NCBI GenBank assembly: GCA_945897885.1
Contig: CAMDGU010000023.1
Location: 1 to 43,972, forward strand
Direction of reading: 5' to 3'
DNA: 43,972 nt
DNA from: Chitinophaga pinensis
GTDB lineage: Bacteria > Bacteroidota > Bacteroidia > NS11-12g > UBA9320
The translations under genes and the position numbers were made by a program. Shown here piece by piece: positions 1-43,972 of the stretch. The notes below the pieces were generated by a model. The model was given only the letters and a program-made list of their open reading frames with translations. It had not been told where the DNA came from and ran no database searches. The first letter of the stretch is position 1. Every line of letters begins with the position of its first letter.

Positions 1-273
1 GTACGATATTCGTATCATCTGAAAACAAGCTTTCACGATGTCAATCGAAACGACTTAATCAGCATTTCTTGCCTCCTTTGCTTTGGGCTGCAAACAGTAA
101 AACTTTGTTACAAAACATCCCTCCGAACTTCAACACGATTACTCCTCAAAGGTTTGCAGCTACAAGTAGTTGGCGATTTCGGAGACGAAAACTGTCTGCC
201 ACCAATGTACTTGATACGAAGCACAAATGTTTATTTAACCACTGAACCGCCAATTTCTTGTAGGTGCTGTTAG
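1..273 (+). other. Open frame at left edge, no recognised product; probably fortuitous or remnant
   Basis: Frame 1 is open from the first base to a TAG at 271-273, about 90 codons with no start visible inside the window. The translation ends in a Cys-rich tail (ISCRCC). I recognise no domain. The last 120 bases of the frame lie inside a long inverted repeat (156-279), so part of the apparent coding potential may be a by-product of the repeat. It could be the end of a small gene that begins outside the window, or noise. Nothing else was found in 1-293. Confidence 0.2.
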
Positions 274-279
274 CGGTTC
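156..279. repeat. Long-armed inverted repeat followed by TGTTAGCGG; attC-like
   Basis: Arms 156-175 and 248-267 pair over 20 positions with 17 Watson-Crick pairs, one G-T wobble and two mismatches; the inner pairs are TTGGCG and CGCCAA. A loop of 72 bases separates them. The right arm is followed directly by TGTTAGCGG (268-276). A second short inverted pair, GAACCGC (244-250) and GCGGTTC (273-279), overlaps it. Imperfect long arms ending in a GTTAGCG core are the general plan of integron attC sites. A matching left core (CCGCTAACA) is not seen beside the left arm, so the assignment is tentative. Confidence 0.45.
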
Positions 280-293
280 GGCTTTTATTTTTC

Positions 294-926
294 CTATTTT
301 TCAGATATAGCAATGTACTTTTTTAATTCCGTTTGTTTTTCTGCTTGTTTTATTAAAAAGTCCGCTACGTCAGCTCTATTAATTCCGCCTATATTAATTC
401 CTTTGAATAATGTGTTTTCAATACGGTATTTTTCTGTCAATTCCCTGTCTAATAGCCGTCCTGGCCTCACAACTGTCCAATTCATATCGGAATCAGTGAT
501 AATTTCTTCCATTTTAGTTTTGTCGGCATATACGTCTTTTAACATATATTTTAGAAACATCTTGACAACCCACTGAACATAATTTTTACTTTCTCCAGCT
601 CCAAATCCGGTCACGAAAATAACTGGGATTTCTATTTTTTTCTCTTTATGTAAATCCACAATCAATTTAGCGAAATCTGAAAAGAGGGTAGTGGCTTTCA
701 TATTCTTGCTTGTCCCCAAAGTTATAATTAGTGCCTCTGCGTCTTGGATTGCCTTTAAAAGGTCCGCTTTATGAGTTGCATCACCAAGTATCATTTTTAA
801 AGAGTTTTTCTCTTCTAGTTGGATTTCGGATCGAGAAAGGGTTGTTATCGAATGATTTCTATTTAATCCTCTTTTCACTGTTTCTAATCCTATTCCAGCC
901 GAGGCTCCTATGATTGTTATATTCAT
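294..926 (-). CDS. Atypical SDR / NAD(P)H-binding family protein
   Basis: This 210-residue protein begins with a Rossmann nucleotide-binding loop, GASAGIG at residues 7-13, close to the N-terminus as in the atypical short-chain dehydrogenase families (NAD(P)H-binding, PF13460-like). A later segment, NWTVVRPGRL near residues 148-157, is the usual substrate-side motif of this group, in which the Tyr-x-x-x-Lys catalytic pair is often lost. Members act as NAD(P)-dependent reductases or as nucleotide sensors, so no substrate can be named. The ATG at 926 places the first strand (MNITIIGAS) where the family has it. The gene stands alone, oriented away from thrS, and lies between oppositely oriented TGTTAGCGGT motifs (268-277 and 959-968). 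That layout suggests it may be a mobile cassette. Confidence 0.75.
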   Translation of the reverse strand: MNITIIGASAGIGLETVKRGLNRNHSITTLSRSEIQLEEKNSLKMILGDATHKADLLKAIQDAEALIITLGTSKNMKATTLFSDFAKLIVDLHKEKKIEIPVIFVTGFGAGESKNYVQWVVKMFLKYMLKDVYADKTKMEEIITDSDMNWTVVRPGRLLDRELTEKYRIENTLFKGINIGGINRADVADFLIKQAEKQTELKKYIAISEK

Positions 927-958
927 TTTGCTTTTTTATTGATTACTGTTTTTAACTG

Positions 959-968
959 ACCGCTAACA
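959..968 (-). repeat. Second TGTTAGCGGT core, inverted relative to 268-277
   Basis: On the minus strand this reads TGTTAGCGGT, identical over ten bases to 268-277 on the plus strand. The two copies therefore bracket the SDR gene as inverted repeats, about 30 bases upstream of its start and 17 bases beyond its end. The adjacent bases 969-1025 contain GTTG-CACATGTA-CAAC and a TTGGC box but no long paired arms like those on the left. Confidence 0.4.
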
Positions 969-1130
969 TATATGTGCCATTGTGTTGCACATGTACAACA
1001 GAAAAGTGTTGGCTTTGTGCCATAGATAGTCATTTTTATGTGTACAAATATATTCCAATTTATAAATCATCAAACGGGCTTTTTATATTTTTAATACTCT
1101 TGCAACTAGCATGGGTATGAATTCCCCGCC

Positions 1131-1200
1131 TTGATTCGTATCCTCACGAATCAAGACAAAATTCATCCTTTTCAGATTCCGATTCGTGGAGACAAGAATC
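1131..1200. repeat. GATTCGT-type intergenic inverted repeats
   Basis: TTGATTCGT (1131-1139) and ACGAATCAA (1146-1154) form a perfect 9-bp stem with a 6-base loop. A related, imperfect GATTCGT...AGAATC unit follows at 1181-1200. No T-tract follows, so this does not look like a terminator. It lies in the 459-base gap between the SDR gene and thrS. Apart from this, the repeat at 1224-1288 and the thrS -7 box, I see nothing in 927-1385. Confidence 0.55.
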
Positions 1201-1223
1201 AGGGCTGCCAATTATTGCGAAGT

Positions 1224-1288
1224 TTGTCATGCTGAGGCACCAAGCATCTCATCATCGGGTTAAGATCCCTCGTGCCTGGTGGGGACAA
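1224..1288. repeat. Dispersed GTCATGCTGAGG intergenic repeat, copy 1
   Basis: It begins TGTCATGCTGAGGCACCAAG, continues with CATCTCAT, and ends with a ...ATCCCTCGTGCC...GGGACA half that is roughly complementary to the start. The same element occurs at 9665-9732 and 17629-17686. The two ends form an imperfect hairpin. No coding capacity is seen. It is best read as a short dispersed palindromic repeat (MITE- or REP-like). Confidence 0.65.
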
Positions 1289-1360
1289 ATGTGGTCATGA
1301 TTAACGCAGTTTGTTATGCCAATCCACACTATTTTTGCTGTCTATTAGATTCAAAAAACT

Positions 1361-1368
1361 TAAATTTG
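1361..1368 (+). promoter_or_regulatory. Candidate -7 promoter box for thrS operon
   Basis: TAAATTTG matches the Bacteroidota -7 consensus TAnnTTTG and lies 17 bases before the thrS ATG. A TTTG lies at 1334-1337, but the spacing of 23 bases is longer than the usual 19-21, so the -33 element is uncertain. Confidence 0.45.
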
Positions 1369-1385
1369 CAATCTTTTAAAAATTT

Positions 1386-3308
1386 ATGATCAATGTAACA
1401 CTTCCGGATGGCTCGTTAAGGCAGTACCCAAAAGGTACTACTGCTATGGACATAGCCAAAGGAATTAGCGAAGGATTGGCCCGCAATGTTTTGGCGGCCA
1501 AAGTGAATGACGAGGTTTGGGATAGTTTTCGCCCTATTATTAACGACTGCTCCTTAAAATTACTAACGTGGGACGATAAAGAAGGAAAATCTACGTTTTG
1601 GCACAGCTCGGCACACATTATGGCTGAGGCTTTGGAAGCTATATACCCGGGCGTTAAACTTGGAATTGGCCCTCCAATAGAAAATGGTTTTTATTATGAT
1701 GTGGATTTTGGTGGCATGCATTTTACAGCCGACCAAATTCCGGCTATAGAAGCCAAAATGCAAGAATTGGCCAATGCCGATAATTCATTTACACGTCAGG
1801 ATGTTTCAAAAAAAGACGCCATAGAATATTTTACAAAAAAGGGCGACCCCTATAAATTAGAATTGATTGACGGATTGCAAGATGGACAAATTACATTTTA
1901 CCATCAGGGTAATTTTACGGATTTGTGCCGCGGGCCGCATATCCCATCTACCGGAAAAATAAAAGCTGTTAAATTATTAAACATTGCCGGAGCTTACTGG
2001 CGCGGGGATGAAAAAAATAAACAGTTAACCCGTTTGTATGGCGTTACATTTCCAAAAGCAAAAGAACTTACTGAATTTCTTTTTGTATTAGAAGAAGCCA
2101 AAAAACGCGACCACCGTAAATTGGGCAAAGAACTGGAATTGTTTATGTTTTCGGATAAAGTAGGAGCGGGGCTACCCATTTGGTTGCCACGTGGTACTAT
2201 GATTCGTGAACGTTTGGAGCGTTTCATGCGTCAGGAGCAATTGGAAAGAGGCTATGTGCAAGTAGTAACACCGCATATTGGTAAAAAGGAATTATATGTA
2301 ACTTCAGGGCATTATGAAAAATATGGCAGCGATTCGTTTAAGCCAATTTTAACACCGGAGGAAGGGGAAGAATTTTATCTTAAACCAATGAATTGTCCCC
2401 ACCACTGCGAAGTATACGGGCATAAACCACGATCGTATAAAGAATTGCCGGTAAGGATAGCAGAGTTTGGAACAGTTTACCGTTATGAGCAGTCAGGTGA
2501 GTTAAGCGGATTAACCCGTGTGAGAGGTTTTACGCAAGATGATGCGCATATTTTTTGTACTTCCGACCAAATCAAAGATGAATTTAAATCCGTAATTGAT
2601 TTGGTTAAGTATGTTTTGGATAAATTGGATTTTCAAGATTATACAGCACAAATTTCACTGCGCGATAAGGTAAATCGTGAAAAATATATTGGAAGCGAAG
2701 AAAATTGGGAAAAAGCAGAAAATGCCATTATTGAAGCCGCTGCTGAAAAAGGCTTAAAAACAGTAACCGAGTATGGGGAAGCTGCTTTTTATGGCCCTAA
2801 GTTAGATTTTATGGTAAAAGATGCTTTAGGGCGTTCATGGCAATTAGGGACCATACAAGTGGATTATAATTTGCCCGAACGTTTTGAACTTGAGTATATT
2901 ACTTCAGAAAATACCAAAGCTCGTCCTGTAATGATTCACCGTGCACCATTCGGTTCATTAGAGCGTTTTATCGGAGTTTTGATCGAGCATTGCAGTGGAA
3001 ATTTCCCGCTTTGGCTAACTCCCGATCAAGTTGCGATTCTTCCAATCAGCGAAAAGTTTGAGGAATTTGCAAAAAGCCTTTTAATTTATTTGGAAAAAAA
3101 CGATATTCGCGGCCTTGTTGATTATCGTAGCGAAAAGGTAGGCAGAAAAATTAGGGATGCCGAAATGAAAAAAATCCCAATTATGCTTATCATTGGTGAA
3201 AAGGAACAAGAAAACAATGAAGTATCAGTGAGGGTGCACGGACAAGGAGATGTTGGCTCAATGAAACTTGAAGAATTTGTAAGTTATTTTAAGCAGAAAT
3301 TAAATTAG
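1386..3308 (+). CDS. thrS: Threonyl-tRNA synthetase
   Basis: This class II synthetase attaches threonine to tRNA-Thr in the cytoplasm. At 640 residues it is full length. Domains in order are an N-terminal TGS domain (about 1-62), the editing domain with HSSAH near residue 73 and CRGPH near 181, the catalytic core, and a C-terminal anticodon-binding domain (about 535-640). The catalytic zinc ligands are visible as C337 (in MNCPHH), H388 (in DDAHIF) and H518 (in MIHRAPFGS). Motif 2 is recognisable as [19 protein letters not shown], and motif 3 lies around GSLERF. The ATG start gives the normal TGS N-terminus. The gene is first in an operon with infC, rpmI and rplT, an order conserved in many bacteria. 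Its TAG stop overlaps the proposed AUU start of infC by one base. No T-box or other leader was recognised upstream. Confidence 0.97.
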
Positions 3309-3945
3309 TAAGACCATAGAAAACCCAATCAAAAATAATCTGCCTGAAATACCGGCAGTTCCAACAGGGAATGACAGACCGATAGTTCCGGCTCCTCAGG
3401 TCCGTGTACCCGGTTTTAGAAGACCACCTGTAAAGGTTGAGCTCCATAAAATAAATGGAAAAATTACTGCTGACCCAATTCGTTTGGTTGGTGATAATGT
3501 AGAACCTGGTATTGTAAGCTTGAGCGAAGCCATTGAAATGGCTGAAGAGTTTGGATTAGATTTGGTTGAAATTTCACCTAAAGCCGATCCTCCTGTTTGT
3601 AGAATTATTGATTACAATAAATTCTTGTACGAACAAAAAAAGAAAGCTAAGGAGATGAAAGCCAATAGCACTAAGGTTGAGATAAAAGAAATACGTTTCG
3701 GACCCAATACCGATGAGCATGATATTGAATTTAAAACCAAGCATGCTACCAAGTTTCTGGGTGAAGGTCATAAAGTAAGGGCTTATGTTTTTTTTAGAGG
3801 CAGAACCATTGTTTACAAAGAACGTGGCTCAAAACTTCTGGAAGAATTTGCAGCAAGCCTTAGCGATATTGCAAAGTTAGAAATGGAACCAAAGATGGAA
3901 GGCAAGAAAATGTTTATCATGCTGGGACCAAAAGTTAAAAAATAG
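3304..3945 (+). CDS. infC: Translation initiation factor IF-3, noncanonical (AUU-type) start
   Basis: IF-3 binds the 30S subunit and enforces start-codon and initiator-tRNA selection. The body is clear: the N-domain runs from LHKINGKI through LVGDNVEPG and [16 protein letters not shown], then comes the Lys-rich linker, then the C-domain with [16 protein letters not shown] and the end MLGPKVKK. The only standard-type start is a TTG at 3484, inside the N-domain, and it would remove the conserved HKINGKI segment. The frame is open upstream to a TAA at 3301 and contains no ATG, GTG or TTG before 3484. I therefore place the start at ATT 3304, which overlaps the thrS stop and gives 213 residues with a Pro-rich extension. 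ATA at 3316, ATC at 3328 and CTG at 3340 are alternatives. AUU starts are known for infC, where IF-3 rejects its own codon and so limits its own synthesis. Confidence 0.9.
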
Positions 3946-3972
3946 AATTAAGAATTTAGAACGAATAGAATC

Positions 3973-4167
3973 ATGCCAAAATTAAAAACCAATTCAAGTG
4001 CAAAGAAGAGATTTAAAGTTACCGCTACCGGTAAGGTTAAGTTTAAGCACGCTTTTAAAAATCACATTTTAACCAAGAAGTCTCATAAACGTAAGAAAGG
4101 TTTAGGTGCACCTGCCTATGTAGATGATACCAATATGCCAAATGTGAAGTTTATGCTAAGAATGTAA
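3973..4167 (+). CDS. rpmI: 50S ribosomal protein L35
   Basis: This 64-residue, very basic protein has the L35 pattern: [20 protein letters not shown] at the N-terminus, then [13 protein letters not shown] and a short hydrophobic end. L35 is a small component of the large ribosomal subunit. The length equals the family norm (about 64-66). It lies 27 bases after infC and 155 bases before rplT, the standard infC-rpmI-rplT order. Confidence 0.97.
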
Positions 4168-4211
4168 TTAGATTAGAGATTTTGAGTATAGGGATAGGAG
4201 ACTGTAAACCA

Positions 4212-4245
4212 TTTTCAAATTTCCAAATCTCCAAATTTTCAAATC
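4212..4245. repeat. AAATTTTCAAATC-type short repeat between rpmI and rplT
   Basis: A run of near-tandem TTTCAAATT, TCCAAATC and CCAAATTTTCAAATC units. The same words, reverse-complemented, occur after tpiA at 33403-33440. It has no obvious coding or hairpin role. Confidence 0.4.
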
Positions 4246-4265
4246 AAAAATAAGACTAACCCGCA

Positions 4266-4316
4266 ATGGCAAATAAGATTGTTGAAACATTACAGCGCCG
4301 TGCATTAATCAAATAA
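4266..4316 (+). CDS. Possible 16-residue leader peptide before rplT
   Basis: ATG at 4266 opens a 16-codon frame (MANKIVETLQRRALIK) that ends with TAA six bases before the rplT ATG. It is basic and could be a leader ORF that couples ribosomes to rplT. It could equally be chance, since a frame this short has little statistical weight. I know of no family for it. Confidence 0.2.
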   Translation: MANKIVETLQRRALIK

Positions 4317-4322
4317 AACAAA

Positions 4323-4820
4323 ATGCCAAGATCAGTAAATCATGTTGCCTCAAGGGCACGCAGAAAAAGAATCCTCGAATTTGCCAAAGGCTATTGGGGT
4401 CGTAGAAAAAATGTATGGACGGTAGCTAAAAACGCCGTTGAAAAAGGATGGGGTTATGCCTACCGAGACCGTAAAGCTAAGAAACGCAATTTCCGTGCAT
4501 TATGGATTCAGCGTATTAATGCTGCTACTCGTATGGAAGGATTATCGTATTCAAAGTTTATGAGTTTATACCATAACTCAGGAATGGAATTAAATCGTAA
4601 AGTTTTAGCAGATTTAGCTATGAACCACCCTGCTGCTTTTAAAGCTGTTGTGGATTATGCAAAATCTAACGGAACAAAAGCAACTGTAGCTGCTAAGCCA
4701 GCTCCAAAGGCAGAGAAGGCCCCTAAAAAGGAAGCCGTAGCTGCTGCTGAAGCTCCGATTGTAGTTGAAGTAGAAACAACATCAGAAGAAACTTCAACTG
4801 AAAACGATTCAGCTGAATAA
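4323..4820 (+). CDS. rplT: 50S ribosomal protein L20 with acidic C-terminal extension
   Basis: Residues 1 to about 116 are a normal L20: [18 protein letters not shown], then [20 protein letters not shown], then [20 protein letters not shown] and the C-terminal globular part ending near [13 protein letters not shown]20 binds 23S rRNA early in 50S assembly. The protein is 165 residues against a usual 114-120. The extra 48 residues are low-complexity Ala, Lys, Pro and then Glu/Thr/Ser ([17 protein letters not shown] and onward), turning strongly acidic at the end. No frameshift or stop-codon change is apparent, and the frame ends just before a strong terminator, so the tail looks genuine. It is the last gene of the thrS operon. 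L20 represses this operon in other bacteria, but I could not identify an L20-binding leader here. Confidence 0.95.
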
Positions 4821-4842
4821 GATTCAAAAAACAATATTAATG

Positions 4843-4874
4843 AAAAAGCCTCGGGAGACCGAGGCTTTTTTTTT
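4843..4874. terminator. Rho-independent terminator, bidirectional, after rplT
   Basis: GCCTCGG (4848-4854), loop GAGA, then CCGAGGC (4859-4865) form a perfect 7-bp GC-rich stem, followed by nine T (4866-4874). Five A precede the stem (4843-4847), so it can also end the minus-strand transcript arriving from 4895-5566. Confidence 0.93.
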
Positions 4875-4894
4875 ATTCGGTTAATTTGGAGTAA

Positions 4895-5566
4895 TTAAAA
4901 TAATAAAACACTAGCCTTTAAATTTCCAATAATCATATCTTTCAGTGGTTTATAATTTCTATAAAATTCTGAATCATAATTATTTGATAAATGAGGTTTT
5001 TCAAAGTAATGGGCATATTGTACTTCTAAACCAAGAATAAATCTATTCCTCATTGTGTAATTGAAATTTGCTCCTCCACCTATTCCTAAACTTTTATATT
5101 CTGAATAATCGCTAATGCTACAAAATCCAGATGGGTTATAGTAACCAAGCAATACTACCTCTTGTCCCCATCTTTTTGACAAGCTTGTTGTTGCTAATAT
5201 TTTAAAGTTTTTATGTTGTAATATCTTCCTATTTAGGGATATACCTAAATTTAAAAAATTAATTTGTGTTATTGCAGGAATTTTGTCACGATTACCTGGA
5301 AATATTCCATATCCTCCAAAATTTAGACTAATACTATATGCTTTGTTTAAATTATAAGATGCATGACAACCTGTGGGATTAGGAATATTTCCAAAATAAT
5401 TGGCGTAATAATTATTAAAGTAATTATTAGTTTTTGAAGATAAAAAATAAATGGAGGTGTAACTCACACCTAATTCTAACCTATGTTGCCTCGTATTGGA
5501 TTTATTGGCTTTGGAGAAAGTTAAATAAGGACCTAAAGCAATAAAAATCAGAATAAGAAATTTCAT
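4895..5566 (-). CDS. Secreted, probable outer-membrane beta-barrel protein, unknown function
   Basis: This 223-residue protein has a signal peptide (MKFLILIFIALGPYLTFS), then alternating hydrophobic and polar stretches rich in Tyr, Asn and Gly, such as RLELGVSYTSIYF, SISLNFGGYGIF and FILGLEVQYAHYF. It ends in a short strand with a terminal Phe (KASVLLF), as outer-membrane barrels do. This fits a small barrel of eight or so strands of the general OmpW/PorT-like kind common in Bacteroidota, but I do not recognise the family. It lies 70 bases downstream of the PorW/SprE-like gene on the same strand, so it may be co-transcribed with it and could be connected with surface secretion. That link is inference from position only. 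Confidence 0.6.
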   Translation of the reverse strand: MKFLILIFIALGPYLTFSKANKSNTRQHRLELGVSYTSIYFLSSKTNNYFNNYYANYFGNIPNPTGCHASYNLNKAYSISLNFGGYGIFPGNRDKIPAITQINFLNLGISLNRKILQHKNFKILATTSLSKRWGQEVVLLGYYNPSGFCSISDYSEYKSLGIGGGANFNYTMRNRFILGLEVQYAHYFEKPHLSNNYDSEFYRNYKPLKDMIIGNLKASVLLF

Positions 5567-5636
5567 GGTTTAATTTAATTTATGTTCGTACATATCAACT
5601 TATTAAACAAAAGTAAGGAGTTTACTTCAATTCATC

Positions 5637-8300
5637 TTACAAATACATCTTCTCAAAGAATGAGATATAGGTTCCTTCTTCCATTTCCCGCATCATCGTT
5701 TTAAGATTATCGGAGGAGATGATAAAAAACTTAACCGATGGTCCCAAATCAGGTAAAAACTCTTTGAAATTAAGTGTGAAAGATTTGTAATAATCCAAGG
5801 CTTCTGATTTGTTGGCAAATACTTCAACACCTAACATATCTTTACTTCCCAATAAAAACGACTTAGTTTTTAAATTACCGGAGGCAAAATATTTTGTATT
5901 AAAATTAGATAAAGCAGTCTTTATTCTGTCCGACTGTCCTTCATCTGTTATAATGCTAAAGTAATGGGTTTGAGTACCATCGAATTTGTATATGGATTTA
6001 GGATCTAACGAAGCTATTTTGTTTTTGTTCTCAATTATTTCTAAAGTATATGCGGCTTGCACACCAATCTCGGTACCTGGATAGTTATCTTTAATTTGTT
6101 TCAGTAATTCCATAAACTTTTCAATACTTTCTGTTTTGGCTACGGCCAAAGCATATAAGTAATCAAATTTGGCCTGAATGGCATTTCCGGCATACTTGCT
6201 GTCAACTTCCAGTTTTATTTTTTTAACCAATGCATAATCCTTTTTGTTAAAGGCATCATATATTTTTTCATAAGCATCAAGCACTTCCTTTTTCTCACTT
6301 TTATTATTGCTACTTGGTGAGGATGGTTTTGATGAATCAGCAGGGTTTAATACAAGGTTATAAGGTGACTCAGGATATTTGGTGGCTAATTTATCTTTAT
6401 TAAGTTTGGTTTGAATGGCATCTTTTAGTTCATCATAGCATTTGGTTAGGTAATAATATATTTCAGCTTCATGCACATTGGCAGGATAGCGATTATTGGC
6501 TTCCTCCAAATGATAGATGGCTTCTTTGTATACCTTTAATTTTTCATGGTAGATTTTACCGGCTTCTACATGACTTTCAAGTATTTTTTTATTGGCAAAT
6601 TCTTTGTCCTTGGCTGTAAAAGGTATTCCTGTATAGTATTTTTTTAAATCTTCTGGTGCATCGCTGGCAGTTTCATTTGCCTGTTCTTTTTTATCGGGTT
6701 CAGGATCCTTACCATCATCCGGTTTTTTATCGGGTTGTTCGGTTACTAAATCCTTTTTAATGGAAACAATCCTCCAATTATCCGTTAACTTTCGGTTTCC
6801 CCATCGTTTCAAAAATTCATTGTACTCTCTGCCTAGAAGGGCTTGATTATCAAAAATAAATTGGTCGGTACTGCTATATGCAGGAGTTGTGGGGGTATTT
6901 AAAGTTTGCACTTCCGACTCCGCTTCTTCTTCCTTTGCTTTTTTATCGGCTTTTTTCTTAGCTTCTTTTTCCCGCTCTATATTCTTTCTTATTTCTGCCT
7001 CCAATTTATCTTTTGGCAATTCAGCAAGTTTTAACAAACTATCTTGTGTATGAATCGTGATAAGATGATTAATAAGGGTAGAAAGAATGGATTGTTGAAG
7101 CTTTATTTTTTCATACTCCGGATGTTTCTCGGTAATAAATAACGAAGTGCTGTCAAAAAACTTTTCAGCTAACTTATAGTTTTTATTTTCATAATATATT
7201 TTAGCAATTATTAAATAGGCATTGGTTTTTAGGTCAGGGTTTTTAGTAGCCTTTGTTGCTGCTGATTGGTAGTTTTTAATTGCTTTATAATAGCTTTTAT
7301 CCGCATAATCCAAGTTGCCTAATTCAAAATAAAGTTGATCGTAGTAATCAATATTTTTATCATCCTTCAGCATTTTTTTAAGATTTTTACGGCTTTCACG
7401 CGTATCGGTTTTGCCGGCCAAGGCATTTGCTTTTACTATACCAATATTAGATTGAAATGCAAATTCATATGGCGCATTCATTTTAGCCACGGTTCTGTAA
7501 TGATTGCGGGCTTTTTCATAATCCTTGGTTTGTAAATAAATCTGAGCTAATAAAAAATGAACACGATACTTTAAAATTTTATCTTTTGTTCCCTTTAATC
7601 CGGCTTCTAAATACTTTACAGCCTCAGCATACAAGCCCATTTTGGTATAAATATCACCGGCTACTAAGTTTAAATCATCTTGATATTTGGAAGGAAACTT
7701 TTCCTCACGCTGAAAAGTTTTAAAAATTGCTTCAGCATCATTTATCTTTTCGGTTCTTACTACAGTTTTTAATATCCAAAGTTTGGCTTCATAATGAATT
7801 GGTCTGTCGGCATATTGCGAGTTTACAAATTGAAAATTTTCATCTGCCGAAAATAAATCGCCTCTAAAAAAATGAGCTTTACCCGCTAATAACCAACTGT
7901 CGTCTACCCAATTGCTTTTACTTTTTTTATTAATAATGAGTGAGGTTTTTTTCATTACCTCTTCCATTTTGGGTTTTAGACTTGTAGCCGTGGCTTCGTC
8001 ACTGTAGGGATATACCTCAATTGGTTTGCTAAAATCGTCTTTGTGCAATAAAACGAGGTCTTGCACCTGTTCAATCAGTGTTTTTTCACCGTGATAGTAA
8101 ATATTGTAATGAGACACCATGTTTGTCCAATTACGGCGTAACCATGTGTTTTTCTTTTGAGACTGAGCACTAAAAGATGTTAAAAGGAGAAATATGGTAA
8201 TTAACCTAAGCTTTATCAAATCAGGATTATTTATTAATCTGCTAAGTATATAACTTTGCAACTGCAAAAATATTTCTTTAAACCGTAATATTTTTATCAT
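5637..8300 (-). CDS. porW: PorW/SprE-like TPR protein of the type IX secretion system
   Basis: PorW/SprE proteins are periplasmic TPR proteins required for T9SS secretion and gliding, thought to link outer-membrane parts to the motor complex. This 887-residue protein has the family layout: a hydrophobic leader (about residues 31-48), then KKNTWLRRNWTNMVSHYNIYY, which matches the family start of the mature protein; TPR-like helical repeats from about 130 to 440; a Lys/Glu-rich linker; the block NEFLKRWGNRKLTDNWR near 495-511, which corresponds to the conserved NEF-WG-R-L-DNWR signature; more TPRs; and an alpha/beta C-terminus. Family members are usually lipoproteins, but no Cys follows this leader (LLLTSFSAQSQKK), so ordinary signal peptidase cleavage is more likely. 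The start is unusually far upstream of the hydrophobic segment. It is divergent from an M23 peptidase gene across a 56-base gap. Confidence 0.75.
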   Translation of the reverse strand: MIKILRFKEIFLQLQSYILSRLINNPDLIKLRLITIFLLLTSFSAQSQKKNTWLRRNWTNMVSHYNIYYHGEKTLIEQVQDLVLLHKDDFSKPIEVYPYSDEATATSLKPKMEEVMKKTSLIINKKSKSNWVDDSWLLAGKAHFFRGDLFSADENFQFVNSQYADRPIHYEAKLWILKTVVRTEKINDAEAIFKTFQREEKFPSKYQDDLNLVAGDIYTKMGLYAEAVKYLEAGLKGTKDKILKYRVHFLLAQIYLQTKDYEKARNHYRTVAKMNAPYEFAFQSNIGIVKANALAGKTDTRESRKNLKKMLKDDKNIDYYDQLYFELGNLDYADKSYYKAIKNYQSAATKATKNPDLKTNAYLIIAKIYYENKNYKLAEKFFDSTSLFITEKHPEYEKIKLQQSILSTLINHLITIHTQDSLLKLAELPKDKLEAEIRKNIEREKEAKKKADKKAKEEEAESEVQTLNTPTTPAYSSTDQFIFDNQALLGREYNEFLKRWGNRKLTDNWRIVSIKKDLVTEQPDKKPDDGKDPEPDKKEQANETASDAPEDLKKYYTGIPFTAKDKEFANKKILESHVEAGKIYHEKLKVYKEAIYHLEEANNRYPANVHEAEIYYYLTKCYDELKDAIQTKLNKDKLATKYPESPYNLVLNPADSSKPSSPSSNNKSEKKEVLDAYEKIYDAFNKKDYALVKKIKLEVDSKYAGNAIQAKFDYLYALAVAKTESIEKFMELLKQIKDNYPGTEIGVQAAYTLEIIENKNKIASLDPKSIYKFDGTQTHYFSIITDEGQSDRIKTALSNFNTKYFASGNLKTKSFLLGSKDMLGVEVFANKSEALDYYKSFTLNFKEFLPDLGPSVKFFIISSDNLKTMMREMEEGTYISFFEKMYL

Positions 8301-8356
8301 TCCTTAATTGAATTTTACCCGATTATGAAATAACCCTATATTAATATTAATTATTC

Positions 8357-9211
8357 ATGAATTTCAAAGACTTAAGAAAATACCTGGCTGTAAAAAGTAG
8401 AACCCATTATATTTTAGTATTGCGTAATCGTGAAACATGGGAAGATAAGTTCAGTGTAATACTTACTCCGCTAAATGTTTTGATGATTTTTAGTAGCATT
8501 ATTGTATTGTTTACTTTGGTTATTTTGCTTCTTTTAACCCGAACGCCATTGCGAGAGTACGTATATGGAAATAGTTCTGGTGATAGCTATAAAGTTGAAT
8601 ATCTGAAATTAAATTATCTTAAAGATTCTTTAGAACAAAAAGTTCAAACTATTGACAAGGAGCGAAATAATTTATTAAACATATTAATGGGGCGTGATTC
8701 GGTATATAGAAATGCTCCTAAGCCTGATTCAATCGATGTAAGTGGCACATTTGATTTTGACAAAGTAAGTCCGGAGGAACAGAAATTAAGAGAACAATTA
8801 GAGAATGGGGACATTAATCAAATGGATATTGTGGCTTATACAGGAAATACAATGTACACTCCATTGCAGGGCTTTATAACAGATACCTTTAATGTTAAAA
8901 AAAATCATTACGCCCTAGATATTGCAGCACCCAAAAATAGTGCTGTAAAAAGTATTTTGAATGGAACAGTTATCTTAAGTACCTGGACACCAGAAAATGG
9001 CAATACCATTGTTATTCAACATCCCAATGATTTTATTTCGGTTTATAAGCATAATTCGGCTCTTTTAAAAAAGGATGGCAGCTATGTAAGTGCCGGTGAG
9101 CCGGTAGCTTTGGTAGGTAATACAGGTGAATTATCGTCAGGATACCATCTTCATTTTGAGCTTTGGCAAAATGGTATTCCTATGGATCCTAAGGATTTTA
9201 TACTTTTTTAA
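8357..9211 (+). CDS. Membrane-anchored M23 family metallopeptidase
   Basis: M23 enzymes are zinc endopeptidases that cut peptidoglycan cross-bridges. This 284-residue protein has a short cytoplasmic N-terminus, one membrane helix (about 36-60, LNVLMIFSSIIVLFTLVILL), a helical, partly coiled-coil linker and a C-terminal LytM domain (about 165-284). The zinc and catalytic residues are present: HYALD gives the H-x3-D pair, and HLHFE supplies the HxH pair near the end. An active enzyme is therefore expected, facing the periplasm. It is followed 84 bases later by a bactofilin gene. M23 peptidase and bactofilin pairs are a recognised arrangement in which the cytoskeletal protein positions cell-wall cleavage. 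Confidence 0.9.
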   Translation: MNFKDLRKYLAVKSRTHYILVLRNRETWEDKFSVILTPLNVLMIFSSIIVLFTLVILLLLTRTPLREYVYGNSSGDSYKVEYLKLNYLKDSLEQKVQTIDKERNNLLNILMGRDSVYRNAPKPDSIDVSGTFDFDKVSPEEQKLREQLENGDINQMDIVAYTGNTMYTPLQGFITDTFNVKKNHYALDIAAPKNSAVKSILNGTVILSTWTPENGNTIVIQHPNDFISVYKHNSALLKKDGSYVSAGEPVALVGNTGELSSGYHLHFELWQNGIPMDPKDFILF

Positions 9212-9295
9212 TCCTCCACCTATTAGCTTATAGTTTTTAACATTTAGCTTTTAACTTTTCGTTTAAAACTTGTAACTTTTATTATATTCGCCGCT

Positions 9296-9655
9296 ATGTT
9301 TGGTAAAAAAGACAAAGTAGCCACTTTTGGTCCTGGACTGGTACTTAATTTGGTGGGAGACGGAACAGAAATTAAGGGAAATATAAATTCGGACGGCGAT
9401 ATTCGTATTGACGGTAGGGTAATAGGAAATGTAATTACTAAATCCAAAATGGTTTTAGGTACTTCCGGCTCCATAGATGGTGATGTTACAGCCAATAGTG
9501 CGGATATTTCAGGGGCTGTAAAAGGAAACTTAACAATTACTGATATTCTTTTTCTTAAAGCTTCCGGTCATATTGATGGCAATATTGCTACTTCAAAAAT
9601 GGTAATTGAGTCAGGCGGAGAGTTTAATGGAAGTTGCCATATGCAAGGGCAGTAA
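9296..9655 (+). CDS. Bactofilin (polymer-forming cytoskeletal protein)
   Basis: This 119-residue protein is made of the regular short beta-helix repeats of bactofilins, for example GTEIKGNINSDGDIRIDGRV, GSIDGDVTANSADISGAVKG and ASGHIDGNI. Bactofilins assemble without nucleotide into filaments at the inner face of the membrane and scaffold wall enzymes or polar complexes. The N-terminal MFGKKDK tail is the usual membrane-associating segment. The length is typical of minimal bactofilins, with almost no C-terminal tail. A candidate -7 box (TATATTCG, 9283-9290) precedes the ATG. It lies between the M23 peptidase and AtpZ, and a dispersed repeat follows directly. Confidence 0.93.
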   Translation: MFGKKDKVATFGPGLVLNLVGDGTEIKGNINSDGDIRIDGRVIGNVITKSKMVLGTSGSIDGDVTANSADISGAVKGNLTITDILFLKASGHIDGNIATSKMVIESGGEFNGSCHMQGQ

Positions 9656-9664
9656 TTCAGTATA

Positions 9665-9732
9665 TTGCCATTCCTAGGCACGAGGAATCTCATTGAAATA
9701 GATAAAAGATGCTTCCTTCGTCTGTATGACAA
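9665..9732. repeat. Dispersed GTCATGCTGAGG-family repeat, copy 2
   Basis: Reads TTGCCATTCCTAGGCACGAG, then GAATCTCAT, a spacer, GATGCTTCCTTCGTC and TATGACAA. It is the family of 1224-1288 in the opposite orientation and fills most of the gap between the bactofilin and atpZ genes. Its ends form an imperfect hairpin. Confidence 0.6.
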
Positions 9733-9738
9733 AAAAAT

Positions 9739-9948
9739 ATGAGGATGAACGACAAACAACCCAACTCTTTTCTAAAATACAGCGGCCTTGCCCTGCAAAT
9801 GATAGGAACGCTTTTGCTGTTTACGTGGCTTGGCCGAAAAACTGATTCTTATTTCAAAACCAAAACTCCTTGGTTCACCATCTCAGCTATGTTAATTGGT
9901 TTGTTTGGTATAATGTATAAGTTGATTAAGGATTTTTCGAAGAAATAA
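9739..9948 (+). CDS. atpZ: AtpZ/AtpI-family small membrane protein
   Basis: This 69-residue protein has two membrane helices (about 14-31 and 45-62) joined by a short polar hairpin (GRKTDSYFKTKTPW). This is the form of the AtpZ/AtpI-related proteins found before F-type ATPase genes, which have been linked to c-ring assembly and to Mg2+/Ca2+ uptake. The conserved helix pair with an RKTD-type turn supports the call. The start may be the ATG at 9739 or the next one at 9745 (MNDKQPN). It points toward the atp operon, but a 2.9-kb gene on the opposite strand lies between, so it is probably transcribed with the bactofilin gene. It is convergent with the nuclease gene, eight bases away. Confidence 0.75.
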   Translation: MRMNDKQPNSFLKYSGLALQMIGTLLLFTWLGRKTDSYFKTKTPWFTISAMLIGLFGIMYKLIKDFSKK

Positions 9949-9956
9949 TACTAATT

Positions 9957-12863
9957 CTAACGAACAAAAAGTTTTTCTGTTACTCTTTTTCCTTGACTTT
10001 CAATTACTATAAAGTATAAACCGGAATTCAAGTCCGTATAAATTTCACTTATGCCATTTAATCCACCTTTTGAGTAAACCAATTTACCCGTTAAAGAAAA
10101 AATCCCAATTGAAGAAGTTCCCAAATCAGTTAAATCAATTGTAAAATTACCCTTGTTTGGATTTGGATAAATTTTAAAACTGGTGTTTTTCTTTAATTCA
10201 ATTCCTACAGGTTCCTTTTTTGCCAGGTTAAATCCAGCTATAAGTGGGTCATGGTCTGATGAACGGTAAGCTACAGGTGAATATAAATCTTGAGTTTTAA
10301 ATGTTAAGGTATAATCAATAATTAAGGGTTCATCGCAGTTTACATGCCATTTGGCTGCATTTGTCAATTGTTTAAACAAACTGGGAGTTGCAAAGCCATG
10401 ATCTAAAGAACCAGCCTGGGCATCAAATACATAGGAATAAGTTTCATTGGAAATAATATTTTTCAAACCACCAGTTTTTAATATATCAATAGGATCTTCT
10501 TCTCCATAAGCGTTATAATCGCCAACCGAAACAATATCGCTATCCACCTGCATTATGGTGTTAATGAATGTTAACAGGGCAGAAGCCTGTTTTTTTCGGG
10601 TAGCATTAAAACAACCTTGCCCATCTTTTTGGTCAAGGTCTAACGGATCGGCAGGTGAAGCGGCACAACTTTTAGATTTAAAATGGTTTACAATTACTGT
10701 GAATTTTTCAGAATTACTGTTTAAAGTAAATGTTTGTGCCAGGGGAGGACGGCCAAGCATTGAAAAAGAGGCATCGTTATGGCTTTTTGATGGGCCAAAA
10801 GGAGTTAAAACCGAAGGTTTATAAATAATTGCCACCTTTATAGCATCCGTTCCGGGGTTACCGTTTGTGCCTTTCGAATCGCGGATATAAGCATATGTAT
10901 TGCTACCATAGGCTGCATTAATGCTTGTTACCAAATCTTTAATGGCAGAGAAGGTACTGTCTCCGTCGTTTTCCATTTCCATCAGTCCTAAAACATCCGC
11001 ATCCATAGCTTTTATTGCGGCTACTATTTTAGCTTTTTGTCTCACAAATTCTGGTGCAGTAGCTGCACCTCTTGGCGTAGGAAAACCTCCGCCTATCCCG
11101 TCGCCATTGAAATAGTTCAATACATTCATACCTACTACTTTTACATTAGCTCCTGCAATTGTTGGTACCTCCGGTCGTGTAGCATAATTTAATTTCAATT
11201 GGCCGCCTTCAGGATAAAGCCTGTAAAAATTAAAGTCATATCCTAAAACCCCTGTCAATGTATCAATTGTTGAACCGCCTCTCAAGGTTTTATGAATGGG
11301 GTCAATAAATGGAATTGGGTTTGGGTTTTGAATGGATAGTTTATCACAGATAATTATTTTACTGCGGTTGTTCAGGGATTGCTTGGCTAGCAAGGCAGTA
11401 ACGTTTGAAGATCCCGAAGAACTATTTCCCTCTTTTGGATTATCGTTGGGATCAATGGAATTACTTGGGTTAAATAATCTTCCATTTACCGAAGCTTGAA
11501 TTTCTCCATATCGGCCCAATTGGTAGTTTTCAGTAACTGTTAATTGTTGTTTTACTATAATTTTCATGCCTTCATATCGCTCCAGAAAATTGACAGAATC
11601 CACTGGAAATTGGATATTGACAGGCTGAATTGTATTATTATTAGAAAGTATTAATACAGAGTTTACGGATGAAATCATGGTTTGTCCATACAATTCCTGA
11701 ACCTTGCCTGTCACTTTTACATAATCTCCTTCACCTACATTGAACGTTAAATCTTTAATGAAAATACCTTCAGAGGTTTCAGGATCGCTGTCAGCATTTT
11801 TATCCTGGATATAATAGCCACCTTGTTCATTAGTTCCCTGAAGGTTAGCTATAACAATTCCTTCAACCACAACCGTTGAATTTACTATTGCACTTGAACT
11901 GCCTTTTCCCTGAACTGCAGATATCAAAGTGCTTTGCATATCATTATCCGTTAAAGATATTTTCAGGCTGTTGCCTTTAATAATATTTGTATCAAGGTTT
12001 ATTATTGAAATATCGCCGGTTTCAAATGATTCTACTTCTGTGTCATCTTTAATTTTTAATTTTAAAGATGCTGTCAATTTACCTTTAGCAATAGTCAAAG
12101 TATCCGTTCCTAGCCACATATAGTCAACAGAACTAATTCCAGTTCCTCCAAAAGTTATCTTGTTTTTGATAGTAACCAAAGCTGTATCACTTAATGTAAA
12201 TGTAATCGTTGCCGTGTCCGATTTTGCTTCGGATAAGGATGTCTTGTCAGAGCTTACATTTAATTTAGGTTTAATAGTTGGCGTTTTGTCTTCGGTTCCC
12301 CAAAACCTGATATTGTCAAACCGCCATGTTCCGGCAGTTCCGTATGCGCTAGTTGAACCAGTTGCAACATATTGTGTACCCATAAATGATGAAACCAGAA
12401 GAATATGAATTTCGGATTGATTATTTAAAAAAGTAAATGATTTCAGGTCAAGTATTTTAGTAAACCAGGCTGAACCGGCAGTCACTATAAGGCTGTCCAC
12501 CCGCGTGAAACTTGTTCCATCACCCGAAACAAATATCATTGTTTTTTTAGAAGCTGTGTTGCTATTGTATTGTTCAAAACCGAAACTAATATCTTTAAAA
12601 CCCTGAGTTGAAACTTTGATTCGAATGCCTGCTTTTTCATTACTTTGAGATTGGGCAGGATATGTATTTGTTCCAAAGGATTTTCCTGTAGAAGGATTTC
12701 CTGTTACAAAGGATGAGAATGCAACACCACCTTCTGTGGCAAAGCTCCCCTGACCTGTATCAATAGTATTGGTTGAATTGTCGAAGCCCCATTTGGCTAT
12801 TAATTTTTGGCCAAAGCAAAGTTGGGATAAAGCAATGATTGAGAGAGTAAAGAATGTTTTCAT
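9957..12863 (-). CDS. Secreted endonuclease/exonuclease/phosphatase-family nuclease with T9SS sorting domain
   Basis: This 968-residue modular exoprotein starts with a signal peptide (MKTFFTLSIIALSQLCFG). Then follow a beta-rich domain (about 20-190) starting AKWGFDN, a Calx-beta-like domain (about 195-310), an OB-fold-like nucleic acid binding domain (about 315-400, VVEGIVIANLQG), an EEP-fold nuclease domain (about 575-880) and a C-terminal type A T9SS sorting domain (about 895-968, with FKIYPNPNKGNF). The catalytic residues of the EEP fold are visible: MNVLNYFN, the Glu in LMEMEN near 626, VNHFKSK, GDYNAYGEEDP and SSDHDP near 868. Such proteins degrade extracellular DNA or release phosphate at the cell surface. 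The gene stands alone on the minus strand and interrupts the plus-strand run from atpZ to the atp genes. Confidence 0.9.
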   Translation of the reverse strand: MKTFFTLSIIALSQLCFGQKLIAKWGFDNSTNTIDTGQGSFATEGGVAFSSFVTGNPSTGKSFGTNTYPAQSQSNEKAGIRIKVSTQGFKDISFGFEQYNSNTASKKTMIFVSGDGTSFTRVDSLIVTAGSAWFTKILDLKSFTFLNNQSEIHILLVSSFMGTQYVATGSTSAYGTAGTWRFDNIRFWGTEDKTPTIKPKLNVSSDKTSLSEAKSDTATITFTLSDTALVTIKNKITFGGTGISSVDYMWLGTDTLTIAKGKLTASLKLKIKDDTEVESFETGDISIINLDTNIIKGNSLKISLTDNDMQSTLISAVQGKGSSSAIVNSTVVVEGIVIANLQGTNEQGGYYIQDKNADSDPETSEGIFIKDLTFNVGEGDYVKVTGKVQELYGQTMISSVNSVLILSNNNTIQPVNIQFPVDSVNFLERYEGMKIIVKQQLTVTENYQLGRYGEIQASVNGRLFNPSNSIDPNDNPKEGNSSSGSSNVTALLAKQSLNNRSKIIICDKLSIQNPNPIPFIDPIHKTLRGGSTIDTLTGVLGYDFNFYRLYPEGGQLKLNYATRPEVPTIAGANVKVVGMNVLNYFNGDGIGGGFPTPRGAATAPEFVRQKAKIVAAIKAMDADVLGLMEMENDGDSTFSAIKDLVTSINAAYGSNTYAYIRDSKGTNGNPGTDAIKVAIIYKPSVLTPFGPSKSHNDASFSMLGRPPLAQTFTLNSNSEKFTVIVNHFKSKSCAASPADPLDLDQKDGQGCFNATRKKQASALLTFINTIMQVDSDIVSVGDYNAYGEEDPIDILKTGGLKNIISNETYSYVFDAQAGSLDHGFATPSLFKQLTNAAKWHVNCDEPLIIDYTLTFKTQDLYSPVAYRSSDHDPLIAGFNLAKKEPVGIELKKNTSFKIYPNPNKGNFTIDLTDLGTSSIGIFSLTGKLVYSKGGLNGISEIYTDLNSGLYFIVIESQGKRVTEKLFVR

Positions 12864-13022
12864 TTGTACTATATAAAACTTTTTGCAAAATGACTTTCGC
12901 TATCTTAAAGGTAGGTTATGGGTAAATTATCATACAGGGTTTTTAGGCTATTAAATGTTAAGGAAAAAAATAATTAGTCGCTCTTGATATTTTTTAATGT
13001 GTTACATTTAGTTTCATCGCAT

Positions 13023-13030
13023 TACCTTTG
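13023..13030 (+). promoter_or_regulatory. Candidate -7 promoter box for the atp operon
   Basis: TACCTTTG fits TAnnTTTG and lies 15 bases before the ATG at 13046. No exact TTTG is present at the -33 spacing, so only the -7 half is well supported. Confidence 0.45.
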
Positions 13031-13045
13031 CCATTTCAATTACAA

Positions 13046-13435
13046 ATGTCTATATTTTACGCTCAACTTTCGCTTGTAGTTCTTATTTGTGCAGGTATTT
13101 TATTTATTTCTGACTTATCAGGATTCACCTCTATAGGAGTCATCGGTTATGCCGCCATTGCTTTTTTTACTTTGCTCACAACATTGCTTACCAATTTGCA
13201 GTTGAAAGCAGCTGATAAAAGCGGTTCGCGTTTTATTACAGGGGTAATGGGCGGGGTAGGTTTGCGTATGTTGTTCTGTGTTTTGTTTGTAGTTATTTAT
13301 TGGGTTACAGCCAAAGAACGGAACACGTTTTTTATCATTTATTTTTTTATTTTATATTTATTTTTCACAGTGTTTGAAATTAAGTTTTTACTACATAAAT
13401 TGCGCACCGATAAAAAGGATGGCCTCGAATCTTAA
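13046..13435 (+). CDS. Four-helix membrane protein before atpB, AtpI-like
   Basis: This 129-residue protein (from the ATG at 13046; a TTG 18 bases earlier is also possible but would overlap the -7 promoter box) has four membrane helices, about 5-23, 28-50, 66-86 and 92-112, then a basic tail (KFLLHKLRTDKKDG). A small polytopic protein at this place is usual in Bacteroidota ATP synthase loci, and by position and size it is likely to do the job of AtpI, which helps assemble the c-ring. I see no residue motif that proves the homology, so the role is inferred from context. It is the first gene of the run to atpG, and atpB begins 31 bases after its stop. Confidence 0.65.
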   Translation: MSIFYAQLSLVVLICAGILFISDLSGFTSIGVIGYAAIAFFTLLTTLLTNLQLKAADKSGSRFITGVMGGVGLRMLFCVLFVVIYWVTAKERNTFFIIYFFILYLFFTVFEIKFLLHKLRTDKKDGLES

Positions 13436-13466
13436 ACTCGCTGAAAAACAGAATTTTACACTTAAT

Positions 13467-14636
13467 ATGCATTTTAAAAGAAACATAGGTTTTGTTCTTT
13501 TTACGCTTTTTTCATTCGTTTCTTTCGCTTCTCATGATTCTGTTTCTCATGAAACTGCAGCGGTAGAAGCTCATTCAACTGAAAATTCTCACGAGCAAAA
13601 TCACGAACAAAAATTTGATGCCGGTGAAATGATTATCCATCACATTACTGATGCTCATGAGATACATTTTTTTACACTTAATGAAGGAACCCCGGCTGAA
13701 AAGCATTTCTCTATATACTTACCTGTAATTATAAAGGATGAAAATGGGTTTCATTTTTTCTCAGCTTCTCATTTTTATCACAATAAGAAAAATGCTGAGG
13801 TGAATGGAAAGCATGTTCATTACTACGAGCATGATGGTTTTATATTAAGCGGTGAAAAAATATATAAAGCAGAAGGTGAAGAAAAGGTAACCTTTAACGA
13901 AAAGGGTGAAGTAGCAAATGCATCTGTTTTAGATTTATCTCCAACCAAAAGTGTAGTTGGGCTTTTTATCACAGCATTAATTTTAATTCTTCTTTTTGGA
14001 GCAGCAGCACGCAAGTATAGGAAGAATCCAAATGCAGCGCCAAGCGGTGTTCAAGGATTGTTAGAAACATTGGTTATTTTTATTCGTGATGAAGTAGTAA
14101 TACCTTCTATTGGTCATAAACATGCATCGCGTTTTATGCCTTTTTGTTTAACAACTTTTTTCTTTATCTGGATAGCCAACATTTTAGGCATGATACCTTT
14201 TATTGGAGGGTTTAATATTATGGGTACTTTAGGGGTAACAATTGTTTTAGCCACAATAGTATTTATAATGACTACCATAAATGGTAAACCTTACTATTGG
14301 ACACATATTTTATGGCCACATGGTGTTCCACTTCCCATTAAGTTTATATTAGTACCTATTGAAATTATTGGTATTTTTATGAAGCCTTTGGTATTAATGA
14401 TTCGTTTAACGGCCAACATGACCGCAGGGCATATTATCTTTTTGGCACTTACCTCCTTGGTATTTATTTTTGGCCAATCAAGTGCTGTGGCAGGATATGG
14501 CGTAGGGGTAGGGTCACTTGCCTTTATGATTTTCATGTACTTTATCGAATTATTAGTAGCATTTTTGCAAGCATACGTATTTACTTTATTGGCTGCATCG
14601 TATTTCGGTTCAGCTCTTGAAGAACCTCATCATTAA
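13467..14636 (+). CDS. atpB: F-type ATP synthase subunit a
   Basis: Subunit a forms the proton half-channels next to the c-ring. I start at the ATG at 13467 because it gives a signal-like N-terminus (MHFKRNIGFVLFTLFSFVSF); upstream in-frame starts at 13374 (TTG) and 13419 would bury it. The protein is 389 residues against about 270 in E. coli. Residues 20 to about 160 are an extra extracytoplasmic, His/Glu-rich domain (many HE and HH pairs), followed by the membrane domain with NILGMIPFIGGFNIMG. The essential Arg is R313 in MIRLTANMTAGH. The enlarged secreted N-terminus is a trait of Bacteroidota subunit a. It is followed 36 bases later by atpE. Confidence 0.95.
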   Translation: MHFKRNIGFVLFTLFSFVSFASHDSVSHETAAVEAHSTENSHEQNHEQKFDAGEMIIHHITDAHEIHFFTLNEGTPAEKHFSIYLPVIIKDENGFHFFSASHFYHNKKNAEVNGKHVHYYEHDGFILSGEKIYKAEGEEKVTFNEKGEVANASVLDLSPTKSVVGLFITALILILLFGAAARKYRKNPNAAPSGVQGLLETLVIFIRDEVVIPSIGHKHASRFMPFCLTTFFFIWIANILGMIPFIGGFNIMGTLGVTIVLATIVFIMTTINGKPYYWTHILWPHGVPLPIKFILVPIEIIGIFMKPLVLMIRLTANMTAGHIIFLALTSLVFIFGQSSAVAGYGVGVGSLAFMIFMYFIELLVAFLQAYVFTLLAASYFGSALEEPHH

Positions 14637-14924
<288 letters not shown>

Positions 14925-14932
14925 TTGAAAAT

Positions 14933-14979
14933 AGCTTTAGTATTGCTCCAAAGGCAGGACTAAAGCTTTAATTTTTTTT
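14933..14979 (+). terminator. Terminator-like hairpin with T-tract between atpE and atpF
   Basis: AGCTTTAGT (14933-14941) pairs perfectly with ACTAAAGCT (14959-14967). The 17-base loop can form a short inner TGC/GCA pair. TTAA and then eight T (14972-14979) follow. The stem is AT-rich, so partial termination or an RNA end stabiliser is more likely than a complete stop, since atpF to atpG have no other obvious promoter. Confidence 0.6.
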
Positions 14980-15001
14980 AACAATTTAACATTAAACAAA
15001 C

Positions 15002-15490
15002 ATGTTATCAGCCGGATTAGGTACCATTCTCTGGACCTCAATTGCTTTTTTAATTGTTTTGGGTCTTTTGAAAAAAATGGCCTGGAAACCTATTTTAAAG
15101 TCTTTGAAGGATCGTGAGGATTTTATTTCAGATTCATTAAAATCTGCAGAAAATGCGAATGCACAACTTTCTCAATTAAAAGCTGACAATGAAAAATTGT
15201 TGGCCGAAGCTCGTGTTGAACGTGAAAAAATGCTAAAGGAAGCCAAAGAAATTGGTGAAGACATAGTAGCAAAAGCACGCAAGGCCGCAATTGAAGAGGA
15301 GCAAAGAATTATGAACAAAGCCAAGCAGGAAATTGAGAATGAAAAAACTGCAGCAATTGCTGAGCTTAAAGTTCAAGTTGTAAGCCTAAGTATAAAGATG
15401 GCTGAAACCGTGCTTAAAAAAGAATTTGAAAACAAGGACATGCAAATGAAACTTGTTGAGGAAAACTTAAAGTCAGCATCCTTAAACTAA
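15002..15490 (+). CDS. atpF: F-type ATP synthase subunit b
   Basis: This 162-residue protein has one N-terminal membrane helix (about 8-24, ILWTSIAFLIVLGLL) and then a long, charged, uninterrupted helix rich in Ala, Lys and Glu. This is the peripheral stalk that holds F1 still against the rotor. The membrane-proximal KKMAWKPILKSLKDRE is typical of b subunits. The length is normal. Only one b-type gene is present, so a homodimer is expected. atpH starts three bases after its stop, so translation is probably coupled. Confidence 0.96.
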   Translation: MLSAGLGTILWTSIAFLIVLGLLKKMAWKPILKSLKDREDFISDSLKSAENANAQLSQLKADNEKLLAEARVEREKMLKEAKEIGEDIVAKARKAAIEEEQRIMNKAKQEIENEKTAAIAELKVQVVSLSIKMAETVLKKEFENKDMQMKLVEENLKSASLN

Positions 15491-15493
15491 AAC

Positions 15494-16027
15494 ATGTCAG
15501 TAATACGAATAGCTTCACGATACGCAAAATCTTTAATTGGATTAGCCATTGAACAGGGAAACCTGGACAAGGTGTATGAGGATGTGCAAACGATTTATGA
15601 CACAGCCACTCATAGTCCTGATTTAGTAGCAATGCTTAGGAGCCCTTTGGTTACAGCCGAAACGAAAAATTCAATTCTTACTTCAGTTTTTAAAGATTCA
15701 ACATTACTTACACAACTTTTTTTAAAGAAAGTGATAAGTGCAAGACGTGAGAGTTATTTGGTGGAGATAGCAAATCAATTTATTGTTATATATAATGATC
15801 AAAAAGGTATTGCCAGGGCTACTGTAACTGCAGCTACCCCGCTTGATGAATCCAGTTTGAATCAGATTAAAACGTATATCTCTAAAAAAATTAATAAGCC
15901 GCATGTTCAACTCACTGTGAAAACAGATGCGGAAATCATTGGTGGTTTGGTTATCAATTATGAAGACAAACTGCTTGATATGAGTATCAAGAATGAATTA
16001 AATAAATTAAAACAACAGTTAAATTAA
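15494..16027 (+). CDS. atpH: F-type ATP synthase subunit delta
   Basis: This 177-residue OSCP/delta-family protein connects the peripheral stalk to the top of the alpha3beta3 head. The N-terminal helical domain starts with the characteristic IASRYAKSLIGLAIEQG, and the C-terminal domain contains ATVTAATPLDE and the conserved DAEIIGGLVINYEDKLLDMS. The length is standard. It lies tightly between atpF (three bases) and atpA (nine bases). Confidence 0.96.
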   Translation: MSVIRIASRYAKSLIGLAIEQGNLDKVYEDVQTIYDTATHSPDLVAMLRSPLVTAETKNSILTSVFKDSTLLTQLFLKKVISARRESYLVEIANQFIVIYNDQKGIARATVTAATPLDESSLNQIKTYISKKINKPHVQLTVKTDAEIIGGLVINYEDKLLDMSIKNELNKLKQQLN

Positions 16028-16036
16028 TAACATAAA

Positions 16037-17617
16037 ATGGCCCAAATAAGACCAGATGAAGTATCATCAATAATTCGCGAACAACTGTCAAATTATAAAA
16101 CAGCTGCTCAACTTGAAGAAGTTGGAACAGTGCTGCAAGTAGGAGATGGTATTGCCCGTATCTACGGTTTGACAAAAGTAAAGTCAGGAGAGTTGATAGA
16201 GTTTGATAACGGACTTAAAGGTATTGTTCTTAACCTTGAAGAAGATAACGTTGGAGCTGTATTACTAGGTAGTAGTGCAGGTGTAAAAGAGGGTGATACC
16301 GTAAAACGTACCAACCAAATTGCTTCTATACAAGTAGGGCAAGGAATGCTTGGTCGTGTTGTAAACACACTTGGTGAACCAATTGACGGAAAAGGCCCTA
16401 TTACCGGTGACAAATATGAAATGCCGTTAGAGCGAAAGGCTCCTGGTGTATTGTTTCGTGAACCGGTAAAGGAACCATTGCAAACCGGTATCAAAGCGAT
16501 TGATGCGATGATTCCAATTGGAAGAGGACAGCGTGAGTTAATCATTGGTGACCGTCAAACAGGTAAATCTGCCGTTGCCGTAGATACCATTATTAATCAA
16601 AAGGAATTTTACGAAAAGGGAAACCCTGTTTATTGTATATATGTGGCTATCGGCCAAAAAGCTTCTACGGTTAAACAAGTTGTTAAATCTTTAGAAGACC
16701 GCGGTGCCATGGCTTACACTATTGTTGTAGCTGCTACAGCTGCTGATCCTGCACCATTGCAGTTTTATGCTCCAATGGCAGGTGCTGCAATCGGTGAGTT
16801 TTTCCGCGACCAAGGCTTACCAGCATTGGTTGTTTATGATGATTTATCAAAGCAAGCTGTAGCTTATCGTGAGGTTTCATTATTGTTAAAGCGTCCTCCA
16901 GGGCGTGAAGCTTATCCTGGTGATGTATTTTATTTGCATTCACGTTTACTGGAAAGAGCTTGTAAATTAAACAGTACAGATGCTATTACTTCAAAAATGA
17001 ACGATTTACCTGATAGCATTAAGCATTTGGTAAAAGGTGGAGGTTCATTAACAGCTTTACCTATTATCGAAACTCAGGCCGGTGACGTATCTGCTTATAT
17101 TCCAACCAACGTAATTTCTATTACCGATGGTCAGATATTTTTGGAAAGTAACTTGTTCAACTCAGGTGTTCGTCCCGCTATTAACGTAGGTATTTCGGTA
17201 TCTCGTGTGGGAGGAAATGCTCAAATAAAATCAATGAAAAAAGTGGCAGGTACTTTAAAACTTGACCAAGCTCAGTACCGTGAGTTGGAAGCATTCTCAA
17301 AATTTGGTTCTGACCTTGATGCGGCTACAAAAGCAGTATTAGAAAAAGGAGCAAGAAACGTGGAATTGTTAAAGCAACCACAATATTCTCCAGTTCCTGT
17401 TGAGCAACAAACCGCTATTATTTATTTGGGTACAAAAGGTTTATTGTCTAAAGTTCCTGTAAATAAAGTTCGTGAGTTTGAAGCTGAGTTTTTACAGGTA
17501 ATGCAAAGCAAGCATTCAGATACATTGAAGAGCTTGGCTGCCGGTAAATTTGATGATGAATTAACAGGGGTATTAGAAAGAGTAGGGGCTGATTTATCTG
17601 CCGGTTATTCAGCATAA
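16037..17617 (+). CDS. atpA: F-type ATP synthase subunit alpha
   Basis: Alpha is the noncatalytic nucleotide-binding subunit of the F1 head. At 526 residues it is full length. It shows the N-terminal beta-barrel (about 25-95), the nucleotide domain with Walker [10 protein letters not shown] at 171-179 (K177), the Walker B strand [11 protein letters not shown], and the Arg finger R390 in [10 protein letters not shown] that reaches the catalytic beta site. The helical C-terminal domain follows. N-terminal [13 protein letters not shown] is the usual stalk-binding helix. The partner beta and epsilon genes (atpD, atpC) are not in the window. A dispersed repeat lies between this gene and atpG. Confidence 0.98.
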
Positions 17618-17628
17618 TTTACATTTGT

Positions 17629-17686
17629 TTGTCATGCTGAGGAACCAAGCATCTCTATTAGATTCCTCCTTCGTCGGAATGACAAG
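17629..17686. repeat. Dispersed GTCATGCTGAGG repeat, copy 3, inside the atp operon
   Basis: TTGTCATGCTGAGGAACCAA, then GCATCTCTATTAGATTCC, then TCCTTCGTCGGAATGACAAG. The ends TTGTCAT and ATGACAA are complementary, and so are the AGGAACCAAGCATCT and AGATTCCTCCTTCGTC halves over most positions, so the RNA should fold into a long hairpin. It lies between atpA and atpG with no T-tract. It belongs to the same family as 1224-1288 and 9665-9732. Confidence 0.7.
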
Positions 17687-17721
17687 CTACCATAAATAGT
17701 AAATCTCATATCTAAAAAAAA

Positions 17722-18609
17722 ATGGCAAATTTAAAAGAGGTAAGAATACGGATAAGTTCCACCATAAGCACACAGCAGATTACCAAAGCTATGAAATTGG
17801 TATCGGCTACCAAGCTTCGCAAAGCACAAAATGCTATTATACAATTGCGTCCTTATGCTGAGAAATTACAAAGTATTCTAGGAAATCTTGCCGGTAGTGC
17901 TGATGATGCCAAACTAAAAGCCTTCTTTACACCACGACCAATAAAAAACGTATTATTAATCGTAGTAACTTCTGACCGAGGATTGTGCGGACCTTTTAAT
18001 GCCAACATAACCAAGGCTACCCGTGCTATGATAGAAACAAATTACAAGGATTTGAACCCTAAAAATATCACCTTGATGTTTATGGGTAAAAAAGGATTTG
18101 AATTTTACAAAACCTCTCCTTTTAATTTGAATGTTGAAAACCGTGAAATTTTTGCAACAGCTAATGCTGAGCATATTTTTGAGGTTGGACAATCCGTGAT
18201 TGACGATTTTATGAGCGGTAAGTATGATGAAGTAAGGGTATTGTACAATCAGTTTAAAAATGCGGCTACTCAAATTATCAGAGAAGAACGTATGTTACCG
18301 GTTGACCTTTCGCACCATGCTTCAGGCAAAAAAGCTTCATCAAATATTGATTTTATATTTGAACCAAGCAAAACAGAGATATTACAAGATTTAATACCTC
18401 GTGCAGTAAAAACACAATTATACAAAGCCGTTTTAGATTCAAATGCATCAGAACATGGTGCCCGAATGGTGGCTATGGATAAAGCTACTGAAAATGCAGG
18501 GGAATTATTAAAAGCATTAAGACTTCAATATAACCAGGCTCGTCAAGCAGCCATTACTACCGAAATTTCGGAGATAGTGGGTGGTGCCGCGGCTATGAGT
18601 GGGAAATAA
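17722..18609 (+). CDS. atpG: F-type ATP synthase subunit gamma
   Basis: Gamma is the central rotor shaft. This 295-residue protein has the two long terminal helices that form the coiled-coil axle: the N-terminal EVRIRISSTISTQQITKAMK with KLVSATKLRKAQ, and the C-terminal DKATENAGELLKALRLQYNQ with ARQAAITTEISEIVGGA. The central Rossmann-like part includes SDRGLCGPFNANI. The length is normal. It is the last gene of the operon and is followed by a strong terminator. Confidence 0.97.
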   Translation: MANLKEVRIRISSTISTQQITKAMKLVSATKLRKAQNAIIQLRPYAEKLQSILGNLAGSADDAKLKAFFTPRPIKNVLLIVVTSDRGLCGPFNANITKATRAMIETNYKDLNPKNITLMFMGKKGFEFYKTSPFNLNVENREIFATANAEHIFEVGQSVIDDFMSGKYDEVRVLYNQFKNAATQIIREERMLPVDLSHHASGKKASSNIDFIFEPSKTEILQDLIPRAVKTQLYKAVLDSNASEHGARMVAMDKATENAGELLKALRLQYNQARQAAITTEISEIVGGAAAMSGK

Positions 18610-18632
18610 ATTTAAGGAAAATATTTAGTTTT

Positions 18633-18671
18633 AAACCCTCACGGATTATTCGTTGAGGGTTTTGTTTTTTT
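18633..18671 (+). terminator. Rho-independent terminator after atpG
   Basis: AAACCCTCA (18633-18641) pairs with TGAGGGTTT (18654-18662), with a further CG/CG pair across the loop, followed by a T-rich run with one G (to 18671). It closes the atp operon, which confirms that atpD and atpC are not part of it. Confidence 0.9.
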
Positions 18672-18729
18672 AAAGAGTCTTTTGTCATAATAAAAAAAGA
18701 CTTTATCGAACCATTAATTTACTGCACAA

Positions 18730-18737
18730 TACTTTTG
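18730..18737 (+). promoter_or_regulatory. Candidate -7 promoter box for the ABC transporter genes
   Basis: TACTTTTG fits TAnnTTTG and lies 25 bases before the ATG at 18763. No clear TTTG is seen at the -33 spacing. Confidence 0.4.
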
Positions 18738-18762
18738 TAACATTGAAGTTGTAATAAATGGA

Positions 18763-19944
18763 ATGGAAACGAAACCTAATTTTAAAGTATCAGAAATTGA
18801 GGAACATCTGGATTCGGGTAACTATACCTTAGGATTCAGAAGGTTTTTGGATGTTTGTTTGGAAACGGATTTATCGGTAGAACAAAAACAAACTGTTCTT
18901 GGTTTGTGTGATATCTATAACCAAGTTATTGATAATACCGATGTATTTGAATCAAGTTTTTTGGAAAAAGTGAAGGAATTGTCTCTTCAGTTTTCTGAAA
19001 TGAATCTTGATGCTGCAAATGCTCAAAATAATGTGGTAAGTGGACAACAAATTTCAAAGTCATACAAAGCCGGGCATTTTAAATTGCAACCTATTAGCAT
19101 GAGCATTGATACCGGTGAATTGGTAGGTATAGTTGGTGAAAATGGAAATGGTAAAACAACCTTGCTGCGAATGATGGCAAGTGATTTAAGTATTGATGAG
19201 GGAGAAATTAATTACGAATTGGGTATTGGGAATGATGAGTCGTTGTATGACGAAAAGAGCAGCATAGCCTATATTCCTCAAAGAATACCAAGGTGGTATG
19301 GAAAGCTTAAAAATAATCTTCATTTTGCTGCTTCATCACGTGGTATTTATGGTTTTGAAAATGAGTATTTGGTGAATGTAATGCTTACCCGATTGGGTTT
19401 AAACAAATATAAGAATTTGTTTTGGACTCAAATTTCAAGTGGATACAGAACCCGATTTGAATTAGCACGAATTTTATTGCTTAAACCACAACTTTTAATA
19501 CTTGATGAACCATTAGCTAATCTGGATATCAATGCTCAACAAACGTTTTTGCAGGATATTCGAAATTTGGCAAAATCAAAAAGGCATCCTATGGCTATTT
19601 TATTTAGTTCACAGCAATTGCATGAGGTTGAAAAAGTAGCCGACCATATTGTTTTTTTAAGAAATGGGGAAAGTATATACAATTCAACCATTGATACGAA
19701 TGAAGCGTTGGAAACTCACACCGAAACGGAAATAGAAACTACCGCCACTCGCGACCAAATATTAGCAGCCTTAAACGGTATAGAGCACCTCACAGTGAAG
19801 CAACAAGGGGGAGTTTATATCATTCGCTGTCAGCAAACGGTTCATTCTTTAGAAATACTAAAACGCATCTTAGGAGCAGGGCTCACTGTTTCTTATTACC
19901 GTGATTTAACACATTCAACCAAAAAATTCTTTAACGAAAATTAA
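18763..19944 (+). CDS. ABC transporter ATP-binding protein with N-terminal helical extension and altered motifs
   Basis: This 393-residue ABC ATPase has an ATPase core at about 92-305. Walker A is GENGNGKT at 125-132, the Q-loop lies at YIPQR, and Walker B is LLILDEPLANLD with its catalytic Glu. Two motifs are unusual: the signature reads SSGYR where LSGGQ is normal, and the switch region reads SSQQLHEVE, with Gln at the usual His position. Before the core are about 90 residues of predicted helix with no known domain; after it is an alpha/beta domain (about 325-393). It is followed 17 bases later by a polytopic membrane protein, so the two probably form one transporter. The substrate is unknown. 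Confidence 0.85.
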   Translation: METKPNFKVSEIEEHLDSGNYTLGFRRFLDVCLETDLSVEQKQTVLGLCDIYNQVIDNTDVFESSFLEKVKELSLQFSEMNLDAANAQNNVVSGQQISKSYKAGHFKLQPISMSIDTGELVGIVGENGNGKTTLLRMMASDLSIDEGEINYELGIGNDESLYDEKSSIAYIPQRIPRWYGKLKNNLHFAASSRGIYGFENEYLVNVMLTRLGLNKYKNLFWTQISSGYRTRFELARILLLKPQLLILDEPLANLDINAQQTFLQDIRNLAKSKRHPMAILFSSQQLHEVEKVADHIVFLRNGESIYNSTIDTNEALETHTETEIETTATRDQILAALNGIEHLTVKQQGGVYIIRCQQTVHSLEILKRILGAGLTVSYYRDLTHSTKKFFNEN

Positions 19945-19961
19945 AACTTTCTTATTCAAAA

Positions 19962-21389
19962 ATGAACTTACAACGATTTGTCCCTGATTTTATAAAACGT
20001 TTAGACCATTATCTGCTTACCCATTACCCAATTATTTGGCAAAGCCGAATTCATAATGTTTTTTATGCCGTAGTGCTTACCAATCTTTTATTGGGTGGAT
20101 TGGCCATGTTATTACCTGTTAATATTGGTCATCGCTATGAATTGTGGGAATGGACATGGACGTTTTTTGTTGTAGCCGTTACCTACCTGGTAATTTGGAT
20201 GATTCACGTAGGAAGGTTTAATATTTTTAAACTCTATGGAAAAAGGCCTATTGGCGATGAGTATATCAATTTTGTTTTGCATATGCTGTCTGTTGTAATG
20301 ATTGCCAGCACCATGTTTTCGTTTCATTATGTTTATGACCAAAAAATAAGGAATATTGTTTCGAATGCCGAGCTGGCTCAGGACATAAACACCTTAAATT
20401 TAGGAGCTCCCTTTTTTCCTAATCAGGAATCTTACTACAGTAAGTATAAAGCTGATGGCTCGGCAGATGCGGATAATGGACTCTATCTTTACAATTACCA
20501 TAATTTTGATCGATTTGGAAACCAAAGGTTTTGGACTAATTTAGAAAATGATGGATTAGATAATTCATATTACAGAGGTTATGAAGCAACTGAGGAGCAG
20601 ATTATGGATACAACTATTGTTCAAGAAGTAACCGACCCATGCACACAAAGCAAATTTGGGCTTAATTGTTATGATGAAAATAAAAAGCTGTTTAACCAAA
20701 AAAAATCACCGCAAGAGCAACTGGAATTGATAACTAACTTTATTAAAACGGCAAAGAAGTATGGGGTATCAATTAACATATACCCCAATAAAGTTCTAAG
20801 TCGATTTAATAAAACTGAAAATTATAAGTTCAATCTGGATAATGGTGAGGTATATAATTTTTTTGACATTAATTATAAGATTGAAAATTCTGTTGGCTAT
20901 GTTATAAGTTCAAAAACTGACAGAGTGATTTTTTATGACCCTGATTTTTGGCATGTCATGTGGTATTTGTGTTTTAATTTAGCCTTGTTATTTATGATTT
21001 ACCGCAATGTAAGACGAAGGGATTTTATTCTCTCCGTAGTTAGTGGCATTGTGATAATGGTAGTTTCCGGAATTATTTTGGCACTTACCAGAATGAATAG
21101 TGAAAATGAAATTTTTGGATTTTATTTTATGATTTATTTGGGATTAGTTGCAGGAGCTTCAGCTATTTTATTTAAAAGAAGTCATTCTTGGCTAAATGCC
21201 GCTTGTCTAAATTTAGTAGCAGTTTCTACACCGTTTATGCCATTGTTTTATTATGAGTTTAATCATCACCATTACGATAGAGCCATGACTACCAATTGGG
21301 AAATAGCAGGATTTGTGATTTTCTTTCTGCTTCTACAGGTGTTTTTCAAAAAACTATATACTACACTTTGGGCATTGCCTGAAAAGTAA
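19962..21389 (+). CDS. Polytopic membrane protein, probable partner of the preceding ABC ATPase
   Basis: This 475-residue protein has about eight membrane helices: three near the N-terminus (about 27-45, 55-80 and 95-118), then a soluble segment of about 200 residues rich in Asn, Tyr and Asp (about 119-325), then five more to the C-terminus. The layout, with a large extracytoplasmic domain after helix 3 and a C-terminal helix block, resembles ABC export permeases in plan, but I do not recognise the family. The 17-base spacing to the ATPase gene implies co-expression. It could be the permease of an exporter or a membrane protein regulated by the ATPase. Confidence 0.6.
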   Translation: MNLQRFVPDFIKRLDHYLLTHYPIIWQSRIHNVFYAVVLTNLLLGGLAMLLPVNIGHRYELWEWTWTFFVVAVTYLVIWMIHVGRFNIFKLYGKRPIGDEYINFVLHMLSVVMIASTMFSFHYVYDQKIRNIVSNAELAQDINTLNLGAPFFPNQESYYSKYKADGSADADNGLYLYNYHNFDRFGNQRFWTNLENDGLDNSYYRGYEATEEQIMDTTIVQEVTDPCTQSKFGLNCYDENKKLFNQKKSPQEQLELITNFIKTAKKYGVSINIYPNKVLSRFNKTENYKFNLDNGEVYNFFDINYKIENSVGYVISSKTDRVIFYDPDFWHVMWYLCFNLALLFMIYRNVRRRDFILSVVSGIVIMVVSGIILALTRMNSENEIFGFYFMIYLGLVAGASAILFKRSHSWLNAACLNLVAVSTPFMPLFYYEFNHHHYDRAMTTNWEIAGFVIFFLLLQVFFKKLYTTLWALPEK

Positions 21390-21425
21390 TAATTCATTTC
21401 ATCATTTTACTTTAATTTGTATCAC

Positions 21426-22319
21426 ATGAAAATAGTAACAACTTCACTCATTCTACTTATAAGTTTTATTTCATACGGGCAATCAATCATCAATGAAAAT
21501 TTTGAAGATTGGATTGATAATACCGCGTTTGTATATCCTGATGGCTGGATTACACTGAATGATTTAAGTCCTGAATATGGAATACCGTTTACCGTTCTAA
21601 AATCAACGGATGCTAAAGAAGGGCAATCTGCTGCCCACATGCAAACCTACACCTTTAAGGATGGAAATAACAATACAGATACCTTGCCGAGTATTATGGT
21701 GTATGGCACCGATATTAATTCTGGGGTAACCTACACCTGGCCCAAGCGATTAAAAACTCTAAGTTTTTCTTATAAATACAAACCCAACGGAGTAGATACA
21801 GGAGCAATGTATTTAACTGTTGGCTATAGGGATAGAAAAACCAATCGCTATGTGAATCAGGGAGGAACTTATTATATTTTTACAAAACGAGAAGATACTT
21901 ATACCAAGGTAAACTTACCACTTTACTATAGTTCTAACCATAAATGCGACACCTTTGTGTTTGCCTTTATTAATAGTATAGAAAAGCCCAATGGAAATAG
22001 ATGTAAACCCGGAACCATTCTTATTATAGATGATATAGATACAGAATGGGAAGATTTTCCGGCCGTGGCAAATCTAATGGAACCCGATTTACAACTTGGT
22101 ATATATCCCAATCCGGCTGTTGATATTATTGCTATCAATGGTTTAGAACCTGTAAAGAATACAGCTCAGATTATTGATATTACAGGCAAAGTTGTTCTCG
22201 CAGAGACATTGGTTGGTGAAACCATAAATATTGAAACACTAAAGCCCGGATTTTATAATTTAAGAATTCAAGCAGCTAATGGAAGTTTTAGGGGGTCTAA
22301 TTATTTTATCGAAAAATAA
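21426..22319 (+). CDS. Secreted protein with T9SS type A sorting domain
   Basis: This 297-residue protein (ATG at 21426 chosen because it directly starts the signal peptide MKIVTTSLILLISFISYG; a TTG nine bases earlier would add three residues) has a beta-sandwich region of the kind seen in putative carbohydrate-binding exoproteins, starting NENFEDW and PDGWITLND and ending with TILIIDDIDTEW. The C-terminal sorting domain (about 220-297) has LGIYPNPAVDIIAINGLEP, ITGKVVL and LKPGFYNLRI, the signals for T9SS export and surface attachment. No enzyme active site is recognised. Its TAA stop overlaps the next ATG (TAATG), so translation is coupled to a cytoplasmic DUF1572-like protein. Confidence 0.8.
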   Translation: MKIVTTSLILLISFISYGQSIINENFEDWIDNTAFVYPDGWITLNDLSPEYGIPFTVLKSTDAKEGQSAAHMQTYTFKDGNNNTDTLPSIMVYGTDINSGVTYTWPKRLKTLSFSYKYKPNGVDTGAMYLTVGYRDRKTNRYVNQGGTYYIFTKREDTYTKVNLPLYYSSNHKCDTFVFAFINSIEKPNGNRCKPGTILIIDDIDTEWEDFPAVANLMEPDLQLGIYPNPAVDIIAINGLEPVKNTAQIIDITGKVVLAETLVGETINIETLKPGFYNLRIQAANGSFRGSNYFIEK

Positions 22320-22861
22320 TGGAAAACACCTATTTATTCAGTGCTTTACGATTGTTTAAATATTACAAATCATTGGGAGATGCCGCCATCCTTCGTTGTG
22401 ATGCTGATAAAATTCACTTTAAATTAAACGAAGAATCAAACAGTATGGCCTTACTGGTGAGGCATATTTCGGGTAATATGATGAGCCGATGGACTGATTT
22501 TATGACCACTGATGGTGAAAAACCTTGGAGAAATCGCGATTCTGAATTTGCTGACCCCGAGTGGGATAAAGAAACGTTAATTGCCCAATGGGAAAAAGGG
22601 TGGGTAACTTTGTTTGCCGCAATTGAACCATTAGAAGCTGAAGACCTTGAAAAAGTAGTTTATATTCGCAATGAAGGCCACACCGTAATGGAAGCTATCA
22701 ATAGACAAATTGCCCATTATGCCTATCATGTTGGGCAAGTTGTTTTTTTAGCTAAAGCTATTACAACAGAATGGGAAACCCTAAGTATTGCCCGAAATAA
22801 ATCAACGGATTATAATGCCGATAAATTTAGCAGGGATAAAGGAAAAAGGCATTTTATTTAA
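22319..22861 (+). CDS. DinB/DUF1572-like protein
   Basis: This 180-residue, mostly helical protein resembles the DUF1572 branch of the DinB-like four-helix-bundle superfamily. Supporting segments are LLVRHISGNMMSRW near 45-58 and AHYAYHVGQVVFLAK near 132-146, where the spaced His residues would form the metal site typical of the fold (another His, HTVMEA, lies near 120). DinB-like proteins are metal-binding; some are thiol-dependent transferases, but DUF1572 members have no assigned reaction. The start codon overlaps the stop of the preceding secreted protein. It ends six bases from the convergent LytTR regulator gene. Confidence 0.8.
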   Translation: MENTYLFSALRLFKYYKSLGDAAILRCDADKIHFKLNEESNSMALLVRHISGNMMSRWTDFMTTDGEKPWRNRDSEFADPEWDKETLIAQWEKGWVTLFAAIEPLEAEDLEKVVYIRNEGHTVMEAINRQIAHYAYHVGQVVFLAKAITTEWETLSIARNKSTDYNADKFSRDKGKRHFI

Positions 22862-22867
22862 GAAAAT

Positions 22868-23578
22868 CTAAAGAATATTTTTACTCCTTAGTTTGGCCAA
22901 AAATTCGTCTTTGTAATTTTTGCCTACCGGAATTTTTACAGCACCAATTTCCAACTCACTGCTGTTAAAGCTGGTGATATATTTCATACCTACAATAAAC
23001 GAACGATGTACCCGGATGAATTTATCTTTAGGTAGTTTTTGCTCCATATTTTTCATAGTTTGCAAGGTTACATAGCGTTTTTCACTAGTATATAATTTTA
23101 CATAATCCGCAAAAGCTTCTACATACAAAATTTGATCATACGACAGTTTTATTTGCTTTTGGTTTGATTTTATAAAAATATAATCATTGTCTAGGTCGGG
23201 GGCTTCTATACTTTCATTCTTTTTTAAAGCCATATATTCTTTTGCTCTTTCCACCGTTTTGGTAAAACGCTCAAAGGCTAAAGGTTTTAAAAGATAATCA
23301 ATGGCGTTAAGCTCAAATCCTTCTACAGCAAAATCAGAATAGGCCGTACTAAAAACTATTAATGGAGGATTGGTAAGACTTCTCACAAATTCCAGCCCAG
23401 TTATTTCTGGCATTTGAATATCCAAAAACATCAAATCTATTTTGTTGTTTTTTAAAAACTCAGAGGCTTCTAAGGCATTGCTGCATTTGCCAATAAGTTC
23501 AAGATCGGGCATTTTTTTGATGTAGCTTTCAAGAATATCCAAAGCCAAAGGTTCGTCATCTACCAATAAACATTTCAT
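22868..23578 (-). CDS. LytTR-family response regulator
   Basis: This 236-residue regulator has a receiver domain (1 to about 120) with the acidic pocket D7/D8, the phosphoacceptor D53 in LMFLDIQMP, and the later Thr/Ser and Lys signature positions (VFSTAYSDFA, LLKPLAF). The C-terminal LytTR DNA-binding domain (about 135-236) includes FIRVHRSFIVGMKYI and IPVGKNYKDEF. LytTR proteins bind direct repeats and commonly control envelope or cell-surface genes. Its kinase partner is encoded 103 bases upstream on the same strand. Confidence 0.95.
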   Translation of the reverse strand: MKCLLVDDEPLALDILESYIKKMPDLELIGKCSNALEASEFLKNNKIDLMFLDIQMPEITGLEFVRSLTNPPLIVFSTAYSDFAVEGFELNAIDYLLKPLAFERFTKTVERAKEYMALKKNESIEAPDLDNDYIFIKSNQKQIKLSYDQILYVEAFADYVKLYTSEKRYVTLQTMKNMEQKLPKDKFIRVHRSFIVGMKYITSFNSSELEIGAVKIPVGKNYKDEFLAKLRSKNIL

Positions 23579-23681
23579 ATATAATAAGATTAATTATTTA
23601 GTTTGTTCAAAACAATTGTATTAAGGCAATAGTACATTTACTATAATGATAAAAATCCTAATATTTCCGATGTATATGTTT

Positions 23682-24725
23682 TTACCATTCAATCTGCAAT
23701 TTAACATTATAGGTTTTTTCACTTTCTTCTATAGCTAAGGTGTATTTTCCGGGATATAGTAAATTTAATCGTTTTTTAACATTTGTAATGCCAATTCCAC
23801 CTTGGTAATCGGGCGATTCACTTGGCTTATGTGATGGTAAATTGTTTTTTATTTCAAAGGTTAGGCCTGTTTCATAAATGTCAAAGTTTATAAATACAAA
23901 TGATTTCCCTATGTTTGAGTTAACACCGTGTTTAAAACTGTTTTCAACAAAAGGCAAAAAAATCATTGGAGCAATTTCTTTACCTGATGAGTCACCAATA
24001 ACTTCAAGCTTAATTTCCAGCCTGTTTCCAAATCGTATTTTTTCCAGCTCAAGATAGTTTCCGATGTATTCAATTTCTTTTTTTAGACCCACAACTTTTT
24101 CGCCACCTTCATAAAGTATGTAGCGCAAAATGTCTGATATTTTAAGTATCACTTCAGGAGCCTTGTCGCTTTTGGATAACGTTAAGGCATACACGCTGTT
24201 TAAACTGTTAAACAAAAAGTGAGGATTAATTTGGCTTTTTAAATATTTAAGTTCGGTTTCTATATTCAGTTTTTCAAGTTTATCAGCCAATCGGTCTTTT
24301 TCAAACCACTGCTTAAAAAACATCAGTGTCATTGTAATAGCTAAGGTGTAGCTAATACTTATGGCATCATTAATAAAAAACTCAACCGTCCATAAGCTAT
24401 ATTTTTCGGTATCGTCTATGGTATCTGCCCATAGTAAAAATACAATATGAATAAAGCAAATGAAACTAATGGTAAGGAAAATAGAAACGAAGTACATGAA
24501 ATACTGCCGTAGCCTTAAAAATACCGGAACTAAGTAATAGTTATTGAAATATGCTGCCGAGCCATGCAGCAAAATAATCATAAAGGCATTTTCAAAAGCT
24601 TTATTAAAACCAACAGCCGGCTCGTAAAGAAATATCCAAAGAATAAAATAAAACAACCAAAACAGCACATGATGAATCTTGTACCGGATGATTTTTAGGA
24701 GCAGTAATGTGGTATTAAATTTCAA
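23682..24725 (-). CDS. LytS-type sensor histidine kinase
   Basis: This 347-residue kinase has four membrane helices in the first 140 residues, a short coiled linker (about 141-162) and a His-kinase domain of the LytS/YehU type. The phosphoacceptor is H169 in SQINPHFLFNSLNSVYAL. The ATPase part has ENSFKHG as N-box and GGIGITNVKKRL as G-box. No separate ligand-binding domain is present, so the signal is likely sensed within the membrane. It partners with the LytTR regulator just downstream. A 75-residue secreted protein gene lies eight bases upstream and is probably in the same transcript. Confidence 0.93.
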   Translation of the reverse strand: MKFNTTLLLLKIIRYKIHHVLFWLFYFILWIFLYEPAVGFNKAFENAFMIILLHGSAAYFNNYYLVPVFLRLRQYFMYFVSIFLTISFICFIHIVFLLWADTIDDTEKYSLWTVEFFINDAISISYTLAITMTLMFFKQWFEKDRLADKLEKLNIETELKYLKSQINPHFLFNSLNSVYALTLSKSDKAPEVILKISDILRYILYEGGEKVVGLKKEIEYIGNYLELEKIRFGNRLEIKLEVIGDSSGKEIAPMIFLPFVENSFKHGVNSNIGKSFVFINFDIYETGLTFEIKNNLPSHKPSESPDYQGGIGITNVKKRLNLLYPGKYTLAIEESEKTYNVKLQIEW

Positions 24726-24733
24726 CCTTTTGC

Positions 24734-24961
24734 TTAAGCGGTGTGTGGTTTTTTAAAGTATTTAATGAGGTTATAGCTCCAGTTTACTATTTGCCAGCCT
24801 TTTTCAATATAGTCCAAATCCTTGTTGTCCTCTTTAACTATTTGAGATGGAGTGTATTTTTCGGCAATAGTTTGGGTGGTTGAAAAAGCAACAACATTTA
24901 TCATTAGTAGAATTAAGATTATCTTCTTTGGTTTAGATAGTGATAATTTAGGTCTTTGCAT
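24734..24961 (-). CDS. Small exported or membrane protein upstream of the LytS kinase
   Basis: This 75-residue protein has a basic N-terminus (MQRPKLSLSKPKK), one hydrophobic segment (IILILLMINVVAFSTTQ) and a 45-residue charged, Lys/Tyr-rich remainder with WQIVNWSYNLIKYF. No known domain is seen. It is eight bases upstream of the kinase and in the same orientation, which suggests a role in signalling to or regulating it, but this rests on position only. Confidence 0.6.
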   Translation of the reverse strand: MQRPKLSLSKPKKIILILLMINVVAFSTTQTIAEKYTPSQIVKEDNKDLDYIEKGWQIVNWSYNLIKYFKKPHTA

Positions 24962-25081
24962 AATTAGAGGTTATTATAGGTAGAACTGAATTGTGCAGTA
25001 AAAGTTTCAAAGCAAGTTAATTTTCTTTTACATAAAAAAAATTAAACAAAATTCCGTCTAAAAATGAACTACTTATGTCAA

Positions 25082-26383
25082 TTACCCAAAGTAGTCTAAA
25101 ATAAATTTTCGCTGGCTTCTTAAGGTATTGCTAAGGTTTCGGCCTTTTGAAGTAAATAGCACTTTAAACCAGTATTTGGTATTTATAGCGGCTTCTTGCC
25201 AAAACAAAAATAAATAACCCAAAACACGAATACCGAGTGAAATAAAGATACCTCTCCATCCAAAAATTGCAATGCAAACGATAGCAAGAATTAAAGAATA
25301 AATAAATCCTATTAATGCTGCGGCACCAATATATACGGAATCATAAAATTCAATTTTTTTAACCTTTTTGTCGGCCATATTTTTAGCCATTATTACGGGA
25401 ATAAAATTTAAAACCATACCTGTAAGTGCCGGTATAGCGGCAACAATAGTAAATAGCAGATACAAGATTTTTTCAATAAGTGGGCTGGCAAAATATTTAT
25501 CCTTAATATTTAATTTTTTTAGATTCTCAAAATAATCGGTAATTTTACTTCTAAAAATTTCAAATCCTTCAGGTTTATTTTCTGATAAATTATTTAAATC
25601 ATTGGCCGCTCTTTTTTCAGCTAAAAAACGCTTTTTATACCGTTTAAAAAAACCATAAAAGGATGGTTTGTATTGATTGCGAGCCATTAATAAATATTTA
25701 CTTCCAATTATATCATTGGCAGGTTCTTTTATGATAACTATCTCTCGCTCCATGGCTTCATACAATCGGGCATTAAAATCGGTTATCGCTTTTGTGTGTT
25801 TACCTGTTTTTAGCAATGGCATATAATCCTGAGCGGCAATTGGGTGACCAAAATTGATGCAAACTTCCTCTCTGAAATGACCCGAGTTGGAATAATTTAA
25901 TCCTACCGGAACCACCTGTAAATCCATATCCGGATATTTTTCAATTGCTTCAAAAGCCATTTTTGCTGCCCCTTTTTTCATAGGTCTTAATCGTCGTTCA
26001 CTTACACAATAGCCTTCAGGAAAAATAAGAACAGTTCCGTTTTTTCTAAAAATTTCGTAACACTCATTAAAGGTTTGTTGATTTTTAGTTCCTTGTTCGT
26101 TGCCTGCACCATCTTCTGAACGGTAAATTGGCAACAGCCTCATACTTCGCAACGCCCAATTGGCTGTAGGTTTTTTAAAAACATCACCTCTGGCTAACAA
26201 AGTTAGCTTTCGACGAAGCAATACAGACAGCAAAACCCCGTCAATAAAAGAGTTGGGATGATTAGGGGTTAGCAAAACCGGCTTGCCCTTTGGAATTAAG
26301 TTTACGTTAATGATGTATATCCGTCGGAAAAAAGTGCGGAAGGTAAAGTAGAGAATATTGATTAAAGTCCAGTAGAGAATCAC
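25082..26383 (-). CDS. Lysophospholipid acyltransferase family protein (PlsC/GPAT-like)
   Basis: PlsC-type enzymes transfer acyl chains to glycerol-3-phosphate or lysophosphatidate at the inner membrane. This 433-residue protein has the catalytic His/Asp block NHPNSFIDG near 41-49 (H42-x5-D48 instead of the commoner HX4D, as in eukaryotic-type GPATs), the FPEG phosphate-binding motif in VLIFPEGYCVSERR, and the later conserved KKGAAKMAFEA. The acyltransferase domain covers about 1-230. A linker and three or four membrane helices (about 300-410) make up the C-terminal half, longer than simple PlsC proteins. The gene is 63 bases downstream of dnaG on the same strand. Confidence 0.85.
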   Translation of the reverse strand: MILYWTLINILYFTFRTFFRRIYIINVNLIPKGKPVLLTPNHPNSFIDGVLLSVLLRRKLTLLARGDVFKKPTANWALRSMRLLPIYRSEDGAGNEQGTKNQQTFNECYEIFRKNGTVLIFPEGYCVSERRLRPMKKGAAKMAFEAIEKYPDMDLQVVPVGLNYSNSGHFREEVCINFGHPIAAQDYMPLLKTGKHTKAITDFNARLYEAMEREIVIIKEPANDIIGSKYLLMARNQYKPSFYGFFKRYKKRFLAEKRAANDLNNLSENKPEGFEIFRSKITDYFENLKKLNIKDKYFASPLIEKILYLLFTIVAAIPALTGMVLNFIPVIMAKNMADKKVKKIEFYDSVYIGAAALIGFIYSLILAIVCIAIFGWRGIFISLGIRVLGYLFLFWQEAAINTKYWFKVLFTSKGRNLSNTLRSQRKFILDYFG

Positions 26384-26446
26384 AGCCTGCGAAGTAAGAC
26401 AAAAACGCTTGGGTTACAAAATGGATTTTTGGAAGGTGTTTTAAGT

Positions 26447-28375
26447 TTAATGAATAGTAATCTTAAGTTTCTCAGCTAATTCATTTCTTTTCTTCAAAAT
26501 TTCCATTTGAATTTCTAAAAGTGTTTTTTGTTCGTCAGGGTCATCTGTGAATTTTAGTTTTTCGCTGTTTATCCTTAACCACTTATTAGCGTTAGAATAT
26601 TTTAAATAGTCAATATTGTATTCTACTTCCATCTCATAATTATCAATTTCTTTCTTAATTATTTTTTCTGCATCTGTTTCCCATCTCTCACTTAGTAGAT
26701 GTTTTTGAGAATCAATAATTATGTCGGCTGCTAATTTGGTTGTTTTTTCATTATTCTTAAAAAAATATTCATCCACGAAACCATTCTCGTCAAAATAAGA
26801 TTTTGTGGCAATTACCATGTCATTGTAATGGATATTGTTAAACTCTAATCCTTCCAATTCTATTTCAGTTAAAATGAATTTAGCAACTAAACTCCCATCG
26901 CCGAATTGTAAATTTCCAAATAGTATAAGAGACTTAACAATTGCTTTCTCCCTAGATTCTTGAATATTGATATTTTTTTCCGAAATCCCATCTTCATGTA
27001 TAAATAGGTTTTCATATTCCTGTTCTATTTGTTTAAATGCTTTTTCATTGCCTTTTAGTCGCAATCGGTTGGTTTCTGCAATCAAAACCTGTTCATCCGT
27101 ATCGAGCATGGTGGCGGTAGCTTTTATAAATACACTTCGCTTAATCGGGTCAGGGATTTTTACGATGCTTTCTACAACCTCTCTTATTACTGTTGCTTTT
27201 TTTATAGGGTCACCTTCACTTTCGCCCAATAAATGACGAGTTTTAAAAATAATAAAATCCGTTTGATTGGCTTTAATATATTCTTCAAAAGCGGTTCCAC
27301 CTACTTTTTTGCAATAGCTATCCGGGTCTTCTCCCTCAGGAAAAACGACAATCCGAACGTTTAAATTATTTTCAAGAATTATATCCGTTCCCCTCAGTGC
27401 TGCCTTTATTCCCGCAGGGTCGCCATCATACAACATGGTTATGTTATCCGTAAACCTGCTGATTAATTTTACTTGCTCTTGTGTTAGAGAAGTTCCCGAT
27501 GAGGCCACAGCATTTTCAATCCCGTTTTGGTGCAGAGTAACCACATCCAAATAGCCTTCGGTAAGGTAGCAACAATCCTTTTCACGAATGGCTTTTTTAG
27601 CCTGAAACATACCATACAGCACCCTCGATTTATGGTAAACATCATTCTCGGGTGAGTTGATATATTTTGGGCTGCGGTCGTCTTTTTTTAATTGCCTTGC
27701 TCCAAAAGCAATCACTCTACCTGTTATATCATGAATAGGAAATGTTACCCTTTCGCGGTAAACATCAAAATAATCATCGGAATCGGTTTCGTCTTTTTTG
27801 TCTTTCTTTTTTACCAATCCTGCTTTTTCAAGGATTGCAATGTCAAAACCGCCTTTTACAGCCGTATCAAAAAAATGCCGCCATTCTTTTTTTGCGTATC
27901 CAAGTTCAAATTTTTCAATGGTATCTTCCCTTAAGCTACGTTCAATAAAGTAAGCTTTGCCAATGGTTCTGCCTTCCTCGTCATTTTGCAAAAGGTTAAC
28001 GTAATATTTATTGGCAAATGAAAGGACCGTCAATAAAGCTTCACGGTCACTTTTTTGTTGGGCTATTTCAGCAAGGTTGGCCCGTTCTTCTTCTATTTCA
28101 ATATTGTATTTGGCAGCCAGCCAACGCAAGGCTTCCGGATAACTCAGCCCGTTATGTTCCATAATAAACCCGGCTGAATTACCGGCTTTACCACACCCAA
28201 AACATTTAAAAATTCCTTTAGTAGGCGATACCACAAACGATGGCGTTTTTTCATCATGAAACGGGCAATTGCCCATTAAATTAACACCTCGGCGTTTTAG
28301 GGTTACAAATTCTCCAACCACATCAGCGATATCAGCTGTGTCAAGGATTTTTTCTATGGTGGTTTGGTTGATCAA
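26447..28375 (-). CDS. dnaG: DNA primase
   Basis: DnaG makes RNA primers for DNA replication. At 642 residues it is full length. It has an N-terminal CHC2-type zinc domain with C37, H40, C58 and C61 (CPFHDEKTPSF, FKCFGCG), the RNA polymerase core and TOPRIM domain with TEGYLDVV and the acidic motif LYDGDPAG, and a C-terminal helicase-binding helical domain (about 470-642). The start is TTG at 28375, giving the expected MINQTTIEKIL N-terminus; no ATG fits. It follows the higBA pair by 18 bases on the same strand, so part of its transcription may come from the toxin-antitoxin promoter. Confidence 0.97.
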   Translation of the reverse strand: MINQTTIEKILDTADIADVVGEFVTLKRRGVNLMGNCPFHDEKTPSFVVSPTKGIFKCFGCGKAGNSAGFIMEHNGLSYPEALRWLAAKYNIEIEEERANLAEIAQQKSDREALLTVLSFANKYYVNLLQNDEEGRTIGKAYFIERSLREDTIEKFELGYAKKEWRHFFDTAVKGGFDIAILEKAGLVKKKDKKDETDSDDYFDVYRERVTFPIHDITGRVIAFGARQLKKDDRSPKYINSPENDVYHKSRVLYGMFQAKKAIREKDCCYLTEGYLDVVTLHQNGIENAVASSGTSLTQEQVKLISRFTDNITMLYDGDPAGIKAALRGTDIILENNLNVRIVVFPEGEDPDSYCKKVGGTAFEEYIKANQTDFIIFKTRHLLGESEGDPIKKATVIREVVESIVKIPDPIKRSVFIKATATMLDTDEQVLIAETNRLRLKGNEKAFKQIEQEYENLFIHEDGISEKNINIQESREKAIVKSLILFGNLQFGDGSLVAKFILTEIELEGLEFNNIHYNDMVIATKSYFDENGFVDEYFFKNNEKTTKLAADIIIDSQKHLLSERWETDAEKIIKKEIDNYEMEVEYNIDYLKYSNANKWLRINSEKLKFTDDPDEQKTLLEIQMEILKKRNELAEKLKITIH

Positions 28376-28393
28376 ATTTCTTGCACTTAATTC

Positions 28394-28753
28394 TTACTTG
28401 TATGGCTGAATTAATACTTCGGTTGGTATTTTTAAACTATCATGCAATGTCCGAATCATTTCCAAAGTTAGTTTTCTTTTTTTGTTTAAAATTTCACTGG
28501 CACGACTTTTTAGCCCAACAAATTTGGCTAAATCTGTTTGGGTATAGCCCATTTGCTCCATTCTATATTTGATGGCTTCAATTGGATCTGGAAAGCCAAC
28601 AGGGAAATGCTCGTCTTCGTATTTTTCAATTAATATTCCCAATATTTCCAACTCATCTCCTTCTGCGGTTCCTTTTTTTGAATCAAATATTAATTCAAGC
28701 CGTTCAAATGCTTCCAGATAGTTTTTTTCGTTTTTAATCGGTTTTATGGTCAT
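28394..28753 (-). CDS. higA: HigA-family antitoxin (HTH-XRE)
   Basis: This 119-residue antitoxin has an N-terminal dimer/toxin-binding part and a C-terminal helix-turn-helix (about 65-105) with YTQTDLAKFVGLKSRASEI as the helix-turn-helix core. HigA proteins of this size bind and neutralise HigB and repress their own operon. It lies six bases after the toxin gene (toxin first, as in higBA systems). The palindrome at 29085-29099 is the probable operator. Confidence 0.9.
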   Translation of the reverse strand: MTIKPIKNEKNYLEAFERLELIFDSKKGTAEGDELEILGILIEKYEDEHFPVGFPDPIEAIKYRMEQMGYTQTDLAKFVGLKSRASEILNKKRKLTLEMIRTLHDSLKIPTEVLIQPYK

Positions 28754-28759
28754 TGCTTT

Positions 28760-29053
28760 TTAAATTTTTGTTGCATCAATTTTATCATATTCCGCATGTG
28801 TTCCTATAAATCGAATCCAAATCATCTGGTGCTCATAATTTATTTTTACAATTAACCTATAACTATTTCCTTTTATCTTAAACACAACTCTATTTTCTGC
28901 TAATAAACTTGCACTTGGGTATTCTTTCTTGATTTCATTGGGACTTTTCCATTCAGCACTGCATGTTTCCTGATACCAGGCTTTTAGCTGCTGTTCACAA
29001 TCCGAATGTTTATCCCAAAAATCTCTTAAAATTTTCCTTGAAATTATTCTCAA
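28760..29053 (-). CDS. higB: HigB-family mRNA interferase toxin
   Basis: This 97-residue RelE-superfamily toxin cleaves mRNA in translating ribosomes. Family segments are MRIISRKILRDFWDKH at the N-terminus, LKAWYQE, AENRVVFKIKGNSYRLIVKI and the C-terminal RFIGTHAEYDKI, which is the hallmark end of HigB. All parts are present, so activity is plausible. It precedes higA by six bases and is transcribed away from the M20 amidohydrolase gene. Confidence 0.92.
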   Translation of the reverse strand: MRIISRKILRDFWDKHSDCEQQLKAWYQETCSAEWKSPNEIKKEYPSASLLAENRVVFKIKGNSYRLIVKINYEHQMIWIRFIGTHAEYDKIDATKI

Positions 29054-29069
29054 CGCAAATTTTTTTTAG

Positions 29070-29100
29070 CAAAAATACCTAAAGTTCCCGAAACGGGAAA
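29070..29100 (-). promoter_or_regulatory. higBA promoter with palindromic operator
   Basis: On the minus strand TATTTTTG (29077-29070) fits the -7 consensus TAnnTTTG. A TTTC takes the -33 place at 29100-29097. The palindrome TTCCCG-AAA-CGGGAA (29085-29099) lies almost wholly in the spacer, exactly where a bound HigA would block RNA polymerase. A half-site CGGGAA is at 29149-29154. Confidence 0.6.
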
Positions 29101-29188
29101 ATATATTTTTTTCGAAATTAATCTAACAAATTTATAATTAAGGATTAACGGGAAGTAATTAAATTTGAAGTTTATTTTAAGAACGTAA

Positions 29189-30373
29189 ATGATTAACAAA
29201 ATAAAAGACATAGCCTCCAATCTTCATGAGGAAATAAGAACCATCCGACGCCATATTCATCAAAATCCGGAACTTTCGTTTCAGGAATTTAATACCCAAA
29301 ACTATGTGTGGGAACAATTAGATGCCATAGGAATTGCAAACAAACAAAAAATTGCAAACACAGGCATTGTAGCCATTATTGAGGGTAAAAATCCTTCAAA
29401 AAAAGTAGTGGCATTGCGCGGTGATATGGATGCATTGCCAATTATTGAAGCCAATGATGTACCTTATAAATCCAATAATAATGGGGTGATGCATGCCTGC
29501 GGACACGATGTGCATACAAGCTGTTTACTGGGAGCTGCCAAAATTATTAACCAACTGAAAGGGGAATTTGAAGGAACTGTAAAACTGGTTTTTCAGCCCG
29601 GTGAAGAAAAACTTCCCGGTGGAGCTTCCGTTATGATTAAGGAAGGGGTTTTGAAAAATCCGGAGGTTACAAATATTATAGGTCAGCATGTGATGCCGCT
29701 TTTACCTGTGGGCAAAGTTGGTTTTCGCAAAGGGTTATACATGGCCAGCACGGATGAAATTTATATGACCATAAGGGGCAAAGGCGGCCACGGAGCCCAG
29801 CCGCATCAAAACATTGACCCGATTGTGGCTATGGCTCAAGTTATTACAGCCCTGCAACAAGTGGTAAGCCGTGTGGCAAGTCCAATCATTCCTTCGGTCT
29901 TATCATTTGGTAAAGTGATAGCCAATGGGGCTACTAATATTATCCCGAATGAAGTGTATTTGGAAGGAACTTTTAGAACCTTGGATGAGGAATGGCGAGC
30001 CAAAGCACATAAATCAATTGTTAAAATTGCCAAAGGTGTATCTGAAAGCTTGGGTTGCCAATGCGATATTGAAATACGAAAAGGATATCCGTTCTTAAAA
30101 AATAATCCGGAACTTACACAAACCGCCATTGACAATGCCATAAACTATATGGGTGCCGAAAATGTGGTGGATCTTGATATATGGATGGCTGCCGAAGATT
30201 TTTCGTATTACAGCCAGGAATTACCTGCTTGTTTTTACCGATTAGGAACTCGCAATGATGCCAAAAATATTTCCTCGCATGTTCATACCCCAACGTTTGA
30301 TATAGATGAAGATGCCTTGCCAATTGGTATGGGATTGATGGCTTGGCTGGCTATTTCCGAATTAAATGGCTAA
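29189..30373 (+). CDS. M20D-family amidohydrolase (N-acyl-amino acid deacylase type)
   Basis: This 394-residue dinuclear metallopeptidase-fold amidohydrolase is of the hippurate hydrolase/aminoacylase family. Visible metal and catalytic parts are RGDMDALPI, MHACGHDVHTS, FQPGEE (catalytic Glu pair), and a late ligand His in the HVHTPTFDIDE block. The insertion dimerisation domain (about 185-295) begins after GKGGHGAQPHQ. Substrates are N-acylated amino acids or related amides; which one cannot be told. No secretion signal is present. The next gene, yraN, begins inside its last codons (8-base overlap). Confidence 0.9.
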   Translation: MINKIKDIASNLHEEIRTIRRHIHQNPELSFQEFNTQNYVWEQLDAIGIANKQKIANTGIVAIIEGKNPSKKVVALRGDMDALPIIEANDVPYKSNNNGVMHACGHDVHTSCLLGAAKIINQLKGEFEGTVKLVFQPGEEKLPGGASVMIKEGVLKNPEVTNIIGQHVMPLLPVGKVGFRKGLYMASTDEIYMTIRGKGGHGAQPHQNIDPIVAMAQVITALQQVVSRVASPIIPSVLSFGKVIANGATNIIPNEVYLEGTFRTLDEEWRAKAHKSIVKIAKGVSESLGCQCDIEIRKGYPFLKNNPELTQTAIDNAINYMGAENVVDLDIWMAAEDFSYYSQELPACFYRLGTRNDAKNISSHVHTPTFDIDEDALPIGMGLMAWLAISELNG

Positions 30374-30737
30374 ACATAATCTTACAGGAAAAGAAGGAGA
30401 AGAAATAGCTGCCGCTTTTTTAAAGGCCAAAGGGTATGAAATAGTAGAAATGAATAAACGATTTGGGCGGGCTGAGATTGATATCATCGCAAAAATCGGG
30501 AATGAATATGTGTTTGTAGAGGTGAAAACCCGCTCATCTGATCATTTTGGATTTCCAGAGGAGGCAATTACTAAGCGTAAAATTACCCTTATGGGAAAAG
30601 CTGCTGAACAATTCAGTATCGAAAAAAGCGATGGATTAGAAATACGGTTTGATTTAATTTCACTGGTTTTGGGCAATGCAAAGCACGATATTGTTCATAT
30701 TGAAGATGCCTTTTTTCCAGGTATGGAAGAGTTTTGA
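30366..30737 (+). CDS. yraN: YraN family protein (UPF0102)
   Basis: This 123-residue protein has the restriction-nuclease-like fold of UPF0102. N-terminal LTGKEGEEIAAAFLKAKGYE is followed by the PD-(D/E)xK-like core GRAEIDIIAKIGNEYVFVEV with a Lys directly after, the likely metal site (E, D, E-x-K). Biochemical roles in DNA recombination or topology have been proposed for the family, but none is established. The start codon overlaps the end of the amidohydrolase gene. Confidence 0.9.
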   Translation: MAKHNLTGKEGEEIAAAFLKAKGYEIVEMNKRFGRAEIDIIAKIGNEYVFVEVKTRSSDHFGFPEEAITKRKITLMGKAAEQFSIEKSDGLEIRFDLISLVLGNAKHDIVHIEDAFFPGMEEF

Positions 30738-30788
30738 AATACTCATCAGGGCATTCCAATCCACAAATAAAAAAAACTGAAATAAGTG

Positions 30789-30819
30789 TTTGAATTTTTA
30801 AGTTAAAATTTTACTTTCG
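30789..30819 (+). promoter_or_regulatory. Promoter of rpmE
   Basis: TTTG (30789-30792), a 19-base AT-rich spacer and TACTTTCG (30812-30819) match the Bacteroidota sigma-ABfr promoter layout TTTG-N19-TAnnTTTG with one change in the -7 box. Transcription would start a few bases downstream, leaving a leader of about 75 bases. Confidence 0.75.
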
Positions 30820-30840
30820 CAGTCCGTTTAAAAGAAGCAT

Positions 30841-30870
30841 TTTATGACACGCCCAAAGGCGTTACATAAA
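30841..30870 (+). promoter_or_regulatory. Structured leader hairpin upstream of rpmE
   Basis: TTTATG (30841-30846) pairs with CATAAA (30865-30870) and ACGCC (30849-30853) with GGCGT (30858-30862), an 11-bp stem broken by a 2x2 internal loop and capped by CAAA. It sits in the 5' untranslated region of rpmE, between the promoter and the ATG at 30900. There is no T-tract, so it is not a terminator. A binding site for autogenous control by L31 is a reasonable reading. Confidence 0.5.
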
Positions 30871-30899
30871 GCCTCATAAAAAATAGAAATAAATTATTT

Positions 30900-31148
30900 A
30901 TGAAACCAGAAATACATCCAAAAAATTACCGTTTAGTAGTGTTCAGAGACATGAGTAACGAGCAATCATTTATTACTCGTTCTACAGTTGAAACTAAAGA
31001 AACTGTTAAATGGGAAGATGGAAATGAATATCCATTATACAAATTAGAAATTTCAAATTTATCTCACCCGTTCTTTACAGGTAAGGTTAATTTTGTGGAT
31101 ACTGCCGGACGTATTGATAAATTCAATAAGCGTTACGCCAAAAAGTAA
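30900..31148 (+). CDS. rpmE: 50S ribosomal protein L31, type B (zinc-independent)
   Basis: This 82-residue L31 starts [20 protein letters not shown] and ends [17 protein letters not shown]. The four Cys residues of zinc-binding (type A) L31 are absent, and the 80-plus length and [11 protein letters not shown] segment are those of type B (YkgM-like). L31 bridges the ribosomal subunits. It is monocistronic, with its own promoter, leader and terminator. Confidence 0.95.
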
Positions 31149-31176
31149 TAATTAACGATAAACAATCCTAATAACG

Positions 31177-31204
31177 GCCATCAGCGAAAGTTGATGGCTT
31201 TTTT
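31177..31204 (+). terminator. Rho-independent terminator after rpmE
   Basis: GCCATCA (31177-31183) pairs with TGATGGC (31192-31198) across an 8-base loop, followed by six T, G and five more T. Confidence 0.9.
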
Positions 31205-31298
31205 GTTTTTGGATGATTTTTATCACAAAAGTTTTCTTTTAAAAAAATATAAAATCCCCTTAAAATTCCTCAATTTTACACCACTAAATTGACAGATT

Positions 31299-32516
31299 AT
31301 GAACGTAGTATTATTTGATGATGAATGGCGTATAAATTTATTTCCGCTTAGTTTTACACGACCAGCCGGAGCTTTTAGAGTAGGTATTTTAACCATTGCC
31401 GATAAATGGGGAAAGCATTTGAATGCGAATGTATCGTATAAAACAAAACCGTATTTAAGACAAAAATTTCCTGCAAAGCTTGAATCTGAAAACCTTTTTA
31501 TAAATGGCAGGTATATGCCTGATGCGGATTTAATAAAAGCTTTAAAAAACTTAAAGGAAGGAGCAATAATAGCAGATGGCGATAAAGTGGTAGCCTGTAT
31601 TTTGAACCATATCGATGCTATTGAATTTATGGAAGATAATTATACTCTGGCCGATCATAAAGTCATAAAGTTAGAGACCAAGCTTTCGCATATTTCTAAA
31701 TGCCCGGATATTTTTTCATTAAACGGACAGGAAATTGAAAATGATTTTGAATTACTAACCAAAGGACGAAAATCGGCGGAGGTAAGTGCTACCAATATCT
31801 TAATTGCGCCTGAAAAGATTTTTATTGAAAAAGGTGCCAAAATGGAATGTGCTGTTTTAAATGCCACTTCGGGTTCTATTTATATTGCTGCTGATACTGA
31901 ATTGATGGAAGGTTCGATGGTTCGTGGGCCTTTTGCGCTGGGTGAACATAGTCAGCTGAAAATGGGAGCTAAAATTTACGGCCCTACTACCATTGGTCCG
32001 CATTGTAAAGTAGGTGGTGAGGTAAATAATTCGGTTATTTTTGGTTACAGTAACAAGGCTCATGATGGATTTATTGGTAATTCGGTAATAGGGGAGTGGT
32101 GCAATTTGGGTGCTGATGCCAACACCTCCAACCTTAAAAATAATTATGCCGAAGTAAAACTTTGGAATTATCCCGCTGAAAAGTATTTAAAAACCGGTTT
32201 GCAATTTTGCGGTACCATCATGGGCGACCACAGCAAATGCGGTATCAATACCATGTTTAATACAGGTACAATCGTTGGTGTTTCGGCCAATGTGTTTGGT
32301 TCAGGATTTCCCCGCAATTTTGTTCCTGATTTTAGTTGGGGCGGTGCTGCGGGCTTTGAAACATTTTCCATTGCCAAATCATTTGAAGTAGCCAAACTGG
32401 TATTTGAACGCCGCGGATTAGAATTTAACACCATGGAACAGGATATTTTAACCTATGTGTTTAACGAAACCCAAAAATATAGGGTTTGGGAGAACATGGT
32501 TCAGAAAATGTTTTAA
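31299..32516 (+). CDS. Alternative GlmU: UDP-GlcNAc pyrophosphorylase / GlcN-1-P acetyltransferase-like
   Basis: This 405-residue protein is of the Bacteroidota-type GlmU family (TIGR03991-like), which supplies UDP-N-acetylglucosamine for wall and LPS. The N-terminal nucleotidyltransferase-like part (1 to about 190) opens with FDDEWRINLFPLSFTRP and FRVGILTIADKW, the family form of the nucleotide-binding start. The C-terminal part (about 195-370) has hexapeptide repeats of a left-handed beta-helix acetyltransferase (IAADTELMEG, GPTTIGPHCKVGGEV). The closing helix ends WENMVQKMF. It is transcribed alone or with tpiA, 134 bases downstream. Assignment is by overall similarity; the exact activity is inferred from the family. 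Confidence 0.85.
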   Translation: MNVVLFDDEWRINLFPLSFTRPAGAFRVGILTIADKWGKHLNANVSYKTKPYLRQKFPAKLESENLFINGRYMPDADLIKALKNLKEGAIIADGDKVVACILNHIDAIEFMEDNYTLADHKVIKLETKLSHISKCPDIFSLNGQEIENDFELLTKGRKSAEVSATNILIAPEKIFIEKGAKMECAVLNATSGSIYIAADTELMEGSMVRGPFALGEHSQLKMGAKIYGPTTIGPHCKVGGEVNNSVIFGYSNKAHDGFIGNSVIGEWCNLGADANTSNLKNNYAEVKLWNYPAEKYLKTGLQFCGTIMGDHSKCGINTMFNTGTIVGVSANVFGSGFPRNFVPDFSWGGAAGFETFSIAKSFEVAKLVFERRGLEFNTMEQDILTYVFNETQKYRVWENMVQKMF

Positions 32517-32650
32517 CGAATCGACTAAGTTCTAATTGCAATTAAGTCTTATTAAATAGTTTTAAAGCTCTATTTGTTCACTACTTGGGAAAAGTTTAAC
32601 CCCAAAAATCCTTTCAATTTTAGTTCATTTGCATTTCGTTTATAAATACT

Positions 32651-33409
32651 ATGCGCAACTATATAATAGCGGGAAACTGGAAAATGAATTTGACCCTTGA
32701 AGAAGGGTATGGATTGGCCAGTGAAATAAAATGGATGGTGGCTGATGAGGCAAATACTAAGGCTGAGGTGGTGCTTATTCCTCCATACTTGCATCTTCCT
32801 GGTATCCAAAATTTATTAAAGGATTCTAACATAAAAACCGGAGCTCAAAATTGCCATCATAAAAATAAAGGTGCATATACGGGTGAAGTATCACCGGCGA
32901 TGCTGGCTAATTTGGGCGTATCTTACGTTATTATTGGCCACAGCGAAAGACGGCAATATAATGGCGAGACCAATGAGCAATTGGCTGAAAAAATAAATGC
33001 AGCTCTTGAAAATGGATTAACTCCCATCTATTGTTTTGGAGAAACGCTAAGTGAAAGAGAAAATAATCTCGAGCTAACCATCACTGAGAGCCAAGTAAAA
33101 GAAGGATTATTTCATTTATCGGAAGAGCAAATTAAAAAAGTGGTTTTGGCCTATGAACCCGTGTGGGCTATAGGTACCGGGAAAACTGCAACCTCTGCCC
33201 AAGCTCAGGAAATTCATGCTTTTATCCGCAGCATTTTGACTGAAAAATACACGCAAGAAACGGCTGAAAGCATTTCAATTTTATACGGAGGAAGCATGAA
33301 ACCCGAAAATGCCAAAGAACTGTTTAGTTGCGCTGATATTGATGGCGGGCTTATTGGCGGTGCGGCTTTAGAATCAAGAAGTTTTGTGGAGATTGTTAAA
33401 TCGATTTGA
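32651..33409 (+). CDS. tpiA: Triosephosphate isomerase
   Basis: TpiA interconverts dihydroxyacetone phosphate and glyceraldehyde 3-phosphate in glycolysis. At 252 residues it is of normal length. Catalytic residues are visible: N and K in AGNWKMN near residue 9, the electrophilic His in IGHSERR near 97-103, the general-base Glu in YEPVWAIGTGKTA, and the phosphate-binding loops YGGSMKPENA and GGLIGGAAL. It is followed by an AAATTTTCAAATC repeat and then prmA. Confidence 0.97.
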   Translation: MRNYIIAGNWKMNLTLEEGYGLASEIKWMVADEANTKAEVVLIPPYLHLPGIQNLLKDSNIKTGAQNCHHKNKGAYTGEVSPAMLANLGVSYVIIGHSERRQYNGETNEQLAEKINAALENGLTPIYCFGETLSERENNLELTITESQVKEGLFHLSEEQIKKVVLAYEPVWAIGTGKTATSAQAQEIHAFIRSILTEKYTQETAESISILYGGSMKPENAKELFSCADIDGGLIGGAALESRSFVEIVKSI

Positions 33410-33440
33410 AAATTTTATGATTTGAAAATTTGGAAATGAT
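33403..33440. repeat. AAATTTTCAAATC-type short repeat after tpiA
   Basis: GATTTGAAAATTTTATGATT followed by TGAAAATTTGGAAATGA: near-tandem copies of the word found, inverted, between rpmI and rplT (4212-4245). It overlaps the last codons and stop of tpiA. No hairpin is proposed. Confidence 0.4.
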
Positions 33441-33508
33441 AGATTGCAACAATTATTAAAAGCACGTTAAATGCACATTTCTAGTAACCTAATAACTAAA
33501 TAACGATT

Positions 33509-34318
33509 TTGTACTTAGAATTCACAATATTTTGTCCCGATGATACCAAAGAGTTGGTAGAAGCAGAACTTTTGCATGCCGGTTTTGAAGGGGTTTGGGA
33601 AAACAACGACAGCCTTTGTTTTTATATTCATGAGGAAGCTTTGAATATGAATTCATTAAAATCAATCTTGGCCCAATATAATTTGATAGAAAGCTATACT
33701 TATAAATCTATTGAAAATATAAACTGGAATGCCAGTTGGGAAAGCAGTTTTGAGCCCATACAAATAGGTGAGAAATGTTTAATCAGGGCTTCGTTTCATT
33801 CATCACTTGGATTGCCTTATGAAATTATAATTACCCCCAAAATGTCGTTTGGAACGGGGCATCACGAAACCACTTATATGATGAGTGAAGCCTTGATGGA
33901 AATGGATTTGAAACACAAAACGGTTTTGGATATGGGCTGCGGAACATCTGTGCTGGCCATCCTTGCTGAAAAATTGGGAGCATCAAATATTACAGCTATT
34001 GACAACGACGATTGGGCTATAGAAAATTCAAAAGAAAATATTGCGAACAATAATTGTAAAGCAATTTCAGTTTTTAAGAATGATGCAACCTTTAGTGGAC
34101 AATACGATATTATTTTGAGCAACATTAATAGAAATATCAATTTAGAAATGCTTGAAAAATATGCCCCGGCACTTAACAAAGGCGGGCAAATCCTGCTCAG
34201 CGGATTTTATAATCATGATGTTCCTGATTTTGAAAAACTGGTAAAAACCATTGGCCTTAAAATTGTAAAAGTGAAAGAACGAAACGATTGGGCTTGTATA
34301 ATTATAGAACAATGTTAA
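33509..34318 (+). CDS. prmA: Ribosomal protein L11 methyltransferase
   Basis: PrmA uses S-adenosylmethionine to trimethylate L11. This 269-residue protein has the small N-terminal L11-recognition domain (1 to about 85), a linker, and the Rossmann-type methyltransferase domain with SFGTGHHETT, SAM motif I VLDMGCGTSVLAI, motif II ITAIDND and the active-site motif LSNINRNI. TTG at 33509 is the only plausible start; the frame is closed 12 bases upstream. The end overlaps the ATG of the next gene by seven bases. Confidence 0.93.
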   Translation: MYLEFTIFCPDDTKELVEAELLHAGFEGVWENNDSLCFYIHEEALNMNSLKSILAQYNLIESYTYKSIENINWNASWESSFEPIQIGEKCLIRASFHSSLGLPYEIIITPKMSFGTGHHETTYMMSEALMEMDLKHKTVLDMGCGTSVLAILAEKLGASNITAIDNDDWAIENSKENIANNNCKAISVFKNDATFSGQYDIILSNINRNINLEMLEKYAPALNKGGQILLSGFYNHDVPDFEKLVKTIGLKIVKVKERNDWACIIIEQC

Positions 34319-37300
34319 AAAAACATATACTTTTTATTCTATTTATTTTTTTGGGTGTTGCGGCATTTGCACAACCTAGATCCTTTTCAAAAAAACCGGA
34401 AGTATTTATTGTAGAGTTAAAGGATTTTATGAGCAGTACCAAAGAAGCTGTCGCTATTGAGGCGTTTACTAAGTTTGAAAGGTATTGGAAAACCAATAAA
34501 TTTTTAGAAGACCACCAATTATTAATTATTAAGGTTGGTGATGAAATGTTGCTTAACAAAATGAGGATAACGCCTGATTTTGATTTGTATTGCCGCACCT
34601 TGGTAAGTGCCAAAGATACCGCCAAAGGATTAAGTGACATTAAGTTTGATTTTTGGATAAAGGCTGTTCTTACAGCGTCAAAGGCTGGTCCCAACCAGTT
34701 AAGACAGTTGCTAAAAACATCTAAAGGGATGTTTGAAGAAAATGCGGTATTCGTGTCTGAATCTAAAAAATGGTTTTACACCCCAACCGAATTTAAATAC
34801 AATTTTACGGGTGGAAAGTACCTGATTGAATTTACAAATATTGATTTGAAATGTGTAACCATTGATGATAAAATAGAAATAAAAGGTACTTCCGGAGTGT
34901 ATGATTTGGAAAAAATGGTATGGAAAGGGAAGGCCGGAAAGATAGACTGGAGTAGGGTAGGGTATGCACCAACGGATGTTTTTGCGGTATTAAAAACCTA
35001 TTCTATTGATATGACCAAGGCCGAAGTTGAGGCGGATTCGGTTACTTTTACTAATAAGGCAATTATTCCAGCACCAGTTGTAGGAAAGCTTAAAGATAGG
35101 GCGATGTTTGAACGATTGAGCGAAACCCAAAAAGATTTTAAAGATTCAAAATATCCTCAGTTTACAGCCTATAAAACCGATATGACCATTGAAAAATTTT
35201 CAAATGGTTTGGCAAAATATATTGGTGGATTTAGCATGCAGGGGCGAGATATTGTAGGTATTGGCACGCCTGAAAATCCCGCATCTTTTGGTTTTTATTA
35301 TAAAAATAAATTGCGCTTAAAGGCCGAGTCACAATCGTTTGTGATACGGAATAATAAAATCACATCTGAAAAAACAGCCATTACCATTTTTACTGATAGT
35401 GGTTCCATTTTTCATCCTATGTTGAAACTTAACTTTAACATGGAAGATAAGAAAATGGTTTTAAATAGGGGCGAGGAAGGATTAGAAAGGTCTCCATTTT
35501 TTGATAATGATCATGGTTTGGAATTTTATGTAGATAAAGTTCAGTGGGTGTTGGAGCAACCTAAAATTGATTTTTTGATGAATACAAAAGATGGTACAGC
35601 CCGTTTTGAATCGGCCAATTACTACCGCGATTTTAATTATGAAAAGCTTCAAGGTCTATTAAATTATCATCCGGTAAATAAAATGCAAGCCTACTGTATT
35701 CAAACCAAAAAGCGTGAATTTACCCTAGATGAATATGCTTCCTGGATGGGAAGTACACCTGATAAATTAAAGAATCAAATTATTGATTTGGCGGATAATG
35801 GGTTCATTTATTATTACCCTGAAACAGGAAAAATAAAGGTAAAGAGAAAGATTTTTGATTACGTAAATGCCCATTTTAAACTGAAAGACTATGATGTGAT
35901 TCGGTTCAGGTCTATTATTGGTGGTCGCCCAAATTCGTATCTTAATTTAGTAAATAATGATTTTGTAATTGAAGGAGTTGCCGCCTTTAATTTTAGTGAT
36001 TCACAAACGGTTATGGCCTATCCTCATGAGCAAACATTAAATGTAAAAAACAAACGCAATATTGATTTTGGGGGAAGATTAACTGCCGGTTGGTTCGATT
36101 TTTATTCCGAAAAATTCAATTTTGACTACGGGCAGTTTAAAATACATTCGGATAAAATAGACTCTATGCGTTTATTTTATCCCGATTCACTAAATGGAAA
36201 TACCTTATTGCCGGTAACCTCCTTACTAAAGGATATCAGCGGAACAATATATGTAGACAAGCCCAATAATAAATCAGGAACAGATACTAGCAATGGGCAA
36301 TACCCGATTTTTGTGAGTGAAAAACCTTCAAAAATTTCATACCAAAAAAGTAGTATTTATAAAGGAGCATATAACGAGAAAGACTTTTATTTTAAAGTAG
36401 ATCCGTTCACCATTGACAGTATGGATAATTTTACCATCAGTGGATTAAAGTTTCCCGGAACGTTTGTTTCGGCGGGTATTTTGCCTGAATTTAGATTTGA
36501 GGCTAAAATTATGAAGGATTATTCTTTAGGTTTTGAAAAAGCCTCGCCACCTGAAGGGTATCCATTGTATGGAACCAAAGGTAAAGGTGATATTAATATT
36601 CGATTGGATGATAAGGGATTAACCGCTAGTGGAGAGGTGGAATATTTAGGAGCAAAAATGAAATCGAGAGATATTGTGCTGCTGCCCGATTCCATGAATT
36701 CAAATACAGATTTGTTTACAATAGATGAATCGGCCAAATATCCCAATGTGCAGGCTGAAAAGATAAAAAACCATTGGGTACCTAAAAAAGACAGTCTTTA
36801 TATGAATACGTTAGGTCATACAATTGACGTATTTAGGGCCGGACAAAAATATACAGGAAACATGGTGATGACACCAAAGCAACTTACCGGTAGTGGACTT
36901 TTGGAATGGGATAATGCCAAACTTACCAGTAACTTAATGCGATTTGCAACAAACAGTGTTAAGGCAGATACTTCCAAAATTGAAATTGGTTCAATTGATA
37001 AAGATAAAATTGCCTTTTCAAGCGGCAATGTAAAATCGTTTGTCGATTTTGATAAACGCACCGGCGATTTTAAAGCCAATATTCCCGGTCAGTTAACGGA
37101 ATTTGGATTTAATCAGTTTGCCTCCTCCATGGATCAGTATTTTTGGGATATGGACCAGCAAACTATTTTGTTAACCAAGGGTCCAAAATTGGCCAAGTCC
37201 TTTTTCCTTTCCCGTCGCCATGATCAGGAAGGTTTAAAATTTGATTCAGATAAAGCATTGTTTGATATGAAAGAAGGAAAGATTTATGCCGAAAATGTAC

Positions 37301-38703
37301 CATACATTGACATAGCCGATTCAAGAGCTTTTCCAAAGGATGGTAAGGTTACAATAGCTAAAGATGCTGACATTTTACCATTAATGGATTCCAAATTCTT
37401 AGCAGCAAGGGAAAATAAATACCACGAATTATTTGCCTGTACTTTAAAAATATTAGGTCGTAAGGCCATTAATGGTAGTGGTTTATATAAATTTAAGGAT
37501 AAACACAGAACAGAGCAAGAAATATTTTTTGATAAAATGCGTGTGATGTCTGATAGTACGATTCAAGCCTTAGGGTATTTGTCTGATTCAGTTAATTTTA
37601 AAATTTACCCAATGATTGGATATAAAGGTACTTTTGAGATAAATTCAAATAAAGATTTTCTAAATTTTAATGGGTATATGAAACCATTACACACTTTTAG
37701 GATTGGAAGTAATTGGATCCGATATAAAGATAGACCTGACCCAAAAGATATAGTAGTAGATGCAAGAGAACCTAAAAATGATGAGAATAAGTTTGTATCG
37801 GTAAGTATGAATATGGCAATGGATACTCCGATGATTTATCCTACCTTCTTTAATTTTAAACGCAAATATGCCGACCCTGAATTTACTACAGATACCGGAA
37901 TATTTATATATGATGAGGCGTCAACAGAATTTAGGATTGGGGATAAAAACCGAATTTTAAATAATGCTAATCGCGGAAGTATTATGACTTTTAATGAAAC
38001 CACCCGAATGATTTCTACGCAAGGCAAAATAAACATGGGATTTTCGATGCCGGTTCTTGATCCTTTGGTAGCTGGAAAATTATATAAACGCGAAGATGAC
38101 AGCAGCTATACTTTGGAGGCATTTATGGCATTAGATATTTTGCTACCCAAGGATGCCTATAAAAAAATGATTGAAGTCATGATGGATAAAGGATCAGGAG
38201 CTCCCGGAATTCCTTATTCTGGCGATGATTTTAAATATGCCTTAGGTGAGTTTTTAACAGATAAAAAAACAGAGTCAACATTTAAAAAGGCTTCTGAAAT
38301 TGGCGAATTGGAAGTTTCGGAAGATATAAAGCGAAAGTTCATTTTTTCAGAAACAAAGTTTAAATATTCCCCGGTTAATAAATCCTGGTTTTCAAAGTCG
38401 CCAATTGGTGTGTCGGTAATTAATGGGCAACAAATAAATAAGCGTTTTGATAGCAGAATGCAAATGCAGGTGAAACGCAGCGGTGTAAGTTTGAAAATTT
38501 ATATAGAAATATCAAAGTATGATTGGTTTTATTTTGAGTATTTCAGAAATAACCTGGTGGCTATAAGTACTGATAAAGAATTCAATGATTTGATAAGGGA
38601 TAAGTTTAGTGAAGTACAGAAAGTAGATTATACTATTAGACCAGGAACTACAAGAACTGTAGCCAAATTTGTTGAAAAATTTGATGATAGTGAGGAGGAA
38701 TAA
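34312..38703 (+). CDS. Large secreted protein of unknown function (1463 residues)
   Basis: The ATG at 34312 is chosen because it starts the signal peptide (MLKKHILFILFIFLGVAAFA); a longer in-frame start at 34288 would place residues before it. The mature protein has no domain I can name. It shows beta-rich stretches of similar style (GTSGVYDLEKMVWKGKAGKI, GKGDINIRLDDKGLTASGEV, GNMVMTPKQLTGSGLLEWDN), like the repeated sheets of AsmA/OstA-type periplasmic proteins. In the middle (about 475-515) is a helical segment resembling a winged helix (FTLDEYASWMGSTPDKLKN). There is no YPNP sorting domain and no membrane helix after the signal, so it is probably periplasmic or attached to the outer membrane. 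It overlaps prmA by seven bases and so is translationally coupled to it. Confidence 0.7.
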   Translation: MLKKHILFILFIFLGVAAFAQPRSFSKKPEVFIVELKDFMSSTKEAVAIEAFTKFERYWKTNKFLEDHQLLIIKVGDEMLLNKMRITPDFDLYCRTLVSAKDTAKGLSDIKFDFWIKAVLTASKAGPNQLRQLLKTSKGMFEENAVFVSESKKWFYTPTEFKYNFTGGKYLIEFTNIDLKCVTIDDKIEIKGTSGVYDLEKMVWKGKAGKIDWSRVGYAPTDVFAVLKTYSIDMTKAEVEADSVTFTNKAIIPAPVVGKLKDRAMFERLSETQKDFKDSKYPQFTAYKTDMTIEKFSNGLAKYIGGFSMQGRDIVGIGTPENPASFGFYYKNKLRLKAESQSFVIRNNKITSEKTAITIFTDSGSIFHPMLKLNFNMEDKKMVLNRGEEGLERSPFFDNDHGLEFYVDKVQWVLEQPKIDFLMNTKDGTARFESANYYRDFNYEKLQGLLNYHPVNKMQAYCIQTKKREFTLDEYASWMGSTPDKLKNQIIDLADNGFIYYYPETGKIKVKRKIFDYVNAHFKLKDYDVIRFRSIIGGRPNSYLNLVNNDFVIEGVAAFNFSDSQTVMAYPHEQTLNVKNKRNIDFGGRLTAGWFDFYSEKFNFDYGQFKIHSDKIDSMRLFYPDSLNGNTLLPVTSLLKDISGTIYVDKPNNKSGTDTSNGQYPIFVSEKPSKISYQKSSIYKGAYNEKDFYFKVDPFTIDSMDNFTISGLKFPGTFVSAGILPEFRFEAKIMKDYSLGFEKASPPEGYPLYGTKGKGDINIRLDDKGLTASGEVEYLGAKMKSRDIVLLPDSMNSNTDLFTIDESAKYPNVQAEKIKNHWVPKKDSLYMNTLGHTIDVFRAGQKYTGNMVMTPKQLTGSGLLEWDNAKLTSNLMRFATNSVKADTSKIEIGSIDKDKIAFSSGNVKSFVDFDKRTGDFKANIPGQLTEFGFNQFASSMDQYFWDMDQQTILLTKGPKLAKSFFLSRRHDQEGLKFDSDKALFDMKEGKIYAENVPYIDIADSRAFPKDGKVTIAKDADILPLMDSKFLAARENKYHELFACTLKILGRKAINGSGLYKFKDKHRTEQEIFFDKMRVMSDSTIQALGYLSDSVNFKIYPMIGYKGTFEINSNKDFLNFNGYMKPLHTFRIGSNWIRYKDRPDPKDIVVDAREPKNDENKFVSVSMNMAMDTPMIYPTFFNFKRKYADPEFTTDTGIFIYDEASTEFRIGDKNRILNNANRGSIMTFNETTRMISTQGKINMGFSMPVLDPLVAGKLYKREDDSSYTLEAFMALDILLPKDAYKKMIEVMMDKGSGAPGIPYSGDDFKYALGEFLTDKKTESTFKKASEIGELEVSEDIKRKFIFSETKFKYSPVNKSWFSKSPIGVSVINGQQINKRFDSRMQMQVKRSGVSLKIYIEISKYDWFYFEYFRNNLVAISTDKEFNDLIRDKFSEVQKVDYTIRPGTTRTVAKFVEKFDDSEEE

Positions 38704-38764
38704 TTAAGATTTTTGGAATAGTTATATTTAACCAAATACTTAGAAAAACGATAAATAATTGAAA

Positions 38765-38772
38765 TACCTTTG
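38765..38772 (+). promoter_or_regulatory. Candidate -7 promoter box for the aminotransferase gene
   Basis: TACCTTTG matches TAnnTTTG 17 bases before the ATG at 38790. No TTTG is seen at the -33 spacing. Confidence 0.4.
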
Positions 38773-38789
38773 CCCCATTAAAGAGACAC

Positions 38790-40055
38790 ATGGGAGAATC
38801 TAGATTATCGCAATTATCAGAAACACTTATTGGTTCAGAAATTGTAAAACTTGGAGCAGAGATAAAAGAAAGAATAAAAGCAGGTGAAAAAATTTACAAC
38901 TTTACGGTTGGCGATTTTGACCCTCAAATTTTTCCGATACCACAATTATTAGAGGATGAAATTGTAGAAGCTTACCGAAGCAAGTTTACAAATTATCCGG
39001 CTGCTGAAGGTAATTTAGACCTTAGAGAGTCGTTAAGTCAATATATTAAAAATCAGCAAAACCTTGATTATTCAACAACTGAAATTTTAGTAGCCAGTGG
39101 CGGAAGACCGCTTATTTATTCATTATTTAGAGCAGTTGTAGATAAAGGAGATAAGGTTATTTACGGCGTCCCATCATGGAATAATAATCATTATTCACAC
39201 TTTGTGGAATCTAATCGTGTAGAAATAGAAGCTAGGTATGAAAATCATTTTATGCTTACCGCTGAGGATCTGAAACCCCATATAAAGGGTGCAAGTCTTA
39301 TCTCACTTTGTTCTCCTCAAAACCCAACGGGTACTACCTTCAGCAAAGAAGAATTGAGCGCTATCTGTGATCTGGTAATAGAAGAAAATAATAGCAGAAA
39401 ACCGGGCGAGAAGAAACTGTATGTGATGTATGACCAAATGTATTGGCGATTAACTTACGGAAATATTGAGCATCACAATCCTGTTTCTTTATGTCCTGCC
39501 ATGAAAGATTATACCATTTTTATTGATGCCATAAGTAAAGTTTTTGCGGCCACTGGGGTAAGAGTTGGTTGGGCTATGGGTCCACAAAATGTGATAACAA
39601 AAATGAAAACCATGCTCACTCATTTTGGAGCCTGGGCTCCAATGGCTGAACAAAAGGCTGTTGCCAAATTTTTATTACAAACTAGCGATATAGAACAATA
39701 TTTGAGCCACTTTAAAAGTGAAATTGAGAAAAGATTAGTTTCGATTTATAACGGAATACAGGATTTGAGAAAAGAGGGTTTTGCAGTAAATGCCATTGAA
39801 CCTCAAGCAGCAATTTATTTAACGATACAATTTGATTTGGTAAATAAAAAAACAAAAGACGGGCAAGTATTGAATACACAATCGGACATAACAAAATATC
39901 TTTTAAATAATGCAGGCCTTGCAATTGTTCCATTTTCAGCATTTGGAGCTCCTGCTACCAGCAGTTGGTACAGGCTAAGTGTGGGTACCTGCAAAAAAGA
40001 GGGGATTGGAGAGATGTTTGAAAAGCTAAGATTAGCTTTGGTGGAATTGGTATAA
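38790..40055 (+). CDS. PLP-dependent class I/II aminotransferase
   Basis: This 421-residue fold-type I aminotransferase has the family parts in order: SGGRPLIYSLFRA (cofactor phosphate region), SLCSPQNPTGT, the Asp/Tyr block YVMYDQMYWRLTY, and the Schiff-base Lys K250 in ISKVFAATGVRVGW, followed by the Arg that binds the substrate carboxylate near the end (WYRLSVGTC). Substrate could be aspartate or an aromatic or branched amino acid; the sequence does not decide. It is probably transcribed from its own promoter. Confidence 0.9.
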   Translation: MGESRLSQLSETLIGSEIVKLGAEIKERIKAGEKIYNFTVGDFDPQIFPIPQLLEDEIVEAYRSKFTNYPAAEGNLDLRESLSQYIKNQQNLDYSTTEILVASGGRPLIYSLFRAVVDKGDKVIYGVPSWNNNHYSHFVESNRVEIEARYENHFMLTAEDLKPHIKGASLISLCSPQNPTGTTFSKEELSAICDLVIEENNSRKPGEKKLYVMYDQMYWRLTYGNIEHHNPVSLCPAMKDYTIFIDAISKVFAATGVRVGWAMGPQNVITKMKTMLTHFGAWAPMAEQKAVAKFLLQTSDIEQYLSHFKSEIEKRLVSIYNGIQDLRKEGFAVNAIEPQAAIYLTIQFDLVNKKTKDGQVLNTQSDITKYLLNNAGLAIVPFSAFGAPATSSWYRLSVGTCKKEGIGEMFEKLRLALVELV

Positions 40056-40103
40056 TTTAAAACCATAGTATATTCCTTCCTTTATAAAACCATCATTAAA
40101 AGT

Positions 40104-40111
40104 TACCTTTG
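40104..40111 (+). promoter_or_regulatory. Candidate -7 promoter box for purB
   Basis: TACCTTTG matches TAnnTTTG, eight bases before the ATG at 40120. TTTA at 40081-40084 sits at the right spacing (19 bases) for a -33 box with one change. The short distance implies a very short leader. Confidence 0.5.
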
Positions 40112-40119
40112 CAATTGAT

Positions 40120-41460
40120 ATGCAGTTGAATGAATTAACAGCCATTAGCCCAATAGATGGGCGCTACCGAAAAGCAACTTCAGATTTAGCGCCATACCTT
40201 TCTGAGTGGGGATTAATAAAATACAGAGTGCAAGTGGAGATTGAATATTTTGCGCAGTTATGCAAAACTGTTCCTCAGTTGGCTTCTGTAAATATTTCTG
40301 AGGTATATCCAAAACTTAAAAAGGTTTATGAGAATTTTTCGGAACACGATGCCTTAGAAATAAAAGCTACTGAAAAAATAACCAACCACGATGTAAAGGC
40401 TGTTGAATATTTTGTAAAGAAGAAACTGGAAGAACTTGGTTTGGGAGATTATGTGGAGTTTGTTCATTTTGGACTTACTTCACAAGATATAAATAATACT
40501 GCTATTCCTTTATCATTTAAGGAAGCTAATAATTCAACTATTTTCCCTGCACTTGATGATTTGATTTTAAAACTTCAAGCCCTTTCAGCTGAATGGTCAG
40601 CAATTTCATTATTGGCCAGAACTCACGGCCAACCGGCATCCCCAACCAGATTAGGAAAGGAAATGGATGTTTTTATAAATAGGTTGATTATACAAATAGA
40701 ACAGTTTAATAGTATTCCTTGCAGCGCTAAATTTGGTGGAGCTACCGGAAATCTTAATGCCCATTATATAGCCTATCCCGATAAAAACTGGCACAGTTTT
40801 GCCAATTCATTTGTTGAAAGTTTGGGATTAAGCCGTTCTTACCCGACCACTCAAATTGAACATTACGATAATTTGGCTGCCCAATGCGATGCCTTTAAGC
40901 GTATCAATACTATTTTGATTGATTTGTGCCGTGACATCTGGAGCTATATTTCCTTTGATTATTTTAAACAAAAAATTAAAGAAGGAGAAATTGGGAGCTC
41001 GGCCATGCCACACAAAGTAAATCCAATAGATTTTGAAAATGCCGAAGGAAACTTGATGATGGCCAACAGTATGTTTGAATTTTTGGCAGCAAAACTTCCT
41101 GTATCCAGACTTCAAAGAGATTTGACCGATTCAACAGTTTTAAGAAACCTTGGTGTCCCTTTGGCTCATTCACTTATTGCCTATAAATCCGTTATGAAAG
41201 GGTTGGATAAATTGATAGTGAATACTGCAAAAATTGAAGAAGATTTAGAAAATAATTGGGCAGTGGTGGCGGAAGCAATTCAAACCATTCTTAGACGGGA
41301 GCAGATTGAAAAGCCTTACGAATTATTAAAGGATTTAACTCGAACAAATTCAAAAATAACCAAAGAATCCATTCATGAGTTTATTCAAAATTTAAAGGTT
41401 TCGGATGCTGTAAAGGCTGAATTAATGAACATTTCACCTTTTAATTTTGTTGGAAAATAG
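40120..41460 (+). CDS. purB: Adenylosuccinate lyase
   Basis: PurB catalyses two steps of purine synthesis: cleavage of SAICAR to AICAR and of adenylosuccinate to AMP. At 446 residues it is of the E. coli type. Visible are the N-terminal LTAISPIDGRYR, the nucleotide-binding TSQDINNTA, the His-containing ARTHGQPASPT, and the fumarase/ASL signature GSSAMPHKVNPIDFENAEG with its catalytic Ser. The TAG stop is directly followed by the ATG of a CoA-binding protein. Confidence 0.97.
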   Translation: MQLNELTAISPIDGRYRKATSDLAPYLSEWGLIKYRVQVEIEYFAQLCKTVPQLASVNISEVYPKLKKVYENFSEHDALEIKATEKITNHDVKAVEYFVKKKLEELGLGDYVEFVHFGLTSQDINNTAIPLSFKEANNSTIFPALDDLILKLQALSAEWSAISLLARTHGQPASPTRLGKEMDVFINRLIIQIEQFNSIPCSAKFGGATGNLNAHYIAYPDKNWHSFANSFVESLGLSRSYPTTQIEHYDNLAAQCDAFKRINTILIDLCRDIWSYISFDYFKQKIKEGEIGSSAMPHKVNPIDFENAEGNLMMANSMFEFLAAKLPVSRLQRDLTDSTVLRNLGVPLAHSLIAYKSVMKGLDKLIVNTAKIEEDLENNWAVVAEAIQTILRREQIEKPYELLKDLTRTNSKITKESIHEFIQNLKVSDAVKAELMNISPFNFVGK

Positions 41461-41829
41461 ATGAACAAACCTACGGTAGTTTTGGGCGCTAATGCCAATC
41501 CTGAAAAATATGCTTACAAAGCAGTGGAATTTCTGCAGTCCATTAATCAGCCAATTTTTCCTGTAGGCATAAGACCGGGGGAGGTAAAAGGTTTGCCAAT
41601 TATGCAAGATTTTTCTCATTTGCAAAATGAATCCATAGATACTGTTACTCTTTATCTAAATCCTACAAATCAAACCCATTGGTATAATCAAATTTTACAT
41701 TTAAATCCTAAACGAGTTATCTTTAATCCTGGAACTGAAAATCCTGAATTTGAAGAAATGCTTGAAGAAAAAGGAATTAAAGTAGAGGAGGCTTGTACCT
41801 TAGTGATGGTGAGAACTGGAGTTTACTAA
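41461..41829 (+). CDS. CoA-binding domain protein (YccU-like)
   Basis: This 122-residue Rossmann-fold protein of the CoA_binding_2 family starts TVVLGANANPEKYAYKAVEF and ends CTLVMVRTGVY, as usual for the family, with PVGIRPGEVKG and the strand/loop VIFNPGTENPE between. Members bind CoA in vitro; a physiological role is not established. It begins at the base after the purB stop, so the two are co-translated. It ends six bases from a convergent gene. Confidence 0.9.
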   Translation: MNKPTVVLGANANPEKYAYKAVEFLQSINQPIFPVGIRPGEVKGLPIMQDFSHLQNESIDTVTLYLNPTNQTHWYNQILHLNPKRVIFNPGTENPEFEEMLEEKGIKVEEACTLVMVRTGVY

Positions 41830-41835
41830 ATTATC

Positions 41836-42981
41836 TTAAACTTTCCTGCCAAACTTATAAAATAATGAAAGGGTTGGGATAAAGAATTGATTAGTAGAAT
41901 TCTGCTCAATATTCCAGACTTCTGCAGGTTTTCCATTCAAATATTTTATTGTTTTACTATTAATAAAATAAGCCAAACCGAATTGAATACTTTGAACATC
42001 TCTCTTTTTGTTAATAAAGCGAAACCCTAAAGCCCCCATAGCAATATTTGAACTTTTATCATAATTAAAGGTATTAGTTTTCCAAACATTATTTTGGTCA
42101 TAATAACTTTCATAACTTTTACCAGTTGAAGTGCCCATTGAAAAATAATTCTCAGAAACTATATACATAAACGGTGATAATCTTGCCATTGCCGATAGAT
42201 TGATAACCGGTTGGCTAAGTTTTGTATCTAAGTCAGCTCCAGATGAAGTCAAATAAGCCAACCCAAGGGATACATTCGAATTTGAACTGCCATAGGTATA
42301 AACTCCATAGGCTAAATTCATGGTAAACTGTGTACCCCATGTTCCTAAGACTAACATATCACCTACTGAAACTCTGCTCTTTTCACCAACTTTAAAACTT
42401 AATTTTGGTGTAATATAAAATGGTATGGCAGCTATTGTAGAACCCATACCTAATGAGAAATTATCTGTAATTCCGTACTGGAAATCATAGGCTAAAAAAT
42501 AATTAGTTGCACCATATAATTCACCTTTCTTTAGATTATAAGCTGATGGCGCAAAAAAGTAACGAGAAGCATGTTCATTTTCTTTAATTACTGTATCAGT
42601 TTGTGCAACTGAGCTTTTATACCTTTCAGGGTTTTGAAGGATATCATTGGTTAAAAACGAAATGGCACCTGCATAGGCTTGGGGATTATCTTTTTGGCTT
42701 AGTTTTCCTACCAATGCCGAACCGCGGCTAAACTCATAACAATCCTTGATTTCTAAATAAATCTGACTATCTCTTAATCGAATGGCGGCAAACAGATAAT
42801 CACATTTTCTGTTTAAGTCAATTTGTGAAGCATACTCTAAACCATAAGCTTTTAAATTAGATGCAAGCTGGGTTTCCGACTCGGTATTAAGTATATCCTG
42901 ATCATACAAGTAGGTTATTTTTGATTGAGAAAATGCTGAAAGGTTTAAGAAAATAGCAATGCAGAGTGTAAACTTTTTCAT
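41836..42981 (-). CDS. Secreted, probable outer-membrane protein, unknown function
   Basis: This 381-residue protein has a signal peptide (MKKFTLCIAIFLNLSAFS). Residues 20 to about 125 form a mixed alpha/beta domain (LNRKCDYLFAAIRLRDSQIY), and from about 140 onward alternating hydrophobic strands such as YGITDNFSLGMGSTIAAIPF, TQFTMNLAYGVYTYG and FGLAYFINSK suggest a beta-barrel of ten or more strands. It ends LSLFYKFGRKV, consistent with an outer-membrane barrel. I do not recognise the family. Its gene is convergent with the CoA-binding protein and 71 bases downstream of the glycosyltransferase. Confidence 0.65.
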   Translation of the reverse strand: MKKFTLCIAIFLNLSAFSQSKITYLYDQDILNTESETQLASNLKAYGLEYASQIDLNRKCDYLFAAIRLRDSQIYLEIKDCYEFSRGSALVGKLSQKDNPQAYAGAISFLTNDILQNPERYKSSVAQTDTVIKENEHASRYFFAPSAYNLKKGELYGATNYFLAYDFQYGITDNFSLGMGSTIAAIPFYITPKLSFKVGEKSRVSVGDMLVLGTWGTQFTMNLAYGVYTYGSSNSNVSLGLAYLTSSGADLDTKLSQPVINLSAMARLSPFMYIVSENYFSMGTSTGKSYESYYDQNNVWKTNTFNYDKSSNIAMGALGFRFINKKRDVQSIQFGLAYFINSKTIKYLNGKPAEVWNIEQNSTNQFFIPTLSLFYKFGRKV

Positions 42982-43052
42982 GATTAAATAATTTAGAGGT
43001 TAACGAAGATTCACTTCAAAATTACATCAAATTAATATACAAAGGGAATTAA

Positions 43053-43972
43053 TTACCATTTTATGCGTTTGGCTACCAATCCGGCAAAGCCCACGGTTAA
43101 ATAGTATGGAACCATTAGAATATCAAACAACCAAAAGAAACCAAATATTTTTGAAATCCTTAGTTTATCCATGCTTTTAAAAATAATAATACTTTGTATT
43201 AACAAGCGCAAAGCATAAATGCCAACGGTATAATACCACACTTTATATCCAAAAACCAGAGTCACTGTGAAGAAAACATAAAAAAGAATATGGCTAACAT
43301 TGAAAAATCCTAACGAACGCTTGTGGGAGCTTTTATAAAATTTCCCTGTAAAAAAGTGGCGTTTTTTCTGGTTCCACCAAGCCCCCCATTTTAGCATAGG
43401 CTGAGATTCGGTAAATGAATCGCGCGAATAAATTATGGCCACATTTGATTTGTGAGCTGTTTCATTTATAAACAAATCATCATCCCCTGCAATAATATGC
43501 ATATGGCTTGCAAACCCTTTTACTTTAAAAAATAAACTTTTACGATAAGCCAAATTCCTACCTACGCCCATATAAGCATTGCCTTTTAAGGCATAAGAAA
43601 AATACTGCATGGCTGCGTAAAAAGTTTCCCAGCGGATAAACAAATTAAGAAAACTGTTTTTTCGCTGATACCTGGAATATCCAAGAACAATTTCTTTATC
43701 ATCCGTCATGCCGGCACTCATTTCACTTATCCAGTTTTCGGTAATTGGCTTGCAATCAGCATCGGTAAATAATAACCATTCGTGAGTAGCAGCTTTAATT
43801 CCTAAGGTAAGGGCTAGTTTTTTGCCTCTTTGGTATTTTTCTTCAACCTTTACATCCACCAACCTCAGCCTTGGTTCCGATTTCATTAACTCTTCAATGT
43901 ATTCACCGGTATCATCCCACGAGCCGTCATTAACTACCAATACTTCAAAATTTGGATAGTTTTGGTTTAAAA
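43053..43972 (-). CDS. Family 2 glycosyltransferase, 5' end cut by window edge
   Basis: The frame runs from the window edge and lacks its N-terminus. The visible 306 residues contain FEVLVVNDGSWDDT, the GT2 nucleotide-sugar site, FTDADCKP (the DxD metal site), and GDDDLFINE, the acceptor/catalytic Asp motif. The QxxRW motif is changed to QKKRH (in WWNQKKRHFF). Two or three membrane helices follow near the C-terminus (about 205-290), as in processive or polyprenol-dependent GT2 enzymes. It transfers a sugar to a surface glycan or lipid; the sugar is unknown. The start lies outside the window. Confidence 0.88.
   Translation of the reverse strand, partial: LNQNYPNFEVLVVNDGSWDDTGEYIEELMKSEPRLRLVDVKVEEKYQRGKKLALTLGIKAATHEWLLFTDADCKPITENWISEMSAGMTDDKEIVLGYSRYQRKNSFLNLFIRWETFYAAMQYFSYALKGNAYMGVGRNLAYRKSLFFKVKGFASHMHIIAGDDDLFINETAHKSNVAIIYSRDSFTESQPMLKWGAWWNQKKRHFFTGKFYKSSHKRSLGFFNVSHILFYVFFTVTLVFGYKVWYYTVGIYALRLLIQSIIIFKSMDKLRISKIFGFFWLFDILMVPYYLTVGFAGLVAKRIKW

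Follow-up and report, generated by a model that had tools for sequence, protein, structure and literature searches.

The two adjacent genes at 18763–21389 of the window, by which we mean the whole stretch of 43,972 nucleotides analysed, from a Bacteroidota genome, are a real, conserved and uncatalogued ABC pair. The first (18763..19944, + strand) encodes an ATPase of 393 aa, defined by its ORF, PF00005 and a 62-member alignment, with Gln at the position of the switch His; the second (19962..21389, + strand) encodes a membrane protein of 475 aa that, judging from its ORF and hydropathy, has approximately eight helices and N and C termini predicted to be cytosolic. By ORF coordinates, the ATPase stop and the membrane-protein start lie 17 bases apart. 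The best reading of the sequences is that the pair forms an ABC family not named in the Pfam and NCBIfam copies searched. The claim that the family is undescribed rests on those copies and on literature searches for a description or for an H-loop Gln, whose listings contained nothing on this family, a result that is not proof of absence. With moderate confidence, we interpret the pair as an uncatalogued ABC system in which a homodimer of Gln-switch ATPases would drive the partner of about eight helices, most likely moving or flipping a substrate.

The ATPase and its switch glutamine

The ATPase matches PF00005 (E=1.6e-25, 90.7 bits vs. a cut-off of 25), and its ORF translation contains the motifs as initially annotated: Walker A, the catalytic Glu, ISSGYR at the LSGGQ position and a switch segment reading SSQQLHEVE. 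By the alignment of 62 family ATPases (L119, L162 and L163 together with 59 sequences drawn from the window, L007 and the fetched loci), the elements fall, all on the + strand, at residues 125–133 for Walker A GENGNGKTT (19135..19161), 173 for the Q-loop Gln (19279..19281), 224–229 for the signature ISSGYR (19432..19449), 244–250 for Walker B LLILDEP (19492..19512) and 282–284 for the switch SSQ (19606..19614). Q173, S225, G227, R231, F232, D248, the catalytic E249, P250, L254, D255, S283 and E290 are each found in 62/62 sequences, and the Walker A K131 in 61/61, one row being truncated there. The Walker A, Q-loop, signature Ser-x-Gly, catalytic Glu and D-loop Asp of PF00005 are all present, while its H-loop His, usual though not universal, is absent and Gln284 takes the position in 62/62 sequences. 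The Gln first noticed in a single protein is thus real and beyond chance, and because the other catalytic motifs are kept with it throughout, we consider it a fixed trait of the family and not a product of decay.

A degenerate pseudo-ATPase was rejected on two grounds, the invariance of the catalytic Glu and of the remaining motifs and the low Ka/Ks of a pair under purifying selection (ATPase approximately 0.06, membrane protein 0.17, Ks near saturation). Two nearby histidines were rejected as substitute switches, H287 because the position is Y or F in 19/62 members and H285 because it is H in just 11/62. Of the PF00005 cassettes of the host genome that are readable at the switch, almost every one has His; Gln was read in the window copy alone, and the other exception is L150 (G000:C2:76396-76806), a short ABC cassette with Asn (SNNPLEY) located just upstream of an LptF/G-family protein gene (G000:C2:77004-78473).

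The closest likeness is to the GldA/NosF/ABCA-type (ABC-2) ATPases, which share the xSxGYR signature, the C-terminal domain and the EVE after the switch; GldA is the top NCBIfam match, its 109.8 bits being below the TIGR03522 cut-off of 402.6. SSGYR had been read correctly but is not the oddity it was taken for, since GldA of the same genome has the signature LSKGYRQR. What sets the family apart from these ATPases is the Gln for His, a clade of its own and a partner unlike GldF or ABC2_membrane_3. A tree places 16 family members, among them the cyanobacterial ATPase, on a branch of length 1.06 that separates them from 22 further host-genome cassettes (support 96/99); its bootstrap was still unsettled, and L155, a long row, falls outside the family branch.

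An extra C-terminal domain, likewise claimed as unusual, does exist: a beta-alpha-beta-beta-alpha-beta domain at residues 320–393 (19720..19941, + strand; model and alignment) with a conserved YYRDLTHSTKKFF near its end, modelled by AlphaFold2 over 320–381 in a ferredoxin-like element order with block pLDDT of about 67–87. It nevertheless looks ordinary for an ATPase of the NosF, PmtC, MetN or ABCA type, since PmtC, MetN, NosF and ABCA proteins, whose ATPases have similarly placed C-terminal domains, head the Foldseek list. The ATPase model is poor overall (mean pLDDT 51.5; input of the window, L007 and L163), and the list, with TM-scores of only about 0.24–0.32 by query length, is used only to hint at the nature of the C-terminal domain.

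The N-terminal helical extension, put at 90 residues in the initial annotation, measures about 93 (residues 1–93; 18763..19041, + strand) and is absent from some relatives. AlphaFold2 models helices at 7–86, with a pLDDT of about 61–80 in 10-residue blocks over residues 11–80, and among 47 of the 48 reference members (L124 was omitted for its unknown residues), R27 is near-invariant and D30 invariant. The extension is possibly, if weakly, EAD11-like, a likeness first suspected by eye and then searched. Of the 47 extensions scanned with Pfam, EAD11 (PF19964) matched 2 at E<=1 (best 0.0074), MA3 matched 3 and MC5 2; none passed the cut-off, and the window's own extension had no match to PF19964. 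In hhalign, the extension and an EAD11 alignment built from 24 of the matches listed reached 57% with a score of 26, vs. 15 for the reversed control and a maximum of 12 among 40 column shuffles. Homotypic interactions are the mode of action described for EADs of conflict systems, and the ABC terms searched for are absent from the available parts of the two EAD texts (PMC7159879, PMC8195603).

The membrane partner

The impression that the membrane protein belongs to no known family has stood up to searching. No convincing Pfam or NCBIfam match was found for the window protein and the family members scanned: at E<=0.1, no Pfam family collects more than 2/63 membrane members, NCBIfam gave nothing useful for ten of them, and PADLOC had no match to the membrane protein. 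The PADLOC matches of the ATPase (best mad3, E=1.6e-22) look like generic cassette/ATPase similarity, and a defence system was rejected. Similarity to a characterised permease family, a finding that would have spoken against novelty, was looked for with hhalign, using comparison alignments made with sequences from the host's relatives, and was not found in the three families compared: LptF/LptG (PF03739) gave 1.4% and 4.8% probability, ABC2_membrane_3/GldF 0.3% and 0.6%, and MacB/FtsX (PF02687) 0.7%, equal to the reversed control. The overall range of 0.3–4.8% is to be set against 0.1–1.8% for reversed controls and against positive controls of 98.7% (LptF/G with LptF/G), 99.7% (ABC-2 with GldF) and 98.5% (Bacteroidia with cyanobacterial members of the family).

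Given these figures, we find it unlikely that the partner is a member of some known permease class, such as an LptF/G-like one, that has diverged past sequence recognition. In LptF/G, the periplasmic domain is located between helices 3 and 4, and LptB2FG follows an ATPase-plus-permease logic; by hydropathy, the outer domain here lies in the same position, again in a system of ATPase and permease, and one of the 63 membrane members matches PF03739 at E=0.05. The agreement of the PF03739 architecture (three helices, a beta-jellyroll periplasmic domain and three more helices) with our protein is one of domain position by hydropathy, however, whereas the helix number differs, six vs. about eight, profile similarity is lacking and the outer domain here is dispensable.

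The topology itself is close to the eight helices and 200-residue outer domain originally described. In the window copy, seven hydropathy peaks exceed the strict threshold and a weaker stretch at about 411–430 was counted as the eighth, arranged as three helices, an outer stretch at about 121–328 and then about five helices; the downstream gene of 39 class-wide loci has 8 helices in 29 cases, 7 in another six and 6 in the remaining four, again by hydropathy. The AlphaFold2 model of the membrane protein (input of the window and L007) had a pLDDT of 36.9 and gave no usable structure. Positive residues mark the loops at 85–101 and 348–354 as probably cytosolic, and it is on the predicted cytosolic face that conservation is concentrated: in an alignment of 63 members, the N terminus averages 1.74 bits, the C terminus 1.75, the two cytosolic loops 1.32–1.37 and the outer domain 0.65, with peaks at W26, P23, P473, W79, H31, N87 and K90 and the lowest values in the outer domain. 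Near-duplicates and fragments had been removed from this alignment, namely both L038 copies, the second L039 copy, the first-listed full L040 copy, L043, L049, L052, L094, L105 and L124. Two conserved elements suggest contacts with the ATPase, an N-terminal DxxLLxxYPxxWxxxxH motif at residues 15–31 (20004..20054, + strand), a putative docking segment, and the cytosolic loop that joins helices 2 and 3, at residues 85–101 (20214..20264, + strand), in which RFNxxK is conserved, a putative coupling loop.

The outer domain (residues 121–328; 20322..20945, + strand), on the other hand, is variable and dispensable, with lengths above 200 residues at one extreme and of about 50 in L045 and L046 at the other. 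At L122 (G309:C1, 7474-15691), one family ATPase is followed by seven tandem membrane genes of 273, 287, 289, 285, 298, 301 and 449 aa, each of which begins with (Y/H/R)PxxW, while only the last has an outer domain. Two tandem membrane-gene copies are found in L037–L040 and L111. An apparent relic, L049 (G019:C44, 6836-7222), is a membrane-protein gene reduced to its C-terminal part, and no ATPase was found within the fetched 9.3 kb.

These observations bear on mechanotransmission, in which the ATPase cycle would be relayed to the outer domain for periplasmic work, as in MacB, LolCDE and FtsEX, and nothing would cross the helices. The type VII systems are alike in combining an ATPase with a membrane protein that has a periplasmic domain, and most members of our family do keep an outer domain of about 200 residues in which Y267, D141 and N146 are conserved, more than a pure transporter would need and a point against transport. 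Yet the MacB/LolCDE/FtsEX class has four helices, not about eight, and its periplasmic domain is placed differently; the partner here has no FtsX/MacB profile similarity, and its outer domain is the least conserved region, is missing from six of the seven L122 genes and has nearly disappeared in L045 and L046. Mechanotransmission therefore seems to us improbable. The early proposal of a divergent transporter or a mechanotransmission pair, perhaps undescribed, is supported in its general form, and we favour transport, without proof, since members can do without the outer domain but keep the helices and the cytosolic motifs.

Distribution and local history

The two families co-occur: a membrane relative is the next downstream gene in 57/62 loci, namely 60 fetched loci (20 from the order and 40 of the 47 class loci, with G199, G290 and G361 left out), L007 and the window. 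The five exceptions are L046 and L049, with no full ATPase (L046 is at a contig end, with a partial ATPase upstream), L119, where the ORF filter missed an ATPase that the class-locus analysis did see, L122 and L125. Among the class loci, the switch Gln is found in 40/40 and a membrane relative recognised by profile in 38/40; the next gene of L122 has the motif without a profile match, and L125 ends at a contig edge. The spacing between the genes is mostly below 20 bases, and 20 of the 57 pairs overlap or abut. Distances among the ATPases and among the membrane proteins are correlated (r=0.81, vs. at most 0.09 in 300 permutations), something that shared descent alone also gives.

In the class and phylum searches, the best four candidates per genome were scored, and additional copies may have escaped; with the ATPase profile at E<=1e-50, 47/395 Bacteroidia genomes matched, once each, and in the phylum draw 8/395 genomes matched. 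Single-sequence searches with the membrane protein found relatives in 6/38 genomes of the family, and a profile found them in 22/108 genomes of the order. Among plasmids, the ATPase query returned three records, of Tolypothrix and Microchaete; the window membrane protein as the query found nothing. One of these records, the mobilizable plasmid NZ_CP064890.1 of Tolypothrix sp. PCC 7601 (L162), has a cyanobacterial copy of the pair, annotated just as an ABC transporter ATP-binding protein and a hypothetical protein. Its ATPase has the switch SSQNLYEIE, and the gene overlaps that of the 538-aa hypothetical protein, which contains the family DHYFLLNYPRLW motif and FN and matches the family profile at E=3.4e-16. 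With SSQ in this plasmid ATPase too, the switch Gln has been kept across two phyla. L163, from a contig catalogued as viral (IMGVR_UViG_3300014728_000011), is a family ATPase right after which the contig ends; this is probably bacterial flank.

Within the genus, the pair is missing from 5/7 genomes, and such sporadic presence argues that it is not essential. The pair is flanked upstream by atpG and downstream by a gene encoding a type-IX-sorted protein (sorting tail PF18962; 21417..22319, + strand), which is followed by one for a DUF1572 DinB-like protein (22319..22861, + strand). In the window and L007, these four genes lie between atpG and a response-regulator gene, an interval that in the siblings G006 and G007 contains a 119-aa ORF alone. 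Because the block at 18763–22861 is absent from both siblings, it appears to have been gained or lost as a unit, with the latter two genes as co-inserted companions. The window ATPase groups with extension-bearing relatives at the level of the order and not with extension-less members of its own family (support 99/98), which suggests transfer or differential loss. Comparison of the fetched loci across lineages found neither the two companion genes beside the pair nor any conserved gene neighbourhood, so the neighbours offer no clue to a substrate. A divergent HtrA/Do-like serine protease gene upstream of the ATPase recurs only in L114, L120, L122 and L125.

Proposed mechanism and its meaning

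In the transport mechanism that we propose, two ATPases would dock on two membrane subunits, which would be identical here but would differ in loci with tandem copies; the contacts would be the N-terminal YPxLW segment, the RFNxxK loop joining helices 2 and 3 and the C-terminal tail. The presence of a single ATPase gene suggests a homodimer with Gln at both sites. ATP would close this dimer and move the helices, and hydrolysis would reset it; Gln284 may hold the gamma-phosphate in place of the histidine, with hydrolysis probably slower. The complex would move or flip a lipid, peptide or other amphiphile outward, both direction and substrate being guesses, and the outer domain may be a lineage-specific accessory that meets the substrate or a partner. 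Transport itself, argued by comparison, is the weakest step. A bolder version is tentative when its parts are taken jointly: an eight-helix permease unrelated to the known ABC types, with Gln at both sites and hydrolysis continuing, in which one ATPase serves up to seven different membrane subunits and, in most members, a helical adaptor, possibly EAD11-like, recruits a further partner.

Whether Gln is common in known active members, raised initially as a possible objection, has a partial answer. An engineered Gln in the H-loop of the ABCC1 consensus site leaves transport wild-type-like, according to the available part of PMC7756269. The natural His-to-Gln change of human TAP1, as described in the available part of PMC6222333, is found in a degenerate site without ATPase activity, in which Glu has also changed to Asp and which is paired with a canonical site; the same source holds QM/MM work arguing that the switch histidine takes a chemical part. 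On these two grounds, the family could be poor in hydrolysis, and the pair might be a slow ATP-gated clamp, channel or sensor, with Gln at both sites and with ATP binding, not turnover, controlling the gate or signal. The fixation of Gln in every member (62/62) fits such a device, and the variable outer domain could sense a ligand. A non-hydrolysing site would, however, be free to lose its catalytic Glu, D-loop and signature, as TAP1 illustrates, whereas in this family all three are invariant, and the TAP1 arrangement differs from that of the window, where a single ATPase has the Gln and keeps the Glu. The tolerance of ABCC1 to the same residue also speaks against the clamp, which we regard as doubtful.

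The proposed transporter touches on a wider question, as the argument between a chemical role of the switch histidine, as a proton relay, and a positioning role is open in the available part of PMC6222333. A family with a fixed Gln and all other catalytic residues is a natural experiment on that role, and its membrane partner adds an ABC-associated protein family unnamed in the Pfam and NCBIfam copies searched. If the family hydrolyses ATP, the chemistry does not require the histidine; otherwise, a widespread ABC machine is run on ATP binding.
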